From positions 1,544,321 to 1,608,320 of the forward strand of contig NZ_CP012200.1 of the NCBI RefSeq assembly GCF_001484685.1: 64,000 nucleotides of DNA, given 5' to 3'. The notes beneath the pieces were generated by a model. The model ran no database searches. It had not been told where the DNA came from and saw only the letters and a list, made by a program, of their open reading frames with translations. How positions within the stretch are numbered: the stretch's first letter is position 1; every line of letters starts with the position of its first letter. The position numbers and the translations under genes are program-made. Shown in pieces: positions 1 through 64,000 of the stretch. Source of the stretch: Thermococcus sp. 2319x1. Lineage in GTDB: Archaea > Methanobacteriota_B > Thermococci > Thermococcales > Thermococcaceae.

Positions 1-634
1 GTTTATTGAGACACTCAGGGATGAGGAGTCTCAACCAGAGTCCACAAAAATTCCCAAGTATCCGACACTCTCCACAATGAAAGTTCTGGAATGTAGAAAA
101 TCATTCCACAGCCCCTTAGATGCACTTCGTGAACTCCAATCTGCATACGCCGGAAGTTACAATCGCCATAAGAGGAAGTATGAGGGTGGTGTACGCTTTA
201 AATTCGCTGATAGGAAATTCTCACATAGTACTGTCAAAAATCTGAGTAATGGGGAAACTTCCAGAGAGAAGAGGTATTACTTTGGACTTCCTGTCGTTTA
301 CGCTAACTGGAAGATAGAGGTCATTGGACTCGGAAAAGGTAAGAACAACAGTGACGAAGAATATCCCAGGAGGGCTTCATCGATAATCCTAACAGTAAAG
401 AAGGAGGGCCACCAGTACAGGCCCATAATAGTTGTTTTTCCCTATGAGTATCTTCCCAAGCACGAGGGCCAGTTTAAAGCTCACAAAACGGGAGGAGCAT
501 CTAGGGAAGAGGCCATCATAACCGTGAAAAACAACGAAAAACTATTCGATAATGAGGCTTTCGTTGATACGTTTTTGCCCCAGGTGATTAAGGAATTTAA
601 AGCTAAGGATTTCGAGGAGGTGTTCTCCCAATGA
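1..634 (+). CDS. cmr1: Cmr1, RAMP subunit of type III-B CRISPR complex (5' truncated by window)
   Basis: This is the C-terminal part of a Cmr1-type RAMP protein. The reading frame is open from base 2, so the gene begins upstream; the first ATG in view, at 77, is internal. Cmr1 caps the 3'-target end of the Cmr effector filament on crRNA. The visible part has the basic, glycine-containing character of a RAMP fold but no catalytic motif. The assignment rests mainly on position: the stop overlaps the start of cmr2 by 4 bases (ATGA), and all other Cmr subunits follow. Such overlaps imply translational coupling in one long mRNA. Confidence 0.85.
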   Translation, partial: FIETLRDEESQPESTKIPKYPTLSTMKVLECRKSFHSPLDALRELQSAYAGSYNRHKRKYEGGVRFKFADRKFSHSTVKNLSNGETSREKRYYFGLPVVYANWKIEVIGLGKGKNNSDEEYPRRASSIILTVKKEGHQYRPIIVVFPYEYLPKHEGQFKAHKTGGASREEAIITVKNNEKLFDNEAFVDTFLPQVIKEFKAKDFEEVFSQ

Positions 635-3495
635 GCATCTGGAAGGCTTATTCAGAGGCCCTGCTTGAAGTTGCACCCTCAAAGATACTCTCATCCCTCA
701 CCAACAAACACAAACTTCCCGGCCTATGGAAACGCCTCTCCAGCTATCCTGCCGAAGAAAAACTTGACAGGTTCATCCTCAGGCATCCGATAAGTGGAGA
801 AGAAAAGCCACTAAAGGCACTCACCGCCCTATGGTTCGGCTCTCCCGACAGAAGAAAAAACCTCCCCGAAGCACTTGAAAGGGCCGAGGAGAGGGTTGCA
901 GGCGAACTCGCATCGGCCAGTTCAATGGAGGACTTCGCCAGACTGTGGAACGGGCTTCCCGAGAAACTCAGAAGAGCTTACGAGGAGGAGCTTGAGAATG
1001 CTGGCATAGAGAACGCACCTTTGCTCGCCGAGGAACTCGTTCACTTTCCGGCGGATCCCTTCGTCCCTGACCACGACTGGCTGAGCAGGCTCGACGTTTA
1101 CGCCGTCCTCAGGCTGGGAAATGCAAAGCTGGTGCGTTTCAAGCTTTCCCCAGTCCAGGGGTTCATAGGCAACGCGAGAAGCGAGCGCGACCTCTGGGCC
1201 GGGAGCCACATGCTGAGCCTTCTTACTTACATAGCCATATCCAAGATGTGGCGCGCTGCCGGGCCCAACGCATTGATATTTCCCCACCTGCGGAACCAGC
1301 CCTTCTTCGAGCACGAGCTCGGGGAGCTGGAAAATAGGGATTCCCTTGACGTGGCCAACATACCCAACAAAGTCCTTGCGGTAGTTCCAGAGAATGTGGA
1401 CGTTGAAAAGCTGGCCCGAAAGATTGAAGATGGAATACGCGACTTCCTAGAGCGCCTTTTTGAGTCCGCTTGGAAGTTTTATAGGTCAAGTGACGAATTA
1501 AGTGAAGGATTTGAGATTAAGGAGGTATACAGGGAGACAGTCAGGGGCTACTTTTCGATAATCGTTGAGGAGATCCTCCTCTCGAAAGTCGAGGTAATCG
1601 AGGGGAACCTCAGGAAGTACTTGGAATCCCTTCCGGAAGAGTTCGAGGACAGGGTTCACCACTACCCCGAGCTCTTCTCCATCCTCGACCAGCTGACCGA
1701 TTTTAAGTCTGCGGAACACTTCCCGCCGGAGCAGCCGCCAGGTCACAAGTGCACCCTCTGCGGCGAGAACCTCGCCATCGGTGGTGATGACTATTCAAAG
1801 GTCAAAACGGGATGGGACAGCCTGAGAAAAGGACTGAGGAAACGTGGGGTTTACGACATCAAGGACAGGGAGCATCTCTGCCCCATCTGCCTCTCGAAGA
1901 GGTTCTATCCAAGGTTCTATGCCCTATGGAAGGAAGACTACCAATGGCTCACCAGGGATTACGGGGCAATAGCCGACGAGGCACTTGAGGAGCATAGAGC
2001 AGGGCGCTTTGCATCCGTGAGTGAAGTGGCGATGAGAAGACCCACCGAGAAGGCTTGGGAACTATTTGAAAAGGGTGAACTCAAAACTGATAGCGGTCCC
2101 GTCACGTGGTACGACATTTTCAGGTACCTCGTCCTCCACACCGAATCGAGGGACGAGCGACGGGAAAAGCCCTCTTTCGGTGGAGAGCTTGAGAAGTTCC
2201 TTATGGGCCTGACATCGGCGCTGATGCCCCTCTTCAAGCACTTCGGCCCCAACAGTGAGATCCTCTACACAGAGAACCTCCTGAGCGGGAAGGCAATCGC
2301 CAAGACCTACGGCGTGAAGGAGGAGCACCTTCCGTCCGGGATCAATCCCGAGGGGATAAAAAAGTCCTTGATTGAACTCGTGAAGAAAATAGGCGAGCCA
2401 CCAAAGTACTACGCCCTTCTCAAGATGGACGGCGACAACATGGGGAAGGTGATAAGCGGTTCCAAAGGAGTTAAGAGCGTGGGAGAGTACACACTCGCGG
2501 GTGAGAGGAACGGCGTGCTAAGACCGGCGACGCCGATGGTCCACGTAGCAATAACCCGATCCCTCAGCAACTTCGCGGTTCACTTCGTCCCAGAGATAGT
2601 GAGAAAAAGACTAGGAGAGCTCCTATACGCCGGTGGGGACGACGTCATGGTCCTCAGCCCGACGCACGAGGTTTTCAAGCTGGCGAAAGAGATATGGGAA
2701 ACCTTCCGGGAGGACTGGAAAGGCTTCACCTACCTCCAGGGAAAAACCAGGAGCATGAGTGCGGGCGTTCTTATAACCCACTACAAGGAGCCCCTCTACC
2801 AGGTAGTGAAGAGGGTGAACGAGCTTGAGCACTTCGCCAAGGAGAGCGGAAGAAATGCACTCGCCATCGGCTACCTCAAGCACAGCGGTTCTTACTACAG
2901 CGTGGCCATCAACTGGAGGGCAATAGACGAAAACCTGTACCACTTGCTTGAGGCCATCCGTTCCGAAAAGCTCAGCAGAAGGCTCGTTTATGAGTTCGAC
3001 CTCACCACCTGGCCCAACGAGCCCCTGGCTGTCCTTAACCTCGTCAAGTTCGAGTTCGAGAGACATTCTCACTATGATCTCAATAAAGAGCAAGAACTGC
3101 CGAAGAGGCTCGCCGAGTTCCTATGGCTGGCGAGAAACGTGAGGGTGGTGCTCTCAGCTGAAGAACTGGCGGAACTCGGCGTGGATCCTAAGAAGGGGAG
3201 GGAAATAAACGAGGTAATAAGAGGAGTCATAGTGGACGACCCCGAGAAAGATGAACCCACGGACAGCTTTGAGGATATTCTAGCGGGAGTTAGGACCCTC
3301 TTCAAGCATGGGGAACCGAGCCTGTGGTTCACCTCTCTCGTGGAAAAGATTAAGGGTAAGCTTGAGAAAGAAGGGATTGATGCCAAAAAGGCTGGGGAAT
3401 TAGCTGAGGGTATAACAGGCCTCGTGCTGAAAAAGCAGGTCGCCGGGGCGGCGGTTCTCCTCAAAGTCTTCCTTGAGACGGGGGTGAGAGGATGA
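631..3495 (+). CDS. cmr2: Cmr2/Cas10, large subunit of type III-B CRISPR complex
   Basis: A 954-residue Cas10-family protein. On target RNA binding, these proteins make cyclic oligoadenylate (cOA) with their Palm domains and may cut DNA with an N-terminal HD domain. Visible features: a Palm1 DGDN motif near residue 600, a treble-clef zinc site (CTLCGENL, then CPIC about 40 residues later), and the cyclase motif GGDD at residues 668-671 with the usual following VMVL strand. The N-terminus lacks the HDPPDK-type nuclease motif I recall from P. furiosus Cmr2. It joins the conserved HPIS region after about 45 residues instead of about 90. The complex therefore probably signals through cOA rather than cutting DNA. 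It overlaps cmr1 and cmr3 by 4 bases each. Confidence 0.95.
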   Translation: MSIWKAYSEALLEVAPSKILSSLTNKHKLPGLWKRLSSYPAEEKLDRFILRHPISGEEKPLKALTALWFGSPDRRKNLPEALERAEERVAGELASASSMEDFARLWNGLPEKLRRAYEEELENAGIENAPLLAEELVHFPADPFVPDHDWLSRLDVYAVLRLGNAKLVRFKLSPVQGFIGNARSERDLWAGSHMLSLLTYIAISKMWRAAGPNALIFPHLRNQPFFEHELGELENRDSLDVANIPNKVLAVVPENVDVEKLARKIEDGIRDFLERLFESAWKFYRSSDELSEGFEIKEVYRETVRGYFSIIVEEILLSKVEVIEGNLRKYLESLPEEFEDRVHHYPELFSILDQLTDFKSAEHFPPEQPPGHKCTLCGENLAIGGDDYSKVKTGWDSLRKGLRKRGVYDIKDREHLCPICLSKRFYPRFYALWKEDYQWLTRDYGAIADEALEEHRAGRFASVSEVAMRRPTEKAWELFEKGELKTDSGPVTWYDIFRYLVLHTESRDERREKPSFGGELEKFLMGLTSALMPLFKHFGPNSEILYTENLLSGKAIAKTYGVKEEHLPSGINPEGIKKSLIELVKKIGEPPKYYALLKMDGDNMGKVISGSKGVKSVGEYTLAGERNGVLRPATPMVHVAITRSLSNFAVHFVPEIVRKRLGELLYAGGDDVMVLSPTHEVFKLAKEIWETFREDWKGFTYLQGKTRSMSAGVLITHYKEPLYQVVKRVNELEHFAKESGRNALAIGYLKHSGSYYSVAINWRAIDENLYHLLEAIRSEKLSRRLVYEFDLTTWPNEPLAVLNLVKFEFERHSHYDLNKEQELPKRLAEFLWLARNVRVVLSAEELAELGVDPKKGREINEVIRGVIVDDPEKDEPTDSFEDILAGVRTLFKHGEPSLWFTSLVEKIKGKLEKEGIDAKKAGELAEGITGLVLKKQVAGAAVLLKVFLETGVRG

Positions 3496-4541
3496 TTGAA
3501 ATCCTTCCCAACGACGTTCTCCTCTTCAGGGAAAGCAGGAACTTCACGGCCGGTGAAAACCACGTGGCGCTCACCGAGGAACCCCTCCCGCACACCATAG
3601 CCGGGGCACTGATGAGCCTCATCTACGACCGGGCCGGTGATGAGACCAGGGAGAAACTGCTGAAGCTGGATGAGAGGAAAAAACTCGCCGAAGTGGGCAA
3701 GTCTGACGAATGGGTTCCCGGCTTTTCACTCCTCGGCACGTTCTTTGCTCTTAACGGCAAAACTCTCTTCCCGCTCCCTAAGGATACCGGCTTGGTTGGA
3801 GAGAGCCAAGGAAGGGCCGTTGTTCTCGCCCTTCACGAGGTTCTGGGAAAGAAGACTGTGGTGGCCTACGATGGGGAAACCCCCACGAGACACTTCAAGG
3901 CCGGTGAGGGTTTCGTAAGGCCTGAAGAACTTCGAGATTACCTCAACGGGAAGAATGAAGTCTGGTTTCTGGAGAAGGGAGCCGTTTACGTTTATGAAGA
4001 GCGCGTTGGAATAGGGATTGGAGAAAACAGAACCGTTGAGGAGGGCTTGCTTTACCGCGTGCGGACCCTCAGGCTGAAAGAAGGGGCAACGATAAGGGCA
4101 TACTTCGAGAGAGAAGAGGCGAAGGTGAGAGAGACCATCGATGGGGAGGGCTTGCTCAAACTCGGCGGCGAGTCGAGGTTCGCCCGCTACCGCTTCCTGG
4201 ACGAGGAATTTCCCTTGGAGCAAGAGGAGCTGACGGTGGAAGCCGGAGATGTCCTGAGGCTCTACTTCGCCACCCCTCTTCTGCCGGGAAAGGGTCTAGA
4301 CGGGGTTCTGGAAGAGCTTGGCGTGAAGGGTGAAGTTGTAAAGCTATTCACCGGGAGGAAAGCCAGGGTAACGGGCTGGGACGTCCAGCTGGGCAGACCC
4401 AAGCAGACCCTTTACGCCTATCCCGCCGGGACCGTCGTCTGGGTAAAGGCGAGCGGGAGGACAACGGTAAATCGCCTTTCGAAGGCAGGGAGAATGAAGG
4501 AGCTGGGCTACGGCCTGGTAATCTCGGGGGTGCTGGAATGA
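3492..4541 (+). CDS. cmr3: Cmr3, RAMP subunit of type III-B CRISPR complex
   Basis: A 349-residue Cmr3 protein, which pairs with Cas10 at the base of the complex and holds the 5' tag of the crRNA. The N-terminus (FRESRNFTAGENHVALTEE followed by PHTIAGAL) is the family signature. Near residue 330 there is a glycine-rich stretch (GRTTVNRLSKAGRMKELGYG) typical of the C-terminal RAMP loop. Length is close to the P. furiosus protein. The start overlaps the cmr2 stop (ATGA) and the stop overlaps the next start in the same way, so it lies inside a tightly coupled operon. Confidence 0.93.
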   Translation: MIEILPNDVLLFRESRNFTAGENHVALTEEPLPHTIAGALMSLIYDRAGDETREKLLKLDERKKLAEVGKSDEWVPGFSLLGTFFALNGKTLFPLPKDTGLVGESQGRAVVLALHEVLGKKTVVAYDGETPTRHFKAGEGFVRPEELRDYLNGKNEVWFLEKGAVYVYEERVGIGIGENRTVEEGLLYRVRTLRLKEGATIRAYFEREEAKVRETIDGEGLLKLGGESRFARYRFLDEEFPLEQEELTVEAGDVLRLYFATPLLPGKGLDGVLEELGVKGEVVKLFTGRKARVTGWDVQLGRPKQTLYAYPAGTVVWVKASGRTTVNRLSKAGRMKELGYGLVISGVLE

Positions 4542-6073
4542 AGCGCGTTCTCGTGGCCACCTGGGGCAACCCATTCCAGTGGGGGGAGATAACATATAGA
4601 GTCGATTGCAGGGAGCTGAACCTGGAAGACTGTGAAAACATCGAGATGAGGAACGTGAGCACGTTGCCCGTTCTACTCAAGGCCCTGAAACCTGACAAAA
4701 CGATAATTCTCGCCCTCGACACCCTCGCCAACTTGACCCATAAGAACGATGTGCCCGCTAAGGAGCTGAACTCGTACGACGAGGTCAGAAAAGACGTGGA
4801 GGAGCGCATCAGGTGGTTCATAGAAAACAGGGTCAGGTCCTACATATCCGAGGATGATGGGAACCTCCTAAACGACGTCGATGTTGTCGTTCTTCCAGGC
4901 TTAGGGGAGTTCGACAACGTCAGCGTTAGGGGGAACCTTCTCGACTTCTACTCGATGGTTCTCGGGGAGCTCGCGGAGAGGCTGCCGAACGGCGACGCGG
5001 AGGTCTTCCTCGACCTGACCCACGGGATAAATTTCATGCCGGTTCTGACATACCGAGCCCTCACGAATCTCCTCGGGCTCCTGGCTTACCTTCACACCGC
5101 CAGGCTCCATGTCCTCAACTCGGAACCCTACCCTCTCGGGGAGGGAAAGTGGAAGGAAAGGGCCATTGAAACGCTCGTTCTCAACATAAGGTCGGTGGAA
5201 AGCACGGAACTGAGGCCGAAGCCACTCTACTCGGTGATAAGTGACATGCCCGAGTGGAGCGCCTTCATAAGCTCCGTCACCAACGGCTTCCCCCTGGCCT
5301 TCGCGACCTTCTACCCCCGCATGGAAAAAGTGAGGGAATACGTTGAGTTGAAGCTTAGGGGATTCCTAAACGGTATAGAAGTCTCGATAGAGCCCGATAA
5401 AACCGGAAAGAACAAGGTTCACGTTGTCAGAAACATCTCCCTCGACGAAAACTTCAGGACGGCCGCTAAGCTTTACTACCTCCTAAGGGTTCTCAAATCG
5501 GAGTTTGGACAGAGGGAATATCCAAAACGGAAGAAGTTCACGCTTGAGGAGTTGAACGAGATAACGGGCAAACTCTTCGCCAAAATGCCGAGGATAGGGA
5601 TAATGGTTGAGGACCAGATTAAAGAACTCCAAGATCTCGTTAAAGACCAGCACATCTACGATAAAGAAGGTCCCAGACGGAAGAGAGGGCTCCTAAGCAT
5701 ACTGGAGGGGAAAGTTGACAAAGATCTTTTACCCCTGAAACAAGGCAGAGCGATGTCGCTGGGTGATGTAAGGGCCGCGATGAAGTTAAGCCCCAGATCA
5801 GGAGAAGGGAGGAACCTAAAACCCGACCTCAGGAACTTCATAGCCCACTCCGGCTTTGAGTACAACCTCGTGAAGGTTGAATACGATTCCAGCGAAAAGA
5901 AGCTCTACTGGTTCTACCAGTACTCCGACGATGACTGCTGCACTATGATAAATGACCATTCCGATTTCGGTAAGGAGTGTGAAAGGGTGAACTCCATGCT
6001 CTCCAATTATAGGGGGAGCCTCAAACTGGTTGTGTGCTTTCTCATATGCGCACTGCTCCTAAAAGAATACTGA
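4538..6073 (+). CDS. csx1: Csx1-family CARF-HEPN RNase of the type III CRISPR system
   Basis: A 511-residue ancillary nuclease. The N-terminal half is a CARF sensor domain. It carries the hallmark DLTHG at residues 159-163, a loop that lines the cyclic oligoadenylate pocket. The C-terminal half is helical and carries the HEPN RNase signature R-X4-H at Arg432 and His437 (RNFIAH). The family is a homodimeric RNase switched on by cOA made by Cas10. Its place between cmr3 and cmr4, with a 4-base overlap to cmr3, means that sensor and effector are co-expressed with the complex. It is much divergent in sequence from P. furiosus Csx1 as I recall it, so the substrate ring size (cA4 or cA6) cannot be read from sequence. 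Confidence 0.88.
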   Translation: MKRVLVATWGNPFQWGEITYRVDCRELNLEDCENIEMRNVSTLPVLLKALKPDKTIILALDTLANLTHKNDVPAKELNSYDEVRKDVEERIRWFIENRVRSYISEDDGNLLNDVDVVVLPGLGEFDNVSVRGNLLDFYSMVLGELAERLPNGDAEVFLDLTHGINFMPVLTYRALTNLLGLLAYLHTARLHVLNSEPYPLGEGKWKERAIETLVLNIRSVESTELRPKPLYSVISDMPEWSAFISSVTNGFPLAFATFYPRMEKVREYVELKLRGFLNGIEVSIEPDKTGKNKVHVVRNISLDENFRTAAKLYYLLRVLKSEFGQREYPKRKKFTLEELNEITGKLFAKMPRIGIMVEDQIKELQDLVKDQHIYDKEGPRRKRGLLSILEGKVDKDLLPLKQGRAMSLGDVRAAMKLSPRSGEGRNLKPDLRNFIAHSGFEYNLVKVEYDSSEKKLYWFYQYSDDDCCTMINDHSDFGKECERVNSMLSNYRGSLKLVVCFLICALLLKEY

Positions 6074-6083
6074 GGAGGGGAGA

Positions 6084-6977
6084 ATGGTGTATGAGAAAAA
6101 GCTGGTTTTGGGAATATACGCCGTAACGCCCGTCCACGCGGGCAGCGGTTCGGAGGTAGGCCTGATAGACCTCCCCATACAGAGGGAGCGCCACACGGGC
6201 TTTCCAGTGATATGGGGCCAGAGCCTGAAAGGAGTTTTGAGGAGTGCCTTTAAGAAAGAGAACTCAAAAAGCGGAATCATATACTCCATCTTTGGACCCG
6301 ACACCGAAAGGGCAAGCGAACATGCGGGAGCCATAAGCGTCGGCGACGCCAAAATTCTCCTCTTCCCCGTGAGGAGCGCTAAGGGCGTCTTCGCCTATGT
6401 CACATGCCCCCTTGTCCTGGAACGCTTTAAGAGAGACCTCGAGCTTGCGGGAAAGAATACAAACTTTATCATCCCTACGGTGGGCGGTAATGAAGCCGTT
6501 GTTAGTAAAAACAGCGTTCTGATGATCAATGGAAATGTTGTCCTTGAGGAGGTTGTACTTAAGGGAACACAGAACGACCTTTCAGGGGTTGTAAATGCCA
6601 TCAACCACGTGCTTCCAGATGGGGTGAACGTTGAAGAGAGGCTTGCCGTGGTTCCCGACGATGTCTTCAGTGCTTTCGTTCGTATGAGTACTGAGATCGT
6701 CGCAAGGGTTGCTATAAATGCCGAAACTGGTACCGTCAAGCAGGGTGGCCTCTGGTACGAGGAGTTCCTGCCGGCTGACACCGTGCTCTACTCGGTAATA
6801 GCAATCGCCAAGCCCAGGGGAGGAGAACTCAAAACGGCAGAGGAGGTTAGTAATATCCTAGAGAACTTCTTTAAAAATAACCGCTTCCTCCAGATAGGAG
6901 GTGATGAGACGATTGGAAAGGGATTCGTCAAAATCAAGATAAGCGGTGGGGAGGGCAATGAATCTGAGAACCCTTGA
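6084..6977 (+). CDS. cmr4: Cmr4, backbone RNase subunit of type III-B CRISPR complex
   Basis: A 297-residue Cmr4, the repeated backbone subunit that cuts target RNA at 6-base intervals. It closely follows the P. furiosus protein as I recall it: THP/VHAGSG near residue 18, then PIQRERHTGFPVIWGQSLKG, a motif that recognises crRNA. Asp29 aligns with the catalytic Asp26 of P. furiosus, so RNase activity is expected. The C-terminal GGDETIGKGFVK is the RAMP glycine-rich loop. It starts 10 bases after csx1 behind a GGAGGGG ribosome site and overlaps cmr5 by 20 bases. Confidence 0.95.
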   Translation: MVYEKKLVLGIYAVTPVHAGSGSEVGLIDLPIQRERHTGFPVIWGQSLKGVLRSAFKKENSKSGIIYSIFGPDTERASEHAGAISVGDAKILLFPVRSAKGVFAYVTCPLVLERFKRDLELAGKNTNFIIPTVGGNEAVVSKNSVLMINGNVVLEEVVLKGTQNDLSGVVNAINHVLPDGVNVEERLAVVPDDVFSAFVRMSTEIVARVAINAETGTVKQGGLWYEEFLPADTVLYSVIAIAKPRGGELKTAEEVSNILENFFKNNRFLQIGGDETIGKGFVKIKISGGEGNESENP

Positions 6978-7404
6978 ACAGGAACGGGCAAAGTTCGCAT
7001 ACGAAAAGGTCAGGGAGGTCATGAACGCAGACGAAAACGTTCAGAAAAAATATTCCTCCTACGTAAAGAGTGCCCCGGCTCTCATAATGACCAGTGGGCT
7101 CGGGCAGACCTTGGCATTCTATCTGTCCAAGCTGGAGAAAAAGGGCGAGGCTGACTGTGAATCTATAATCCCCATAAAAGAGGAAAAAGCCGAGAAAATC
7201 GCCTACGCCTACTTATACAAGCACATATGCGAGTGGCTCGCTGAGAGAAGAAAGCTCACCGACAACCGGGATCCCCTGAAGTTCTATCTCGAGGCCGATG
7301 CCTTGGAAGCGATAACCCTCACGCAGGAAACGCTCGCGCTCCTCAACTGGTTGAAGAAATTTGCCGATGCAATGCTTGAAAAGGAAAAGGATCAAGAACG
7401 GTGA
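6958..7404 (+). CDS. cmr5: Cmr5, small subunit of type III-B CRISPR complex
   Basis: A 148-residue all-helical small subunit that packs along the inside of the Cmr filament and contacts target RNA. Family features are the N-terminal RTLEQERAKFAYE and the C-terminal ALLNWLKKFADAML. I place the start at the ATG at 6958 because GGTGGGGAGGG lies just upstream; an in-frame ATG exists at 6946 but has no ribosome site at suitable distance. The gene overlaps cmr4 by 20 bases and cmr6 by 4 (GTGA). Confidence 0.92.
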   Translation: MNLRTLEQERAKFAYEKVREVMNADENVQKKYSSYVKSAPALIMTSGLGQTLAFYLSKLEKKGEADCESIIPIKEEKAEKIAYAYLYKHICEWLAERRKLTDNRDPLKFYLEADALEAITLTQETLALLNWLKKFADAMLEKEKDQER

Positions 7405-8417
7405 AGAGGATGGGAAACAGTAAAGGCGGGAAGAGCGAGTTCAGGTACTTCGTCCCGGGAGGAACCATAAAGGCCGTGGAGGATCCTTCCAAGATAGACA
7501 ACCTGGCACTACTGCTCGGCAAGTTTTCCCCGTTCAGGGAGAAAAAAGAAAAGGTAGAGGCCAACTTTTCAGTGCTCAGGGATGCGCTGAAAAAGGTGGA
7601 GATCACAGAAAATGCTATCAATGCCTACAAAAGATTTCTCAACGACTACCTGATGCTCCTGAAGTCACTGAATGCCAGAATGGGCGTTCTCCAATCCCAA
7701 TCGAGGCTCGTGGTGGGTCTCGGGGATGAAAGCGTCTACGAGGTCAGCATAAGGCTCCTCAGGAACTACGGGATTCCATACATACCGGGCTCAGCGGTTA
7801 AGGGAGTTACCAGGGCCTGGGCGGTATACATGATGGCCGAACTCCTCGATGGGTATGGGGAATTTGAAAAGGATTTCTTCAAGAGGGCAGGAAAGATCGA
7901 TGAAATGCTCGGAAAGGGAAATGCCGAAGCTTTTCCAGAGAAGGTGGAAATAAGCGGTCTTTCGAAGCACCTTAAGGAGTTTCTTAAGGTTTTCAGCGAA
8001 AACCCCAATAAGGGAACCGTGGACGCGAGGAGAATAGCGGAGACCCTCATGAAAATCTTCGGTACCACTGAGAAAATGGGAGAGGTCGTTTTCTTCGATG
8101 CCCTACCATCACCTGCAGAAGAGCCTCCAAAGAAGCCAGAGGATCTGAGCTTCCTTCGGGTCATCCTAGAATTTGACATAATGAACCCCCACTACGGACC
8201 ATACTACAGTGAGGGCAAACCTCCAGGGGACTGGTATAGCCCGGTTCCTGTGATTCTCCTCACCGTGGCGAAGGGAACGCCTTTCCTGTTTGCAGTCGCC
8301 AGGAGTTCAACGGCAAAGGAAGACCTAACGGAGAAGGCATGGACGCTGATGAAACTGGCCCTCAAATACCACGGAGTTGGAGCAAAGACGGCCCTCGGCT
8401 ACGGGAGGTTCGAGTGA
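7401..8417 (+). CDS. cmr6: Cmr6, RAMP subunit of type III-B CRISPR complex
   Basis: A 338-residue Cmr6 that caps the Cmr4 filament next to Cmr1. Typical motifs are IPGSAVKGVTRAW near residues 130-142 and the C-terminal glycine-rich loop HGVGAKTALGYGRFE. A GTG start overlaps the cmr5 stop; an ATG at 7410 is an alternative start. This is the last gene of the operon: a hairpin with a downstream T-rich run follows the stop. No CRISPR array or cas1/cas2 follows, so spacers must be supplied from elsewhere in the genome. Confidence 0.93.
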   Translation: MKRMGNSKGGKSEFRYFVPGGTIKAVEDPSKIDNLALLLGKFSPFREKKEKVEANFSVLRDALKKVEITENAINAYKRFLNDYLMLLKSLNARMGVLQSQSRLVVGLGDESVYEVSIRLLRNYGIPYIPGSAVKGVTRAWAVYMMAELLDGYGEFEKDFFKRAGKIDEMLGKGNAEAFPEKVEISGLSKHLKEFLKVFSENPNKGTVDARRIAETLMKIFGTTEKMGEVVFFDALPSPAEEPPKKPEDLSFLRVILEFDIMNPHYGPYYSEGKPPGDWYSPVPVILLTVAKGTPFLFAVARSSTAKEDLTEKAWTLMKLALKYHGVGAKTALGYGRFE

Positions 8418-8438
8418 GTCCAGTCCTTTTCTTTCTAT

Positions 8439-8481
8439 GATGGGATCGCGGTCAATAGGCGAGATAGCCCCATCCTCTTTT
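8439..8481 (+). terminator. Candidate terminator after the cmr operon
   Basis: A GATGGG...CCCATC inverted repeat with a loop of about 24 bases is followed by CTCTTTT, 21 bases after the cmr6 stop. The rest of 8418-8658 holds no gene I can support. A second weak stem (AGCCG/CGGCT followed by five T) lies near 8590-8615. Confidence 0.4.
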
Positions 8482-8658
8482 ACTTCCTGCCGAGCGATTC
8501 GAACCTCGCCACCTTTTTCTTATTTCCCGGGTTGGAGGCTTTACTTCTCGTTCTGAACCGATGAACGTGAAAGGTCAACGCCGAAGGAGCCGGACCGTCG
8601 AGCTCGGCTTTTTCTTCCCATCTGCGAAGATGAGGGCAGAGCAGTAAATGCCCTCAAA

Positions 8659-8853
8659 TCAACCTCTCCGCCTCGCTATTATGTCCGAGAGGAGCTCGCC
8701 ATCCGAGCCAACGTTCTCAAGCTCGTTCTCGTGGATTATAACGCTCACGTGGTGCACCTTGTAGACCTCCCTTATTACTTCAGTTATCCTCTTCACGAGC
8801 TCCCTCTTCGTTTCTGCATCCGCCTTCGGACCCTCAACTATCACCAACGGCAT
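8659..8853 (-). CDS. 4-oxalocrotonate tautomerase-like protein
   Basis: A 64-residue member of the tautomerase superfamily, small proteins that use an N-terminal proline as catalytic base. The start is decided by this chemistry: the ATG at 8853 gives Met-Pro-Leu-Val-Ile-Val-Glu-Gly-Pro, putting Pro directly after Met. GGTGAT lies 5 bases upstream. A longer reading from a GTG at 8862 would bury the proline. The substrate is unknown; archaeal members are usually annotated only by family. It stands alone, convergent with the cmr operon. Confidence 0.8.
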   Translation of the reverse strand: MPLVIVEGPKADAETKRELVKRITEVIREVYKVHHVSVIIHENELENVGSDGELLSDIIARRRG

Positions 8854-9002
8854 GGGTATCACCAGAATTACTTTTCAACGATTCGCCTTAAAAAGCTCTC
8901 GGGGGTTTGGGCGGAGATGTCAGGAACCCCGGGGAATTTTTTCCATTTTGAAAAGGATAAGAGCCATAAGTGTGCTTCGTTAAGTATAAACTGGTGGTGG
9001 CA

Positions 9003-9209
9003 ATGGAAGCCAGGGTTTGTAAGTTCTGCGCCGGGGAGAAACTTAACGATGTTGTAAAGCTTCTGGAGGATAAGGGGTTTAAAGTGAGCGTCGAGGGGTG
9101 CATAGGGCTCTGCGCAAAATATGGATGCGGCAACATAAACGTCATTGCCGGGGAAAAGGAGATATCCGTTGGGAGCTTTGAGGAGTTCATTAAAGCTTTG
9201 GAGGGCTGA
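9003..9209 (+). CDS. DUF1450-like small cysteine protein (thioredoxin/ferredoxin-like)
   Basis: A 68-residue protein with CKFC near the N-terminus and GCIGLCAKYGCG in the middle. This matches the DUF1450/YuzB-type small proteins related to thioredoxin-like [2Fe-2S] ferredoxins. Four cysteines could bind a cluster or metal. I start at the ATG at 9003, behind GGTGGTGG. The gene is followed after 2 bases by a DsrE-like gene, suggesting co-translation. Function is not known; a redox or sulfur-handling role is inferred from the cysteines and neighbours. Confidence 0.6.
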   Translation: MEARVCKFCAGEKLNDVVKLLEDKGFKVSVEGCIGLCAKYGCGNINVIAGEKEISVGSFEEFIKALEG

Positions 9210-9211
9210 AA

Positions 9212-9541
9212 ATGGTGAAGGCCTTGGTGATAATCTCAAGCGATGACGGGAGAGCTTTACCTGGCTTTATGTGGGCAACCAATGCAATAAAACACAAATG
9301 GGTCGAGGACGTTGAGGTAATCCTCTTCGGGCCGATAGAGAAGGCAGTAGCAGATGGAGACGAGCGCTTCATTCCATGGATTGAGAAGCTTAAAGAGCTT
9401 GGAAAGCTTCCAGTGGCATGTAAGAGGATCGCGGAGCTTGAGGGGTTCGAGGTTTCCCTGCAAAAATATACCAAAGTAGAGTATGTGGGGAAGATCATAG
9501 CGGAGCACTTAGAAAAAGGCTACATACCAGTGACCTTTTAA
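9212..9541 (+). CDS. DsrE-like protein
   Basis: A 109-residue single-domain protein. The opening hydrophobic strand VKALVIISSDDG and the Ala/Gly-rich following helix suggest the DsrE/DsrF-like flavodoxin-type fold, used by sulfur-relay and redox proteins. There is one cysteine (Cys71, in PVACKRIAELEG), at about the position where DsrE proteins carry their reactive cysteine. It forms a pair with the cysteine protein directly upstream. Function is not established, and the family call is moderate. Confidence 0.55.
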   Translation: MVKALVIISSDDGRALPGFMWATNAIKHKWVEDVEVILFGPIEKAVADGDERFIPWIEKLKELGKLPVACKRIAELEGFEVSLQKYTKVEYVGKIIAEHLEKGYIPVTF

Positions 9542-9601
9542 TGAAAAATCCTTCAAGAAAAGTCTTTTAATTCATTTTTCCACATTTCTTGGGGTGAAAA
9601 C

Positions 9602-10882
9602 GTGAGAAAGCCCACTATGCTCCTGATTACACTTGTCATCTTCACAAGCTTGGTGAGCGCGGGTATTGTAACTTACGGGAATTTGGAGTTTTACACAATC
9701 TCAGGCGAAAAAGAGCTTGAGATCTTACTTTCAGATCATGAAGGAGAATACTTCTTCATCTTTTATCATTCAGAGACTTGTCCGGCCTGTAATTATATGA
9801 AAACCAGTGTTTTCCCGACACAAAAGGCAGAGGAAGTCTTGAGGGGCATAAATTTGGTCTCAATCGACGTGTATAAAGGGAGAGCACTAACAAACCTCCA
9901 ATATAAGGTTTACGGGAAAGTTCTCGTTATCCAGCCGGACAACGTGGGCTACTACACCCCAAAAGAAAAGGGCGAGCTAATAAACGTCGGCGTGCCCGGG
10001 ACACCAACCATGGTAATATTCAAAGCTGAAAAGGGAGAGAAGGTTCTGAAAGGTGTGGCCGTTGGGGCATTAAATCCGGAAGGTTTAGAATTCTTCGTGC
10101 AGAACAGCCTCGGAGATGCCACGAATAGCGAGAGGTCAAGCGAAGAATCACAAGGGAAAGATGAAACCTCTTCCACAGGCAATTTATCTTTAGCAGTCCT
10201 CCTGCCCATCCTCTCAGCTGGAATTCTAAGCGTGTTTTCTCCCTGTGTTCTCCCTCTCATAGCGGGAACGTTTTCACTCCTCTTTGCAAAGAGGAAGGTT
10301 GAGGTTGTCATAGCAGGCCTTGTTGTGTCTTTTTCCCTGCTTGGGGCCTTAGCAGGTAGCTTGGGCTCTTATATCGCCCAGGTTAGGGGGGCTCTCTATC
10401 TTGTAGGTGGCCTCGGGTTCATTCTGGTCGGGGCATCGTTAATAAGTGGCAACATCAATCAAAAGCTCTTCAAATTTATTCCCTCTCCTTCAGAGAGGAT
10501 TTCATCGAAGAACGGCTATGTTTACGACTTTCTATTGGGTTCTGCACTTGGAGCCACTTGGATTGGATGCATAGCGCCATATGTTGGGTTTGCTGTTATT
10601 ACAGCGGCATTAAGTGGAAGTGTCTTAAAGGGAATAATTGTCATGGGCATCTACGGTCTTGGAATGGGGCTTACCATCTATTTGATCCTTAGCTCAAAAG
10701 ACTTTGCCGAGTGGATAAATAAAAAGTTCCTATCGAACAGACTAAGCCTAACCGAGAGCAAGAAAGCCAAGTGGGAGAAAATCTTAGGAGCTGTGATAGT
10801 TCTCTTTGGAGTTTTAATGCTCACCGAGCTAACCCCCCTCAGGCTCTGGAGTGCCCTATTTGAAAAGCTTGCAAAACTTTAA
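9602..10882 (+). CDS. Thioredoxin-CcdA/DsbD-type membrane thiol-disulfide transporter fusion
   Basis: A 426-residue protein with a signal or membrane anchor (residues 5-22), an extracytoplasmic thioredoxin domain with the active site CPAC at residues 60-63, a polar linker near 175-195, and a CcdA/DsbD-like membrane domain of about six helices (200-420). The membrane domain contains the family motif FSPCVLPL and a second conserved cysteine in WIGCIAPYVG. Such fusions move electrons from cytoplasmic thioredoxin to extracytoplasmic disulfides. A GTG start follows GGGGTGA. Its neighbours (DUF1450, DsrE, DUF302) suggest a thiol or sulfur redox locus. Confidence 0.82.
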   Translation: MRKPTMLLITLVIFTSLVSAGIVTYGNLEFYTISGEKELEILLSDHEGEYFFIFYHSETCPACNYMKTSVFPTQKAEEVLRGINLVSIDVYKGRALTNLQYKVYGKVLVIQPDNVGYYTPKEKGELINVGVPGTPTMVIFKAEKGEKVLKGVAVGALNPEGLEFFVQNSLGDATNSERSSEESQGKDETSSTGNLSLAVLLPILSAGILSVFSPCVLPLIAGTFSLLFAKRKVEVVIAGLVVSFSLLGALAGSLGSYIAQVRGALYLVGGLGFILVGASLISGNINQKLFKFIPSPSERISSKNGYVYDFLLGSALGATWIGCIAPYVGFAVITAALSGSVLKGIIVMGIYGLGMGLTIYLILSSKDFAEWINKKFLSNRLSLTESKKAKWEKILGAVIVLFGVLMLTELTPLRLWSALFEKLAKL

Positions 10883-10894
10883 GGAGGCGGTCGA

Positions 10895-11248
10895 ATGTTT
10901 AGGTATAGAAGAAAGGTTGAGATGTCCTTAAAGGAGGCCGAAGAAAAGTTGAAGGCAAAGCTTGGGGAGAAGGGCTATAATGTTGTGCTTGAATTTACGC
11001 CGAGCGAAGTAGTTAAAGCGAAGCTTGGCGTTGAGATGGAACCATATAGAATCCTCTACGTCTGCAATCCAGGGAAGTTCTACGAGATGACAAAAGTTGA
11101 ATACGAGGTTGGCTCCTTTGCCCCCTGCCCGGTACTGCTCTACGAAAAAGAAGGAAGCGTATACGTTGCCATAAACACTGCAGAAGACATTGTTGAGGTC
11201 ATCAAAGAGGCGCTTGAGGACGTTAAGTCCGTTATAGACTCTCTTTAA
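10895..11248 (+). CDS. DUF302 family protein
   Basis: A 117-residue DUF302 protein. The pattern of an N-terminal helix, then ILYVCNPGKFYEMTKVE, then PCPVLLYEKEGSVYVAIN, is typical of the family. Members are small cytoplasmic proteins often found beside thiol-redox and sulfur genes; the biochemical role is unknown. It begins 12 bases after the thioredoxin-CcdA gene behind AAGGAGGCGG, so it is very likely in the same operon. Confidence 0.7.
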   Translation: MFRYRRKVEMSLKEAEEKLKAKLGEKGYNVVLEFTPSEVVKAKLGVEMEPYRILYVCNPGKFYEMTKVEYEVGSFAPCPVLLYEKEGSVYVAINTAEDIVEVIKEALEDVKSVIDSL

Positions 11249-11304
11249 CCTCTTTTCCACAATTTTAATAAGGTTAAGATGCAAAATTTAATGAGGTGAT
11301 TTTC

Positions 11305-12117
11305 ATGCAAAGAGCCCTTGTGACCCTAACCCCCTCCGAAAGCAAGCGCTTGATTGCCAAAGCCGTTGTAGCTATGGAAGAAGTACAAAACGCCCTCAAG
11401 AACGGTTTTGTATACATAGCAACCGGAACCACAGCCGCTTACATTGCGGAGGAAATTTTGGGAGAGAAAATTGAAAAAGAAAAATGGACGGTGGGGACGA
11501 TAAGCAAGGGAAGAACGTGCGTTACACCGAAGGCTACATGGCCAAAGCACCTCGTCCTCTACAAGGGGAAGCCCTTTGATGATCCGCTTGAAGCCCTGAA
11601 AGAGATGGGGCCCGAGGATGTTTTCATCAAAGGAGGAAACGCGATAGACATCAACTGGAACGTTGCGGTTTTTGCGGCCGCCCCGGATGGGGGGACAATC
11701 GGCAGAACTTTTGGATGGACAATAACAAAGGGAGTATTAACAATAACCCCAATCAGCCTCGAGAAGTTCACTCCAACGCCTGTGGAAGTAAGCGCAAAGC
11801 TGACGGGAATAAAGTCCTTTGACTGGGGGACGGGGCTATATTCCGCTTTAGTTCCTATTCCACACGCAATCCCTATAACCGAAGTTGAAGCCTATGAAAT
11901 ACTTGCCAACGTTGATGCAATCCCAATAGCCGCTGGCGGCGCTGGAGGAGCGGAAGGAAGTGTAACGCTCGTCCTTGAAGGGGACGACGAGGACATGGAA
12001 AAGGCAAAGGAAATAACGAAAGCAGTTAAAGGCGAGCCCCCATTAAAGCCATACACAGAGGACTGCTCGATCTGCCCCTTCGCAAAGGTCTGCGGAATTG
12101 GCACTGGGGCTTTTTAA
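11305..12117 (+). CDS. Conserved archaeal protein of unknown function
   Basis: A 270-residue cytoplasmic protein I do not recognise. It has a Gly/Ala-rich core (AAGGAGGAEGSVTLVLEGDDED) and a C-terminal cysteine cluster, CSICPFAKVCGIG, suggestive of a metal or Fe-S site. The region ATGTTAAYIAEE near residue 35 could form a nucleotide- or phosphate-binding loop. I start at the ATG at 11305 because GAGGTGAT lies upstream; a TATA-like element (ATTTTAATAAG) lies near 11261. The 3' end overlaps the convergent M24 gene by 4 bases. Confidence 0.6.
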   Translation: MQRALVTLTPSESKRLIAKAVVAMEEVQNALKNGFVYIATGTTAAYIAEEILGEKIEKEKWTVGTISKGRTCVTPKATWPKHLVLYKGKPFDDPLEALKEMGPEDVFIKGGNAIDINWNVAVFAAAPDGGTIGRTFGWTITKGVLTITPISLEKFTPTPVEVSAKLTGIKSFDWGTGLYSALVPIPHAIPITEVEAYEILANVDAIPIAAGGAGGAEGSVTLVLEGDDEDMEKAKEITKAVKGEPPLKPYTEDCSICPFAKVCGIGTGAF

Positions 12118-13187
12118 TATTTTGTCACGTTCTCCAATTTTTTATTTAAGATGAAGGTGTCCTCCTTCTTTACCGCCCCTTCCGGAATCATCAGAGGGGC
12201 GTGAACCATTGCGAGAACCATGTTCTCCTTAGCATCCATCGCCCTGTGTGGGACAACTATGGTGGTTATTGGATCCTCCTCGATGAGAAGTCCAACGCCG
12301 TGGGTGTAGCCGGTTATGTAGTACTCTTTGAGTCCTCTCGCAGTGTAGATTTTTTCAATCTCCCTTTCTACCTGGGCAAATCTGACACCGGGTTTCGTCT
12401 TTTCTACTGAAGTCGTGTAAGCTTCTTCCATAGCCGCTATGGCGTTTTTTGCCCTTTCACTTATTTCTCCCACTGGAAAAGACCTGGTTATGTTTGCGTA
12501 ATAGTGGTTCCAGTCGGCGCCTATTACCACCGAGACAACACTTCCCTCCCTAATTTTGACATCTTTGAATGGCTCTGCATGGGCTCTTGGAGTTGCCGAG
12601 ACGTAAACCTTTGGCTCCTCGCTACCGTTGAGCATTAGCTCCCTCATTACTTCAGCAGCAACCTCAAGCTCCGTCTTTCCGGGCTTTATTTCTTCCTCGG
12701 CAACTTTCATCCCCTTCACAGCTATTTTTCCTGCCTTTCTTATGTTCTCCAGCCCCCATTTGTCTTTAATCATCCTAAGCTCCATGGAAAGTCCTCTAAC
12801 GTCCACAACCTCTACATCGGGGTTGAGCTTTTTAAAGAGCTCATAGAAGAGAATGTAAGCATCCCTCTCCACGCTGAACTCCATGCCAACTCTGCTGTAA
12901 CCGTTTCTCTTTATCTAGATAGTTACATTGGCCATGAGGTCTTCCGTTTTTTGAAACTCCACAACGTTCTCAATCCAGCTTCTCTGTTTAAAGAGCCCGG
13001 CTTCTCCTTTGGCCACTATGACGGTAGGCTCACCATCCTGAGGAACCAAAAGGGCTGGCCTGAGCCACTTCGTGCCGGTGAAGTAGACAAAAGTCGAGAG
13101 GGTTCTTATTACGGCACCATCGATGCCTTCTCTTCTCAAGAGCTCTTGGAATCTCTCCACCCGTCTCTCAAAAATTCTTCTTTCCAT
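12114..13187 (-). pseudogene. M24 peptidase (Xaa-Pro dipeptidase-like) interrupted by an in-frame TAG
   Basis: Two pieces in the same frame form one 357-codon M24-family gene. Residues 1-90 (13187-12918) are the N-terminal creatinase-like domain. A TAG at 12915-12917 ends it, and the frame then continues without shift through ten codons into the pita-bread domain. Compared with P. furiosus prolidase as I recall it, three of five metal ligands are gone: Asp209 is Val, Asp220 is Asn (YYANITR) and Glu313 is His. The His in THGVGL and the last Glu (KKEDTF) remain. So it looks like a non-catalytic homologue that also has a nonsense codon. It is the fourth gene of the fprA operon, 39 bases after the cupin, with GGTGGTGAT before its ATG. 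A sequencing error at the TAG is the main alternative. Confidence 0.75.
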
Positions 13188-13226
13188 AAAATCACCACCT
13201 ATCCACAGTTAAAGAGTCAAAAAAAT

Positions 13227-13538
13227 TTAACCGAGCTTGACGACCAGAAACTTCAGGGGCAAGTTCCCTGAGTTTCTGACGGCGTGCGGAATATCCTTGG
13301 GCAGGAAGACGAGGGTGTCCTTCCTCACTTCCTCGCCCTCTTCCCCAACCTCCACGAGGGCTTTCCCCTTTATGACGTAGATGAAGGCATCAGCTGATGC
13401 CGTGTGTCTCTCTAAAGCTTCCCCCGGGTTTAAAGTGACAAGCATTACCTTTGCATTTTCCCTCTTGAGCAGGGCTCTGACGTCGACCCCGTAGGGGTTC
13501 TCCATCTTCTCGGCTTCTTCGGCTTTAGCCACAAACAT
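13227..13538 (-). CDS. Cupin-domain protein
   Basis: A 103-residue single-domain cupin. Motif 1 is partly kept (LNPGEALERHTASADAFIYVIKG) and motif 2 is LPKDIPHAVRN, with one His in each. Metal binding is possible with a reduced ligand set. It lies 1 base after the DUF438 stop and before the M24 gene, in the fprA operon. Its function is unknown; small cupins often bind metals or small ligands in stress operons. Confidence 0.75.
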   Translation of the reverse strand: MFVAKAEEAEKMENPYGVDVRALLKRENAKVMLVTLNPGEALERHTASADAFIYVIKGKALVEVGEEGEEVRKDTLVFLPKDIPHAVRNSGNLPLKFLVVKLG

Positions 13539-13539
13539 C

Positions 13540-14874
13540 TCAATCCCTCCAGTCGAGGAGTCTCTTCTCGCCCTCTATTTTTTTATAAGGCGCGATGTCC
13601 ATCGTCATCTCAAGGGTCCCGATGTAGTCACCCTTTTCGTTGAACAGGGGAACGTACTTGATGTAGACGTACTTTCCCCCAAGCTTAAGCCAGAAAGTTG
13701 CTTCTTTCTTCCTTCCCTCCTTGAAGGCCCTGAGGATTTTGTTAACAACGTAAACGCTCTTCGGCGGGTGGCAGAGCTGAACGGGCCTTCCGAGCACCGA
13801 TGGTGTTCTCGCGAAAATCCTCTCGCCGGGGGAGAAGAACCTCAGGCGGTCGTCCCTGTCTATGAAGGTGATGTCAACGGGTAAAGCCTCGAAGATGGCC
13901 TTGAGCTCCTCAACGCTTACGTAGCCCGTTCCGAGGTCTATGTCCCCCTCCCTCCTCAGCTCGCTCTTATCAAACTCCAGAGGCTGGCCCTTTAGAGCTT
14001 GCTGGACTTCCTTGGGGAGCCCTAAAAGCTGTTCAACGCTCAGCTCGGGGTTTATTTCCCATGGGTGGAGCGGCTTAACCTCCGGATTCCAGGCCGGCGG
14101 GTTTACCTTGTAGTAGCCCATTTCACCTTCCTGCATCCTTATGGCCTTCCACTCGCCCTCGCTTAAGAGGGCCCTGAGCGTTGGGTAAAAGATGTTGTTC
14201 TCCCTGAAAACCATGTCGCTCAAAGCGAAGGCCGCTTCACCGGCTTTGGCCTTAAAGCGCTCCACGAACTCTTCCCATGGCATCTCATCCCTCTTCCCCA
14301 AAAGCTCTGCAAGTTGCTTTATCATAGCCCTTATCTCGTCGTGCTTCGTCCAGAGGACTGTGGCCATGGCAGTCAGGCCTCTCCTCTCGATGTAAGGAAA
14401 GATCAGCATCTCCTCGCGGTTGTAGTGGGTGAAGCCGACCATTCTGAGGCTGCTCACTATCTCCTCCAGAACTCCGAGGATTTCCTCCCTCATGCGCTCG
14501 TCCTTTGTTGTTGCCAAAGTTCTCGCGTAGAGGTTGAGCATTTCGGCATCCTTCATTATCTCCTTGTTCTCCTGATAGAGGGTCTTGAGCGGATGACCAT
14601 CGGGTAAATCCCTCTCTTCAAGCTCCTCCGTGCCCTTAACTGCCTCACGGAACAGCTCGACGTGGAGGTCGCACATCTTGGCTATATCTCTGGCGGAAAT
14701 TCCCTCCTTCACGAGCTCCTGCTCGATGAGGGGTATCTCAAGCGGAGAGATGTTGCTCAAAACTGCTCTAAACTCTTCCTTGAGCTTCTCAACACTCTCT
14801 CCTTCGTGTATCCTTAGGAGGAGCTTCTTGAGCTGTTCCTTCTTGTACTCGCGGGTGTTCAAAAGTTCGGTCAT
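13540..14874 (-). CDS. DUF438-hemerythrin-PAS protein
   Basis: A 444-residue cytoplasmic protein. Residues 1-70 match DUF438. Residues about 90-240 form a hemerythrin HHE domain with iron ligands in HYNREEMLIFPYIE, WTKHDEIR and FRENNIFYPTL. The last 120 residues form a PAS domain (FEALPVDITFIDRDDRLRFFS). Hemerythrin-type diiron sites bind O2 or NO. I take the ATG at 14874, one base after the fprA stop, rather than an upstream in-frame ATG inside fprA. Tight linkage to the NO/O2 reductase FprA supports a sensing or scavenging role; whether the PAS domain binds a cofactor is not visible. Confidence 0.82.
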   Translation of the reverse strand: MTELLNTREYKKEQLKKLLLRIHEGESVEKLKEEFRAVLSNISPLEIPLIEQELVKEGISARDIAKMCDLHVELFREAVKGTEELEERDLPDGHPLKTLYQENKEIMKDAEMLNLYARTLATTKDERMREEILGVLEEIVSSLRMVGFTHYNREEMLIFPYIERRGLTAMATVLWTKHDEIRAMIKQLAELLGKRDEMPWEEFVERFKAKAGEAAFALSDMVFRENNIFYPTLRALLSEGEWKAIRMQEGEMGYYKVNPPAWNPEVKPLHPWEINPELSVEQLLGLPKEVQQALKGQPLEFDKSELRREGDIDLGTGYVSVEELKAIFEALPVDITFIDRDDRLRFFSPGERIFARTPSVLGRPVQLCHPPKSVYVVNKILRAFKEGRKKEATFWLKLGGKYVYIKYVPLFNEKGDYIGTLEMTMDIAPYKKIEGEKRLLDWRD

Positions 14875-14875
14875 T

Positions 14876-16051
14876 TCACTCACCCCTAACCTTTTTCGCC
14901 AGGAGGTCGGCCAAGCTGTGGAGGGCTTTGTAGTCCTCTTCCTTCGGCCTCGCGTGGACATCTATCGTCCCGAGCAGTTCAAGGCTTGCACCTTTCAGAA
15001 TCTCCAGTATTGCGTCTATGCTCCTCCCGTGCCACCCGTGGGAGCCTATTAAGACGGCATATTTCGCTGGGGGCCTCAGGGCCTTCACGAGGTAGGCGGC
15101 ATAAACGGCGAGCGGATGGGCGCTCCCGAGCACTGTAGGAGCCGCCAGAACTATGGCCCTTGAGTCAACGAGGTCCTTTGCAAGCTCCCCGATGTCGGCG
15201 CTCACGAGGTCGTGAACCTTAACGTCAATCCCTTTGGCCACAAGTAAATCAGCCAGCTCCTTCGCCATCTCCCTGTTGGAGCCCCACATGCTCACATAAG
15301 CTACAAGCACCTTCTCCCTAGTCTCTCCCTTCACCCAGCTTTCGTAGGCTTTTAGAATCCTCTCCGGGTTTCTGTAGATGGGACCGTGGCTCGGGGCTAT
15401 CATTTTGATCTCCAGCCCTTTGAGCTTTTCCATGGCTCTTTTGGCCATGCCTGCGAAGGGCATCATGATCTCACCGAAGTACCTCTGGGCGTACTCGATT
15501 ATGGAGGGAACCTCGTCATCGTAAAGGCCGTGGGCAGTGTGAGCACCGAAGAAGTCACATGGGAACAGCACTTTGTCCTCAACGAGATATGTGAACATCG
15601 TCTCCGGCCAGTGGAGCCATGGAGCTTCTATAAAGCGGAGCGTTTTGCCTCCGAGGTCTACCTCATCCCCGTCCTTTACGACCATTATCCTCTCATCGGG
15701 GACATTGTAGTATGCTTTTGCGAGCTCTTTTCCCTTTTCCGTTGTGATGAGGAGGGCCTTCCCGTTACGCTCCATTATGTAGGGTATTGCACCCGCGTGA
15801 TCAGGCTCAGCGTGGTTCATGACCACGTAGTCTATCTCCTCAAAAGGGAGTATCTCACTGACCTTTTCCTCAAGTTCTCTCTCGAAACCCGGGTTCACCG
15901 TGTCTATGAGGGCGCTCTTTTCGTTGCCGACCACGAGGTAGGCGTTGTAAGAGGTCCCTTCCGGGAGGGGGATCAGGGAGTCAAATATCCTCCTGCTCCA
16001 GTCCTTAACACCGACCCAGTAGACTCCATCCAAGAGTTTCACACTTTTCAT
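14876..16051 (-). CDS. fprA: Flavodiiron protein (A-type), O2/NO reductase
   Basis: A 391-residue A-type flavodiiron protein: an N-terminal metallo-beta-lactamase-like diiron domain followed by a flavodoxin domain. The iron ligand motif is MNHAEPDHAG (His80, Glu82, Asp84, His85), with further ligands in PCDFFGAH and PSHGPIY. The flavodoxin domain begins near residue 250 (VLVAYVSMWGSNREMAKEL, the FMN phosphate loop). It reduces O2 to water or NO to N2O, taking electrons from rubredoxin or an equivalent. It is the first gene of a four-gene operon; its promoter carries the ATGACA-TC-TGTCAT palindrome at the predicted start site. Confidence 0.95.
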   Translation of the reverse strand: MKSVKLLDGVYWVGVKDWSRRIFDSLIPLPEGTSYNAYLVVGNEKSALIDTVNPGFERELEEKVSEILPFEEIDYVVMNHAEPDHAGAIPYIMERNGKALLITTEKGKELAKAYYNVPDERIMVVKDGDEVDLGGKTLRFIEAPWLHWPETMFTYLVEDKVLFPCDFFGAHTAHGLYDDEVPSIIEYAQRYFGEIMMPFAGMAKRAMEKLKGLEIKMIAPSHGPIYRNPERILKAYESWVKGETREKVLVAYVSMWGSNREMAKELADLLVAKGIDVKVHDLVSADIGELAKDLVDSRAIVLAAPTVLGSAHPLAVYAAYLVKALRPPAKYAVLIGSHGWHGRSIDAILEILKGASLELLGTIDVHARPKEEDYKALHSLADLLAKKVRGE

Positions 16052-16063
16052 ATTACCACCTTC

Positions 16064-16077
16064 ATGACATCTGTCAT
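16064..16077. promoter_or_regulatory. Palindromic operator ATGACA-TC-TGTCAT at the fprA start site
   Basis: A perfect inverted repeat (arms ATGACA and TGTCAT, spacer TC). It sits 13 bases upstream of the fprA ATG and about 20 bases downstream of its TATA centre, thus over the predicted transcription start, a position expected for repression. The same motif occurs upstream of hcp. Confidence 0.75.
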
Positions 16078-16085
16078 ATCAAATG

Positions 16086-16093
16086 CTTTTAAG
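16086..16093 (-). promoter_or_regulatory. TATA box for the fprA operon
   Basis: On the minus strand this reads GAAAG-G-CTTAAAAG, a BRE-TATA pair. The predicted start at about 16064-16066 leaves a short leader that still contains AAGGTGGT before the ATG. Confidence 0.6.
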
Positions 16094-16100
16094 CCTTTCT

Positions 16101-16114
16101 GGACATAGTTGTCC
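16101..16114. promoter_or_regulatory. Inverted repeat GGACA-TAGT-TGTCC between divergent promoters
   Basis: Arms GGACA/TGTCC with a 4-base spacer, placed between the TATA boxes of fprA and the DUF2249 gene. It shares the GACA...TGTC core of the neighbouring operator but with a wider spacer, so it may be a variant site of the same regulator or a site for another one. Confidence 0.45.
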
Positions 16115-16121
16115 AACAAAG

Positions 16122-16140
16122 TTTATATGCCAAATGTCAT
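16122..16140 (+). promoter_or_regulatory. TATA box and TGTCAT half-site for the DUF2249-DUF1858 gene
   Basis: TTTATATG at 16122-16129 is the TATA box. A TGTCAT half-site follows at 16135-16140, between TATA and the predicted start near 16150. GGTGAT at 16151 then serves the ATG at 16162 or 16165. Confidence 0.55.
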
Positions 16141-16161
16141 AAATGGGGGCGGTGATGGAAA

Positions 16162-16629
16162 ATGATGCTGGATGTGAGGGGTTTGAAACCTCCACAGCCT
16201 GCCCTCATGATACTGGAAAACCTTGAGAGGCTCAAAACCGGGGAGACCCTTGAGGTACTTGGCGACAAACCCTTTGTAGATATAATACCCAAGCTTGAGG
16301 AAGCGGGCTATCAAGTGGAGCTGAACAAAGTGGGAGAGTTCTTCGTGCTGAAGGTCACAAAGACAGAGGGGTCAAAAGAGCTGAAAATGGAGGTTGAAGA
16401 GTGCGATGAGGAGCTGAAGGAGATAACGGAAGACACCAACGTGGCGAAACTCCTCAAAGCTTACCCTGAATCCCTCGATATACTCGTCAAGTACGGCTTT
16501 TCACCGCTCCAGAACCCTGTGCTCAGAAAAACCCTCGCAAGGACGGTAACGCTGAGACAGGCCAAGAAGCTCATCGGCATGAGCGATGAGAAGTTCAAAG
16601 AGATGATGGAAGAACTGAAAAGGCTGTAA
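16162..16629 (+). CDS. DUF2249-DUF1858 redox-associated protein
   Basis: A 155-residue protein with two domains. Residues 1-72 are DUF2249, a TusA-like fold (LDVRGLKPPQPALMILENLERLKTGE) but without the TusA cysteine: the CP motif of TusA reads PP here. Residues about 88-150 are DUF1858, found as a helper domain beside hybrid cluster and hemerythrin proteins. Tandem ATG codons at 16162 and 16165 both fit the ribosome site. It is divergent from the fprA operon and shares its regulatory spacer, so it likely belongs to the same NO/O2 response. Its molecular role is unknown. Confidence 0.75.
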   Translation: MMLDVRGLKPPQPALMILENLERLKTGETLEVLGDKPFVDIIPKLEEAGYQVELNKVGEFFVLKVTKTEGSKELKMEVEECDEELKEITEDTNVAKLLKAYPESLDILVKYGFSPLQNPVLRKTLARTVTLRQAKKLIGMSDEKFKEMMEELKRL

Positions 16630-16752
16630 GAAGGTAGATAGTTCAGTTCAAAACATTTCCATTGAGGTTTGTTTTTAGTAATCTCAACCTACGAGGGATT
16701 TATTTTTGTTAATCATTAAAGCCACCGAACTTTGGCGGGGGCCATCACCCGC

Positions 16753-17547
16753 TCAATATAGTTCAGCCCCTGTTTGAGCTTTAAAGTATTCCTCGGCCCT
16801 CTTGATTAAGAATTCGTTTTTAATTTTCTTTCCAATACGCTTGAAGATCAACGTGGTTATGTCTCCGCTGAGCCATGTTTTGTCTTCAATTAGCTCTCGG
16901 TAGCTCTCTTCATCAGTTAAATCGCTTTCTCTTACTGAAACAAGTATTTTATAACTATCCAATCTCTTGATTAGGACATAATCTTCCTCCTCCCGTCCGG
17001 GTCTTTCAATCAGCTCGTAGAGACCGTCCTCCAAGTCTAAGAGTTCTTTCTTCACTATGGTAACGCCCGAAGGAACGATTTCAAGCTTTTTCCTTTTCAC
17101 AGTCTCAACTAACCATTCGTAGAAAAGAAACTGGTTGTTTTCTTCAAAGCCTGCATCTCTGAGGTCGTGATCGTCCGTGTAACCACAGATGAGGACCGCC
17201 CCAACCCCCATCAGCTTTCCGAGGAACTTCATAAGTTCGGGACTCAGGACGAACAGCCACCTGCCGGTGGAGACTCCAATCTGGAGGAGCGTCATGTTCT
17301 CCTTTGAGTACGTTTCAACCTCAAGCCAGTCAAAGGAATCTTCCTCGGTGGTTTTCAGCTCGTAGTGCAGTTCTCCCACTGCAACCAGCCTAAATCCCCT
17401 CATATCAAAGATGAACTTCAGGTGCTCTTCTCGTCTTTCCCGCTGGTACGCGAGTTCGCGAGTGTACTTGAACTCGCGCGAGAGCTTCTCAAGCACTTCT
17501 CCCCAAGGCTTATCAAACACGGCGACAACATAATACGTGGTTCCCAT
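16753..17547 (-). CDS. Hypothetical protein of the toxin-like island
   Basis: A 264-residue cytoplasmic protein I do not recognise. It is rich in charged residues and aromatics, with a hydrophobic strand pattern at the start (TYYVVAVFDKPWGEVLEKLSREF) and no signal peptide, membrane helix or cysteine cluster. It is the last of a run of minus-strand genes beginning at about 20975, separated from the next one upstream by 50 bases. It could be an accessory or immunity-like protein of that island, but nothing in the sequence shows this directly. Confidence 0.55.
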   Translation of the reverse strand: MGTTYYVVAVFDKPWGEVLEKLSREFKYTRELAYQRERREEHLKFIFDMRGFRLVAVGELHYELKTTEEDSFDWLEVETYSKENMTLLQIGVSTGRWLFVLSPELMKFLGKLMGVGAVLICGYTDDHDLRDAGFEENNQFLFYEWLVETVKRKKLEIVPSGVTIVKKELLDLEDGLYELIERPGREEEDYVLIKRLDSYKILVSVRESDLTDEESYRELIEDKTWLSGDITTLIFKRIGKKIKNEFLIKRAEEYFKAQTGAELY

Positions 17548-17597
17548 ACCACTCCCCCCCAGGATTCATTACATAATTGAGAAATAAAGAAACATGT

Positions 17598-17960
17598 TCA
17601 GTCGAATTCTGAAGCTAGGTAACGCACTTCAACGTCCACACCAAACCTGGACTTTATCTCCTTTGGCAGGTACTGGGTGTAGTAATAGTAGCCCCTTATG
17701 TTCTCAATGCCTCCAGCATAGTACACCTCAATCTTTCTGATTCCCTTATTGATGGCGTACTCAGCGTACTTTGCAAGCTGTTCCTCGCTTATTTTATGTG
17801 CGTTTCTCTTGCACTCTATCACCACTCTCTCAGAACCTTTCCTGGCAATTGTGCCAATTTCTGTTTTCATCCCGTGTTTGATGGCAATGGTCAGGGTATC
17901 CGCAGGCACCTCACCCCTGAGAGCCTCCTCAAAGCCAAAGAAGATAAAGGAGAAGGACAT
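17598..17960 (-). CDS. Small PD-(D/E)XK nuclease-like protein
   Basis: A 120-residue protein whose core, EIGTIARKGSERVVIECKRN followed by KISEEQLAKYAEYAINKGIRKIEVYYAGG, has the order of a restriction-endonuclease-like fold. In this reading the first Glu, the E-C-K of VIECKRN and a Gln on the next helix would be active-site residues. The predicted acidic first ligand is Glu rather than Asp, so the call is tentative. It starts 4 bases after the stop of the 287-residue gene, so the two are probably co-translated. It could be an additional effector module of the island. Confidence 0.5.
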   Translation of the reverse strand: MSFSFIFFGFEEALRGEVPADTLTIAIKHGMKTEIGTIARKGSERVVIECKRNAHKISEEQLAKYAEYAINKGIRKIEVYYAGGIENIRGYYYYTQYLPKEIKSRFGVDVEVRYLASEFD

Positions 17961-17964
17961 GAGC

Positions 17965-18828
17965 TCACCTCCCAGATAGCTTTACCCTTTTAAGTTCCTT
18001 TTCTGCATCTTTGATGGCCTCATCGATGGCCCTCAGGAGAGCGTTCTTTGGGACTTTGACTGCCATACCGGAATACAGGACGAATGCCAGCAAAAATTCT
18101 CCCTTTCCAGAGTCTGCCGCATAGAGAACTTCAAAGGGGTCATAGGTTGAAAGGGTAAAGCGAACGAAAGGAGGAGCCGCTCCTGCTGAGAGCTTTTTAA
18201 GGCCCGCCAGTTCGCGGAGAAGGCCCCTATCCTCCGGCTTTTTTACCCCTTTGGAAGACAGCCTCTTGATTTCACCATCAACGTTCCACTTTACCCGCCA
18301 CTCCTCCGCAGGCAGTTTGCCATCCGCCACAAACGCCCTGAGAAGTTTAAGCTCCTCAACGTACCCCTCGAGATTAACAAACGCCTCCAGTACGTACGTG
18401 CTCCCGTAAACTTGAACTTCGTACTCGTCCATGATATCCTCAGGTTCACTGAACATCTCAAGAACTTCATGCGAAGGCGGCTTTAGTTTGAACCTGAGCC
18501 ACTCCATCCGCACGGGTTTATTATTGAGAACCGCTTTCAGGTTCTGGATGGAAGTTCGGATTGCCTCGATGAAGTTGTCACGGGTGAGCTGTACTTCCCC
18601 ACCATCCCAAAGGGTCAGGTGAACCCATCCACCCTCAGCCATTATCTTCAAGTCCCAGAGCTTTTTCGGGAGAGCATCCATCGAGTGGAGTGCCTTTAGG
18701 GAGCTTATGAATTCATCCAGCGTCACTGGGTCTTCACTGATGAAAACTGGCCCCTCTTCGAGCACCAGCACTGGAAATCCCCTATCTCCATCTCGAGGGG
18801 AAAATGAAAAGGCAAAGATTGAAATCAC
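17965..18828 (-). CDS. Hypothetical protein following the toxin-like domain (possible immunity protein)
   Basis: A 287-residue cytoplasmic protein of unknown family. It begins 7 bases after the stop of a toxin-like C-terminal domain, the place where an immunity gene would be expected; this is inference from position only. The start is uncertain. The frame-opening GTG at 18828 lies inside the apparent ribosome site GGAGGTG, and the codon at ideal spacing is ATC, so either the GTG is used or initiation is unusual. No motif points to an enzyme. Confidence 0.5.
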   Translation of the reverse strand: MISIFAFSFSPRDGDRGFPVLVLEEGPVFISEDPVTLDEFISSLKALHSMDALPKKLWDLKIMAEGGWVHLTLWDGGEVQLTRDNFIEAIRTSIQNLKAVLNNKPVRMEWLRFKLKPPSHEVLEMFSEPEDIMDEYEVQVYGSTYVLEAFVNLEGYVEELKLLRAFVADGKLPAEEWRVKWNVDGEIKRLSSKGVKKPEDRGLLRELAGLKKLSAGAAPPFVRFTLSTYDPFEVLYAADSGKGEFLLAFVLYSGMAVKVPKNALLRAIDEAIKDAEKELKRVKLSGR

Positions 18829-18835
18829 CTCCCTG

Positions 18836-19989
18836 TCAATATCTCCTTGAAGATGGTGGGAATGCCGTAACTATCCGGTACATCCCCCATTTGATTCTCT
18901 CAATCACTACCACCACTTTCTTTCCCAGCTTTGGGGAATATTTAACAAGTACTATTCTCTGTTTTCCATTGACAATGTCTCCGCATTCAATTTTGTCTGG
19001 GTTTTCTATAACCTTGCCCATTTCGTTTAAAAGATCCACGGCGGAAATGTGAGTGAACTGATCTTTTCCAGGCTTTTTCATGAGGTGGTTAAAAATAATA
19101 TGTTTTGCCCCTTTTGCATCAATGATAACATCTCCTCCTTCGAATACTCCACAATCAAGGTTTGCCCCATTGAAGTGTGCCCTGAAACCCCTGTACCCCT
19201 CGTCAAAATCCTCTGCAAGCTTTTTAGCATCGTTGGCATCCCAGCCGTTTAAGTACGCTTGCCTCTTACCAGACTAAGACTAAACTTTCTGAAAGTGTTA
19301 AGAACTTCAATGTATTCCGCCAATGGCTCTTTCCACGCTCCCGGAGGTAGCAGTTCACCTAGTTCAACTAGACTCTTTAAAGTCTCTTCTCCCATTTTCA
19401 GGAAAGCTCTCGACAATGAGCCAGCATCACCCTCTATCACTACCCTTTTGGGGTTAAGGATGTTGCCTTTATCCGCAAAGTAAAGTTCCGAGCATATAAA
19501 CACTTTTTCTCCTTTGAGTTTAAACACCACCGGGCTCAAAATCTTTCCGAATGTAACGTCAAAAACGTATCCTTTAACATCTGGACACTCTAACAAGTAT
19601 TCTCGTCTTAGTTCTTCTATAGGAACCTCTCTTAGCCGTGGATCTGGAATTCTTCTGATTTCAGGAGGATAAACGTATTTTCGTAAAAATTCAACAAACC
19701 AGGTCTTTGTAGCAATCTCTTGGTTAAACTTCTCTAAAGCTCCCCGGAGATAGATGCTCACAAGAAACGCATCCTGGGGAACGCTGGGGAAGTATATCGC
19801 TTCACCGGAATCATCTGCAAGCACTTCTTTTCCCAATATTTTTAATGAGTACCTCCCTGCGGGCAAACGAAACAACTTCAATATTGTTGAAAGCTGCATG
19901 GGAGTTTTACCTTGAGTTGTTATCTCCTCAATTTCCAGATTTTTTCTCAAATACTCAACATCAAAGTACCAAGTTATCAAGTTCATCAC
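18836..19989 (-). pseudogene. Frameshifted gene: unknown N-terminal domain plus toxin-like C-terminal domain B
   Basis: Two frames appear to be one gene of about 384 codons. Frame 1 (19989-19249) encodes 246 residues of an unknown domain and ends VRGKRT-stop. Frame 2 is open from 19271 to 18836 and encodes a domain paralogous to the C-terminus of the neighbouring 211-residue protein. Shared landmarks are AYLNGW, a GGDV motif, HII-X2-H and a terminal TAFP. A single missing G between 19257 and 19258 (AAGCG for AAGGCG) would join them as ...VRGKAYLNGW..., just as the paralogue reads ...LAKAYLNGW.... The only ATG in the second frame, at 19081, would give an 81-residue stub lacking the first half of the domain. 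A real mutation or a sequencing indel are both possible. Confidence 0.65.
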
Positions 19990-20016
19990 CCCTGATAAAC
20001 TAAAGAAAAATTAAAA

Positions 20017-20652
20017 TTAACTCTCTGGGAATGCCGTCCATACTTTCCATTTTCCTTTTATCTTCTTTATCACGACCCTATACCATATCCCACCCTTATT
20101 TTTCTTAAGTACTGCCGTTTTTCCATTATCATAACAACGTGATGCGCTTTTGTCAAACGATTCAATTACTTCTTTTATAATGTTAGCAACGTCTTCACCG
20201 GAGTTAACCTGCCACTGACTATTTTCCAATTTCTTCCAGTTAGCTGCTTCCATTGTTATGTGGGCCTCGATAATGTGTTCTCTCCGCTCTGGATCCATCG
20301 TAACATCTCCCGCTTTACACATGTTGAGTCCTTTAAATTCTGCATGGAAATTCTGAGTCGCTTTTCTAAATTCTCGGGCTATTGTATAAGCATCCTTTGC
20401 GTTCCATCCGTTTAAGTATGCTTTTGCAAGTACTCTCCCAAGGTCTTTAGGGCTAAATAGATCCTCCACAGCTTTAACTTCGTCCCTGTTTATCTTTATT
20501 ACGGACTTTACAATCACTGCTTCCTTTTTAAGTCCGCCCCATTCCTTTTTGACATAACCATAACCAATCTCTACCTCCGTCCCCCAGAAGTTCGTCTTAA
20601 CGCCCTTTGCAAGCTCCTGCCCATTGTAAGTAATCCTATTCTGGAATCTCAC
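20017..20652 (-). CDS. Toxin-like protein A (candidate BECR-type nuclease domain)
   Basis: A 211-residue protein starting at GTG. The C-terminal domain (residues about 75-211) has AYLNGW, HIIEAH at 126-131 and ends KVWTAFPES. The order His, a following His, a helical middle, then beta strands closing in a T-A-F-P is reminiscent of Barnase-EndoU-colicin-RelE (BECR) fold toxins at the C-termini of polymorphic toxins; this is a resemblance, not a proven match. The gene overlaps the upstream signal-peptide gene by 17 bases, so the two may be coupled or, if another indel is present, may once have been one secreted protein. A paralogous domain lies downstream in the same run. Confidence 0.55.
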   Translation of the reverse strand: MRFQNRITYNGQELAKGVKTNFWGTEVEIGYGYVKKEWGGLKKEAVIVKSVIKINRDEVKAVEDLFSPKDLGRVLAKAYLNGWNAKDAYTIAREFRKATQNFHAEFKGLNMCKAGDVTMDPERREHIIEAHITMEAANWKKLENSQWQVNSGEDVANIIKEVIESFDKSASRCYDNGKTAVLKKNKGGIWYRVVIKKIKGKWKVWTAFPES

Positions 20653-20975
20653 TTACAAAGCCTTCTGTGAATTCTTTAACTGGTTTTGAGTACAAGTATT
20701 GGGCAATTAACGCCACGAGGGTGAGGCTTCCAACCGCTACTACCCATCCAACTCCTGGAACAAAGGCACTTACAAAAGGTTTCAAAACAACTGTAGCACC
20801 CCCAGAATGCGGCTGAACTTTGTTTCCAGGCTTCTTCTCAAGAGTTAACTCTGACGGAACCGTTACGGTGCCGTTCACTGTGCTGTTGACGAGGCTCGCC
20901 GTTGCACTCGCACCGCTGAACGCCAATCCCAAAATCAAAAAGCTGAAGAGTAGGGCGAGGGTTTTTCTTCCACAT
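20636..20975 (-). pseudogene. Secreted/membrane N-terminal module with apparent frameshift in its signal peptide
   Basis: The body of this small protein has a Thr/Val-rich stretch and a membrane helix (GWVVAVGSLTLVALIAQYLY). It can be read from an ATG at 21052, but that start has no ribosome site and a non-signal leader. A far better start is the ATG at 20975, seven bases after GGAGGTG (20983-20989). It begins MWKK in another frame and, if one base is removed from the T5 run at 20962-20966, continues as TLALLFSFLILGLAFSGASA, a perfect signal peptide. So a one-base insertion, true or artefactual, is likely. It overlaps toxin-like gene A. Confidence 0.6.
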
Positions 20976-21035
20976 CCCGGAGCACCTCCAGATACGTACA
21001 CTGGATAATCAAGCCAGAACTTTAAAAAGATTACT

Positions 21036-21073
21036 ATGGTAGAGTTTAACAAGTTCGTAATGGTAGAATTTAA
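21036..21073. repeat. Direct repeat ATGGTAGARTTTAA upstream of the island promoter
   Basis: Two 14-base copies (21036-21049 and 21060-21073) differ at one base and are spaced 24 bases start to start. They lie immediately upstream of a TATA-like CTTTTTAAAG (about 21019-21028, minus strand) that would serve the island genes. They could be regulator half-sites. Confidence 0.45.
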
Positions 21074-21181
21074 ATCAAACTCTCAAAAGTTCAGAAAATA
21101 CAACTCTGACAAATAGAGCGCCCGAGAGACTAAGTCCTTTTCAGGCTTTCAAGAAAAAGACAAAGCAAAAGTGAAGAGAGC

Positions 21182-22552
21182 TCAATCCAGCTCCTCCGCG
21201 AGCGGGGCGTTCTCATCAACGCTTACGCCCCTGTTTAGCATGTCTCTGAGGTCCTTCTCGGGGTCGCCTGTGAGCCTCAGGTCGAACTGCCTTCTGAGCA
21301 CTTCAAAGACGTTCGGCGTTAGGAACTCCGGCGGCTTGGGGCCGAGATAGATGCCCTTCACGCCCAGGTATAGGAGAGTGTAGAGTATTCCTATGGCTTT
21401 CTGCTCCATCCAGCTCAAAACGATGCTCACCGGGAGTGAGTTCACATCAGTTCCAAGCTCGTTCGCTAAGGCTATCGCTATCTCTATTATGGAGTAGACG
21501 TTGTTGCACTGGCCGAAGTCGAGGAAGCGTGGAATGCCATCAATTGTTCCATAGTTCCTCGCGTTGTAGCGGAACTTGCCGCAGGCGGCTGAGAGTATTA
21601 TCGCGTCCTCTGGAATGAGCTCGGTAAGCCTCTCATAGTAGCCCATGCCCTTGTGCGGTGTATCACACCCGCCAACGACAAAGATGTGCCTTATCTTGCC
21701 CTCGTTGATGAGCTCTATCAGCTTGTCTTTCATAGCCAAGACGTTCGTATGGTGGAAGCCCGTGAGGAGCTTTCCACCGTCATAGGCCTTCATTCTTGGA
21801 GTCTCAAGGGCCCTTTCTATGAGCGGCTCGAAGTTGTAGTCCTCTATGTGGGGCACTCCCTCAAGGCCCGCTATTCCGGTGGTGAAGATTCTATCTTGAT
21901 AGGCCTTGGTCGGCTGCTGGACACAGTTGCTCGTGCCCACTATAACCCCCGGGAATTCGGAGAACTCCTTCCTCTGGTAGAGCCACGAGCCGCCCCAGTT
22001 GCCGTAAAGCGCTTTAAACTTCCTGAGCTCGGGATATGCGTGAGCTGGGAACATCTCGGCGTGAGTGTAGACCTTTATCTCATCCTCAAGACCTTTCTCC
22101 TCTATCTGCCTCAGGAGTTCATAGAGGGCCTTGTAGCTGTGACCGGTGACGAGTATGCCGTGTCCCTCAAAGCTTCCCGTGGGTACTTCAACGGGCTCGG
22201 GCCTTCCAAAGGTCTCAACGTAGGCCTTATCGAGAAGCTTCATTGCCTCAAGGTGAACCCTTCCGTTCTCAAGGATCAGCTCAAGGAAGCGGTTCTTGTC
22301 GAAGTTGACGTTGGTTAGGGTTGAGTAGAGGGCCTTGCTCAGAAAGTGGCCGATTCTTGGATCGTCGTAGCCCACCTCAAGGGCGTGATAGTAGTAAGCC
22401 GATGTTCCCTTGATCCCGTAGAGGAGGGCTTCCTGAAGGGAGTTAAGGTCTGGATCCTTGCCGCAGACTCCTTGAATCGTGCATCCTCCTGCTAAACTCA
22501 TAGAGCACTGGTTGCATAACATCTCATATTCTTTTGGAAGCCGTATTGCCAT
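21182..22552 (-). CDS. hcp: Hybrid cluster protein (class III), NO/hydroxylamine reductase
   Basis: A 456-residue hybrid cluster protein. The N-terminal cluster motif is Cys13, Cys16, Cys24, Cys30. The hybrid cluster ligands are visible in GHSYKAL, GTSNCVQQP, GGCDTPHKG, CGKFRYN and DFGQCNN. The protein is about 100 residues shorter than class I Hcp, consistent with class III enzymes that lack one helical domain. Hcp reduces NO to N2O and can reduce hydroxylamine. GGAGGTGG precedes the ATG. The promoter region carries ATGACA-CA-TGTCAT, the same operator type as fprA, and a divergent HTH regulator gene. Confidence 0.95.
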   Translation of the reverse strand: MAIRLPKEYEMLCNQCSMSLAGGCTIQGVCGKDPDLNSLQEALLYGIKGTSAYYYHALEVGYDDPRIGHFLSKALYSTLTNVNFDKNRFLELILENGRVHLEAMKLLDKAYVETFGRPEPVEVPTGSFEGHGILVTGHSYKALYELLRQIEEKGLEDEIKVYTHAEMFPAHAYPELRKFKALYGNWGGSWLYQRKEFSEFPGVIVGTSNCVQQPTKAYQDRIFTTGIAGLEGVPHIEDYNFEPLIERALETPRMKAYDGGKLLTGFHHTNVLAMKDKLIELINEGKIRHIFVVGGCDTPHKGMGYYERLTELIPEDAIILSAACGKFRYNARNYGTIDGIPRFLDFGQCNNVYSIIEIAIALANELGTDVNSLPVSIVLSWMEQKAIGILYTLLYLGVKGIYLGPKPPEFLTPNVFEVLRRQFDLRLTGDPEKDLRDMLNRGVSVDENAPLAEELD

Positions 22553-22572
22553 GCTTAACCACCTCCATTTTT

Positions 22573-22586
22573 ATGACACATGTCAT
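22573..22586. promoter_or_regulatory. Palindromic operator ATGACA-CA-TGTCAT upstream of hcp
   Basis: A perfect inverted repeat with 6-base arms, located between the likely hcp TATA element (ATAATAAA on the minus strand, about 22593-22600) and the ribosome site. The TATA-to-operator distance is similar to that at fprA. Confidence 0.75.
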
Positions 22587-22650
22587 ATTCGATTTATTAT
22601 TGAAAGGTCCTTCATAAAAGCTTTGCGGTTTATTAACCTAAAAGAGCTTT

Positions 22651-22668
22651 ATGACTCATGTCATGACA
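22651..22668. promoter_or_regulatory. Overlapping operator variants between hcp and the regulator gene
   Basis: ATGACTCATGTCAT is one mismatch from the ATGACA-NN-TGTCAT consensus, and its right arm overlaps the perfect palindrome TGTCATGACA. It lies upstream of the regulator TATA box, between the two divergent promoters. Confidence 0.6.
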
Positions 22669-22694
22669 AAAAGTTGGAGAAGTTGACGGAAAGG

Positions 22695-22715
22695 TTTAAA
22701 TATTCCGCTCGTCAT
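22695..22715 (+). promoter_or_regulatory. TATA box and CGTCAT half-site for the HTH regulator; leaderless start
   Basis: TTTAAATA at 22695-22702 predicts transcription starting near 22723, three bases before the ATG, so the mRNA is probably leaderless; no ribosome site is visible. A CGTCAT half-site at 22710-22715 falls between TATA and start, consistent with autoregulation. Confidence 0.55.
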
Positions 22716-22725
22716 AAAAGCTACC

Positions 22726-23112
22726 ATGAAGACCAACGCCTTTGAAGCCGTTGCAAGGTACGTCTACCCTTCCCTCCGCAGAAGATTAGTGGAGATTTTG
22801 AGGGAGAAAGGGCTTAACCAGATGCAGATAGCGGAGCTTTTGCACATAACTCAATCAGCCGTTTCAAGGTATCTAGGGATGAACCGGGGGGCTCTCATAG
22901 AGGTGGAAAAATTTCAGGACATCGATGAGAAGCTGAAGGGGCTCGCAGAGACCATAGTGGGGAAAAAACCCGACGAGTACTACATCCACGGGGAACTCGT
23001 GAAAATTGCAATTGAGATGCTTGGAAAGGGCTACGTCTGCTCCTTCCATTCAACGGTTGACCCTGAGATAGACCCAAAGCTCTGCCGGATATGTATAGAG
23101 ACCTTTGGTTAG
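22726..23112 (+). CDS. HTH transcriptional regulator with C-terminal cysteines (candidate NO/O2-stress regulator)
   Basis: A 128-residue DNA-binding protein of the COG2522 type. Residues about 24-50 form a helix-turn-helix (LREKGLNQMQIAELLHITQSAVSRYL). The C-terminus carries Cys105, His108, Cys120 and Cys123 (CSFH...CRIC), which could hold an Fe-S cluster or zinc and so sense NO or O2. It is divergent from hcp, and palindromes flank its own promoter and those of hcp and fprA. I infer that it binds ATGACA-NN-TGTCAT. No other regulator gene adjoins these sites. Confidence 0.8.
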   Translation: MKTNAFEAVARYVYPSLRRRLVEILREKGLNQMQIAELLHITQSAVSRYLGMNRGALIEVEKFQDIDEKLKGLAETIVGKKPDEYYIHGELVKIAIEMLGKGYVCSFHSTVDPEIDPKLCRICIETFG

Positions 23113-23114
23113 AC

Positions 23115-23591
23115 TCATTGCGAGGCTATCAACAGTGTGAAAACCAGTATCAACACTATTTCGTAAGTTTCTATTAAAGCCACAGAGGGCCATTCAATAA
23201 GAGTTCCAATAACTGCGAGAATAAAAAGCAGCGTCGAAATGGTTCTAACCATTTTCTCGCTCCCTGACCCATAAAGAAACATTCCGAGGAAGAACTGAAC
23301 AAAAAAGTAGGTGGAAACAAAGACATGGGGTCTAGTCCCACCAGGATAGAGCCCTATAAGTGCACGGAATATTGCGGCCACGCTTATATAAGCACCTCCA
23401 ACGGTCTGGAGTTTTGTTTGAGAAATGAGAACCAGATATACCGCAAAAAGCATTACAAATATTGAAGAAACTATCAGCCCATAATTGTAAATCCAAGGTG
23501 AGTTAGCTTCTCCTGTCCCAAGATCGCTGAGTGCATGTTCAAAAACGAGAACCATCTGTTCCTTGAGATTGCCCAAAAAGTAAAAAGCCAA
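23115..23591 (-). CDS. DUF998-like integral membrane protein
   Basis: A 158-residue protein with about four to five hydrophobic helices, including GLIVSSIFVMLFAVYLVLI, FFVQFFLGMFLYG and ISTLLFILAVIGTLI near the C-terminus. The motif ALIGLYPGGTRPHVFVS matches DUF998-type membrane proteins (GxxP/H loop). Function is unknown. It ends 2 bases after the convergent regulator stop, so the two 3' ends abut. Confidence 0.65.
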   Translation of the reverse strand: MAFYFLGNLKEQMVLVFEHALSDLGTGEANSPWIYNYGLIVSSIFVMLFAVYLVLISQTKLQTVGGAYISVAAIFRALIGLYPGGTRPHVFVSTYFFVQFFLGMFLYGSGSEKMVRTISTLLFILAVIGTLIEWPSVALIETYEIVLILVFTLLIASQ

Positions 23592-23685
23592 TAAACTATC
23601 CCTCCCGTTATCCCGGAATTCTTGAAAATTTCTTCATAAATTCATTTTTAAATCCCTTCACATGAATTTCCCTTGGGGTGAGAGG

Positions 23686-24033
23686 ATGGACGAGCTGGAG
23701 ATGATTAGAAGAAAAAAGATGCTCGAGCTAATGAAAAGAGCCGGAATGATAGAGGAGAGGCCCAAAAAGCCAAAAGTCGTCATCGAGGTCATAACATCCC
23801 CCACATGTCCTTACTGTCCGATAGCCTGGGCAATGGCCCAAGAAATAGCGAGAAAGTATGAGGGCGTGATAGCGAAGGAAGTGAGCGTCGCGACTCCTGA
23901 GGGGCAGAGGAAGGCCATGGAGCACAACATCATGGGTACGCCAACGATTTTAATAAACAACCGCGTTGAATTCATAGGCGTGCCGAACTTTGCTGAATTT
24001 GAGAGAAGGGTCAGGCAATATCTTTCCACATAA
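23686..24033 (+). CDS. Thioredoxin/glutaredoxin-like protein (CPYC)
   Basis: A 115-residue thiol oxidoreductase with a charged N-terminal helix (about 25 residues) and a thioredoxin fold with active site CPYC at residues 41-44. The cis-Pro loop is MGTPTILIN. The CPYC pair is glutaredoxin-like. The start at 23686 follows GGGGTGAGAGG; an upstream in-frame ATG at 23662 has no ribosome site. A TATA element lies at about 23644. It probably serves as a cytosolic disulfide reductant. Confidence 0.8.
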   Translation: MDELEMIRRKKMLELMKRAGMIEERPKKPKVVIEVITSPTCPYCPIAWAMAQEIARKYEGVIAKEVSVATPEGQRKAMEHNIMGTPTILINNRVEFIGVPNFAEFERRVRQYLST

Positions 24034-24064
24034 ACTTTAAAAATCGCCCTCTTTAATTTCTCCC

Positions 24065-24658
24065 ATGTTTTTGTATGAAAAAAATTTTGAGCTGCAGAAA
24101 GTGAAAGCCCTCGAAAGCCTGGAGGAAGCTCTTGAAAAAGATCTGGTGGACAAGGACATCATTCCCCTTTTAGAGAAGATCAACTCCTTCGAAAACTACT
24201 TCACAACTTCCAGCTGCTCCGGCAGAATAAGTGTGATGCAAATCCCGGATTTTGGGGACAAGGTTAACGCAGTATGGCTAGGCAAGTGGCACAGGGAAGT
24301 GGGATTGGAAGAGGTGCTTGAAGCCATAGGGAAGCACAGCGAAGGCATGCTCTGGTTCATGCTTCACAGCCCGATACTCCACGTTTCTGCAAAGACCCTA
24401 AAAGATGCCGTGGAACTGCTCAACTTAGCTATCTCCTGCGGCTTCAAGCATTCAAACATCAAAAGCATAAGTCACAAAAAACTCGTGGTGGAGATTCGCT
24501 CAACCGAGAGAATGGACGTTCCCATAGGTAGAGATGGAGAATTCTGGGTAAGTGAAGATTATCTTAGGAGGATAGTTGAAATTGCAAATCTTCAGCTCAG
24601 AAGAGCCAAGGAAAAGCTCAAAACACTTGAAAATGAAATTGAAAGATTTAAGAAATAG
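24065..24658 (+). CDS. taw3: tRNA wyosine methyltransferase Taw3
   Basis: A 197-residue TYW3/Taw3-family protein, which transfers a methyl group to N4 of the wyosine precursor at position 37 of tRNA-Phe. The motifs TTSSCSGRISV (residues about 47-57), WFMLHSPILHVSAKTL and SISHKKLVVEIRSTERMDVP are characteristic. The C-terminus is a helical tail. TATA-like CTTTAAAAATCG near 24034 predicts a start next to the ATG, so the mRNA may be leaderless. Confidence 0.9.
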   Translation: MFLYEKNFELQKVKALESLEEALEKDLVDKDIIPLLEKINSFENYFTTSSCSGRISVMQIPDFGDKVNAVWLGKWHREVGLEEVLEAIGKHSEGMLWFMLHSPILHVSAKTLKDAVELLNLAISCGFKHSNIKSISHKKLVVEIRSTERMDVPIGRDGEFWVSEDYLRRIVEIANLQLRRAKEKLKTLENEIERFKK

Positions 24659-24669
24659 GGAAAGAGTCT

Positions 24670-26307
24670 TCAGAACTCACTCTCTTCTTCTCCCCCTGTT
24701 TCTTTTCCACTTTCTTTCTCTTTCTCAAGCTTGCTTGCGGCAATGACGTCATCAATTCTGAGTATCATTATTGCAGCTTCGCTTGCGCTCTTTATAGCCT
24801 GCCTCTTGACTCTCAATGGCTCAATGACCCCCCTCTCGAGCATGTCGGCTGGTTCTCCGGCAAAGACGTCAACACCAATTGTTGCACCCTTGTCCTTGTG
24901 AGCCGCAGTTACTTTCACTAAGACGTCAACTGGATCAAGTCCAGCGTTCTCTGCAAGGGTTCTTGGAATTACCTTCAATGCATCGGCGAAGGCTTCAATA
25001 GCAAGCTGCTCCTTGCCACCAACTTCTTTTGCATATTCGTCAAGCTTGATGGCAAGTTCGATCTCTGGAGCACCGCCACCAGCGACGATCTTTCCGTCCT
25101 CAACGATATCCTTGACGACTTTGAGGGCATCTTCAAGGGCTCTCTCGACTTCATCTACAACGTGCTCTGTTCCACCCCTGATGAGGATTGTAACTGCCTT
25201 TGGATTCTTGCAGCCCTCAACGAACACCATGTTCTCTCCTGCAACCTTCCTCTCCTCAACGAGCTCAGCATAACCTAAGTCCTCTGGTGTAAGGTCTCTT
25301 ACGTTTGTGACAATCTTCGCACCTGTTGCTTTGGCGAGCTTTTCCATGTCGCTCTTCTTGACCCTTCTAACGGCGAGGATTCCTGCCTTTGCAAGGTAGT
25401 GTTGTGCTAAGTCGTCAATTCCCTTCTGGCAGAAGACAACGTTAGCCCCTGTGGCAATGATCTTGTCGACCATGTCCTTGATCATCTTCTCCTCTTGCTC
25501 AAGGAATGCCTGGAGTTGCTCTGGGCTTGTGATTCTAATCTCAGCGTCTGTTTCAGTCTCTTTGACTTCAAGTGCTTCATTGATAAGTGCGATCTTGGCG
25601 TTTTCGACCTTCTTTGGCATTCCTGGGTGGACTCTTTCCTTGTCGATAACGACACCCTTGATGAGCTGGGTGTCTCTTACACTTCCACCCTCCTTCTTCT
25701 CAAGCTTGATGTTATCAATGTCCACCACGTACTTGCCATCAACTTCCTCCGCAACTAGTTTTACAGCATCAACAGCAAGCTTTGCAAGGTATTCCCTCTC
25801 TTCCTCTGCCGCTTTTCCGGTTATGGCGGTTGTTGCTGCCTTCATTAGGATTTCTTCATCCATCGGGCTGACATCCTTTGCAATGCTCTCAAGTATCTCC
25901 TGAGCCTTTTCAGCTGCAAGGGTGTAACCCTTAACGATTATCGTTGGATGAATGTTCTGGTTGAGCAACTCCTCGGCTTTTCTTAAGAGCTCACCGGCGA
26001 TGACCACAGCTGTTGTGGTTCCATCGCCAGCTTCCTTGTCTTGGGTCTTTGCAACTTCGACCATCATTTTGGCAGCTGGGTGCTGTATATCCATCTCGTC
26101 AAGAATAGTTGCACCGTCGTTTGTGATGACTATGTCACCAAGGCTGTCAACGAGCATTTTGTCCATACCCTTGGGACCAAGGGTGGTTCTTACGGTTTCA
26201 GCAACGATTCTTGCTGCAAGAATGTTCAATCTCTGGGCATCTCTTCCAACGTATCTCTGGGTTCCTTCGGGAAGAATCAATATTGGCTGGCCTGCAAGTT
26301 GGGCCAT
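24670..26307 (-). CDS. thsB: Thermosome subunit (group II chaperonin)
   Basis: A 545-residue archaeal chaperonin subunit that forms a double-ring ATP-driven protein-folding chamber. ATP-site motifs are [22 protein letters not shown] and GGGAPE. The C-terminal tail is acidic and Gly/Glu-rich. The start is the ATG at 26307, seven bases after GGAGGTG; the in-frame GTG at 26313 lies too close. Thermococci usually have two paralogues (alpha and beta), and I cannot say with certainty which one this is. The leader is about 70 bases. Confidence 0.95.
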
Positions 26308-26394
26308 CTCCACCCACCTCCGACTTTTTTATTTCTTATCTGCAGGGAATTTTTAGTTACAATGTGTGTTCATCTCGATTATCCATTCCTTTGT

Positions 26395-26408
26395 GCTATT
26401 TATAAATT
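26395..26408 (-). promoter_or_regulatory. TATA box of the thermosome gene
   Basis: The minus strand reads AATTTATAAATAGC, a strong archaeal TATA. The predicted start near 26377 gives a leader of about 70 bases. I could not identify a convincing heat-shock (Phr) operator. Confidence 0.55.
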
Positions 26409-26460
26409 TTTCGGTCAACCTTTTTAAGCTACTCCTCAAACAACACATGGTGAAAAGGAG

Positions 26461-27480
26461 ATGGAAGAGTTTAAAAAAGCACTAAAAAGTAAGGACTGCC
26501 AAAAAGTCCTCGAGTACCTTGATGATTACCTAGAAATTATTGAAAGTGAAAAGGAGCTCAGAGATCTCCTCCAAGAACTTGAGGAACTTGCCCCAGAATG
26601 TGAGGAAGAGGCTTATGAGCTCGCCCATGAAATAGCCCACGTCTATGCCCACTTAGATGAACTTGAGAAAGGATTGGAGGTTTACAAGAGATTAGTGGAG
26701 AAGTATAAAGGGCAAGGAGAAAAATACCTAGATGCCCTCTACCATCTTGCAGATGCCTATGAGCATTTTGGAATGCCAGATAAAGCTATAGAGACATATG
26801 AAAAACTTTTGGAACTTGAAAGGAAACTTGGAAATAAAAGAGAAGAAGCACTAACGCTGGCACACATTGCCATAAACTACGATGAACTTGAAGAAACAGA
26901 AAAAGCAATAGAATTAATGGAAAAAGCAAGTGCAATGTTTAGAGAGCTTGGCGATGAGAAGAACTACTTGGTAAGTTTGCTCGATTTAGCCCACTTTTTC
27001 TATGAGCTTGGCGACCATAAACGTGCTGAGGAGCTTGTCTCAGAAATCTTAAAAACTCCCAGAGATGTGGAGATTGAAATTAATGCACGGATAGTTGAGG
27101 CAGAAATAAAAGCCGCACAAGAGGACTTCAAAGGGGCATTTCAATCCCTTAAACTAGCTCTCCTAAAAGCCTTAGAAGTTGACGATGAAGAGCTTTTCAG
27201 CATTGCATTTGATGCACTGTACAATTTTATAACAGAGCTCTTCGAGGAAAAAATGTACAAAGAAGTTTATGAAAATATGGACAGCTTGGCAGATGCTTTT
27301 GAAGGGATAAATAAGGAATACGAAAAGTTCTTCAAGGCTGTAAAAGAGCTTGCAAAACTTAAAGAGGGCTTGGAAAATGAGTACACTAGAGCGTATGAAA
27401 GCATAGCTATAGAAGAGTTCAAAGAGCTGCTTGATGAACTCAAGAAGATTGGAACAAGCGTCTTAAGTATCAACCCTTAG
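26461..27480 (+). CDS. TPR-repeat protein
   Basis: A 339-residue acidic, all-helical protein made of tandem tetratricopeptide repeats, for example LYHLADAYEHFGMPDKAIETYEKL and SLLDLAHFFYELGDHKRAEELV. There is no signal peptide. TPR solenoids act as protein-protein docking platforms; the partner is unknown. It is divergent from the thermosome and separated by about 150 bases holding both promoters (TTTTTAAG near 26421 for this gene). Confidence 0.85.
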   Translation: MEEFKKALKSKDCQKVLEYLDDYLEIIESEKELRDLLQELEELAPECEEEAYELAHEIAHVYAHLDELEKGLEVYKRLVEKYKGQGEKYLDALYHLADAYEHFGMPDKAIETYEKLLELERKLGNKREEALTLAHIAINYDELEETEKAIELMEKASAMFRELGDEKNYLVSLLDLAHFFYELGDHKRAEELVSEILKTPRDVEIEINARIVEAEIKAAQEDFKGAFQSLKLALLKALEVDDEELFSIAFDALYNFITELFEEKMYKEVYENMDSLADAFEGINKEYEKFFKAVKELAKLKEGLENEYTRAYESIAIEEFKELLDELKKIGTSVLSINP

Positions 27481-27533
27481 CTCCTTGCTATTTTTTGTTA
27501 AAAATTTTTGAAAATACAAAAACTAAAAATCAT

Positions 27534-27821
27534 TCAAAATCTGGAAACGGTCTCAACTTCAGCGCTTTCAACGTTTTCCACTTGAGTAAATGCTTCTGCA
27601 ACTTCGTCGAAGGAGTATCCTTCAGCATCTTTTCCAAGCACATAAACCTTGAGGGCAACTAAACCAAATGCGATTGGCTCTCTGTCAATCTTGGAGATTC
27701 CATATTTGCCCCCAAATTTCTCCTCGAGTGTCTTTCTGATTGCTGCTTCTAATTCATCAAGGTTTACATCTGGATCGGTTGGCATAACCCTAATAACTCC
27801 TACCAGATTGAAATCGCTCAT
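27534..27821 (-). CDS. ef1b: Translation elongation factor EF-1 beta
   Basis: A 95-residue archaeal aEF-1beta, the nucleotide exchange factor for aEF-1alpha. Signature regions are VGVIRVMPTDPDVNLDELE, EPIAFGLVALKVYVLG and ENVESAEVETVSRF. The start is ATG 27821, six bases behind GAGGTG; the in-frame GTG at 27830 overlaps that ribosome site. It lies 10 bases downstream of a Zn-ribbon gene, and the two form a translation-related operon. Confidence 0.93.
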   Translation of the reverse strand: MSDFNLVGVIRVMPTDPDVNLDELEAAIRKTLEEKFGGKYGISKIDREPIAFGLVALKVYVLGKDAEGYSFDEVAEAFTQVENVESAEVETVSRF

Positions 27822-27831
27822 CTTCTTCACC

Positions 27832-28005
27832 TCAAGGTCCTTCCCATCCGCATTTGGGGCACTTGTAGGTTACCCCAAGGACACGACAGCTTTCACATCT
27901 CCATATAACTTCTTCCCCACAGTTTGGGCATATGAAGTGGGTAGCGTGCTCTCTTGGCGTTATCTCTTTTCCACATGATGTACACACGGGAATTGTCTCG
28001 GCCAT
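27832..28005 (-). CDS. Small Zn-ribbon RNA-binding protein (COG2888 type)
   Basis: A 57-residue protein with four Cys pairs: CTSCG, CPNCG, CESC and CPKCG, forming two zinc ribbons. This matches the archaeal COG2888 family, predicted RNA-binding proteins linked to translation. A very strong ribosome site, TAAGGAGGTGGT, precedes the ATG at 28005. The TATA box TTTATAAATAGG lies at about 28067-28078 on the minus strand. Conserved pairing with EF-1beta supports a role at the ribosome. Confidence 0.88.
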
Positions 28006-28087
28006 TTCAAACCACCTCCTTAGAAATGAGGTTTTTATTATCGTGACTCCTAACGCAATAAAGGAAGCCTATTTATAAAACTTTCGA

Positions 28088-28145
28088 GGGGTCAGACCAT
28101 GCGAGTCTCCTCATCCTTCGGTCGAAATCTCCCTCATCATCCCTA
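28088..28145 (-). ncRNA. Box C/D sRNA guiding 2'-O-methylation of 16S rRNA
   Basis: On the minus strand: a short closing stem AGGG...CCCCT, box C ATGATGA (28134-28140), an internal C'-like AGGATGA preceded by a D'-like TCGA or CCGA, and box D CTGA (28092-28095). The 11 bases GACTCGCATGG next to the base preceding box D are the exact complement of CCATGCGAGTC, a highly conserved stretch near the 5' end of archaeal 16S rRNA (from memory). By the N+5 rule the target is the U of CCAU. I could not place the target of the other guide. A TATA box sits at the right distance upstream. Confidence 0.8.
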
Positions 28146-28162
28146 ACAAAAATAAAAGAGAG

Positions 28163-28174
28163 GGCTTATAAACC
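28163..28174 (-). promoter_or_regulatory. TATA box for the C/D sRNA
   Basis: The minus strand reads GGTTTATAAGCC. Its centre is about 25 bases upstream of the first base of the sRNA terminal stem. It overlaps the stop codon of the upstream 99-residue gene. Confidence 0.6.
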
Positions 28175-28465
28175 TTCCCCAAAAGCTAAAAATCGTGCAA
28201 ATTTCTGTTTGTATGCCAACACTTCCCTTATTTGCTTTTCATCCACACTCTCTGAGACGCTGATCTGCTTGTAAAGCATTTCAAGTTCTTTTAGTGCTCT
28301 TTCAAGTTCCATCTCTTTGTCTTTATAGCTTCTATTGGAACTCTTTATCTTGGCCAAAAGTTTGCCCCTCAGAAACGGCAACACCTCAAACGGCCGACCC
28401 ATATAGGCCCAGTATATACCTTCCCTTAAAATTTCACCTAGAATTTCAATTTCAGAATAGTCCAC
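28166..28465 (-). CDS. Hypothetical small helical protein
   Basis: A 99-residue charged, helical protein with no recognised family. A coiled-coil-like region (KDKEMELERALKELEMLYKQI) occupies the middle. A GTG start at 28465 follows only a weak ribosome site. The 3' end hosts the promoter of the downstream sRNA. It could be a small conserved Thermococcales protein; I cannot assign a role. Confidence 0.55.
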   Translation of the reverse strand: MDYSEIEILGEILREGIYWAYMGRPFEVLPFLRGKLLAKIKSSNRSYKDKEMELERALKELEMLYKQISVSESVDEKQIREVLAYKQKFARFLAFGEGL

Positions 28466-28973
28466 CCTATTTTTCTTACCGATTGGTTTCCCACTCCCCC
28501 CTCACAGGTATCACCATCTTTAAGCAAACTTTATTGTTGATTAAATTTTTGGCTAGTTATTTGCCAAAATGTCGATGATTTAAAAGATATAGCTAATATT
28601 TTGCCAATTTAATGCCCAATCTTCTTGCACTATTTGTCATCGATCCAAATAAAGCAACGGAAGGGGGAAAGTTTATGGTGTTAAACTTTAATGAAACACT
28701 TTTCTCAGATTTCTGCAGCTTTCTCCATCGTGCTTAATCAAAATATTAATGCAATTTCTCGCAGTATTTACATAGAGACTCCATTTGTATCACAACCATG
28801 CCAAGGTATTTGTTAAGAGCCCCGCTGGAGATAGAGAAGCGTTATATCCCTTTATCCCACGCCCAAGTTTTACAGAAACGTAACTCTTAAATAGGTCTTT
28901 TGATGTATATCCTTATGCCATCATACACTAAGGCATGCAATACTGAAGAAAAAAATGAAGGAGGCCGAAATAT
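28466..28973. other. 508-base non-coding spacer upstream of the ABC importer
   Basis: No convincing coding sequence on either strand. It is A+T-rich and holds TTGGC...GCCAA repeats near 28550-28575 and another TTTGCCAA near 28610. At its right end is the importer promoter: TATA CTTAAATAG at 28886-28894, predicted start near 28915, and an ATGCC...GGCAT hairpin (28915-28936) at the 5' end of the leader. I see no TATCAC-N5-GTGATA (TGM) sugar-regulator site. Confidence 0.5.
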
Positions 28974-31706
28974 ATGAAGAGGTCCGGAATTTTGGCATTG
29001 CTGTTTGTGTTTGTTATGGCACTAAGCCCATTAGCTGCAGCACAAAAGGGTCCAGCAGCTGACGTTCTATACATTGGAATTAGAACCAACGAAGAAACCG
29101 GTATAACAGATGTTGCAAAAGGAGATCTAGATATCTTTCTCTGGGCTGTAGGAGGAGCATCATTCCAAAACTTGCCATCAGATGTCCTCAACAACTTAGA
29201 ATTGATTAAAACCGCAAGCGGTTACAACGACATTGAAGTCAACCCCGTCCACGACGATGGCAACCCATACCTCATCACAGTTGGCGAGAAGAAATACTTC
29301 AACCCATTTGCAATTAGGGACATAAGGTACGCATTGAACTTCCTCATAAGTAGACAATACATAGTCCAAAACATCCTCCAAGGATCAGGACAACCAATGC
29401 TCGGCGGTATAAGACCAAGCACCGGTGCAAACGCATACTTCGAACCAGTATACAAGGCCATGGGAATTACAGCGGTTGCAGACATTGCCAAGTCACAACA
29501 GCTAGTTGAGAACGCAATGAAAAAGGCCGCAGATGAGTTAGCAAAACAAGGTTATGAACTTAAAAAAGGCAACGACGGATTCTGGTACTTCAACGGTGAG
29601 CCCGTCACGCTCAAATTCATCATCAGAATTGAAGACCACAGAAAAGACCTCGGTCTTTACGTTGCTGACTTGATTGAGAAATTCTGGGGCTTCAAGGTTG
29701 AAAGACTTCTCTGGGACAGAAGAAAGGCTTCAAGCACCGTATATGCCAGCGATCCAAAGAACTACCAGTGGAACATGTACACTGCTGGTTGGGTTTCAAC
29801 AGTTAACATCAAGTGGCCAGACGATTATACTGCATGGTGGTACACAAGCTGGTATGGATGGCTCCCATCATCGGTAGGGTGGGAGATGCCAAGAGAAGAA
29901 TTAATAACAGTAAAAGAACTTGTTGACGAGCTTGGAGGACCCGAGGCTGTTATCGAGAGCTTCCAGCTCAAGTACTACAACACCCCCGACAAGCTTGCTG
30001 AGCTCTACGACATGACAGAAGAGGAGATCACCAAGATTCTCGTTCTCGGTAGCGTTGACTTTAACGGCAAGACTTATGAGATGAAAGAGGGCAACGTTGA
30101 CCAGTACTGGGACCTCCAGAAGATCTCAATGGCACTCGGTGTTAGAGACTCCCAAAAAGTATTCCTCATCGAAAGCTGGGAGTACTTCCCAGTCAACAAA
30201 GAGAGAGTTAAGGCAATCGCAAGAGACGTTTCCTCAGGATTGTGGACAAGATGGAGCCTAATCACAGCAGAAACCCCAGACAAAGTAGTAAAAGTCGCTG
30301 AATTCTCAGCAACAGGAGCACTCTTCATGAGCGCATTCAACCCAGTCGGCGGTATCGACGACGTTTACAGCTCAGCAATCTGGAGAGTAGTATATGATTA
30401 CGCAATCTACACCGACCTCTCAACCGGAACCTACATCCCAGTCAGATGTGACTACAAAGTCGAGAGAGGGCCAGTTACAGTACCAGATGACGCTGTAGTT
30501 TACGACACTGTCCAAGACAAGTGGGTTGTTGCCCACGCTGGCGAAGAAGCAAAGGCAAAGATTACCTACGACTGTAAGTTCGGCAACTGGCACGATGGTC
30601 ACCCAATGACCATGGCTGACATCAAGTACGCTGCCGCCTTCAGCTGGGAGTGGTCCACCAAAGATGGAGACGAGGACATTTACTACGATGACAAGCTTGC
30701 ATCTGCCGCAGAGAGCCTTGCAAAGATCAAGGGTATCCAGTGGGTTGACGAGGACACTTATGTCGTCTATACTGACTTAACACACCCAGTTGCTGACGAT
30801 GTAATGGCCAACATGAACGTCTTCTGGGCTTCACAACCATGGCAACTCCTCTATGCAGAAAGCGAACTCGTCGCCAAGGGAGAAGAATACGGAGTATCAC
30901 AGAAGTACTCCTTCAGTGAGGAAGCAGAGGGTGTTGCACAGCTCGACCTCCTCGTGAAGGATCACGTTGCCGACTTGAAGAAGGTTCTCGAGGCCTTGAA
31001 GGCTAAAAAGGCCGTGCCAGCTGCAATTGCCAATGACATAAGCGACCCAACTGCCGGTTACAATGCAATAATCAACTGGATCAACAGCAAGGGACATGCC
31101 GTGATAAGCAATGGTCCATTCTACATTGAGAGCTATGATCCAGATAAGATCTTCCTCGAGTTAAGGGCATTCAGAGACCCAACATATCCGTTCGACCTTG
31201 ACTACTGGAAGCAGAGATTAGTACTCGCAAAGCTCGAGCTCGCTGGAATTGAAGTCCCAACCAGAATATTCACTGGCGATGACTTAAAGGTTGCAGTTAA
31301 GGCCAACTTGCTTGAAGAGTACCCAGAGACCGGTAAAAAGCTTGCCGACAAGGGATTCGTCTTTGTTGAAGTGAAGAACGAGAAGGGACAAACAGTGTTC
31401 AGCGGTGAGGCTAAGCTCGCCACAGCTGGAAGCTTCGAAGTAACAATACCTGGTTCAGAGACTGCCAAGTGGGAGGCTGGAAGATACGAAGTTTACGTCA
31501 AAGGTGGACTAGAAGAGGGCGTTGTTTCATTCACCGACAAGAAGGCCCTGGTTGTCATCAAGAAAGAAGAAACAACATCACCATCACCAACGTCAAGCCC
31601 AAGCCCAACAAGCTCTCCGAGCCCAACGGCAACCGGAGGAATCTGCGGACCAGCGGCACTCGTAGGACTAACACTAATCCCGCTCCTACTAAGAAGAAAG
31701 AAGTGA
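28974..31706 (+). CDS. ABC importer substrate-binding protein (SBP_bac_5/DppA type), CGP-CTERM anchored
   Basis: A 910-residue exported binding protein with a signal peptide at residues 1-23 (ending LAAAQ), then a long family-5 solute-binding domain of the kind used for oligopeptides or, in hyperthermophiles, beta-linked oligosaccharides. The landmark GPFYIESYDPDK is near residue 715. The end is a Pro/Ser/Thr stalk of repeated SSPSPT units, then GGICGPAALVG plus hydrophobic and basic residues: a CGP-CTERM sorting signal that attaches the protein to the cell envelope. It is the first gene of a five-gene importer locus. The substrate cannot be told from sequence. Confidence 0.9.
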   Translation: MKRSGILALLFVFVMALSPLAAAQKGPAADVLYIGIRTNEETGITDVAKGDLDIFLWAVGGASFQNLPSDVLNNLELIKTASGYNDIEVNPVHDDGNPYLITVGEKKYFNPFAIRDIRYALNFLISRQYIVQNILQGSGQPMLGGIRPSTGANAYFEPVYKAMGITAVADIAKSQQLVENAMKKAADELAKQGYELKKGNDGFWYFNGEPVTLKFIIRIEDHRKDLGLYVADLIEKFWGFKVERLLWDRRKASSTVYASDPKNYQWNMYTAGWVSTVNIKWPDDYTAWWYTSWYGWLPSSVGWEMPREELITVKELVDELGGPEAVIESFQLKYYNTPDKLAELYDMTEEEITKILVLGSVDFNGKTYEMKEGNVDQYWDLQKISMALGVRDSQKVFLIESWEYFPVNKERVKAIARDVSSGLWTRWSLITAETPDKVVKVAEFSATGALFMSAFNPVGGIDDVYSSAIWRVVYDYAIYTDLSTGTYIPVRCDYKVERGPVTVPDDAVVYDTVQDKWVVAHAGEEAKAKITYDCKFGNWHDGHPMTMADIKYAAAFSWEWSTKDGDEDIYYDDKLASAAESLAKIKGIQWVDEDTYVVYTDLTHPVADDVMANMNVFWASQPWQLLYAESELVAKGEEYGVSQKYSFSEEAEGVAQLDLLVKDHVADLKKVLEALKAKKAVPAAIANDISDPTAGYNAIINWINSKGHAVISNGPFYIESYDPDKIFLELRAFRDPTYPFDLDYWKQRLVLAKLELAGIEVPTRIFTGDDLKVAVKANLLEEYPETGKKLADKGFVFVEVKNEKGQTVFSGEAKLATAGSFEVTIPGSETAKWEAGRYEVYVKGGLEEGVVSFTDKKALVVIKKEETTSPSPTSSPSPTSSPSPTATGGICGPAALVGLTLIPLLLRRKK
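31607..31681 (+). repeat. 75-bp CGP-CTERM-coding repeat, copy 1 (inverted mate at 60113-60187)
   Basis: These 75 bases, coding the end of the stalk and the CGP-CTERM of the binding protein, match the complementary strand at 60113-60187 in the amylopullulanase gene with only three differences, including at silent positions. The rest of the two genes is unrelated. Confidence 0.85.
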
Positions 31707-31870
31707 TTCCACCTCTTTAAATTTTTAATTTTGCAATTGTTTTTCTCTTCTTTTAATCGTGCATGCATATCCAGCCAGTAATGTAAAAGTGTCGTTTTGA
31801 TAGCCATTTAAGCGTGTTTCTATGTCTCTGTTTGTGCTCATAAGCCCCTTACCGCAGACTGAATAGAAAA

Positions 31871-31878
31871 ATATATAA
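31871..31878 (+). promoter_or_regulatory. TATA box for the permease/ATPase part of the importer locus
   Basis: ATATATAA, predicted start near 31900 with a leader of about 50 bases. A T-rich tract follows the binding-protein stop (31713-31750), so the permease genes likely have their own promoter. Confidence 0.5.
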
Positions 31879-31951
31879 AGTTTTACAAACTTGAAAATGT
31901 TGATGGATGATAAAAAGCCTCAATGTACACATTTGAATGGAGGTGTGTAAG

Positions 31952-33013
31952 TTGGGATATGGGAAATACATTGCTATTAGGCTCCTTAACGCGGTGCTGG
32001 TTCTTGCTCTAGTTACACTATTAGTTTCAGTGCTCTTTACGAAAGTTGCAGAGGAAGACATAAAATCCAGTATCCAAGAGCAAATAAACCTCAAACTTAG
32101 ATCGAATCCTGAACTTCAAAAACAATTAGCCGCAGATCCAGAAAAGCTCCAAGAATGGTATCAAAGAGAATATAACAGACTTATTCGTGTGTATGAATTA
32201 GACAAGCCGTTTTGGGTCAGAGTAATAGAAAGAACAAAAGACACATTAACCCTCAATTTTGGAAATACAAAATCGCCAATCTTTGGTGAAACTGCAGTTA
32301 GTAAGATAATTGCAAAGGCGATCCCAAGAACCGTCATTTTGTTCACAACAGCAGAAATCTTTGTTATCTTAATAGGTCTCCTCTTGGGTGTAAAAGCAGC
32401 ACAGATGGCAGGAAGCATATTGGACAGGGGAGTATCCATAATAGCAATGGTCACAAGCAGTATCCCAATGTGGTGGTTCGGAATGATGATGATTCTAATA
32501 TTCTCATTCAAGATGGGCTGGTTCCCAAGTGGTGGAATGACTTCAATGCCACCCAAGGAAGGCTTTGCATATTACCTTGACGTCCTTTACCATATGATTC
32601 TTCCAGTGACCACAATAATCTTCGTTCTGTTTGGTGGATGGGCCTGGACAACAAGAAATATCATGATTGGTACAATGCAGGAAGACTTCATCATGGCAGC
32701 AAGAGCAAAGGGTGTTCCTGAAAGAAAAGTCATTTACGGTCACGCCCTCAGAGCTTCAGCTCCGCCAATAGTAACAATGACAATATTCAGCCTTCTTGGT
32801 TCAATAGGTGGTGCCATTATTACCGAGAGCGTTTTCAACTGGCCAGGAATGGGAAGATTGTATTGGACCGCTTTGCAGCAAAACGAGACTAGATTGTTAA
32901 TGGGTGTAACTTTCGTTACAGTGGCATTATATTTGATAGCAATGATCATTGCAGATTTGGCTTATGGATATCTAGACCCAAGAGTCAAAGTTGGTGCATC
33001 CCAGCAAACATGA
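31952..33013 (+). CDS. ABC importer permease, DppB type
   Basis: A 353-residue membrane permease with six helices. It has an N-terminal helix, then an extracytoplasmic charged region (about residues 35-110), then the transport core. The EAA loop is DFIMAARAKGVPERKVIYGHALRASAPP. I place the start at the TTG at 31952, six bases after GGAGGTG (31939-31945). The ATG at 31937 overlaps that ribosome site and cannot use it. It is followed after 11 bases by the partner permease. Confidence 0.9.
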   Translation: MGYGKYIAIRLLNAVLVLALVTLLVSVLFTKVAEEDIKSSIQEQINLKLRSNPELQKQLAADPEKLQEWYQREYNRLIRVYELDKPFWVRVIERTKDTLTLNFGNTKSPIFGETAVSKIIAKAIPRTVILFTTAEIFVILIGLLLGVKAAQMAGSILDRGVSIIAMVTSSIPMWWFGMMMILIFSFKMGWFPSGGMTSMPPKEGFAYYLDVLYHMILPVTTIIFVLFGGWAWTTRNIMIGTMQEDFIMAARAKGVPERKVIYGHALRASAPPIVTMTIFSLLGSIGGAIITESVFNWPGMGRLYWTALQQNETRLLMGVTFVTVALYLIAMIIADLAYGYLDPRVKVGASQQT

Positions 33014-33024
33014 GGTGAAGAACC

Positions 33025-34467
33025 ATGAGATGGGTTGATGTAAAGGAGAGCTTAAAGGATTTCTGGCTTGAATTTAGAAGACAAAAAGGTGGATTATTTG
33101 GACTAGCATTGCTTTTCCTGTTGATACTCACCGCCCTTGCAGCTCCATACATAACCGAGCCAGACATCCCCCAGAAGTGGACACAATACTGGGAAGGAAA
33201 CCCCGTAACAGTGCCCCCTGTTTGGTATAACTACTTCACAACAAAAGAGCTTGCCCCTCACGAAGTTTTAACGGCAAATGACCTCAAGATAACCGCCAAT
33301 GGGCAAGACATTGGTGGAGGAATGAAGTACTGTAGCTTTGAATTCACTTACGAGAACAATTACGACATACCTCCATCAGACATCATAATAAAAGACATTG
33401 GAGTTAAGCTGGCAAACATAAACTCCCCTGCTCAGATCGTTGTTACGGTGATGAGACCCGACGGAAACAAGATAGAGCTCCTAAACACTGACCTAAGAGA
33501 GGGCTCCATATATCAATTAGCAAAAGATGGAAAAGTTAAAGCCGCGGTATTCCAATGGGCATCTCAATTTGAAAACCCTGAGACGATCGCAGAAGGTGGG
33601 GAGACTCTAAAGAACACGATGGATACCATGAAAGTAATATTTGCCAAAGCCCAAGAGGGCATTCTAACAAACCCCGAAGCTCTTGAGGGAACATATACCT
33701 TCCAAGTAGAAATCTTTACATTCACAGAAGGAGATCAAATAGATTTAAGCACCACGCAGGTCATCCTCTCAGGAAGAACTTATGGGTTAATGGGAACCGA
33801 TTATAAGGCTAGAGACCTCTGGGCAGGCCTTGTGTGGGGAACAAGAGTATCCCTCACGGTAGGTGTTACAGTAGCAGTTCTTACGGTCCTCATAGGTATC
33901 TTTTATGGAGTTACAAGTGCTTATCTCGGTGGATGGAAAGATGAGTTCATGCAGAGAGTTAACGAATTCTGGGCCTCAATTCCAACACTACCAATACTTA
34001 TCCTCCTCGGCGCTGCGTTCAAGGGGCACGTTAGCCTTTGGACAATAGTCTTTCTAATGGTTGCATTCTACTGGACGGGAATTGCAAAGGTCGCCAGAAG
34101 TATGGCACTGCAGATTAAAGAACAAACTTATGTGGAAGCCGCAATTGCCCTCGGTGCCGGTACTGGAAGAATTATCTTCAAACACATAATGCCCCAGATT
34201 ATGCCATATGCATTTGCAGCAATGGCCCTTAACGTTCCCGGTGCAGTTTTAACTGAAGCATCACTCAGCTTCCTTGGATTAGGTGATCCAACTGCAGTTA
34301 CGTGGGGACAAATACTCTACGATGCGCAGACCCAGAGTGCTACAATTAACGGGTACTGGTGGTGGGTTATTCCACCAGGACTGGCAATTACATTAGTGGC
34401 ATTCACCTTCGTGTTGATTGGTATCTCACTCGATAGAGTACTCAACCCAAGACTGAAGAGGCTGTGA
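33025..34467 (+). CDS. ABC importer permease, DppC type, with large extracytoplasmic insertion
   Basis: A 480-residue permease. An N-terminal helix (residues about 22-42) is followed by roughly 210 residues of soluble, beta-rich sequence outside the membrane, then the conserved permease core with the EAA loop EAAIALGAGTGRIIFKHIMPQ. Typical DppC proteins are about 300 residues, so the insertion is the distinguishing feature. It may help dock the large binding protein. GAGGTGAAGAACC precedes the ATG. Confidence 0.9.
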   Translation: MRWVDVKESLKDFWLEFRRQKGGLFGLALLFLLILTALAAPYITEPDIPQKWTQYWEGNPVTVPPVWYNYFTTKELAPHEVLTANDLKITANGQDIGGGMKYCSFEFTYENNYDIPPSDIIIKDIGVKLANINSPAQIVVTVMRPDGNKIELLNTDLREGSIYQLAKDGKVKAAVFQWASQFENPETIAEGGETLKNTMDTMKVIFAKAQEGILTNPEALEGTYTFQVEIFTFTEGDQIDLSTTQVILSGRTYGLMGTDYKARDLWAGLVWGTRVSLTVGVTVAVLTVLIGIFYGVTSAYLGGWKDEFMQRVNEFWASIPTLPILILLGAAFKGHVSLWTIVFLMVAFYWTGIAKVARSMALQIKEQTYVEAAIALGAGTGRIIFKHIMPQIMPYAFAAMALNVPGAVLTEASLSFLGLGDPTAVTWGQILYDAQTQSATINGYWWWVIPPGLAITLVAFTFVLIGISLDRVLNPRLKRL

Positions 34468-34477
34468 GGTGGATAAA

Positions 34478-35437
34478 ATGGCCAAGAATGTAATTGAAGT
34501 TAAGGATCTTAAAATGTACTATTTCACTTCAAGAGGACCTGTGAGAGCAGTTGACAACATCTCATTTGAGCTCAAAAAGGGTGAAGTTTTGGGCCTAGCA
34601 GGCGAAAGTGGATGTGGGAAATCTTCTCTTGGATTTACTTTAATGGGAATGCCAACACCTCCAGGAAAAATTGTTGGCGGAAGCATAAAAATAGATGGCA
34701 GAGAGATCGTTGGATTGCCTGAGGAAGTTCTCAGGAGAGAGATTAGATGGCAGAAAATCTCAATGATATTCCAGGGTGCCATGAACGCCCTAAATCCAGT
34801 TTACACTGTCGGATATCAAATGATAGAACCATTAATATACCACAAAGGTATGACGAAGGAAGAAGCCTTGGATAGGGCTATGAAATACCTAGAGCTGGTT
34901 GGACTTGCTCCCGAAATAGTTTATAGATATCCACACGAGCTCAGTGGTGGAATGAAGCAGAGAGTTGTTATTGCTACTTCACTGCTCCTCGAACCAGAAG
35001 TCATCATTGCGGATGAGCCAACGACAGCTTTAGATGTGGTTGTCCAAGCTCAGATCATAAACCTCATGAAGAGGCTGAAAAAAGAACTGGGTCTATCGAT
35101 GATATTCATCACACACGATTTGAGCATTCTTGCAGAGATAAGCGATAGAGTAGCAATAATGTATGCAGGAAAAATAGTAGAAATTGGAGACAGCGAAAAG
35201 ATATACTATGAGCCAGCTCATCCCTACACTCAAAAACTCCTAGCTGCAATCCCAAGGTTACATGAGGACGTCGAGAGGCTCGAGTTTATACCCGGACAAC
35301 CACCCAACCTAATAAACCCACCCAGTGGATGTCGCTTCCACCCAAGATGTCCATACGCAATGCAACAATGTAAGGAACAAATCCCAGAACTGAAAGAGAT
35401 TGAGAAAGATCACTATGCTGCATGCTGGTTGTTGTGA
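34478..35437 (+). CDS. ABC importer ATP-binding protein, DppD type
   Basis: A 319-residue ATPase. Walker A is GESGCGKSS, the signature is LSGGMKQRV, Walker B is VIIADEPTTALDVV, and the C-terminal oligopeptide-transporter extension contains the four-cysteine motif CRFHPRCPYAMQQC...C typical of DppD/OppD, which can bind an Fe-S cluster. The ATG at 34478 is chosen because GAGGTGGAT lies just upstream; a GTG at 34469 overlaps that site. It couples to the DppF-type ATPase. Confidence 0.92.
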   Translation: MAKNVIEVKDLKMYYFTSRGPVRAVDNISFELKKGEVLGLAGESGCGKSSLGFTLMGMPTPPGKIVGGSIKIDGREIVGLPEEVLRREIRWQKISMIFQGAMNALNPVYTVGYQMIEPLIYHKGMTKEEALDRAMKYLELVGLAPEIVYRYPHELSGGMKQRVVIATSLLLEPEVIIADEPTTALDVVVQAQIINLMKRLKKELGLSMIFITHDLSILAEISDRVAIMYAGKIVEIGDSEKIYYEPAHPYTQKLLAAIPRLHEDVERLEFIPGQPPNLINPPSGCRFHPRCPYAMQQCKEQIPELKEIEKDHYAACWLL

Positions 35438-35447
35438 GGGATGAAAA

Positions 35448-36455
35448 ATGGCGGAACCAATATTAAAGGTTGAGAACCTCAAGAAGTACTTCCCAATTAA
35501 GAGAGGCCTACTAGCGGGACTTAGAGGAGAGCCCCCCAGGTTCGTCAGAGCGGTAGATGGCGTTAGCTTTGAGGTTTATAAGCAAGAAGTCTTTGCACTG
35601 GTAGGAGAGAGCGGATGTGGAAAAACTACCACTGGAAAACTAGTAATGAAGCTATTAGAACCAACAGATGGAAAAATTTATCTTGAAGGGCAGGATGTGA
35701 CAGAACTCAAAACTCAAGAGGAGATTAAGGCGTATAGAAGAAAAGTCCAGATGGTCTTTCAGGATCCGTTCTCCTCAATGAACCCGAGATTCAGAATATA
35801 CGACGTATTAGAAGAACCACTCTTAATTCACGGAATCGGTGAGACAAAAGCAGAAAGAGAAGAACTTATTTACAAGGCACTTGAGATGGTTAAAATCGTT
35901 CCCCCTGAAGATTACGTGGGCAGACACCCGCACATGCTCTCTGGAGGACAGAGACAGAGAGTAGCTATTGCAAGAGCTTTGATACTTAACCCAACGTTCA
36001 TAGTGGCAGATGAGCCAGTCTCGATGCTTGACGTCTCAATTAGAGCAGAAATCCTTGAATTGATGAAAGAGCTCAAAGAAAAGATGGGTGTTACGTACCT
36101 CTACATCACCCACGATCTATCAACAGCCAGATACTTTGCAGACCACATTGCGGTCATGTACCTAGGAAGAATTATTGAGATGGGGCCTGCAAAGGTGGTA
36201 ATTGACAATCCTATACACCCCTATACAAGAGCATTACTTGCAGCAGTGCCGGAGCCAATCCCAGAGAGAAGAAACATAATCAAGGAGGTACCAATTAAAG
36301 GTGAAGTTCCAAATGCTGCAAATATCCCACCAGGCTGTAGGTTCCATCCGAGATGTCTGTACATGGAGAAAGGACTCTGCGATGTCAAGCACCCACAATT
36401 AATAGAATACGAGCACAACCACTGGGTAGAATGCTGGCTGGCTGGGAAGATCTAA
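35448..36455 (+). CDS. ABC importer ATP-binding protein, DppF type
   Basis: A 335-residue ATPase. Walker A is GESGCGKTT, the signature is LSGGQRQRV and Walker B is FIVADEPVSMLDVS. A C-terminal Cys motif (GCRFHPRCLYMEKGLCD...C) matches that of the partner. It starts 10 bases after the DppD-type gene. The two ATPases would form a heterodimer driving the DppB/DppC pair. Confidence 0.92.
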   Translation: MAEPILKVENLKKYFPIKRGLLAGLRGEPPRFVRAVDGVSFEVYKQEVFALVGESGCGKTTTGKLVMKLLEPTDGKIYLEGQDVTELKTQEEIKAYRRKVQMVFQDPFSSMNPRFRIYDVLEEPLLIHGIGETKAEREELIYKALEMVKIVPPEDYVGRHPHMLSGGQRQRVAIARALILNPTFIVADEPVSMLDVSIRAEILELMKELKEKMGVTYLYITHDLSTARYFADHIAVMYLGRIIEMGPAKVVIDNPIHPYTRALLAAVPEPIPERRNIIKEVPIKGEVPNAANIPPGCRFHPRCLYMEKGLCDVKHPQLIEYEHNHWVECWLAGKI

Positions 36456-36512
36456 TCTGTTCTTAACCCAATCTTTTTATTTTTGTTTCTGAAAATCCTT
36501 GTGGGTGATGTG

Positions 36513-36983
36513 ATGGCAACTTTTAAAGACGCACTTAGATATCCCCTAATAAAAGCAGGGTTGCTTTTTTTATTCTTGGCTATAATACTCGCTTTCATCT
36601 CTATGTATGGAGTCCCAAAGAGTGGTAATTGGCATGGAAACTTACAACAGGGCCAGTATTTAATCGGAGATTCCCAATTTGAAAAAGAGTATTTCATAAA
36701 CAATAGAACCCTCATGTTGTATTCCCAAAACGCATCGGTGATCATTGTTCATGGGAACAAGGTTGATGCATATAGGCTAAACAATAATTCTGTAACGTTA
36801 AATCCCCTTTCTCAGCCACAGATAAATGTAGAGAGCGGAAATGTTTCTTATGTGTACGATGTGGAAGGGGTTCAATACCCCTATTCTTCTTTAGCATGGA
36901 TAGCTTTTATCTCAATGCTGGTGGGGAGTGTCTTAAGTCTTATAGGATACGTAAGGTTCATGGAAGACTTAAAAGGAGGTTAA
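36513..36983 (+). CDS. Hypothetical membrane protein with two helices
   Basis: A 156-residue protein with an N-terminal helix (LLFLFLAIILAFISMYGV), an extracytoplasmic domain of about 90 residues containing several N-glycosylation sequons (NRT, NAS, NNS, NVS), and a second helix near the C-terminus (WIAFISMLVGSVLSLIGYV). GGTGATG precedes the ATG at 36513. It stands 3 bases before nadE, so the two are probably co-transcribed. No family is recognised. Confidence 0.6.
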   Translation: MATFKDALRYPLIKAGLLFLFLAIILAFISMYGVPKSGNWHGNLQQGQYLIGDSQFEKEYFINNRTLMLYSQNASVIIVHGNKVDAYRLNNNSVTLNPLSQPQINVESGNVSYVYDVEGVQYPYSSLAWIAFISMLVGSVLSLIGYVRFMEDLKGG

Positions 36984-36986
36984 AAA

Positions 36987-37751
36987 ATGAGAGAACTAAA
37001 TTTTGAAGAGGTCATCAATAGGCTCGTCTCATTTATAAAAGAGAAGACAGAAGAAGCGAAAGCTAAGGGAGTGGTAATCGGGATTAGCGGTGGTGTAGAC
37101 AGTGCAACTGTAGCATATCTTGCAGCAAAAGCCCTTGGAAATGGGAAGGTACTTGGCCTTATAATGCCCTACTACATGAACCAAGACGTTGAAGATGCCC
37201 TATTGGTCTGCAAAAAACTTGAAATTGAGCATAAACTCATCAGCATAAAAGAAATCGTGGATGCGTTTGAAAAAAGCATTGGCTTTGAGCTTGACAAAGT
37301 TTCCAGGGGTAATTTAATGGCAAGGACCAGAATGATACTCTTATATGCCCATGCAAACTCAAGAAACTACCTTGTTTTAGGAACCTCCAATAAAAGCGAA
37401 TTTTTGACGGGATACTTTACAAAATGGGGAGATGGGGCAAGTGATTATGCCCCCCTAATCAACCTATACAAAACAGAAGTTTGGGAAATTGCCAAAAGGC
37501 TTGGCGTTCCAGAGAGAATAATAACCAAAAAACCAAGTGCCGGCCTATGGGAAGGACAAAGCGATGAAGATGAATTGGGAATTAGCTATAAACTTTTAGA
37601 CGAAATCCTCTATAGATTGGTAGATTTAAAAATGGAAAAGAACAAAATCGCCGAAGAGCTAAATCTCCCAATAGACAAAGTTGAGCATGTAGAATATTTA
37701 GTCAAAAAAAGCGAACACAAGAGAAGACTTCCCGTGGGACCAAAAATCTAA
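36987..37751 (+). CDS. nadE: NH3-dependent NAD+ synthetase
   Basis: A 254-residue enzyme that amidates deamido-NAD with ammonia, the last step of NAD biosynthesis. The PP-loop SGGVDS is at residues 34-39. Further motifs are [26 protein letters not shown] and [18 protein letters not shown]. No glutaminase domain is present, so the nitrogen donor is free ammonia. AAAAGGAGG precedes the ATG. Confidence 0.97.
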
Positions 37752-37763
37752 CGGTGAAATACA

Positions 37764-38615
37764 TTGAAAAAGGGATACATACTCGTCTTTTTAGCCGCGA
37801 GTATGTGGGGAACCCTTGGGATTTTCGCTAAATTGCTCTATGGCTTCGGATTAGATCCCTTTACAATAACTTTCTATAGGGCATCGATAGCGTTTGCCCT
37901 TCTCTTTGTTTATAATCTCTCCAAAGGCCTTCAGATTAAAAAGAACAGATTGCCTTTTTATGCGTTTTATGGTTTTTTTGCAGTGTTCTTGTTTTACATA
38001 CTGTATTTTTACACTGTTAAAATTTCATCAGTATCGTTGGCAGTCCTTTTACTGTATTCCGCCCCGGTTTATTCCACGATACTGGGATACTTCATCTTTG
38101 GTGAAAAAATCACCTCCACAAAGCTCGCAGCACTTGTAATGGCAATAATAGGAGTTCTCCTGGTTGTTAATCCCAACGAAGGAAGTTTGAGTAAGCTAGC
38201 TGTAGTATTAGGACTTCTATCTGGACTTACATACGCCTTATATGGAATTTTAGCAAAACTCGCCGTAAAAAATGAAAAACCAGAAGAAGCCCTTCTTTAC
38301 ACAATAGGTTTTGGAGCACTTTTCCTATCGCCGTTCTCGAATTTTGAAATCCCTATTTCCTCTTTGCCATACCTTTTTGGACTGGCGTTTTTTCCAACAT
38401 TTTTAGCATACATTTTATATAACACCGCGCTTAGGGAGATAGAAGTCAGCAGAGCATCGATAATCGCCACAGTAGAACCGGTAGTTGCTTTGGTCCTTGC
38501 TTACCTCATATTCCATGAGACTCTAATGGCCAAACAAATGATTGGAGCTGCATTAATAATCCTAGGCTCTTTTATACTACAAGTGGAGGAGAGAAAAGAG
38601 AAAAGTCAGATGTAG
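37764..38615 (+). CDS. EamA/DMT-family transporter
   Basis: A 283-residue membrane protein with about ten helices and two tandem EamA repeats (start: GYILVFLAASMWGTLGIFAKLL; second repeat from about residue 145, AVVLGLLSGLTYALYGI). The family exports or imports metabolites such as amino acids; the substrate is unknown. A TTG start follows GGTGAAA. The 3' end overlaps the convergent glutamine synthetase gene by 10 bases. Confidence 0.85.
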   Translation: MKKGYILVFLAASMWGTLGIFAKLLYGFGLDPFTITFYRASIAFALLFVYNLSKGLQIKKNRLPFYAFYGFFAVFLFYILYFYTVKISSVSLAVLLLYSAPVYSTILGYFIFGEKITSTKLAALVMAIIGVLLVVNPNEGSLSKLAVVLGLLSGLTYALYGILAKLAVKNEKPEEALLYTIGFGALFLSPFSNFEIPISSLPYLFGLAFFPTFLAYILYNTALREIEVSRASIIATVEPVVALVLAYLIFHETLMAKQMIGAALIILGSFILQVEERKEKSQM

Positions 38616-39934
38616 AAGTAGCGCTCAAGTTCCCATTCTGTGACTTTTATTGTTTTTCTTTCGAGCCCTTTTTTCTCCAGATATTCCAGATAGTCCTTCC
38701 ATTCCTTTATTTTGTATTCCACAAAGTTGTGGTAAGCCTTTCCAAGGGCATCTTTGACTACTTTGTCCCTCTTTAGTTCTTCGAGGGCTTCTTCCAAAGT
38801 AGTGGGCAAAACATCTATTCCTAGGGAATCCCTTTCTTTTTCTCCCATCTCATATACGTTCTCTTCCACATAAGCAAACGGTTCGATTTTATGCTTTATT
38901 CCATCAATACCTGCCATTAAGATAACCGCAAACGCAAGATACGGATTAGCACTTGGGTCAGGACAGCGGTATTCTATTCTTGCCCCATTGCCCACATACG
39001 CAGGAACCCTTATCAGAGCACTCCTGTTTTTGTACCCCCAAGAGATGTATACCGGAGCCTCATATCCAGGCACAAGACGTTTATATGAGTTAACAGTGGG
39101 ATTAGTTACTGCCGTTAAAGCTTTTGCATGCTTTAAAATGCCCCCAATGAAGTAAAGGGCATCGTCACTTAACCCTTTTTCTCCCACGAAGATGTTCTCC
39201 CCATCTTTCCAAAGACTTATGTGAAGATGCATCCCATTGCCGGGCTTGCCAAAAAGGGGTTTTGGCATAAAGGTAGCATAAAGACCATAGCTTTCTGCAA
39301 CCGCTTTGACCAAATACTTGAACCTGACTATATTGTCGGCAGTTGTTAATGCATCTGCAAAGCGAAAATCTATTTCATGCTGTCCCGGACCAACTTCATG
39401 GTGTAGAACTTCGGGGATTAACTTGAATGCAGGCATATAATGGGCTATGACTCTCTTCATTTCCCTCGCTTTGTCCAGATTAACAAGATCGAAATACCCT
39501 CCCCCATCAGGAAGCTTGAGCTCCCACGAGCCGTTCTTTTCAAAGAGGTAAAATTCCGGTTCGGGACCTATATAAGCTGTTATCCCCCTCTTCTTCAGTT
39601 CTTCCACTACTGAGCTCAATATCTTCCTGGGATCAGCATGGTAAGGTTTGCCGTCTTTGTATATATACCCAAATACCTTTGCAACTCCCTCCCAAGGAAC
39701 TTCAACATAGGTGGTTGGATCTGCTTTGAAAAGAAGGTCACTGTCCTCTATTCCTTGGAAACCCGGAATTGAAGAGCCGTCAAAGGATATTCCATCAGTA
39801 ATCGCTTCTTCATACCTCTCAATTGGAACTTCCATTCCTTTTGGAACTCCATTTATGTCAACGAAAATTAGCTGTAAGAATTTAGGTTTGTTTGAATCAC
39901 GTTGGATAAGGGATTTAATCTCGTTCATTTTCAT
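38606..39934 (-). CDS. glnA: Glutamine synthetase, type I
   Basis: A 442-residue GSI that makes glutamine from glutamate, ammonia and ATP. Active-site regions visible are GPEPEFYLFE, HEVGPGQHEIDFRFADALTTADN, KPLFGKPGNGMHLHISLW, NPTVNSYKRLVPGYEAPVYISW and RIEYRCPDPSANPYLAFAVILMAG. The length and lack of a clear adenylylation loop suggest the alpha subtype regulated by feedback. It is convergent with an EamA transporter. The promoter lies in 39935-40075. Confidence 0.97.
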   Translation of the reverse strand: MKMNEIKSLIQRDSNKPKFLQLIFVDINGVPKGMEVPIERYEEAITDGISFDGSSIPGFQGIEDSDLLFKADPTTYVEVPWEGVAKVFGYIYKDGKPYHADPRKILSSVVEELKKRGITAYIGPEPEFYLFEKNGSWELKLPDGGGYFDLVNLDKAREMKRVIAHYMPAFKLIPEVLHHEVGPGQHEIDFRFADALTTADNIVRFKYLVKAVAESYGLYATFMPKPLFGKPGNGMHLHISLWKDGENIFVGEKGLSDDALYFIGGILKHAKALTAVTNPTVNSYKRLVPGYEAPVYISWGYKNRSALIRVPAYVGNGARIEYRCPDPSANPYLAFAVILMAGIDGIKHKIEPFAYVEENVYEMGEKERDSLGIDVLPTTLEEALEELKRDKVVKDALGKAYHNFVEYKIKEWKDYLEYLEKKGLERKTIKVTEWELERYFYI

Positions 39935-40150
39935 CTCACCTTTTTGGTGATATTTTCAGTATTAAACACACAAATCTATACAATGTTTATAATATAAGCT
40001 TTTCTACTGAACTATTGGCAAAATGTCAAATGATCGCAGTTTTATCACATATATGTCTAAAAATCGCTGTATTTAATGAAAAATTTGACTTATTATTGTC
40101 AAAAACGTCCCGAAGAAAGTTTTTTATTCTCCTTCAAAAAGAATACCAAC

Positions 40151-40558
40151 ATGTCTAAAGAAGACGAGATAATCCAAAAAGAACTTTCCCGGCTAAATTT
40201 CCACTTACCCAAAAGCAGAAAGAACCTCAAAACTCTCCTCGAAGAAGACGAGCCCAAAGTACAGCTTAGAGATGGCCAGTTCCATTTTTTTAAAAAGGAC
40301 GAATTAAAGTATCTTAGCACTTTACTTGATAGCAATGAATATGGATCCCTTTACCTGCCAATAATACTTGAAATTGCCCCTACATGGCACGGCTACTTTA
40401 GGGTTAGGGAGAAAACTGCAGTCAAGGTTATTGAGAAAATACTCGGGACGTATGACATCTTGGAGGAAAAAAATGAGGTGATGCTTCCTCGTTACCTCAT
40501 CCCAGAAATTAGAAAAAAGTTACCCACGACAACAACGTATGCGTTTATAATTGAGTAA
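40151..40558 (+). CDS. DUF61/UPF0216 family protein
   Basis: A 135-residue archaeal protein of unknown function. Family signatures are SRLNFHLPKSRKNLKTLLEE near the start and RKKLPTTTTYAFII at the end. I use the ATG at 40151, since family members start with a short M-S-x-x-D/E leader. TATA-like TTTTTTATTC near 40120 predicts transcription starting at about the ATG, giving a leaderless mRNA. The longer reading from 40076 would cross the promoter. Confidence 0.8.
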   Translation: MSKEDEIIQKELSRLNFHLPKSRKNLKTLLEEDEPKVQLRDGQFHFFKKDELKYLSTLLDSNEYGSLYLPIILEIAPTWHGYFRVREKTAVKVIEKILGTYDILEEKNEVMLPRYLIPEIRKKLPTTTTYAFIIE

Positions 40559-40571
40559 GGGGAGAAGGGAA

Positions 40572-40838
40572 ATGGACGAAAACAAAATCTTACTTCACTA
40601 TTACATGTTCACGATTCCCCAAATAACAGTCTTTGCTGGAGCAATACTGGGCATCCTTCTCATTTTACACGTTGACATGAAGAAAGCACTCGGAATATTT
40701 GCTACTTTTTACGGGGTTTTACTTATCATGATAGCCGCACTAGTTAGAAACCAGTTTTCGAAATTGCCGTTATACCGAATAAGTTTGTTGTTTTTTACAA
40801 TATTCACACTCTTAGGCATCTTATTGCTTATAATGTGA
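40572..40838 (+). CDS. Small membrane protein of unknown function
   Basis: An 88-residue protein with three hydrophobic segments (ITVFAGAILGILLILHV, ALGIFATFYGVLLIMIAALV, SLLFFTIFTLLGILLLIM). The ATG at 40572 follows GGGGAGAAGGG. It is 13 bases after the DUF61 gene and likely co-transcribed with it. No family is recognised. Confidence 0.6.
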   Translation: MDENKILLHYYMFTIPQITVFAGAILGILLILHVDMKKALGIFATFYGVLLIMIAALVRNQFSKLPLYRISLLFFTIFTLLGILLLIM

Positions 40839-40881
40839 AGCTTTATATTTATCTAATTACAAGTTATCTAGGGGAAGAGCT

Positions 40882-42534
40882 ATGAAGAAGGTTATCCTAA
40901 CTATCATAGCACTATTGATTATTTCCTCGTTGGTGTCTTCCCAATACTTGTTTTTCTCAACGCTGGAAGGCAACATCATTGTAGTCTCAGGGGACTATAG
41001 GGAAGGAACCCTTACCATTGTAAACAATGGAGACCGAGAGTTTCAAGTAGTAAGTTATAGTAGATATTACACAGTAGATGAAAACAATAGAGAAGTTTCC
41101 GGAATTAAACTTGAAATCTACAAATCGACAGGGGAAATTGTATCTCCCGGAGTTCTATATACGTATTGGAAACCAGGCGAAACAAGAACTTTAAGATACA
41201 AGGTATATGTCAATGAAAGTGTAAAATCTGGCAAATATAACCTCTTCGTGGTCCTTTGGGGATTTTCGAATTCAGGGGAGATAAGCATTATCACGGTTCC
41301 CATTTCACTTGAGGTTACGGACAGCCCACTGATATTCAAAGAAACCACTGTACAAATAAAAGAGCGCGGTGCCCCAGTTCTCCACGTATTAAATGGAGAG
41401 ACTTTGGAAATACGTTCAACGGTTTATAACCTCAAAAATTCCCCTGTGTTTGTAAAAGGAAGTGTATACTTAGAAAAGGATGGGAATCAGTACCTCAAAA
41501 AGGACATGGAGGTAAGCTTAACTCCGGGAGAAAACTTAGTTCAAGTAAACATCCCAATCTCATACGAGTTTCCTTCCGGCCACTACAAACTAACATACAC
41601 CCTTACGTATCCAAAAGGAACGTATTTGTTCTCAAAAGATTTTCATATATCCTTTGGAGTTGATCTGGTGGAAATTTCCCTAGAAAAAACCCAGACAATG
41701 GAAGATGAGCCCAATACTGTGTATTTTACTATATTATCTGAGAGGTCTATTCTTGTAAATCTCAGCATTGAAGTGTATGGAGCCAACAATGAGCATATAT
41801 ACAACCAAACCAAAGAGATCACACTCAATAAAGGCAGTAACATTGCAAAAATACCCCTACCTCCGCTATCCCCAGGTAACAAGAAAATAATAGGAAGGGT
41901 CTCTTTTGGAAGAATAGAACTCGACCAAGGCTCCTCCAGCTACGATATATTGGCATACCCAAAGATTGATAAGGTCTCCTACAAGATGATCTCCCCAGCT
42001 CCAGATAAAGGACAGGTTAAGTTTTTAGTAGAAATTAGCAACAAAAACCCCGACGAGATAAGAGGAATCCTATCCTACAGCTTTTTTGGCACTAACGGTA
42101 CGATAGTAAAAGGCTCCAAAGATCTTGTATTACTCCCATGGGATAATGAAATAGAGTTTACCGTAGAAGTTCCTCTGGGAGAAATAGGCTACGAAATTTC
42201 TCTGGAAAGTATGGGGAAAGAGCAGAAGGTTAATGGAAAATTAAAACTGGAGCTTCCAAGCTCTACAACCACCTCTTCAACCCAAAGCTCTTCTTCATTA
42301 ACAAGCTCTTCCACCAGCTCCATTCCCCCCAAAGAAACTTCAACAAAATACTATGTTATTGCAATAGCATTGCCTATACTGCTTTTCCTGCTTCTGTTTG
42401 GCTACTACTCAAAATCCAGAAAGCCGAGAAGAAAAAGAGAGCGATCCAAACCTAAGAGGAAATCCCCATTAGGCAAGTTCAAAAAGCCAAAAAAGCCGGA
42501 GATTAAAGAGTACAGGGAGCTACCCAAAAAATGA
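40882..42534 (+). CDS. Membrane-anchored surface protein with Ig-like beta domains
   Basis: A 550-residue exported protein. A signal peptide occupies residues 1-20, then about four beta-sandwich-like domains with NEW3/CARDB-type patterns (GNIIVVSGDYREGTLTIVNNGDREF; TPGENLVQVNIPISYEFPSGHYKLTYTL). A Ser/Thr stalk near residues 465-490 leads to one membrane helix (YYVIAIALPILLFLLLFGYY) and a very basic cytoplasmic tail of about 40 residues rich in Lys, Arg and Pro. The basic tail may bind nucleic acid or membrane phosphates; this is speculation. A TATA (TTTATATTTATC) is near 40845. Confidence 0.7.
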   Translation: MKKVILTIIALLIISSLVSSQYLFFSTLEGNIIVVSGDYREGTLTIVNNGDREFQVVSYSRYYTVDENNREVSGIKLEIYKSTGEIVSPGVLYTYWKPGETRTLRYKVYVNESVKSGKYNLFVVLWGFSNSGEISIITVPISLEVTDSPLIFKETTVQIKERGAPVLHVLNGETLEIRSTVYNLKNSPVFVKGSVYLEKDGNQYLKKDMEVSLTPGENLVQVNIPISYEFPSGHYKLTYTLTYPKGTYLFSKDFHISFGVDLVEISLEKTQTMEDEPNTVYFTILSERSILVNLSIEVYGANNEHIYNQTKEITLNKGSNIAKIPLPPLSPGNKKIIGRVSFGRIELDQGSSSYDILAYPKIDKVSYKMISPAPDKGQVKFLVEISNKNPDEIRGILSYSFFGTNGTIVKGSKDLVLLPWDNEIEFTVEVPLGEIGYEISLESMGKEQKVNGKLKLELPSSTTTSSTQSSSSLTSSSTSSIPPKETSTKYYVIAIALPILLFLLLFGYYSKSRKPRRKRERSKPKRKSPLGKFKKPKKPEIKEYRELPKK

Positions 42535-42570
42535 CCAAATCTTTATAATTTCTTTCTTTAATTTTAACAC

Positions 42571-42895
42571 GGTGAGGGGGCAGGGACTGTCGGGTATTAA
42601 ACCCGAGGAAGTTCCGCCCACCGCACCGGGACCGCGGTGCCGCAAGGCACCTCCCGGAAGGGAGGGCAACGGCGCAGAAACGACACGCCCTTCGGGAGAT
42701 GTGGATGAAAGCGGTGAAGGTTCCCGGCGACGGGAGCCGAGTTAACCCGCAGACAATCCCGGGGGGAACGGTGAAACGGCCGTCCCGCGGGGTGCAAGGC
42801 CGAGAGAGGGGCAATGAGTTCCCGGTGTGAGCCCCGTGGTAGGCCGCTCAGTCGAATGTCCCTTACTACAGAAGGCGGGCTATAGCCCCCTCACC
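42571..42895 (+). ncRNA. rnpB: RNase P RNA
   Basis: The catalytic RNA of RNase P, which trims the 5' leader of pre-tRNA. Stem P1 is formed by GGTGAGGGG at the 5' end and CCCCTCACC at the 3' end. The conserved CR-I region GAGGAAGTTCCGCCCA and the 3' conserved ACAGAAGGCGGGCTAT are present, and the core is G+C-rich as expected for a hyperthermophile. A TATA (CTTTATAATT) at 42541-42550 predicts a start at about 42571. The last 5 bases overlap the stop region of the convergent EamA gene. Confidence 0.95.
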
Positions 42896-43748
42896 TCATT
42901 TTTAAATCCAAAATAGAAGCCATCAAAATTAGGATTCCTCCGATTATTGTTCTTAAAGTGGGCACTTCCCCAAGGATTAGCAGTGCATAGACAATCGCAC
43001 TAAGAGGATCGATATAGCCCAAAAGAGCCGCTTCATTTGCTTCCACTTCCTTAAGACCATCCATGTAAATTAGAAGAGCAAATGCAGTATGAACTATCGC
43101 AATAATCCCAACAACAGATAAGGAGTAAGTAGAGGCCTCTAATCCATCAAAAACCACTACTAAAGGAAAAAGAACTAACATAGAAAAAAAGAGCTGAAAA
43201 AACGTTAAATACGAGCTTTCGATGTCCCTTAAGTATCTGCCCAAGATGGTTACACCGGCATAAAATAAAGCTCCTAAAAATGCAAAAGTTATTCCCAGAA
43301 AATCTTTACTTTTGAGGGAAATCTCTCCCTGAGTTCCTATTACAAAGGCTCCTAAAAAGGCTATTAAAATAAGAATAGCTCTTTTTATTGTTATCTCCTC
43401 TTTAAGAAATGTTGCGGACAGCATAACAACTATTACTGGAGCTAAATAATAAATGAGTGTTGCCTTCGCTATATCCGTGTACAAAACGGCCGAAAAGAAA
43501 AACACCCAGTTTAATCCGAGCACAGCTCCTAATAAAAATACCAAATGCACTTTGGGTTTTATTCTCGAGAACGCCTTTTTGATCCATCCAGAGTCATTAA
43601 GAGTATAGAAAAACAAAAAGATAATGCTACCTAGGAGCACTCTATAAAATGCCAACTTTAAGCCGCTCAGATTTGAATACCTAGCAAAAATTCCCACACT
43701 TCCCCATATAGCCATAGAGACTATTATTTTAACCCGTCCGGAGATCAT
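42891..43748 (-). CDS. EamA/DMT-family transporter
   Basis: A 285-residue membrane protein with ten predicted helices in two EamA repeats (AIWGSVGIFARYSNLSGLKLAFYRVLLG near the start; second repeat FLGITFAFLGALFYAGVTILGRYL). The substrate is unknown. The ATG at 43748 overlaps the priS stop by 4 bases and has a GGAGGA ribosome site; a start at 43775 would lie deep inside priS. The stop lies within the terminal P1 stem of the convergent RNase P RNA gene. Confidence 0.85.
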   Translation of the reverse strand: MISGRVKIIVSMAIWGSVGIFARYSNLSGLKLAFYRVLLGSIIFLFFYTLNDSGWIKKAFSRIKPKVHLVFLLGAVLGLNWVFFFSAVLYTDIAKATLIYYLAPVIVVMLSATFLKEEITIKRAILILIAFLGAFVIGTQGEISLKSKDFLGITFAFLGALFYAGVTILGRYLRDIESSYLTFFQLFFSMLVLFPLVVVFDGLEASTYSLSVVGIIAIVHTAFALLIYMDGLKEVEANEAALLGYIDPLSAIVYALLILGEVPTLRTIIGGILILMASILDLKMR

Positions 43749-44779
43749 AAATTGTCCTCCATACTCTCCTTCCATGCCTCGTAGGCTTCTTTGACTTCTT
43801 TTTCTCTAAACTTAGGAACGGCGTTTTTAAAGGGATCAAAGGACTCTAGATCTCTCTCACGGTTACCTATATATGTGGCAATGAGACCTACCTTTGAATG
43901 AAGAGAAGAAGGCAAACGAAAAATCCTCTTTACATCAACAGTTACCCTCCCATCAAAGTATGCTTTTGAAAATGTTGTAGATAAGCTAAACAATCTTAAA
44001 AGGGTCTTGTATCCAATTCCCTGTGGGAAGGCCGTCAATAGAGCTTTTCTTGCAAAATTCTCATAAATCTCATCCCTGTTCTCCATTATCATGCTGATTT
44101 GTTTCTTATTCAAACCAATGTTCCTCAAGTGATATTCAGAGATTCTCTTAATAAAATAACCGAACCTCAATCTAAAAACCCTATAATAACCCGAAGACAA
44201 CAATATTTTTCTTTCCTGAATATCTTCGAAAGTAACTTCTTCAGCACTGGAAATATAGCTCAAAATCCTTTCTCTAGCTTTTGAATCTAACTCAAGTGCC
44301 CACTCATCTAAAACCCTAATATGATAACCTCTCCCAGAATAAACAACGTGGATGTTCTCAAATCCAAAGTCTTCTCTTAGAATAACGAGGGTATCTTTGG
44401 CTAATTCCTTGGCATCTTCAAGGCATATCGGACATACCATACCTGCTTCATGATTACACCTCTTCAAGGGAAGATCCTTTGCATCTATGTCAAAAACCAG
44501 TTCCGCCCCGAGCCAGCCACCCATATTTTTTGGATCACTATACAGTGCCACGCTGGAGTAGATTGAATAGGGAGCTGTAATTCTTACATAATCTTCCAGG
44601 TCTTTAACATCTTGAAATACATTTTTTCTGTCATTGGGGCCTTCACCGGTATGATCGAACCCAAACTCTCTACTTTCCAGGGTATCCAAAATAAACTTTG
44701 GAATTTTCTTTGAACTCCATTCCTCTGAGTAGTATTTTATCCTCTCCTCTTTGCTGACTTCCCTAAATAGAGTGCTCAT
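43745..44779 (-). CDS. priS: DNA primase catalytic subunit PriS
   Basis: A 344-residue archaeo-eukaryotic primase small subunit that makes RNA/DNA primers at the replication fork. The catalytic aspartates are Asp97 and Asp99 (VFDIDAKD). A zinc knuckle follows (Cys108, His110, Cys116, Cys119), then SGRGYHIRV of the nucleotide site. The start is ATG 44779 behind AAGGTG; the GTG at 44794 would need a start inside priL without a ribosome site. It overlaps priL by 17 bases. Confidence 0.96.
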   Translation of the reverse strand: MSTLFREVSKEERIKYYSEEWSSKKIPKFILDTLESREFGFDHTGEGPNDRKNVFQDVKDLEDYVRITAPYSIYSSVALYSDPKNMGGWLGAELVFDIDAKDLPLKRCNHEAGMVCPICLEDAKELAKDTLVILREDFGFENIHVVYSGRGYHIRVLDEWALELDSKARERILSYISSAEEVTFEDIQERKILLSSGYYRVFRLRFGYFIKRISEYHLRNIGLNKKQISMIMENRDEIYENFARKALLTAFPQGIGYKTLLRLFSLSTTFSKAYFDGRVTVDVKRIFRLPSSLHSKVGLIATYIGNRERDLESFDPFKNAVPKFREKEVKEAYEAWKESMEDNL

Positions 44780-45959
44780 TCTCTTCACCTTCACCTTTCT
44801 TTTTACTTAAATACAGTTTTCTCAGATAGTAAGTCAATGGATTTTTGATGTACCTGCAGTCTTTATCTGGCTTGCAGAGCTGAGGAGCACTAGAGCGTAT
44901 TTTTTCACAATTAGGAGGGAAATACCACGTTGAATTTCCACTGTCCTCTAAACTCGGTTCCAGCGTATAGCCAAAACCCAAGTGATACCATATGTTCTTA
45001 ATCTCATTTGGCTGATCCTGAAAGAGGGGCGGCTTACATCTATTGCCCGCTTGAATTATCAAGGGTAAAATTTCTTCCTTTATTACCTTTAGATCTTTAA
45101 CGCAGTCTTTCACTTTAACGTCCCTCTTGGGAGGGTTAGGACATATTCGGGCATAGCTTAAGAAAGAGGTCAGTAATACTGTTATGGCATAGTTCCTCAA
45201 TCCGCTTGGAACTCCACCCAAGGCTATTTTAACACATGGAGGAAAGAGATCAAAATGCAAAGGCTGAGCGGTGGTGTTGAATTTCTCAACCCTTTCTTTA
45301 AAGTATTCCCGGGCAAGCTCACTTAGCCTAGAATAAAGTTCCACGTAGTAGTGAGGTAAGTCTTCTCTGATATCATAAAGAATGTTAACAGCTTTTTCAA
45401 GGTTTTTCTCAAAGCTCTTCTTCCACAGCTCAATCACTTGCGCTCTGTTTAAATACACATACCCCTTTCTTATGTAAAAATCTTTAAGAGACCCTTCATT
45501 CAAGGAAAGGAATTCTTTTAGAGGTATCTTGTATTTGAGGATTATTTTATCCTTTTCTTCGGGGGGCAATTCTTCATGAAGAGTTTTCTCAATTATTGTC
45601 TTGTCCCTCTTCGGAATTTCATTCTCCGATGTTTTCTCCAAGGGAAGTGCAAGCTCCTCAAAGCTTTCCGACAATTCTATCTTCCTCAGATATATCTTTA
45701 AGTTTGCCTCTCTAACCAGTTCCATCTCCACCCCGTAGGGAGAAAATGCCAAAGCGCCTAAAAGAGCATAAAAGCTTATCAAATCCTTCCAATCATTCAA
45801 AGTTAGCAGATAATCTGGGATTCTACCGGTATTCACCCACCGAACTCTTTCTAGAGCCAGTTCCATGTCCAAATAGTTAGGGATAATCTCAAGTAGCTCG
45901 TTAATGGTATCAAATTCATTCAACAACTCCTGGGCCCGTCTCCCGAATGGATCCAACAT
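44763..45959 (-). CDS. priL: DNA primase large subunit PriL
   Basis: A 398-residue regulatory subunit that binds PriS and controls primer length. The C-terminal half carries four conserved cysteines for a [4Fe-4S] cluster, in FPPCVKIAL, GNRCKPPLF, PQLCKP and DKDCRYI. I start at ATG 45959, giving MLDPFGRRA, as in the Pyrococcus protein from memory. AGGTGA lies upstream. The longer frame start at 46034 runs into the promoter region. First gene of priL-priS-EamA. Confidence 0.94.
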   Translation of the reverse strand: MLDPFGRRAQELLNEFDTINELLEIIPNYLDMELALERVRWVNTGRIPDYLLTLNDWKDLISFYALLGALAFSPYGVEMELVREANLKIYLRKIELSESFEELALPLEKTSENEIPKRDKTIIEKTLHEELPPEEKDKIILKYKIPLKEFLSLNEGSLKDFYIRKGYVYLNRAQVIELWKKSFEKNLEKAVNILYDIREDLPHYYVELYSRLSELAREYFKERVEKFNTTAQPLHFDLFPPCVKIALGGVPSGLRNYAITVLLTSFLSYARICPNPPKRDVKVKDCVKDLKVIKEEILPLIIQAGNRCKPPLFQDQPNEIKNIWYHLGFGYTLEPSLEDSGNSTWYFPPNCEKIRSSAPQLCKPDKDCRYIKNPLTYYLRKLYLSKKKGEGEENEHSI

Positions 45960-46160
45960 TGGCTCACCTTTTAGAATACTATTCATTTCACAATAAAACT
46001 CTTTTGTTGGTAAATTATCGTAAAGGTTTATCAACTTGTTAGAAATTTTACAACATCACAGGCATACCCGGGCATGAATATCCAAAAACCTTATATTTTA
46101 AAGGGTAGTAAATTTAGTAGACGAATAAAGAGCGCAAAGTACGCTAAAGGGTGATTCATT

Positions 46161-46910
46161 ATGGTAGACGATTTTTCTAGGAGGAGGGTGAAGAGTGGAA
46201 TCCCAGGATTCGATGATTTAATTGGAGGGGGATTCCCCGAGGAATCAACCGTCCTTATCACAGGTAGCACTGGAACCGGAAAAACTACTTTTGTGGCCCA
46301 ATATATATACAAAGGCGCAGAAGAATATGGAGAGCCGGGAGTCTTAGTAACCTTGGAAGAGAGAGCGAAAGACATCAGGAAAGAGATGGCACAGTTCGGA
46401 TGGGACTTCAAAAAATACGAAAAGGAAGGATTAATAGCAGTTGTAGATGGTGTTAGCGCAATTTCTGGAATACCCTCTGAAGAAAGATTTGTTTTGGAAG
46501 ATAGGATTAACGTGGATAACTTTTTGAGGTACATATACCGGGTTGTTAAGGCAATAAACGCGAAAAGACTTGCTATCGATTCTATTCCCTCCCTAGCCTT
46601 TAGACTTCAAGACGAGAGAGAAATTAGAGGAGTTCTCTTAAAGTTAAACACAATCCTTCTTGAAATGGGCGTCACAACACTCATAACCACAGAGGCTCCA
46701 GATCCAAAAGCTGGAAGAATAAGCAGATATGGAATAGAGGAGTATATCGCAAGGGGTGTTGTTATTCTCGATCTTCAAGAGAAAAATATAGAACTTAAAC
46801 GTTATCTTCTCATCAGAAAGATGAGGGGAACCAGGCATTCTATGAGAAAATATCCCTTTGAGATAACTGATCGCGGAGTTGTTGTATATCCCAGTGGTGA
46901 AATTTACTGA
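46161..46910 (+). CDS. KaiC-like RecA-family ATPase (1)
   Basis: A 249-residue single-domain KaiC-type ATPase. Walker A is GSTGTGKTT at residues 35-43 and a Walker B-like strand is AKRLAIDSIPSLA. A C-terminal RKMRGTRHSMRKYPFEIT motif is typical of this archaeal family. These proteins are thought to act as signalling or assembly ATPases; no specific role is known here. The TATA (TTATATTTTAAAG) at about 46090 serves this gene. It is followed 13 bases later by a second family member. Confidence 0.85.
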   Translation: MVDDFSRRRVKSGIPGFDDLIGGGFPEESTVLITGSTGTGKTTFVAQYIYKGAEEYGEPGVLVTLEERAKDIRKEMAQFGWDFKKYEKEGLIAVVDGVSAISGIPSEERFVLEDRINVDNFLRYIYRVVKAINAKRLAIDSIPSLAFRLQDEREIRGVLLKLNTILLEMGVTTLITTEAPDPKAGRISRYGIEEYIARGVVILDLQEKNIELKRYLLIRKMRGTRHSMRKYPFEITDRGVVVYPSGEIY

Positions 46911-46923
46911 AAAGGGAGGGGCC

Positions 46924-47712
46924 ATGTTGAATATAGAGTTAGGTTTTTCCACCCAAGGGGAAATAGAAGAAAGAGTAGAACGAGTTCCCACGGGTATAAT
47001 CGACCCCCTATTAATGGGGGGAATACCAAGGGGTAGTGTTGTTTTGTTAATTGGAGATCCAAAATCAGGTAAAACCACTTTTATAACCCAGTTTATGTAT
47101 AATCAGCTTATCTCTGGGGCGAATGTTATAGGACTTCTCGTCGATGTTTCCAGATATGAATTCATAAGCAATGCACTAGATTTTGGATGGGGATTAATGG
47201 GATATTTAAACGATAAGCTCTATATCCTCGATGCATATACCCAAAGACTGCGTGGTGGGCCAAAATTCTCATTTACGGAGGAGGTAATACCAGATATTAG
47301 GGATACCTCTCAAGTAGTAGATATAATAAAAGATTTAACAACCAAGATAATTTTAGACAATCCCAACGTTGATAATCCCCCGGTAATTGGAACAGTTTCG
47401 TCCTTGACCCCCATGTTCTTTGAAGCTGAAAAGAGGCAGATATATAAGTTCCTGGAAGATCTGAAAGCATTCGCCCATAAAAACAAGCAAGTGTGGATAA
47501 TAGAAATGAATTCAGGAGTGGAAGAACCCCACGTTGAAACAATAATCAAAGCGATAGTGGATGGAATCATAGAGATGAAGTTATTTGAGGAAGAAAAGAC
47601 TTTGAGAAGGTATTTGAGAGTCTACGGGATGAGAAGAACACGTCATGTTCTTTCTTGGATTCCTTACGAAATAACAGAGAATGGAATCGTACTGCAGAGT
47701 CAAAGTTTGTAG
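46924..47712 (+). CDS. KaiC-like RecA-family ATPase (2)
   Basis: A 262-residue paralogue of the preceding gene. Walker A is GDPKSGKTT at residues 44-52. The C-terminus again has YGMRRTRHVLSWIPYEIT. The Walker B region (VDNPPVIGTVSSLTP) lacks an obvious acidic residue at its end, and the expected Walker B aspartate may be in QVWIIEMNSG, so activity could differ from partner 1. The ATG at 46924 follows GGGAGGGG. The pair may form a hetero-oligomer. Confidence 0.8.
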   Translation: MLNIELGFSTQGEIEERVERVPTGIIDPLLMGGIPRGSVVLLIGDPKSGKTTFITQFMYNQLISGANVIGLLVDVSRYEFISNALDFGWGLMGYLNDKLYILDAYTQRLRGGPKFSFTEEVIPDIRDTSQVVDIIKDLTTKIILDNPNVDNPPVIGTVSSLTPMFFEAEKRQIYKFLEDLKAFAHKNKQVWIIEMNSGVEEPHVETIIKAIVDGIIEMKLFEEEKTLRRYLRVYGMRRTRHVLSWIPYEITENGIVLQSQSL

Positions 47713-47773
47713 GCACGATTTGAATACCCACCCTCCATAAAATTTTTTAACTTAGCATTTATTACTAATAATC

Positions 47774-48976
47774 ATGATTAAACTAACAAAACTTGAAATA
47801 GTTTTAATAGCAGCCTCTCTTCTCTCTATCTTGTTACTTTACCTAATAGGAGTAGACGCCAGCGATCCAGTACCATTAGAAAAAGCAGAGAAAGGAAGTC
47901 TGGTGAACTTTACTGGTATTTGTGTCTATTCACAAGAGGGCTTTAGCGTTCTATACGATGGAAACGATACGATCATCCTATACGAGACTCTGAAAATTGA
48001 CAAAAGTTACAGAGTCATAGGTAAACTTCTTGATGAATCAAAACGCACTGTAGAAGTCCTAAGGATAGAGGAATCCTCCAAAAGCACCTTGAAGCTAGAG
48101 TCTCTCGAAGGAGCATTCTGGAAAGACTCTTCGTGTTATCTTTTAACACCTCAGAGAATCAAACTAAGCAAGTGCTTAAATGTCACCAAAGGAGAAAAAG
48201 TCAAGGTTTATGGGCTTTTCTATGGAGACAGATTCCATGTTGTTGATTACATTCCTAAGGGGCTTTTGAAAATGCCTATAGATGGAATGCCCTTCAGAAT
48301 TAAAGGAGTTGTAATTAGTAATGTAACCCCTATAACAATATGGAACGGAAGCGAAGAGATTAACGCATACTTGCCCTACAAAACCAAGCTGGAACTTGGC
48401 GATGAAGTTGAAATAACGGGAATTGCAAAGCTTTACTCCACACTCACTATCTATGCTAACTCTCCCAGCGATGTAAAAGTCATTGGAAAAGCAAAAACTG
48501 TGCCTGTTGGAAAAGAGACAATTGGGGAGATAGCACATGGGGTATGTCAGGTCACAAAAGATGGCATTGCCTTAGGCCTAAACTGTACAGAACTAAAATT
48601 GTATGGATTCCCGGCCAACTTTGGAGACATCATAGAGTTCTACAGCATAAGAAGAAAGAATTCCCTATACTGTATTAGGTGTATGATCAGAATTCCGAGA
48701 GAAGAACTCCCGAATTCAATCTGCAATCCAATCTCTGGCATTCCATTAAAAATACAGGGAAGAGTGACATGGATAAAAAGATACAAAAACGGATTTGGGC
48801 TCGCTAACGTTACCAACGAAAACTGCTGGATACTGGTTAAGTTACCCAAATCTCTCGGAGTCCATCCGGAAGTCAATGAAACACTTACAGCTTTTGGTTT
48901 CTATACTACATATCGAGGCGCACCTGCTTTTGAAATACCCTCGAGTGATGACGTATGCTTAGATGGGCCATGTTAG
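47774..48976 (+). CDS. Membrane-anchored protein of unknown function with repeated OB-like segments
   Basis: A 400-residue protein with an N-terminal membrane helix (IVLIAASLLSILLLYLIGV). The extracytoplasmic part seems to consist of repeated small beta domains of OB type (for example GTPFRIKGVV...LGDEVEITGIAKLYST and IPLKIQGRVTWIKRY...VNETLTAFGFYTTY), each with the order strand, GDxV/EI, strand. It has several N-glycosylation sequons and paired cysteines. The 3' end overlaps the next gene by 22 bases. Function is unknown. Confidence 0.65.
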   Translation: MIKLTKLEIVLIAASLLSILLLYLIGVDASDPVPLEKAEKGSLVNFTGICVYSQEGFSVLYDGNDTIILYETLKIDKSYRVIGKLLDESKRTVEVLRIEESSKSTLKLESLEGAFWKDSSCYLLTPQRIKLSKCLNVTKGEKVKVYGLFYGDRFHVVDYIPKGLLKMPIDGMPFRIKGVVISNVTPITIWNGSEEINAYLPYKTKLELGDEVEITGIAKLYSTLTIYANSPSDVKVIGKAKTVPVGKETIGEIAHGVCQVTKDGIALGLNCTELKLYGFPANFGDIIEFYSIRRKNSLYCIRCMIRIPREELPNSICNPISGIPLKIQGRVTWIKRYKNGFGLANVTNENCWILVKLPKSLGVHPEVNETLTAFGFYTTYRGAPAFEIPSSDDVCLDGPC

Positions 48977-50106
48977 GTATTTTATTTGGTACAATAACAG
49001 GAATTACACCGGCTTTGCATGTCAACACCCTAGCTTCTATTGTTGGAAGTTTTCTGATTTCTACAGGAGACTTTTCGTATGTGGTACTCCTCTATTCAAT
49101 GGGATTAACGCACACGTTCTTGGATGCATTTCCATCAACATTCTTTGGCATTCCAGAAGAAGAAACAGCAATAAGTGTTCTTCCAGCCCACAAACTTGCC
49201 CTTCAAGGCCGAGCTCTTGAAGTTATAAACATATCTTTAAAAGCGAGTCTTTTAGCTGCAATATTCTCTGTTATCCTAGCATTTCCCTACGCTTTATTGG
49301 CAAAATATTACACAACTTTTCTTGGGAAAGTTGCTGTGTTTTTACTGGCCCTCTTTCTCATAATCACAGAAAAAGGTATGAAACGGATATATGCCCTTCT
49401 AATTTTTATCCTTTCTGGAATATTTGGACTCGTTGTTGATAGGATTCCTCTTAGGGAGCCATATTTTCATGTTTTTGTTGGACTATTTGGAGTTCCTGCA
49501 ATACTATTTTCCCTGAACAACAGTCAAAAGATTGAGATAGGGGATTCAAAAATTCAGATGCCAAAAAAGAAGTTTTTAAAGTTCTCATTTATTGGGACAT
49601 TTTTTGGAATGCTGGCTTCTCTTCTACCGACCTTCACATCCTCTCAAGCTGCGCTCTTAGGGAGCTTTCTCTCAAAAGATGAACGTACATTTTTAACAAT
49701 AGCATTCTCAGTCAACACATCAAATTTCATTTTCAGTCTCGTAAATTTTTACGCAACTGGAAAAACCAGAAACGGTATCTTAGTTTTAATTAAAGACCTT
49801 TACTATCCCCTAAGCTCTAAAGAGCTACTAATTCTGCTGCTTGTAACTATAATAACCAGCAATATTGCCAATCTCTACGGTGTAAGGCTTTCAAAGGTGC
49901 TTGGGAGAGCAATATCAAAAATCGACTACACAACACTAAATCGGGGGGTACTACTTTTTATAATAGCCGCATCTCTTTATTTCGACGGGCTGCTTGGATT
50001 AATGGTCCTTTTAACGGCCACACTAATAGGAGCCAGTGCCACCATTCTTAGAATAAAGCGAACAACCTGTATGGGCGTTTTAATGCTTAAAATAATGATA
50101 AGTTAA
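48955..50106 (+). CDS. TctA-like (COG1784) multi-pass membrane protein
   Basis: A 383-residue integral membrane protein with about ten helices. The opening LGILFGTITGITPALHVNTLASIVGSF resembles the TctA/DUF112 family signature (G-x-x-x-G-x-x-P-G/A), and a second related repeat occurs at FIGTFFGMLASLLPTFTSSQAALLG. The tripartite tricarboxylate transporter family needs partner proteins that are not visible here; archaeal COG1784 members stand alone. Substrate unknown. It overlaps the upstream OB-like gene by 22 bases, so they likely work together. Confidence 0.7.
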   Translation: MLRWAMLGILFGTITGITPALHVNTLASIVGSFLISTGDFSYVVLLYSMGLTHTFLDAFPSTFFGIPEEETAISVLPAHKLALQGRALEVINISLKASLLAAIFSVILAFPYALLAKYYTTFLGKVAVFLLALFLIITEKGMKRIYALLIFILSGIFGLVVDRIPLREPYFHVFVGLFGVPAILFSLNNSQKIEIGDSKIQMPKKKFLKFSFIGTFFGMLASLLPTFTSSQAALLGSFLSKDERTFLTIAFSVNTSNFIFSLVNFYATGKTRNGILVLIKDLYYPLSSKELLILLLVTIITSNIANLYGVRLSKVLGRAISKIDYTTLNRGVLLFIIAASLYFDGLLGLMVLLTATLIGASATILRIKRTTCMGVLMLKIMIS

Positions 50107-50126
50107 ACCACAAAAAAGATAAAAAA

Positions 50127-50441
50127 CTAAAGCTCTTCCCTCTTCCCCTTCAATATCCTCTGGAATTCATTGTAATCAGTAACAACCTTAACTCCTTCAA
50201 GTGTCTCGAAATATGCTTTCTTGATTTTAATCCTCCTAACATCAGTGTATTTCATCTCCGGAGGATCGTATGAACCGGGTTCAACAACTTCGTCTTCTAT
50301 CACATACTTTTTGATGTCAGGTTCTCCTATATACTTCCAAACTTCATAAAAAACCTCTGGGGCTAAATGTATCTCCCCTTCCACCTCTGTATAGTCTGCT
50401 CCAATTGCATCCAGAAACTCTTTTATTACCTCTAAGTTCAT
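50127..50441 (-). CDS. Hypothetical small protein
   Basis: A 104-residue acidic protein with a mixed alpha-beta pattern (MNLEVIKEFLDAIGADYTEVEGEIHLAPEV is the start region in two stretches). No cysteine or catalytic motif and no family I recognise. The ATG at 50441 follows GGGTGAG. It is divergent from a methyltransferase gene and ends 20 bases from the stop of the convergent TctA-like gene. Confidence 0.6.
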   Translation of the reverse strand: MNLEVIKEFLDAIGADYTEVEGEIHLAPEVFYEVWKYIGEPDIKKYVIEDEVVEPGSYDPPEMKYTDVRRIKIKKAYFETLEGVKVVTDYNEFQRILKGKREEL

Positions 50442-50515
50442 AGAACTCACCCAATAGAATATATAGGGATCAATGGTTAAATACCTATCGCCTCAACTTT
50501 GGAAGGGTGAGAAAA

Positions 50516-51706
50516 ATGGGTAAAGTGTATGTTGATGCTCAAGCCTACAGAGCAATTGAAAAAGGAGCAATGATTGTTTTTAAAAAAGGTGTGATAAGAA
50601 CAGAAGGCGAGATTAAACCTGGGGACATAGTGGAGGTTTATTCTCGAGGAGGAAAATTCTTAGGAAAAGGATTTGCCAATCCAAACTCAAATATAATGGT
50701 TCGGCTAATTACAAAGGAGAGAGATGTAGAGATAAACAAAGACTTGTTCAAAGAACGTATAAGAAAGGCAAACGAGTACAGAAAAAAAGTTTTAGGGTAT
50801 GACAAGGCATATAGGATGGTTTACGGAGAAGCAGACTATCTGCCGGGTTTGATTGTGGATAGATTTAACGATATAGCATCTCTCCAGATTTCAAGCGCTG
50901 GAATGGAACGGTTCAAGCTCGATGTTGCAGAAGCAATTCTTGAAGTAGAACCTGAAATCGAAACGGTTTTTGAGAAAAATACCGGAAGGTCAAGAAGAAG
51001 GGAAGGTTTACCGGAGATAGAGCGAGTCTTGCTTGGAAAAGAAAAATACCGCACGATTATTGAGGAAGGAAAGGCCAAGTTCATCGTGGATATGAGGGGT
51101 CAAAAAACTGGGTTCTTTTTGGATCAAAGGGAGAATAGAATTGCCTTGGAAAAGTACATCAAAGGCGGAGAGAAGGTGCTCGATGTGTTCACATACACAG
51201 GAGGTTTTGCAATTCATGCTGCAGTTGCAGGGGCAGAGAAGGTTATTGCAGTTGATAAGTCCCCATCGGCAATAGAACAAGCAAAAGAGAACGCCAAGCT
51301 TAACGGTGTTGAGGATAGGATGGAGTTTATTGTTGGTTCGGCATTTGAGGTTATGGAAAAACTGCAGAAAATGGGAGAAAAATTTGACATTGTAATCTTA
51401 GACCCTCCAGCCTTTGTGCAGCACGAGAAAGATCTTAAGAGAGGACTTAGAGCATATTTCAACGTAAACTATCAGGGATTAAAGCTGGTCAAGGATGGTG
51501 GTATATTGGTCACTGCCTCATGCTCCCAGCATGTTGATATGCAGATGTTTAAGGACATGATAATAGCCGCTGCAGCAAAAGCAGGGAAGTTTCTAAAACT
51601 CCTTGAGCCCTATAGAACCCAAGCACCAGACCATCCAATATTGATGGCCTCAAAAGATACCGAATACCTAAAATGTTTGTTCCTTTACGTGGAAGAAATG
51701 AAGTAA
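50516..51706 (+). CDS. PUA-domain rRNA methyltransferase (RlmI/PH1915-like)
   Basis: A 396-residue SAM-dependent RNA methyltransferase of the COG1092 family. Residues 1-75 form a PUA RNA-binding domain (ARAKGVIRTEGEIKPGDIVEVYS-type). The catalytic domain has the SAM loop VLDVFTYTGGFAIHAAVAGA, an acidic VDKSPSAIEQAKENA and LDPPAFVQ, followed by TASCSQHV. Bacterial RlmI makes m5C in 23S rRNA; the archaeal target is not fixed by sequence. The ATG at 50516 follows AAGGGTGA. A structured RNA candidate begins 3 bases after the stop. Confidence 0.85.
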   Translation: MGKVYVDAQAYRAIEKGAMIVFKKGVIRTEGEIKPGDIVEVYSRGGKFLGKGFANPNSNIMVRLITKERDVEINKDLFKERIRKANEYRKKVLGYDKAYRMVYGEADYLPGLIVDRFNDIASLQISSAGMERFKLDVAEAILEVEPEIETVFEKNTGRSRRREGLPEIERVLLGKEKYRTIIEEGKAKFIVDMRGQKTGFFLDQRENRIALEKYIKGGEKVLDVFTYTGGFAIHAAVAGAEKVIAVDKSPSAIEQAKENAKLNGVEDRMEFIVGSAFEVMEKLQKMGEKFDIVILDPPAFVQHEKDLKRGLRAYFNVNYQGLKLVKDGGILVTASCSQHVDMQMFKDMIIAAAAKAGKFLKLLEPYRTQAPDHPILMASKDTEYLKCLFLYVEEMK

Positions 51707-51708
51707 CC

Positions 51709-51783
51709 GAAGGGACGATGAGGAGAAAGCACCTCCTCTGAGACCGGCGTGAGTGCTGAGACGCCCACGGTCTGAGTCCCTTC
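51709..51783 (+). ncRNA. Candidate structured RNA: three-way junction with kink-turn elements
   Basis: An 8-bp perfect closing stem (GAAGGGAC at 51709-51716, GTCCCTTC at 51776-51783) encloses two hairpins. The first is GAGGAG/CTCCTC with a 7-base loop. The second is AGACC-GGCGT/ACGCC-CAC-GGTCT. The second loop reads GAGTGCTGAG, like the kink-loops bound by L7Ae, and the base has GATGA opposite CTGA, a C/D-like kink-turn. It lies directly after the methyltransferase stop and has no clear promoter of its own, so it may be processed from the mRNA or end it. Confidence 0.45.
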
Positions 51784-51818
51784 CTTTTGTTCATTTCGTT
51801 TACCAAAATTCTTTCATA

Positions 51819-51840
51819 TTTGGTCATTCAAATGACCAAA
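51819..51840. repeat. 22-bp perfect palindrome between convergent genes
   Basis: Arms TTTGGTCATT and AATGACCAAA with a CA centre. A further ACCAAA at 51802-51807 can pair with the left arm. It could be a bidirectional terminator stem or a regulator site. Confidence 0.5.
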
Positions 51841-51893
51841 CGGCGCGGGTAATGGTGGAACTATCGAAAAACTCGATAACCCTTAGGGCCTTC

Positions 51894-52640
51894 TTAGGGC
51901 TTGTGTAGTATGAGGCTGTGCCTCCACCTCGTCCCGGCCTTAAATTTAACGTCCCTGACCGAGTAGCCGAGTTCCTCGCCCTTTTTGGCTATGGCATTTA
52001 TCAATGCTTCCTTGTCCGGAAGGAAGAGGGCTACCTTTCCCCTCGGGTTGAGATATTCGAGTGCCTCCCCAATCAGCCTTACGGAGAAAGCCTCGCCGTG
52101 CTTTCCGCCGCCAACGCCTTCCCTCTCTGTTAAAACGCCCCTCGTTGGGGTCTCATAGTAGGGAGGTGCCGAGAATATCACATCGAATTTTTCTCCTTTT
52201 GGTATCAAACCCTCAATAATTTCCCCGTTGCTCTTTATCAGTTTTACTTTGGATTTGTTTTGCTCTATATTTCTCTTGGCGTACTCAAAAAACTCATCAT
52301 CTACTTCAGTTGCCCATACATCACACTTAAAGAGTCTATCTGCCATGATCGCCATTAAGGCAGAATGTCCAGTTCCTATCTCCAGAACTTTTTCTCCACC
52401 CCTTAGGAAAGTCTTTAGGAAGATAAAACGAGAAATCGGAGTTGTGATAAGTCCTCTCGTGTGGTATTCGACTTCAATGCCAAAAACTGCCTTTGCAATT
52501 GCTTTGTTATATAACATTCTCGCCCTTCTATCCGATAAATCTAACCTGCCCTTTTCATCAAGGTATTTCTCAAGCTCGGGGAAGATTTTAATTGCCTCCC
52601 TAACCGGCAGTCCGAGTTTCCCATCTTTCCATGAAGGCAT
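51894..52640 (-). CDS. SAM-dependent methyltransferase (METTL16/RlmF-like)
   Basis: A 248-residue methyltransferase. The SAM loop is LEIGTGHSALMAIMA and the catalytic motif is FSAPPYYETPTRG, an N-PP-F/Y-type motif (here APPY) used by N6-adenine methyltransferases such as METTL16 and RlmF. The N-terminal 60 residues (REAIKIFPELEKYL...DLSDRRARMLYNKAIA) are probably for RNA recognition. The likely substrate is adenosine in rRNA or tRNA, but this is inference from the motif. Confidence 0.75.
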   Translation of the reverse strand: MPSWKDGKLGLPVREAIKIFPELEKYLDEKGRLDLSDRRARMLYNKAIAKAVFGIEVEYHTRGLITTPISRFIFLKTFLRGGEKVLEIGTGHSALMAIMADRLFKCDVWATEVDDEFFEYAKRNIEQNKSKVKLIKSNGEIIEGLIPKGEKFDVIFSAPPYYETPTRGVLTEREGVGGGKHGEAFSVRLIGEALEYLNPRGKVALFLPDKEALINAIAKKGEELGYSVRDVKFKAGTRWRHSLILHKP

Positions 52641-52670
52641 GGAAGAAAGTTGGAAAAAGTATTTAAAAGC

Positions 52671-52811
52671 TCACCCCTTTGGGTTTGCGAGTCTTCCCAT
52701 AAAGAGTATTGTATCGCTTTCCCTGTCGTGAATAAGGAAGATGAACGGGTGATCAGCCTTGAAGATCTTCTCAATAGTTTCAACCACGGTTAAAGTTAAA
52801 TGAAAAAAGAA
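52671..52811 (-). pseudogene. C-terminal remnant of a serpin gene
   Basis: Directly after the M20 stop, the minus strand is open for about 45 codons and reads [14 protein letters not shown], then [12 protein letters not shown]-stop. This is the conserved last strand region of serpins (F-x-A-D-H-P-F-x-F, then I-L-F-x-G-R-x-x-N-P). The upstream 350 or so residues and the reactive-centre loop are missing, and no start codon or ribosome site is present. Other thermococci carry intact serpins (T. kodakarensis, from memory). The gene was probably deleted to leave this stump. Confidence 0.75.
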
Positions 52812-52813
52812 CG

Positions 52814-54076
52814 TCAGAGAAGCGCCAGAGCCGCCATGATCTTTGCGTCTTCCACCATGTTGTCTATTTTTGCATATTCGTTTGGCTGATGGGCGGTCTC
52901 GTCAAGCGTTGCCCATACAACAGCCGGAATACCAAGCTTTCTGAAGTAGGCTGCAAATGTCCCTCCTCCGATGCCTCCAATTTTGGGCTCCTTTCCTCTA
53001 AACTCCTTTATGGCCTTTTGCAAGAGCTTAACAATCTCGCTGTCCCTTGGAGTCGGAGCTGGGGCATCAAGCCTCTGCATAACCTCTATCTCAATCTTCG
53101 GCAGAACTTCACCATTAACCTCCTTCTTGTATTTCTCTCCAATTTTCCCAGCAAGCTCTTGAGCATCGTTTAGGATGTCATCCAAGTTATATTGGGGCAA
53201 GACCCTGCAATCAAAGACAACTTCATGCTCACCCGGAGCTATGTTGGGAGCATCGCTTGGGTTCCCGCCCATAGTTGGTTCGAAAGTGCTCTCCGGAGGA
53301 TCAAAGAGCTCATCCCTTGCACTGTACTTCTCGTGAAGGAGATCATCAAGAGTTTTTGCGTACTCTAGGGCAACTCTATGAGCGTTTAATCCCAATCCCG
53401 GCATGCTCGCGTGGACCTGCTTTCCTTTGACCTTGATTTTCATCCAAAGAATGCTTTTCTCGGCGATTTCTATAAATGTTCCTTCTTCGTTCCCGCCGTC
53501 TGGAACTAGTACCAGGTCGTCTTTTCTGAACAGTTCTGGGTGTTCCTTCATTAACCATTCCAAACCGTACTTGCTCCCAGTCTCTTCGTCACTCACAAAG
53601 GCAAGGATTATTGTTCTTTTGGGCCTTATCCCAAGGTTCATCAAGGCTCTAACGGCATAGAGAGAAGCAACCAAACTCTGCCCATTATCCTCACTACCCC
53701 TGCCATAAACCTTACCATCCTTCACAACTGGCTCGAAAGGCTTCGTCACAGTCCACTTGCTCAAATCCCCTGGGGGAACAACGTCTAAATGAGTTAAAAT
53801 CCAGAGCCTCGGGCTTTTTTCCCTTTGCTCACCATAATAGTATGCCAGAATGTTTGGCCTTACCCCATTTTTGGCCCTTGGGTCAGGGGCATCATAACGC
53901 TCAATCTTATCAAAAGGCCAGTCCTTGATTATCTCCAAGAGTTTTTGAGCCTTATCGTACTCCCCCTCACCCCCACTATCAGGACTAACCGCCGGAATCC
54001 TAATAAGCCCAACCAAAGTATCAACCATGTTTTCTCTTAGAGATTCAATCTCCTTAAAAATAACCTCCACATCCAT
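52814..54076 (-). CDS. M20 family metallopeptidase
   Basis: A 420-residue zinc peptidase or amidohydrolase of the ArgE/DapE/carboxypeptidase group. Metal-site motifs are [30 protein letters not shown] and ETAHQPNEY; the dimerisation domain begins near residue 185. The substrate cannot be fixed: archaeal relatives include aminoacylases and dipeptidases. The ATG at 54076 follows GGTGATGCAA, while earlier in-frame starts lack a ribosome site. The downstream OPT-type peptide transporter suggests dipeptide processing. Confidence 0.85.
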
Positions 54077-54155
54077 TTGCATCACCATTTTGATTTTTAG
54101 TCTCTCCTTAAAGTAATTTTGCTTCAAAAACAATAAGCTAAAAAAAGAAAGAAGG

Positions 54156-56042
54156 TCATTCAACTTCTTTCTTTCCTGTGAGGTAGAGCCACACTGCTAT
54201 AAGCACAAGGAAGGCTACTCCAAGGAAGTTACTGCTGAAGCCTATTGATGGTGCTTTGTTTGCAACTATCAGGCCAGCAAAGACTATGCCCATCAAAGCC
54301 TCTCCAGCTATCAGTCCAGCCGCTCCAAGTACCCCCGCATCTGTTGGCTTCTCCTCAGCCTTTGCCCCTCTTGTCTTTCCTACAAGCCATCTAAGGAGAC
54401 CTCCAATGAAGATAGGAACGCCCAAGCTCAACGGGAGGTAGATACCTACTGCCACGGGCATTACCGGTGTTCTGAACTTTGAATTTTTCATTGCCAAAAT
54501 CTCGTCAAGAATTATTAGGGCTATGGCAATTCCCACACCGATAAAGACCATGTTCCACTCCAGTGTTCCAGTAAATACCCCCTCCGTAACTTTTGCCATA
54601 AGAAATGCCTGTGGAGCAGCCAATGCATTCTCCTTAGCCGTTGGTGTTCCGGCAATACCGTAGGCTTTTATGAGTAGATTCAGCACGGGAGCCATTACTA
54701 ACGCCGCTGCAAAAGTTCCTATTACCTCAAAGACCTGCTGCCTCTTTGGAGTGGCTCCAACAATGTGTCCCGTTGCCAGATCTTGCATTGTGTCTCCAGC
54801 AATAGCCGCCGCTGTACAGATAACAGCCGCTACCAATATCGTTGCTGTCATGCCCTCTGTTCCACTGAGTCCAAGGCCTTTAAGAACCAATGCCGTGAAA
54901 AGCAGGCTCATGATTGTAATACCCGACACTGGATTGTTTGATGAACCAACAACACCGGCCAAGTAACCAGCAATTGAACTCCCAAAGAAGCCCACGATAA
55001 GCATTATTAATGCCATAACTGCCGCTACACCAATGGAGTTAATTATGTGGGCATATAGAAGGAACAATGGAACGACAAAGGCTGCAATAAGCACCAATAC
55101 TGTGGTCATTGGCATGTCCTCTTCAGTTCTTAGGATTGTTTCACCGCTTTGCTTTCTCTTGGTAGCCTCAAGTCCAGCTTTTATACCCCTCGAAATTGGA
55201 CCTCTAAGCTTTACAAGGCTCCAGAGACCACCAACGACCATTGCCCCTACTCCCATGTACCTTATTTTTGTACTCCAAGTGACCCACGCAAGGTCTAGAG
55301 CGCTGAGCCCATCCGGATTGCCCGTTTTGGCAACGTAGATTGGTATTGCTATAAACCACGCAATTGCACCACCGAGGAACACGAGAAAGGCTATGTTGAG
55401 ACCAACAATGTAACCAACGCTAAGCAGAGCCGCTGAAAGGTCACTTCCCAAGTAAAGTACCCTTGAACCAACCATCTTGGCTGTCTCAATAGTTCCTGCC
55501 CAAAGACCTGAGCTCCCCAAGAGCTTGTAGAGGCCACCGAAGATACCACCCACAAATATAGGTTTTGCGTGAGAACCTCCCTTATCACCGGCAATAAGAA
55601 CCTCGGCACATGCTGTACCCTCTGGGTATGGAAGTCTCTCTTCAACAATGAAAGCCCTTCTTATCACTATTGTGAAAAGGGCACCCAGTGAACCACCCAA
55701 TGCCGCTATGATAGTTACAAGCCAGTACGGAAATTCAGTGTAAGTACCTAAAACAACCAAAGCCGGGAGTGTGAATATAACACCTGCCGCTAATGACTCA
55801 CCTGCAGATGCTGCTGTTTGAACCATATTGTTTTCGAGAATGTTTTTGTCTTTAAATGCCATCAATATAGCCATAGATATGACCGCAGCCGGAATGCTGG
55901 CACTAACTGTCATACCGGCATACATACCAAGGTATGCGTTTGCAGCACCCATTATTATTGAGAGCACCACACCTAAAATAAACGCTCTAACAGTATACTC
56001 AGGTAAAGATTTTTCCGGCGGGACGTATGGCTTAAACTCCAA
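54156..56042 (-). CDS. OPT-family oligopeptide/metal-chelate transporter
   Basis: A 628-residue membrane protein with about 14-16 helices. The N-terminal GAANAYLGMYAGMTVSASIPAAVISMAIL and internal GSSNNPVSGITIMSLLFTALVLKGLGLSG are diagnostic for the OPT family, proton-driven symporters of small peptides. I place the start at the TTG at 56042, six bases after GGAGGTG. The frame-opening TTG at 56057 lies at the ribosome site itself. The M20 peptidase gene lies directly downstream (start 80 bases after this stop), so imported peptides may be cut by it. Confidence 0.88.
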   Translation of the reverse strand: MEFKPYVPPEKSLPEYTVRAFILGVVLSIIMGAANAYLGMYAGMTVSASIPAAVISMAILMAFKDKNILENNMVQTAASAGESLAAGVIFTLPALVVLGTYTEFPYWLVTIIAALGGSLGALFTIVIRRAFIVEERLPYPEGTACAEVLIAGDKGGSHAKPIFVGGIFGGLYKLLGSSGLWAGTIETAKMVGSRVLYLGSDLSAALLSVGYIVGLNIAFLVFLGGAIAWFIAIPIYVAKTGNPDGLSALDLAWVTWSTKIRYMGVGAMVVGGLWSLVKLRGPISRGIKAGLEATKRKQSGETILRTEEDMPMTTVLVLIAAFVVPLFLLYAHIINSIGVAAVMALIMLIVGFFGSSIAGYLAGVVGSSNNPVSGITIMSLLFTALVLKGLGLSGTEGMTATILVAAVICTAAAIAGDTMQDLATGHIVGATPKRQQVFEVIGTFAAALVMAPVLNLLIKAYGIAGTPTAKENALAAPQAFLMAKVTEGVFTGTLEWNMVFIGVGIAIALIILDEILAMKNSKFRTPVMPVAVGIYLPLSLGVPIFIGGLLRWLVGKTRGAKAEEKPTDAGVLGAAGLIAGEALMGIVFAGLIVANKAPSIGFSSNFLGVAFLVLIAVWLYLTGKKEVE

Positions 56043-56272
56043 ATTCAACACCTCCAAGACGTTTTTGGCATTTTAATTCCATTAATTCATAACTAATTCA
56101 GTGTTAAGTTTAGTCACAATAATGCTCTAAAAATAGTATAAATGATACTTCAAGTTCATCAACGCCCAGTGTATGGAAATTTGTTCATCAAATTTCTATC
56201 GGGATTGTCCATAGAGCTTATATACACATTTACTCCTACTATCAATATCGCTAAAAAGCGGAGGGAGGGAAA

Positions 56273-57088
56273 TTGGTAGAGATAATCTTTTTGGGAAGTG
56301 GAGGCGGGAGATTCATCACAATAACACAGTTTCGACCTACCGGCGGTTTTTTTATAAATTCGAGTAAAAGGATATACGTAGACCCAGGGCCTGGAGCGTT
56401 GGTTAGAGCATGGAGGTACAAGATAGATCCAAGAAAGATAGACGTACTCTTTGTTTCTCATCGACACACAGACCACTGTAACGATGCCGAAATTATGGTG
56501 GAAGGAATGACAGTCGGAGTTACAAAAAAACGGGGCACGCTTATAGCCTCAAAGAGCGTAGTTTACGGAGACGAGAATCACACCCCCGCAGTATCCAAGT
56601 ATCACTTAGATTCACTAGAAGAAGTTCACATTCCTAATCCGGGAGAAAGGATCCGGCTTGGAGAGGATGAAATGACAATAACCCCCACCGTGCATTCAGA
56701 CCCTACTGCAATAGGCTTTATATTGGAAACAAGTGTCGGAAAAATAGGGTACATCCCGGACACGGAGTATTTTGAGGAGCTGAAAAAAATATACGATGGC
56801 GTTAGGCTATTGATAGCCTCGGTAACAAGGCCAACAAATATGAAAATTCCCTACCATCTCTGCACTGAAGATGTAATCTACATGCTGAAAGATATGAAAC
56901 AAAAACCAGAAATGCTCATAGTTAGTCATATAGGCATGAAAATGCATTTTGCAAACCCATATAAAGAGGCCAAGTTCATAGAAAACGTGACAGGAGTAAA
57001 GACTTTGGTTGCAAAAGAGGGATTTAAAGTTAAAATGGAAAAAGCTGATATAAAGCTAAGAACTCTCAGACCTGCCAGAGAACTCTGA
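56273..57088 (+). CDS. Metallo-beta-lactamase-fold hydrolase
   Basis: A 271-residue MBL-fold protein. The metal-binding motif SHRHTDHCND is at residues about 62-71, with later ligands in TVHSDPT, IPDTEY and VSHIGMKMHF. The substrate is unknown; relatives include nucleic-acid phosphodiesterases and lactonases. A TTG start follows GGAGGGAGGG. TATA GCTTATATACAC at 56216-56227. The 3' end overlaps the convergent phosphohexomutase gene by 33 bases. Confidence 0.8.
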   Translation: MVEIIFLGSGGGRFITITQFRPTGGFFINSSKRIYVDPGPGALVRAWRYKIDPRKIDVLFVSHRHTDHCNDAEIMVEGMTVGVTKKRGTLIASKSVVYGDENHTPAVSKYHLDSLEEVHIPNPGERIRLGEDEMTITPTVHSDPTAIGFILETSVGKIGYIPDTEYFEELKKIYDGVRLLIASVTRPTNMKIPYHLCTEDVIYMLKDMKQKPEMLIVSHIGMKMHFANPYKEAKFIENVTGVKTLVAKEGFKVKMEKADIKLRTLRPAREL

Positions 57089-58426
57089 GACTAGTCCAGT
57101 AACCAAGTTATAAGCCAAAGTGAACAGCTCTTCCCTCCTTTTTTCTGTGATTCCTTCCACAACGACCCTTATTTTTGGCTCGGTTCCACTTGCTCTTACC
57201 AGTACCCAAGAACCATCTCTGAGGTTTAACCTTACACCAGAAATCGTTATAACCTCTTCAATTTGGTCTTTCAAGTATTCTTGCAACTGCTCTTTTGCCT
57301 TCTCAACAACTTGATGTTTTATCTCCTCTGGGCACTTCACGTTCTTTTTAATCATGTAATATTTCGGAATGTCCTTGACTATCTCCGAAAGCGGTTTCCC
57401 TTCTTGGTCTATTATTTTTACCAACAGCCCAATTGTAACAAAGCTGTCAATCCACAGTCCAAACTTGGGATGGATGAACTTCCATGGTTCTGAGGCAAAG
57501 ATCGCATTGTATTTCTTTATTCCATCATGAAGTTGTCCCAATGGGACTCTGTATACTTTTCCACCCTCTTCTTCGACAACTTTATCGATTCTGAAGGAGG
57601 TATCTATTGAAACTACAACGTTTCCTCCTTTATGTTCTCTGGCATAAAGCCTCGCAAAAAGTGCTATCAAAGTGTCTTCCTCTATATAGTTGCCCTTTTC
57701 ATCAAACACAGCAATTCTATCGGCATCACCATCTTGAGCTATCGCAATATCAAATCCCAGTTCCCTTACAAGGTTGCTTAAATATGCTATATTCTCATAC
57801 CTAGGCTCAGATTTTCTGCCCGGAAAGTATCCGTCCGGATGAGAATTTAACGTCACAACTTTCGCTCCCATCTTTCTCAATAGATAGGGAGTTATTAAAC
57901 TACCAGCACCATTTCCCATATCCAAGAGAATTTTCAGTTTGGTCTCGTGATTTACATAGTCCAATATTTCCTTAATATACTGCTCTCTTAGGTCTAAGTC
58001 TTTTACATCCCCAATTTTATCCCACGGGGCAACTTTATAGCTTTTGGAGAAAATTATTTTTTCCAGTTCCTCTTCCTGCTCCAAAAAGAACTCTATTCCT
58101 CTCTCATTGAACACCTTGATGCCATTATCACTGGGTGGGTTGTGAGAGGCCGTTATCATCACGCCAGCATCTCCAAGCTTATTTGTAGCCCATGCAAGCA
58201 TTGGAGTTGGAACAAGCCCAATCCTAACAACATCCACACCACTACTCAGCAAGCCACTTACGACAGCACTTTCGAGCATTACACTTGAGGTTCTTGCATC
58301 TCTTCCTACAACAACCGTGCCATGGTCGATATAAGTACCAAGAGCCTTCCCAACATTTAAAGCGAGCTCTGGAGTAACTTTTGAATTAATAGGTCCCCTA
58401 ATTCCCGCAGTCCCAAACAGTCTCAT
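57056..58426 (-). CDS. Phosphoglucosamine/phosphomannomutase-family enzyme
   Basis: A 456-residue alpha-D-phosphohexomutase that interconverts sugar 1- and 6-phosphates through a phosphoserine. The catalytic serine is Ser94 in TASHNPPSDNGIK, the metal loop is QDGDADR, and the sugar-binding and phosphate-binding loops SEPWKF and RASGTEPKIRVV follow. Archaeal members act on glucosamine, mannose or glucose phosphates; sequence alone does not separate these. It overlaps the convergent MBL gene by 33 bases. Confidence 0.9.
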   Translation of the reverse strand: MRLFGTAGIRGPINSKVTPELALNVGKALGTYIDHGTVVVGRDARTSSVMLESAVVSGLLSSGVDVVRIGLVPTPMLAWATNKLGDAGVMITASHNPPSDNGIKVFNERGIEFFLEQEEELEKIIFSKSYKVAPWDKIGDVKDLDLREQYIKEILDYVNHETKLKILLDMGNGAGSLITPYLLRKMGAKVVTLNSHPDGYFPGRKSEPRYENIAYLSNLVRELGFDIAIAQDGDADRIAVFDEKGNYIEEDTLIALFARLYAREHKGGNVVVSIDTSFRIDKVVEEEGGKVYRVPLGQLHDGIKKYNAIFASEPWKFIHPKFGLWIDSFVTIGLLVKIIDQEGKPLSEIVKDIPKYYMIKKNVKCPEEIKHQVVEKAKEQLQEYLKDQIEEVITISGVRLNLRDGSWVLVRASGTEPKIRVVVEGITEKRREELFTLAYNLVTGLVSEFSGRSESS

Positions 58427-58456
58427 CCTATCACCACACGAATCTTAGGAGTTAGC

Positions 58457-58873
58457 TTATATATCTTTTTCATAGGGTCTCCAAGTGTAAATGGGCAATC
58501 CCTTATAATTCTCAAGCTTCAAAATTCTAGGCATGGAATCAAGAGAAAACGGTAAGATATACACAGGAATTTTAAGTAATTGGGCTAGTTTTAAAATTGG
58601 TTTAACAATCTCCGGGGTTGGACGAACGGAATATATGGCAACGGCACCTCTGTATATCTCCAAATTTGGTGAAAAGACATCATCAACATAAGCTTCCAAG
58701 CCAAGTTCTTTAGCCTTTTTAACTGCCTCTGGATTCCAGTCTACAACTAAAACCTCTTTTCCAAGGTCTTTTAACTTTAGGGATACTTTAAAGTTGAACC
58801 CAACCCCTATTTCAACTAATTTCCCCTCTGGATGCCTTTCAATTAGAAACATGGCAAGTTTCTCAAAGCTCAT
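58457..58873 (-). CDS. UPF0146 family protein
   Basis: A 138-residue archaeal protein of unknown function with a Rossmann-like start: GKLVEIGVGFNFKVSLKLKDLGKEVLVVDWNPEAVKKAKELG, similar to SAM-binding folds. Later segments AIYSVRPTPEIVKPILKLA and LPIYTWRPYE are the family hallmarks. I choose ATG 58873: family members begin near MSxEKLAxFI. No ribosome site is seen, and TTTTTAAC about 25-30 bases upstream suggests a leaderless mRNA. Confidence 0.75.
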   Translation of the reverse strand: MSFEKLAMFLIERHPEGKLVEIGVGFNFKVSLKLKDLGKEVLVVDWNPEAVKKAKELGLEAYVDDVFSPNLEIYRGAVAIYSVRPTPEIVKPILKLAQLLKIPVYILPFSLDSMPRILKLENYKGLPIYTWRPYEKDI

Positions 58874-58908
58874 GAAAAATACAAGAAAAAGAGAAGTTAA
58901 AAAGTTTT

Positions 58909-60027
58909 TCAAAATATTGCTTTTCCTGTGGTTTTGTTGAAGATGTGGATTTTTTTCATGTCGAATACAACGTCGATTTCTTGGCCTTCTTGGACTTTGG
59001 ATTCTGGCTTGAAGGAGCCGACGAAAGTCACATCTCCAACGCGCAAATGCACGATTTTTTCGCTTCCAAGATTCTCCACAATCTCGACCATTGCACGAAC
59101 CATATTCTCCCCAGGAATCTTCACCTGAGCAAACATTGCATCATACAAATCCTCCGGACGAATACCGAAAATCACCTCCCTGCCGACGAGGTTCTTTTCC
59201 CTCAACAACTCAAACTGATCCGGAAGAAGCTTCAACCTGAACTCCCCAAAATCCACAAACCCATCCTCAGTAACACTAGCATCCAAAAAATTCATCGGCG
59301 GGCTTCCAATAAAACCAGCCACAAAAGTATTCGCAGGCTTATCATAAACCTCATCCGGCGAACCAACCTGCTGCAAAACACCCTGATTCATCACAGCAAT
59401 CCTATCACCCATCGTCATAGCCTCAACCTGATCATGCGTCACATAAATAGTCGTCACACCAAGCTGCCTCTGCAACTTCTTCAACTCAGCCCTCATCTTA
59501 ACCCTCAACTTAGCATCCAAATTACTCAACGGCTCATCCATCAAAAACACCTGAGGCCTCCTAACAATAGCCCTACCAAGAGCAACACGCTGCCTCTGAC
59601 CACCAGACAACTCCCTCGGCTTCCTACCCAAAAGCTCCGTCAAACCGAGAAGCTCAGCAACCTCCCTAACACGCCGATCAATCTCCACCCTCGGAACCCT
59701 CCTAAGCTTCAACGGAAAAGCAATATTATCATAAACAGTCATATGCGGGTAAAGAGCATAGCTTTGGAAGACCATCGCAATATCCCTATCCTTCGGAGGC
59801 ACAAAAACCCCCTTTTCCGGGTCTGCGACAAGCTTATCACCAATATAAATCCGCCCCCTCGTCGGCTCCTCCAAACCAGCAATCATCCTGAGCGTTGTTG
59901 TTTTCCCACAACCACTCGGGCCCAAAAGAATCATAAACTCCCCATCCCTAACCTCCAAACTCAACTCCCTAACAGCAACAACATCACCAAACACCTTCCA
60001 AACACCCACAAGCCTAACACCAACCAC
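58909..60027 (-). CDS. malK: Maltodextrin ABC importer ATP-binding protein MalK
   Basis: A 372-residue ATPase that powers maltose/trehalose or maltodextrin uptake. Walker A is GPSGCGKTT, the signature LSGGQRQRVALG, Walker B VFLMDEPLSNLDAKL, and the switch His lies in TIYVTHDQVEAM. A C-terminal regulatory domain with a TOBE fold runs from about residue 235. It is very close to T. litoralis MalK as I recall it. The GTG at 60027 follows GGTGATT and gives VVGVRLVGVWKVFGD, matching the known N-terminus. The amylopullulanase gene upstream is in the same operon. Confidence 0.95.
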   Translation of the reverse strand: MVGVRLVGVWKVFGDVVAVRELSLEVRDGEFMILLGPSGCGKTTTLRMIAGLEEPTRGRIYIGDKLVADPEKGVFVPPKDRDIAMVFQSYALYPHMTVYDNIAFPLKLRRVPRVEIDRRVREVAELLGLTELLGRKPRELSGGQRQRVALGRAIVRRPQVFLMDEPLSNLDAKLRVKMRAELKKLQRQLGVTTIYVTHDQVEAMTMGDRIAVMNQGVLQQVGSPDEVYDKPANTFVAGFIGSPPMNFLDASVTEDGFVDFGEFRLKLLPDQFELLREKNLVGREVIFGIRPEDLYDAMFAQVKIPGENMVRAMVEIVENLGSEKIVHLRVGDVTFVGSFKPESKVQEGQEIDVVFDMKKIHIFNKTTGKAIF

Positions 60028-60084
60028 AAAAATCACCCCCATGATTTCAATTTTTATTATCTAATAAATAGAAAAAAGGAAAGC

Positions 60085-63000
60085 TCACCTCCTCTTTTTT
60101 CTCAGGAGTAGTGGGATTAGTGTTAGTCCTACGAGGGCTGCTGGTCCGCAGATTCCTCCGGTTGCCGTCGGGCTCGGAGAGCTTGTTGGACTTGGTGAAG
60201 AAGTCGGACTTGGAGAGCTTGTTGAACTTGGAGATACGGTTGAAGAAGTTTCACTTGGTGTTGGACTTTCAGTCTCAGTGGGGGTCTCGGTTTCACTTGG
60301 CTTTTCTTCAACTCCGAACAGAGGTATCATCTTTACTATTGCTCTCTTTCCGTTCTCTGAGTCATAACTGCTTAATTGTTCCTCTTGTGTTGGTTTAAAG
60401 CCCTCTGGAATTAAGAGATCATAAACCCTTGGCGCTACACCGGCAATAACAGCATCAGCTGGAGCTCCGCCACCCTTCCACTCTTCTGCATCAACTGCAA
60501 CAGGTCTCCACTTATCAGGTCCATAACCATCTTGGGAGCCCACTAATATCGCTCCATATAGCCCATAGTCTTTGCTAATCTCAAGATACTTCTTTGGAAC
60601 CTCCACTACAATTGCATTCTTAACAGGATCAGCTGAGATTTTCATTTCTCCCTGATAGCTTGTTCCATCCGGGAGAACAATTATGTTCCCATAGTCCCAA
60701 CCCGCTATTCTAATCGCCAAATCCCACGGGTGTTCTGGATCAAGGTCTACGTTGCTTCCGGGCCCATCAGGGAACATTTTAATCGCTGATGTATTCCCTC
60801 CCTCTTTGAAATCAAAGTATGCCTCAATTATCTGCAAACTGAAGCCATTTGGCCCATTCCATGGGTTATCCCCAAGATCCTTGAAGTAGTACTCAAAGAC
60901 GTATGAACTTGGCTTTTCGAGGATTCTCACCTTAAGCAAGTCTAGGTGTCCGGGAACGAAAACCTTGTTGGTGGCATAGGTATAAGTTCCGGAACCATGG
61001 TCATCCCCTTCAACGTCCTTGATCTCTGCAACAACAATCCCCTCAACCTGCTTTGGAAGTTTTACTTCTATCGGGGTCGTTATTATTTCAAGCTCTCCTT
61101 GATCATTGACAGTAGAGACAGCGAAGTAGAAGTCAGAGGGACTGTCCAGGTAGTCAAACGGAACGATAACCTCAACTCCTCCGTTGGTTTCTTTTACATC
61201 TACTTCTCCAACTTTTTCGCTGTTTTCATAGTCTGTTGCCTTGTAAACCTCTGCTTTGCCTCCTTTCACAACTATATGTTTGGTTATCATAAGACCAACA
61301 CTATCTTTGCTGAATGGGAAGATATCGTATCTTAGTTGACTTGGTTTGGTCTGGAGAAGAGTAAATGTGTTGCCCACGACCTTTTCGGGCTCAAAGATGC
61401 TTATTTCGAACTCTTTTGTAGTTTTAATGATAAAATGTAATCCCTGCTCATCAAAGTAGAGTTCTATTACTTCAGCAAGGGGTGATAAGCTCGACCAGCT
61501 CTTTTTCTCCCCTTCTGGTAATCCTGTGAGCTCTCTTATTGCATACGGCTCTCCATTGGGGAAATAGTTTCCAAAGAGATAGCTCGGAATTTCCAGCCCA
61601 GCGAACTTATACATCTCATAGAGGTACGTCTTGAGATAGCGATCAAATGTATAATCCTGCCCGCTGTCCTGATCACTTCCATACCACCAGAACCAGTCGC
61701 TTGCCTCTGCCCTTAGGAGATATTCGTATGCAGTGTCCCAGTTAGTAACCTTATCCTTGTTCTCGAATAATGCCTTTCTTCCCAAGTAGAGCCAGTACCA
61801 TCCCAAGTTCTCTTGGGGCTCACCAATCCATGTCGAAAGTGTTCCATCAATCCAGCTGGATTCTGGCCATTGCATATTCTCTTCAACACCAGCCATGTCA
61901 TAAAGCTCGCCGAGGCTTTGAGCTTTTAATAGGGCATTAACTCTCTCTTCTTTTGTGAAATCAAGCCTCTTCATAAGCTTTGGAGTGAGTTTGTTGGCTT
62001 TATCTCCATACATCTGGATGTATTCACTGGGAGTTACCGTCCTTATCAAGCCCTGCTTTTGAAGTTCGGTAAGCTTCTTGTACAGCTCCTCAAGGAATAT
62101 CTTACCATCAAACGGGTAGTGTTCCCATGGGTTCTCCCCATCGAGGGTTACCACATAAACAAGGCTTCCATCGTAGTTCTCTCTTTGTATCTTGAGAAGC
62201 TCATTAACGAAGTCTTCAACCGCCTCGTACTGGTTCATTCCTGAATACCTAAACCCCACCCTATCGCTCAAGTCGTGATTCCTTGGGAAGAGATAGATTT
62301 TCTTGCCGTTAAATTCAGCCACCCAAGGTTTATAGTAATTCTCAACTGTGTTGGGAATTCCAAGAATGTTAAGAACCATCTGATCAGTCATTACCCACTT
62401 CCATCCATTGTTAGCTAATATCTCAAGGGTCTTATCGTTTAAAGCACTCTCCGCAGCCCATCCTCCTTGAGGTTCAACTCTGTTATCTCCCAAATACTTT
62501 TTGTAGAGCTCGTGGGCTTTCTTTACGTGGGCATCAAAATCCTCGTACCATCCAAAGTCGTTGAGCAGTGGACCAATTGGATGGGCATATGGCACTACGG
62601 TAACTTCAACATTTCCGTTTCCAAGGAGGTAGTTTATCTTCTCATGTTCTTCAAACGTGTGATTTAGAAGCCACATCTGGTGTTTTAAGACAATTGCTAC
62701 ATCTTCCCTGGTGTACCCGCCAACATTAACTTTGTCGTAAAGTGCCTTAAGCTCTGGAGTGTTGATTATGTAGTTATAGTCGGTCCAAGCCAAGTTGAAC
62801 AAGACAGCTAAGTCAATGTAATCCTGCTCCGTGAATTCAGCCGTTATTTTCACTTTCTGCTCATTTAAAGGTAAGTTTGCATACTTTTTAAACGCATTAT
62901 TCCTCTTCTCCTTGAGCTCTGTATATCTTCCCCATTGTTTCCTGTAAGGGTTGCCGTTTTCATCTGCAACAGGTTCTCCATTCCAAGGTATGGTATGATC

Positions 63001-63393
63001 AAAAAAGCCTCCTGGAGCCTGAAGCATGAACCATTTGTCTTCGAGTGTTAGCGGTTCCCCGTTTGCTATTTTCTCCGTGACTATCTGATAGGTATCCTTT
63101 TTACCGTTCATGTAATCGGCAAGCTGGGCAATCAAAGAACCCGACAAATCTATAGCAACATGAACATCTTGGTATTTGCTGAGATAGTTTGCCATCTTCC
63201 AGTAATTGTTGGCTGCATGCAGCCTAACCCAAGGTCTGGTATAAATATCTTGAATTGGATCGTAGTAGTACGGTTGGTGCTGATGCCACACAATAATAAC
63301 GTTCAATGGCTTTGGCTCTTCTGCCTTAACTCCCACTTCAGCAATGCTCAAGGCAACTAAAAATATGAAAAACATTGCCAAACCTTTTTTCAT
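60085..63393 (-). CDS. apu: Amylopullulanase, GH57, secreted and CGP-CTERM anchored
   Basis: A 1102-residue extracellular type II pullulanase that cuts alpha-1,4 and alpha-1,6 bonds in starch and pullulan. A signal peptide (to about residue 24) precedes the GH57 domain (start VIIVWHQHQPYYYDP). The nucleophile is Glu315 (QGGWAAESAL) and the acid Asp418 (TLDGENPWEHY); their spacing of 103 residues equals that of Glu291/Asp394 recalled for T. hydrothermalis. Beta domains follow, then a Ser/Thr/Pro stalk with SSPSPT repeats and a GGICGPAALVG tail. The ATG at 63393 uses GAGGTGAT. Lies between malG and malK, so products can be imported at once. Confidence 0.95.
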   Translation of the reverse strand: MKKGLAMFFIFLVALSIAEVGVKAEEPKPLNVIIVWHQHQPYYYDPIQDIYTRPWVRLHAANNYWKMANYLSKYQDVHVAIDLSGSLIAQLADYMNGKKDTYQIVTEKIANGEPLTLEDKWFMLQAPGGFFDHTIPWNGEPVADENGNPYRKQWGRYTELKEKRNNAFKKYANLPLNEQKVKITAEFTEQDYIDLAVLFNLAWTDYNYIINTPELKALYDKVNVGGYTREDVAIVLKHQMWLLNHTFEEHEKINYLLGNGNVEVTVVPYAHPIGPLLNDFGWYEDFDAHVKKAHELYKKYLGDNRVEPQGGWAAESALNDKTLEILANNGWKWVMTDQMVLNILGIPNTVENYYKPWVAEFNGKKIYLFPRNHDLSDRVGFRYSGMNQYEAVEDFVNELLKIQRENYDGSLVYVVTLDGENPWEHYPFDGKIFLEELYKKLTELQKQGLIRTVTPSEYIQMYGDKANKLTPKLMKRLDFTKEERVNALLKAQSLGELYDMAGVEENMQWPESSWIDGTLSTWIGEPQENLGWYWLYLGRKALFENKDKVTNWDTAYEYLLRAEASDWFWWYGSDQDSGQDYTFDRYLKTYLYEMYKFAGLEIPSYLFGNYFPNGEPYAIRELTGLPEGEKKSWSSLSPLAEVIELYFDEQGLHFIIKTTKEFEISIFEPEKVVGNTFTLLQTKPSQLRYDIFPFSKDSVGLMITKHIVVKGGKAEVYKATDYENSEKVGEVDVKETNGGVEVIVPFDYLDSPSDFYFAVSTVNDQGELEIITTPIEVKLPKQVEGIVVAEIKDVEGDDHGSGTYTYATNKVFVPGHLDLLKVRILEKPSSYVFEYYFKDLGDNPWNGPNGFSLQIIEAYFDFKEGGNTSAIKMFPDGPGSNVDLDPEHPWDLAIRIAGWDYGNIIVLPDGTSYQGEMKISADPVKNAIVVEVPKKYLEISKDYGLYGAILVGSQDGYGPDKWRPVAVDAEEWKGGGAPADAVIAGVAPRVYDLLIPEGFKPTQEEQLSSYDSENGKRAIVKMIPLFGVEEKPSETETPTETESPTPSETSSTVSPSSTSSPSPTSSPSPTSSPSPTATGGICGPAALVGLTLIPLLLRKKRR
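60113..60187 (-). repeat. 75-bp CGP-CTERM-coding repeat, copy 2 (mate at 31607-31681)
   Basis: This stretch codes for the end of the amylopullulanase stalk and its CGP-CTERM. It is nearly identical at DNA level (three differences in 75) to the tail of the ABC binding-protein gene 28 kb away on the other strand. Confidence 0.85.
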
Positions 63394-63403
63394 TTCTATC
63401 ACC

Positions 63404-64000
63404 TCATTCCTTTAATCCTCCAAGAGTAAGCCCACTTCTTACATAGTTTTGAGCCAAGAGGAACATTATAAACACGGGTAATGCGAATACCAACGCGGCC
63501 GCGGCAAATTGGTTCCATGAGATGGATCTCAGGTTCGCAAGCATTGTGTACAGCCATACAGTTAGAGGATAGTTCTCTTGGTTAAGGAGCAAGTTAGCGA
63601 GTATAAGCTCTGTCCAACCTCCGATGAATGCAAATATTGCCACTGTTGCCAATCCGGGAAGAGCCATTGGAATAAGCACGTGCCTTATAATCTGCAAATA
63701 GTTTGCCCCATCTACCAACGCCGCTTCATCAAAATCCGGGGGGATTGAATCAAGGTAGGACTTCAAGAGCCATGTGTTAAAGGGCACTCCGCCAGCGGCG
63801 TAGATTACTGGCAAAACAAAGATGTTATTGGTCAAGTGGAGTTTCACCAACATACCGTACAATGCAACCAATCCCGCTATCCCCAGTCCTCCAGCGACCT
63901 GAGTGAACATCAAGTAAAAGTATAGGACGTGTTCTCTCCCAAAGAACTTAAGTCTTGAAAATGCATACGCAGAGGGTATCACAAACAAGAGCGTCAAGAT
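63404..64000 (-). CDS. malG: Maltodextrin ABC importer permease MalG (5' end outside window)
   Basis: The C-terminal 198 residues of a MalG/MdxG-type permease; the frame is open to the window edge, so the start is outside. Several helices are visible, and the EAA loop is DEAALVDGANYLQIIRHVLIPMALP, where the coupling helix meets MalK. It ends with the family's GLTLGGLKE. It sits 10 bases upstream of the amylopullulanase gene in the same operon, and the rest of the importer (binding protein, MalF) should lie beyond the right edge. Confidence 0.92.
   Translation of the reverse strand: MLTLLFVIPSAYAFSRLKFFGREHVLYFYLMFTQVAGGLGIAGLVALYGMLVKLHLTNNIFVLPVIYAAGGVPFNTWLLKSYLDSIPPDFDEAALVDGANYLQIIRHVLIPMALPGLATVAIFAFIGGWTELILANLLLNQENYPLTVWLYTMLANLRSISWNQFAAAALVFALPVFIMFLLAQNYVRSGLTLGGLKE

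Follow-up and report, generated by a model that had tools for sequence, protein, structure and literature searches.

In archaeal box C/D sRNAs the C/D and C'/D' box pairs form a K-turn and a K-loop, which bind L7Ae and then Nop5 and fibrillarin. Families of this class listed in Rfam, such as snoPyro_CD (RF00095), sR28 (RF01136), sR43 (RF01128) and sR14 (RF01145), have the same box layout, size and spacing as the sRNA described here and differ from it in their guides. Some double guides address 16S sites that are distant in sequence and close in structure, and these have been proposed to act as folding chaperones (PMC4644070). A recent review stressed that guide sequences evolve at an accelerated pace (PMC7994747), which makes a guide pair that is constant across six genera, with one of its members recurring in a second phylum, a good test case.

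The sRNA gene lies in the window, a 64-kb stretch of the Thermococcus sp. 2319x1 genome. An initial annotation, made from the letters alone, had placed a box C/D sRNA with its own promoter at 28088-28174, and both elements fall inside this interval. It had also suggested alignment to known Pyrococcus sR families, but the sRNA belongs to none of those in Rfam: at 28092-28140 no family reached its gathering score, and only sub-threshold matches driven by the boxes were obtained. The four families named above aligned weakly along the full length of the sRNA and scored 18.5-25 bits, the best being sR28 (25.0 bits versus a gathering score of 39), with snoPyro_CD at 18.5 versus 45; sR1 (RF01152) gave 13.6 bits against a cut-off of 45. 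Likewise, none of 15 homologous loci reached any Rfam family. The window also contains a second C/D box sRNA at 51713-51777 on the plus strand, which is assigned to sR43 with 73 bits, and the archaeal RNase P RNA gene at 42572-42894 on the plus strand (RF00373, 208 bits).

A conserved box C/D sRNA gene in Thermococcaceae

The sRNA extends over 49 nt of the minus strand, from box C (ATGATGA) through box D (CTGA), at positions 28140-28092. Read along this strand the order is ...GGTTTATAAGCCCTCTCTTTTATTTTTGTTA GGG ATGATGA GGGAGATTTCGA CCGA AGG ATGAGGA GACTCGCATGGT CTGA CCCC.... Box C (28134-28140) was claimed to be perfect and does fit RUGAUGA. It is followed, on the same strand, by a 12-nt D' guide (28122-28133), box D' (CCGA, 28118-28121; family consensus CNGA), the K-loop spacer AGG (28115-28117), which is invariably 3 nt long across the family, box C' (ATGAGGA, 28108-28114; family consensus RTGANGA), a 12-nt D guide (28096-28107) and box D (28092-28095). 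The GGG at 28141-28143 and the CCC at 28089-28091 can pair as the two arms of a terminal stem, and the GG and CC flanks are conserved in homologs. The body from GGG through CTGA measures 52 nt (28092-28143), and the mature RNA probably ends close to 28088 and 28147. Terminal C and D boxes bordered by a stem, together with internal C' and D' boxes, are the hallmarks of archaeal C/D sRNAs. The class assignment of the initial annotation is borne out, as boxes, guides and spacing are all present and are kept across the family.

A strict C/D pattern, requiring both box pairs and guides of 10-13 nt, matched the 64-kb window once, at 28092-28140 on the minus strand, and gave no match in 200 Markov-shuffled windows. 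Folding of the sRNA alone was uninformative (z = 0.41), as expected for the C/D class.

Searching with the exact pattern recovered the sRNA from 83 of 94 Thermococcaceae genomes, including 71 of the 74 good ones, and from all six genera. Allowing three mismatches added two genomes to give 85 of 94. The gene is present in a single copy per genome and the distance from TGATGA to CTGA is always 48 nt. At the same tolerance it was absent from 21 genomes of other families in the class, and a control with the pattern read backwards returned no matches. In 60 distinct loci, alignment columns within the sRNA carried 1.74 bits on average versus 0.23-0.45 in the flanks, with values of 2.0 in box D, 1.99 in the D guide core and 1.81 in the D' core. 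Both guides are conserved at the same ten positions, N+2 to N+11, and drift at N+1 and N+12. This confinement of conservation to the boxes, the guides and the TATA element in 85 of the 94 genomes strongly and independently supports the C/D sRNA reading. The gene is a genuine one for an archaeal guide RNA; it is well conserved and, within a known class, essentially ordinary.

Variation within the boxes was also observed. Two genomes of the largest genus (G069 and G030) carry TGATGT in box C instead of TGATGA with both guides intact, possibly altering the strength of the K-turn. The second base of D' and the fifth base of C' partly covary, being C-G in 19 of 30 distinct cores; the remainder are A-A (4), C-T (3), T-G (2), T-C (1) and T-A (1). 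This pattern hints at pairing constraints in the K-loop.

The T. kodakarensis homolog is located at 254608-254655, on the plus strand, of genome G036, which we equated with KOD1 via the 16S coordinates given in PMC9014305. This position falls between Tko-sR07 (116468) and Tko-sR14 (279865), which points to Tko-sR08 to 13 as the probable range for the homolog; it has probably been catalogued in the Tko-sR set (Jager 2014 PMC4247193; PMC9014305). It does not appear in the table of circularised sRNAs.

Promoter and gene neighbourhood

Upstream of box C, at 28163-28174 on the minus strand, lies a promoter-like element (GGTTTATAAGCC) with the TATA box TTTATAAG at 28172-28165. The upstream gene is a 99-aa ORF (28166-28465, minus strand), and its TAA stop codon (28168-28166) is contained in the TATA box, in agreement with the overlap noted initially. 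In the 60 distinct loci the TATA position stands out as an information peak at a nearly fixed distance upstream of the sRNA, and a TATA-like element was found in every one of the six genera. The claim of a private promoter is therefore supported, and this promoter would drive transcription of the sRNA. TATA-like motifs were reported for only ∼20% of archaeal C/D sRNAs in a 2017 survey, as cited in a review (PMC7994747), which makes the arrangement a minority one rather than a new one. The 99-aa ORF had no Pfam match. It is conserved across genera at about 37-92% identity, mostly immediately upstream of the sRNA, and by sequence represents an uncharacterised conserved family.

Downstream of the sRNA, on the same strand, are the genes for a Zn-ribbon protein (HVO_2753_ZBP, 27832-28005) and for EF-1beta (EF1_GNE domain, 27534-27830). 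A second TATA-like element (TTTTATAAAT, 28071-28080, minus strand) is situated between the sRNA and these genes and is probably the promoter of their operon. The position just upstream of a Zn-ribbon/EF-1beta translation operon was thus described correctly for this genome, but it is not a conserved arrangement. Judged by shared downstream sequence, the operon follows the sRNA in part of the genus only, so the adjacency should not be taken as a sign of a functional link to EF-1beta. The downstream neighbour varies both between genera and within them: a KOD1-like genome (L020) has a convergent gene at this place, and another genome (L016) has what is presumably a TtuA-like gene.

Two readings other than a free guide RNA were considered. 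In the first, the element would be a 5'-UTR K-turn through which L7Ae regulates the downstream operon; it precedes the Zn-ribbon start by ∼85 nt in the same orientation, and L7Ae-bound K-turns in 5' UTRs have been discussed for T. kodakarensis (PMC4247193). We consider this very improbable and rejected it, given the separate TATA-like element in between, the changing downstream neighbours and the conservation of both guides, something a K-turn switch does not require. Still less probable, to the point of being negligible, is a chance assembly or decaying copy, in which box-like motifs happen to adjoin a coincidental 16S match. The imperfect C' and D' boxes would fit such an origin, but the shuffled windows contained no architecture of this kind, and the constancy of length and guides over 85 genomes refutes it.

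Predicted targets in the 5' domain of 16S rRNA

We compared the D guide with the 16S rRNA of the same genome (L002). A 12-nt duplex was found at 48-59 (GCCATGCGAGTC), in which 11 pairs are Watson-Crick and N+1 is a U-G wobble. The duplex energy was −21.7 kcal/mol versus −14.2 kcal/mol at the next site in either the 16S or the 23S rRNA, and the probability that a guide matches either rRNA exactly over 10 nt by chance is ∼0.4%. The target strand reads GCCAUGCGAGUC and places an A-U pair at N+5, with U52 (aligned with E. coli U56) as the nucleotide to be modified. The D guide therefore shows what is required of a guide: 10-12 nt of rRNA complementarity next to its box, including a Watson-Crick pair at N+5. 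This upholds both the 16S 5' domain as the proposed target region and the assignment of N+5 to the U of CCAU. The location 'near position 45' was slightly off, since U52 at N+5 sets the target region to 48-59. On this sequence evidence the sRNA is very probably a guide for a predicted 2'-O-methylation of 16S U52. In the proposed mechanism, its K-turn and K-loop would bind L7Ae and subsequently Nop5 and fibrillarin, the D guide would anneal to 48-59 in the pre-rRNA, and fibrillarin would methylate the 2'-OH of U52.

The initial annotation left the target of the second guide to be searched for. Five genera have GGAGATTTCG as the D' core from N+2 to N+11, and the sixth has GGAAGTTTCG. When the rRNAs of 11 genomes were scored jointly, the best D' site was 16S 353-362 (CGAAACCUCC), with a joint score of 20.0 compared with about 15-15.75 at the next site. 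The core forms 9 of 10 base pairs there, and a single A-C mismatch is present in every genome, at N+7 or N+8 depending on the lineage variant. Each variant is one G-to-A transition away from GGAGGTTTCG, the perfect complement of 353-362, and this fully complementary guide was found in none of the 94 genomes. Among 5000 permuted guides, 72 equalled the joint score and 4 did so while also mapping near helix 5 (h5), a window chosen after the match had been seen. By duplex energy in four genomes, 16S 353 ranked first in two and second in one, and lay outside the top four in the present genome, where 23S 2078, with a bulge, was better. The search thus produced a best joint site that is mismatched, and is weakest in the genome at hand. 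Its N+5 nucleotide is A356, corresponding to E. coli A364. With moderate confidence, we regard 353-362 as the probable D' target and A356 as the site predicted from it; the D' guide would most likely anneal to the segment that follows the second h5 strand on its 3' side and may direct a methyl group to A356.

A single-function guide has to be weighed against this assignment. The D guide alone would act, on U52, and the D' guide would serve RNP symmetry or a target outside those examined, for example an mRNA or a stable RNA of another kind. Guides without rRNA targets have been described (PMC4644070), the D' guide has no perfect match in rRNA or tRNA, and in this genome its most favourable duplex lies elsewhere than at 16S 353. 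Among tRNAs no convincing site emerged, the best score being 18.5 for a pairing that included G-U pairs and one mismatch, and exact genome matches to the D' complement were restricted to two loci beyond the gene itself, neither with a tRNA. A mere spacer, however, would not need ten D' positions nearly as conserved as those of the D guide, and the two D' variants converge on one rRNA site. We hold the single-function reading to be a substantial but minority possibility.

Comparison with guides in other archaea

The relation of the two predicted sites in the folded rRNA was derived from the Rfam archaeal 16S structure, with brackets matched by hand. Positions 48-50 pair with 349-351 and 52-54 with 346-348, so that the D guide spans the 5' strand of h5, in which U52 pairs with A348. 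A348 is five nucleotides from 353, the segments 49-58 and 353-362 flank h5, and the candidate D' site comprises the linker 3' of the other strand of h5 and the start of h15. One sRNP carrying both guides could contact the h5/h15 junction from its two sides ahead of folding. A bridging, chaperone-type double guide is a possible reading of this layout, although the D' pairing is mismatched.

The U52 guide also occurs outside the family. Scanning 84,980 species genomes for box C, the D guide and box D yielded six loci in Thermoproteota besides those in Thermococcaceae, and scattered bacterial matches that resemble chance. All six have a C/D-like layout with the identical ten-nucleotide D guide core ACTCGCATGG before box D. 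In three loci of the Pyrobaculum group (L075, L078 and L105) the D' guides match 16S at about 29-41, unlike the Thermococcaceae D' guide. In the other three (L086, L088 and L107) they match the 5' end at 4-15, the own 16S being available for L088 but not for L086 and L107. Different 5'-domain partners thus accompany the U52 guide, which may have been shared by common descent with guide exchange or have arisen by convergence.

A more ambitious proposal joins these observations. The family would be a bridging guide throughout, with D on the 5' strand of h5 and, on the h5-h15 junction, a D' deliberately weakened by the one A-C mismatch that each major lineage retains at N+7 or N+8, coupling U52 methylation to timed folding of the 5' domain, and the same U52 guide would have been recombined with other 5'-domain partners in Thermoproteota. 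We advance this as a speculation that is unlikely to hold.

For a guide RNA that is found in nearly every Thermococcaceae genome yet is absent from Rfam, the analysis provides 16S U52 as a firmly predicted target and A356 as a probable additional one. It offers a test case for why some 16S methylations persist, and for the bridging hypothesis. The sRNA is well supported here and of modest interest, and it may already be catalogued in T. kodakarensis.

Two described guides may be compared with it in target or in arrangement. S. acidocaldarius sR1, whose D guide reportedly targets 16S U52 (Omer et al.), belongs to the same class and would share the target nucleotide; it comes from a different phylum and is likened to the present sRNA by target alone. 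Among the papers searched, no text had U52 and sR1 together. The closest precedent for the paired sites is N. equitans sR15/sR17 (PMC4644070). The Thermococcaceae sRNA differs from that system in its mismatched D' duplex, which covers the h5-h15 linker and h15 instead of the second strand of the same helix, and would resemble it in having two guides that bind sites ∼300 nt apart in sequence and adjacent in secondary structure.
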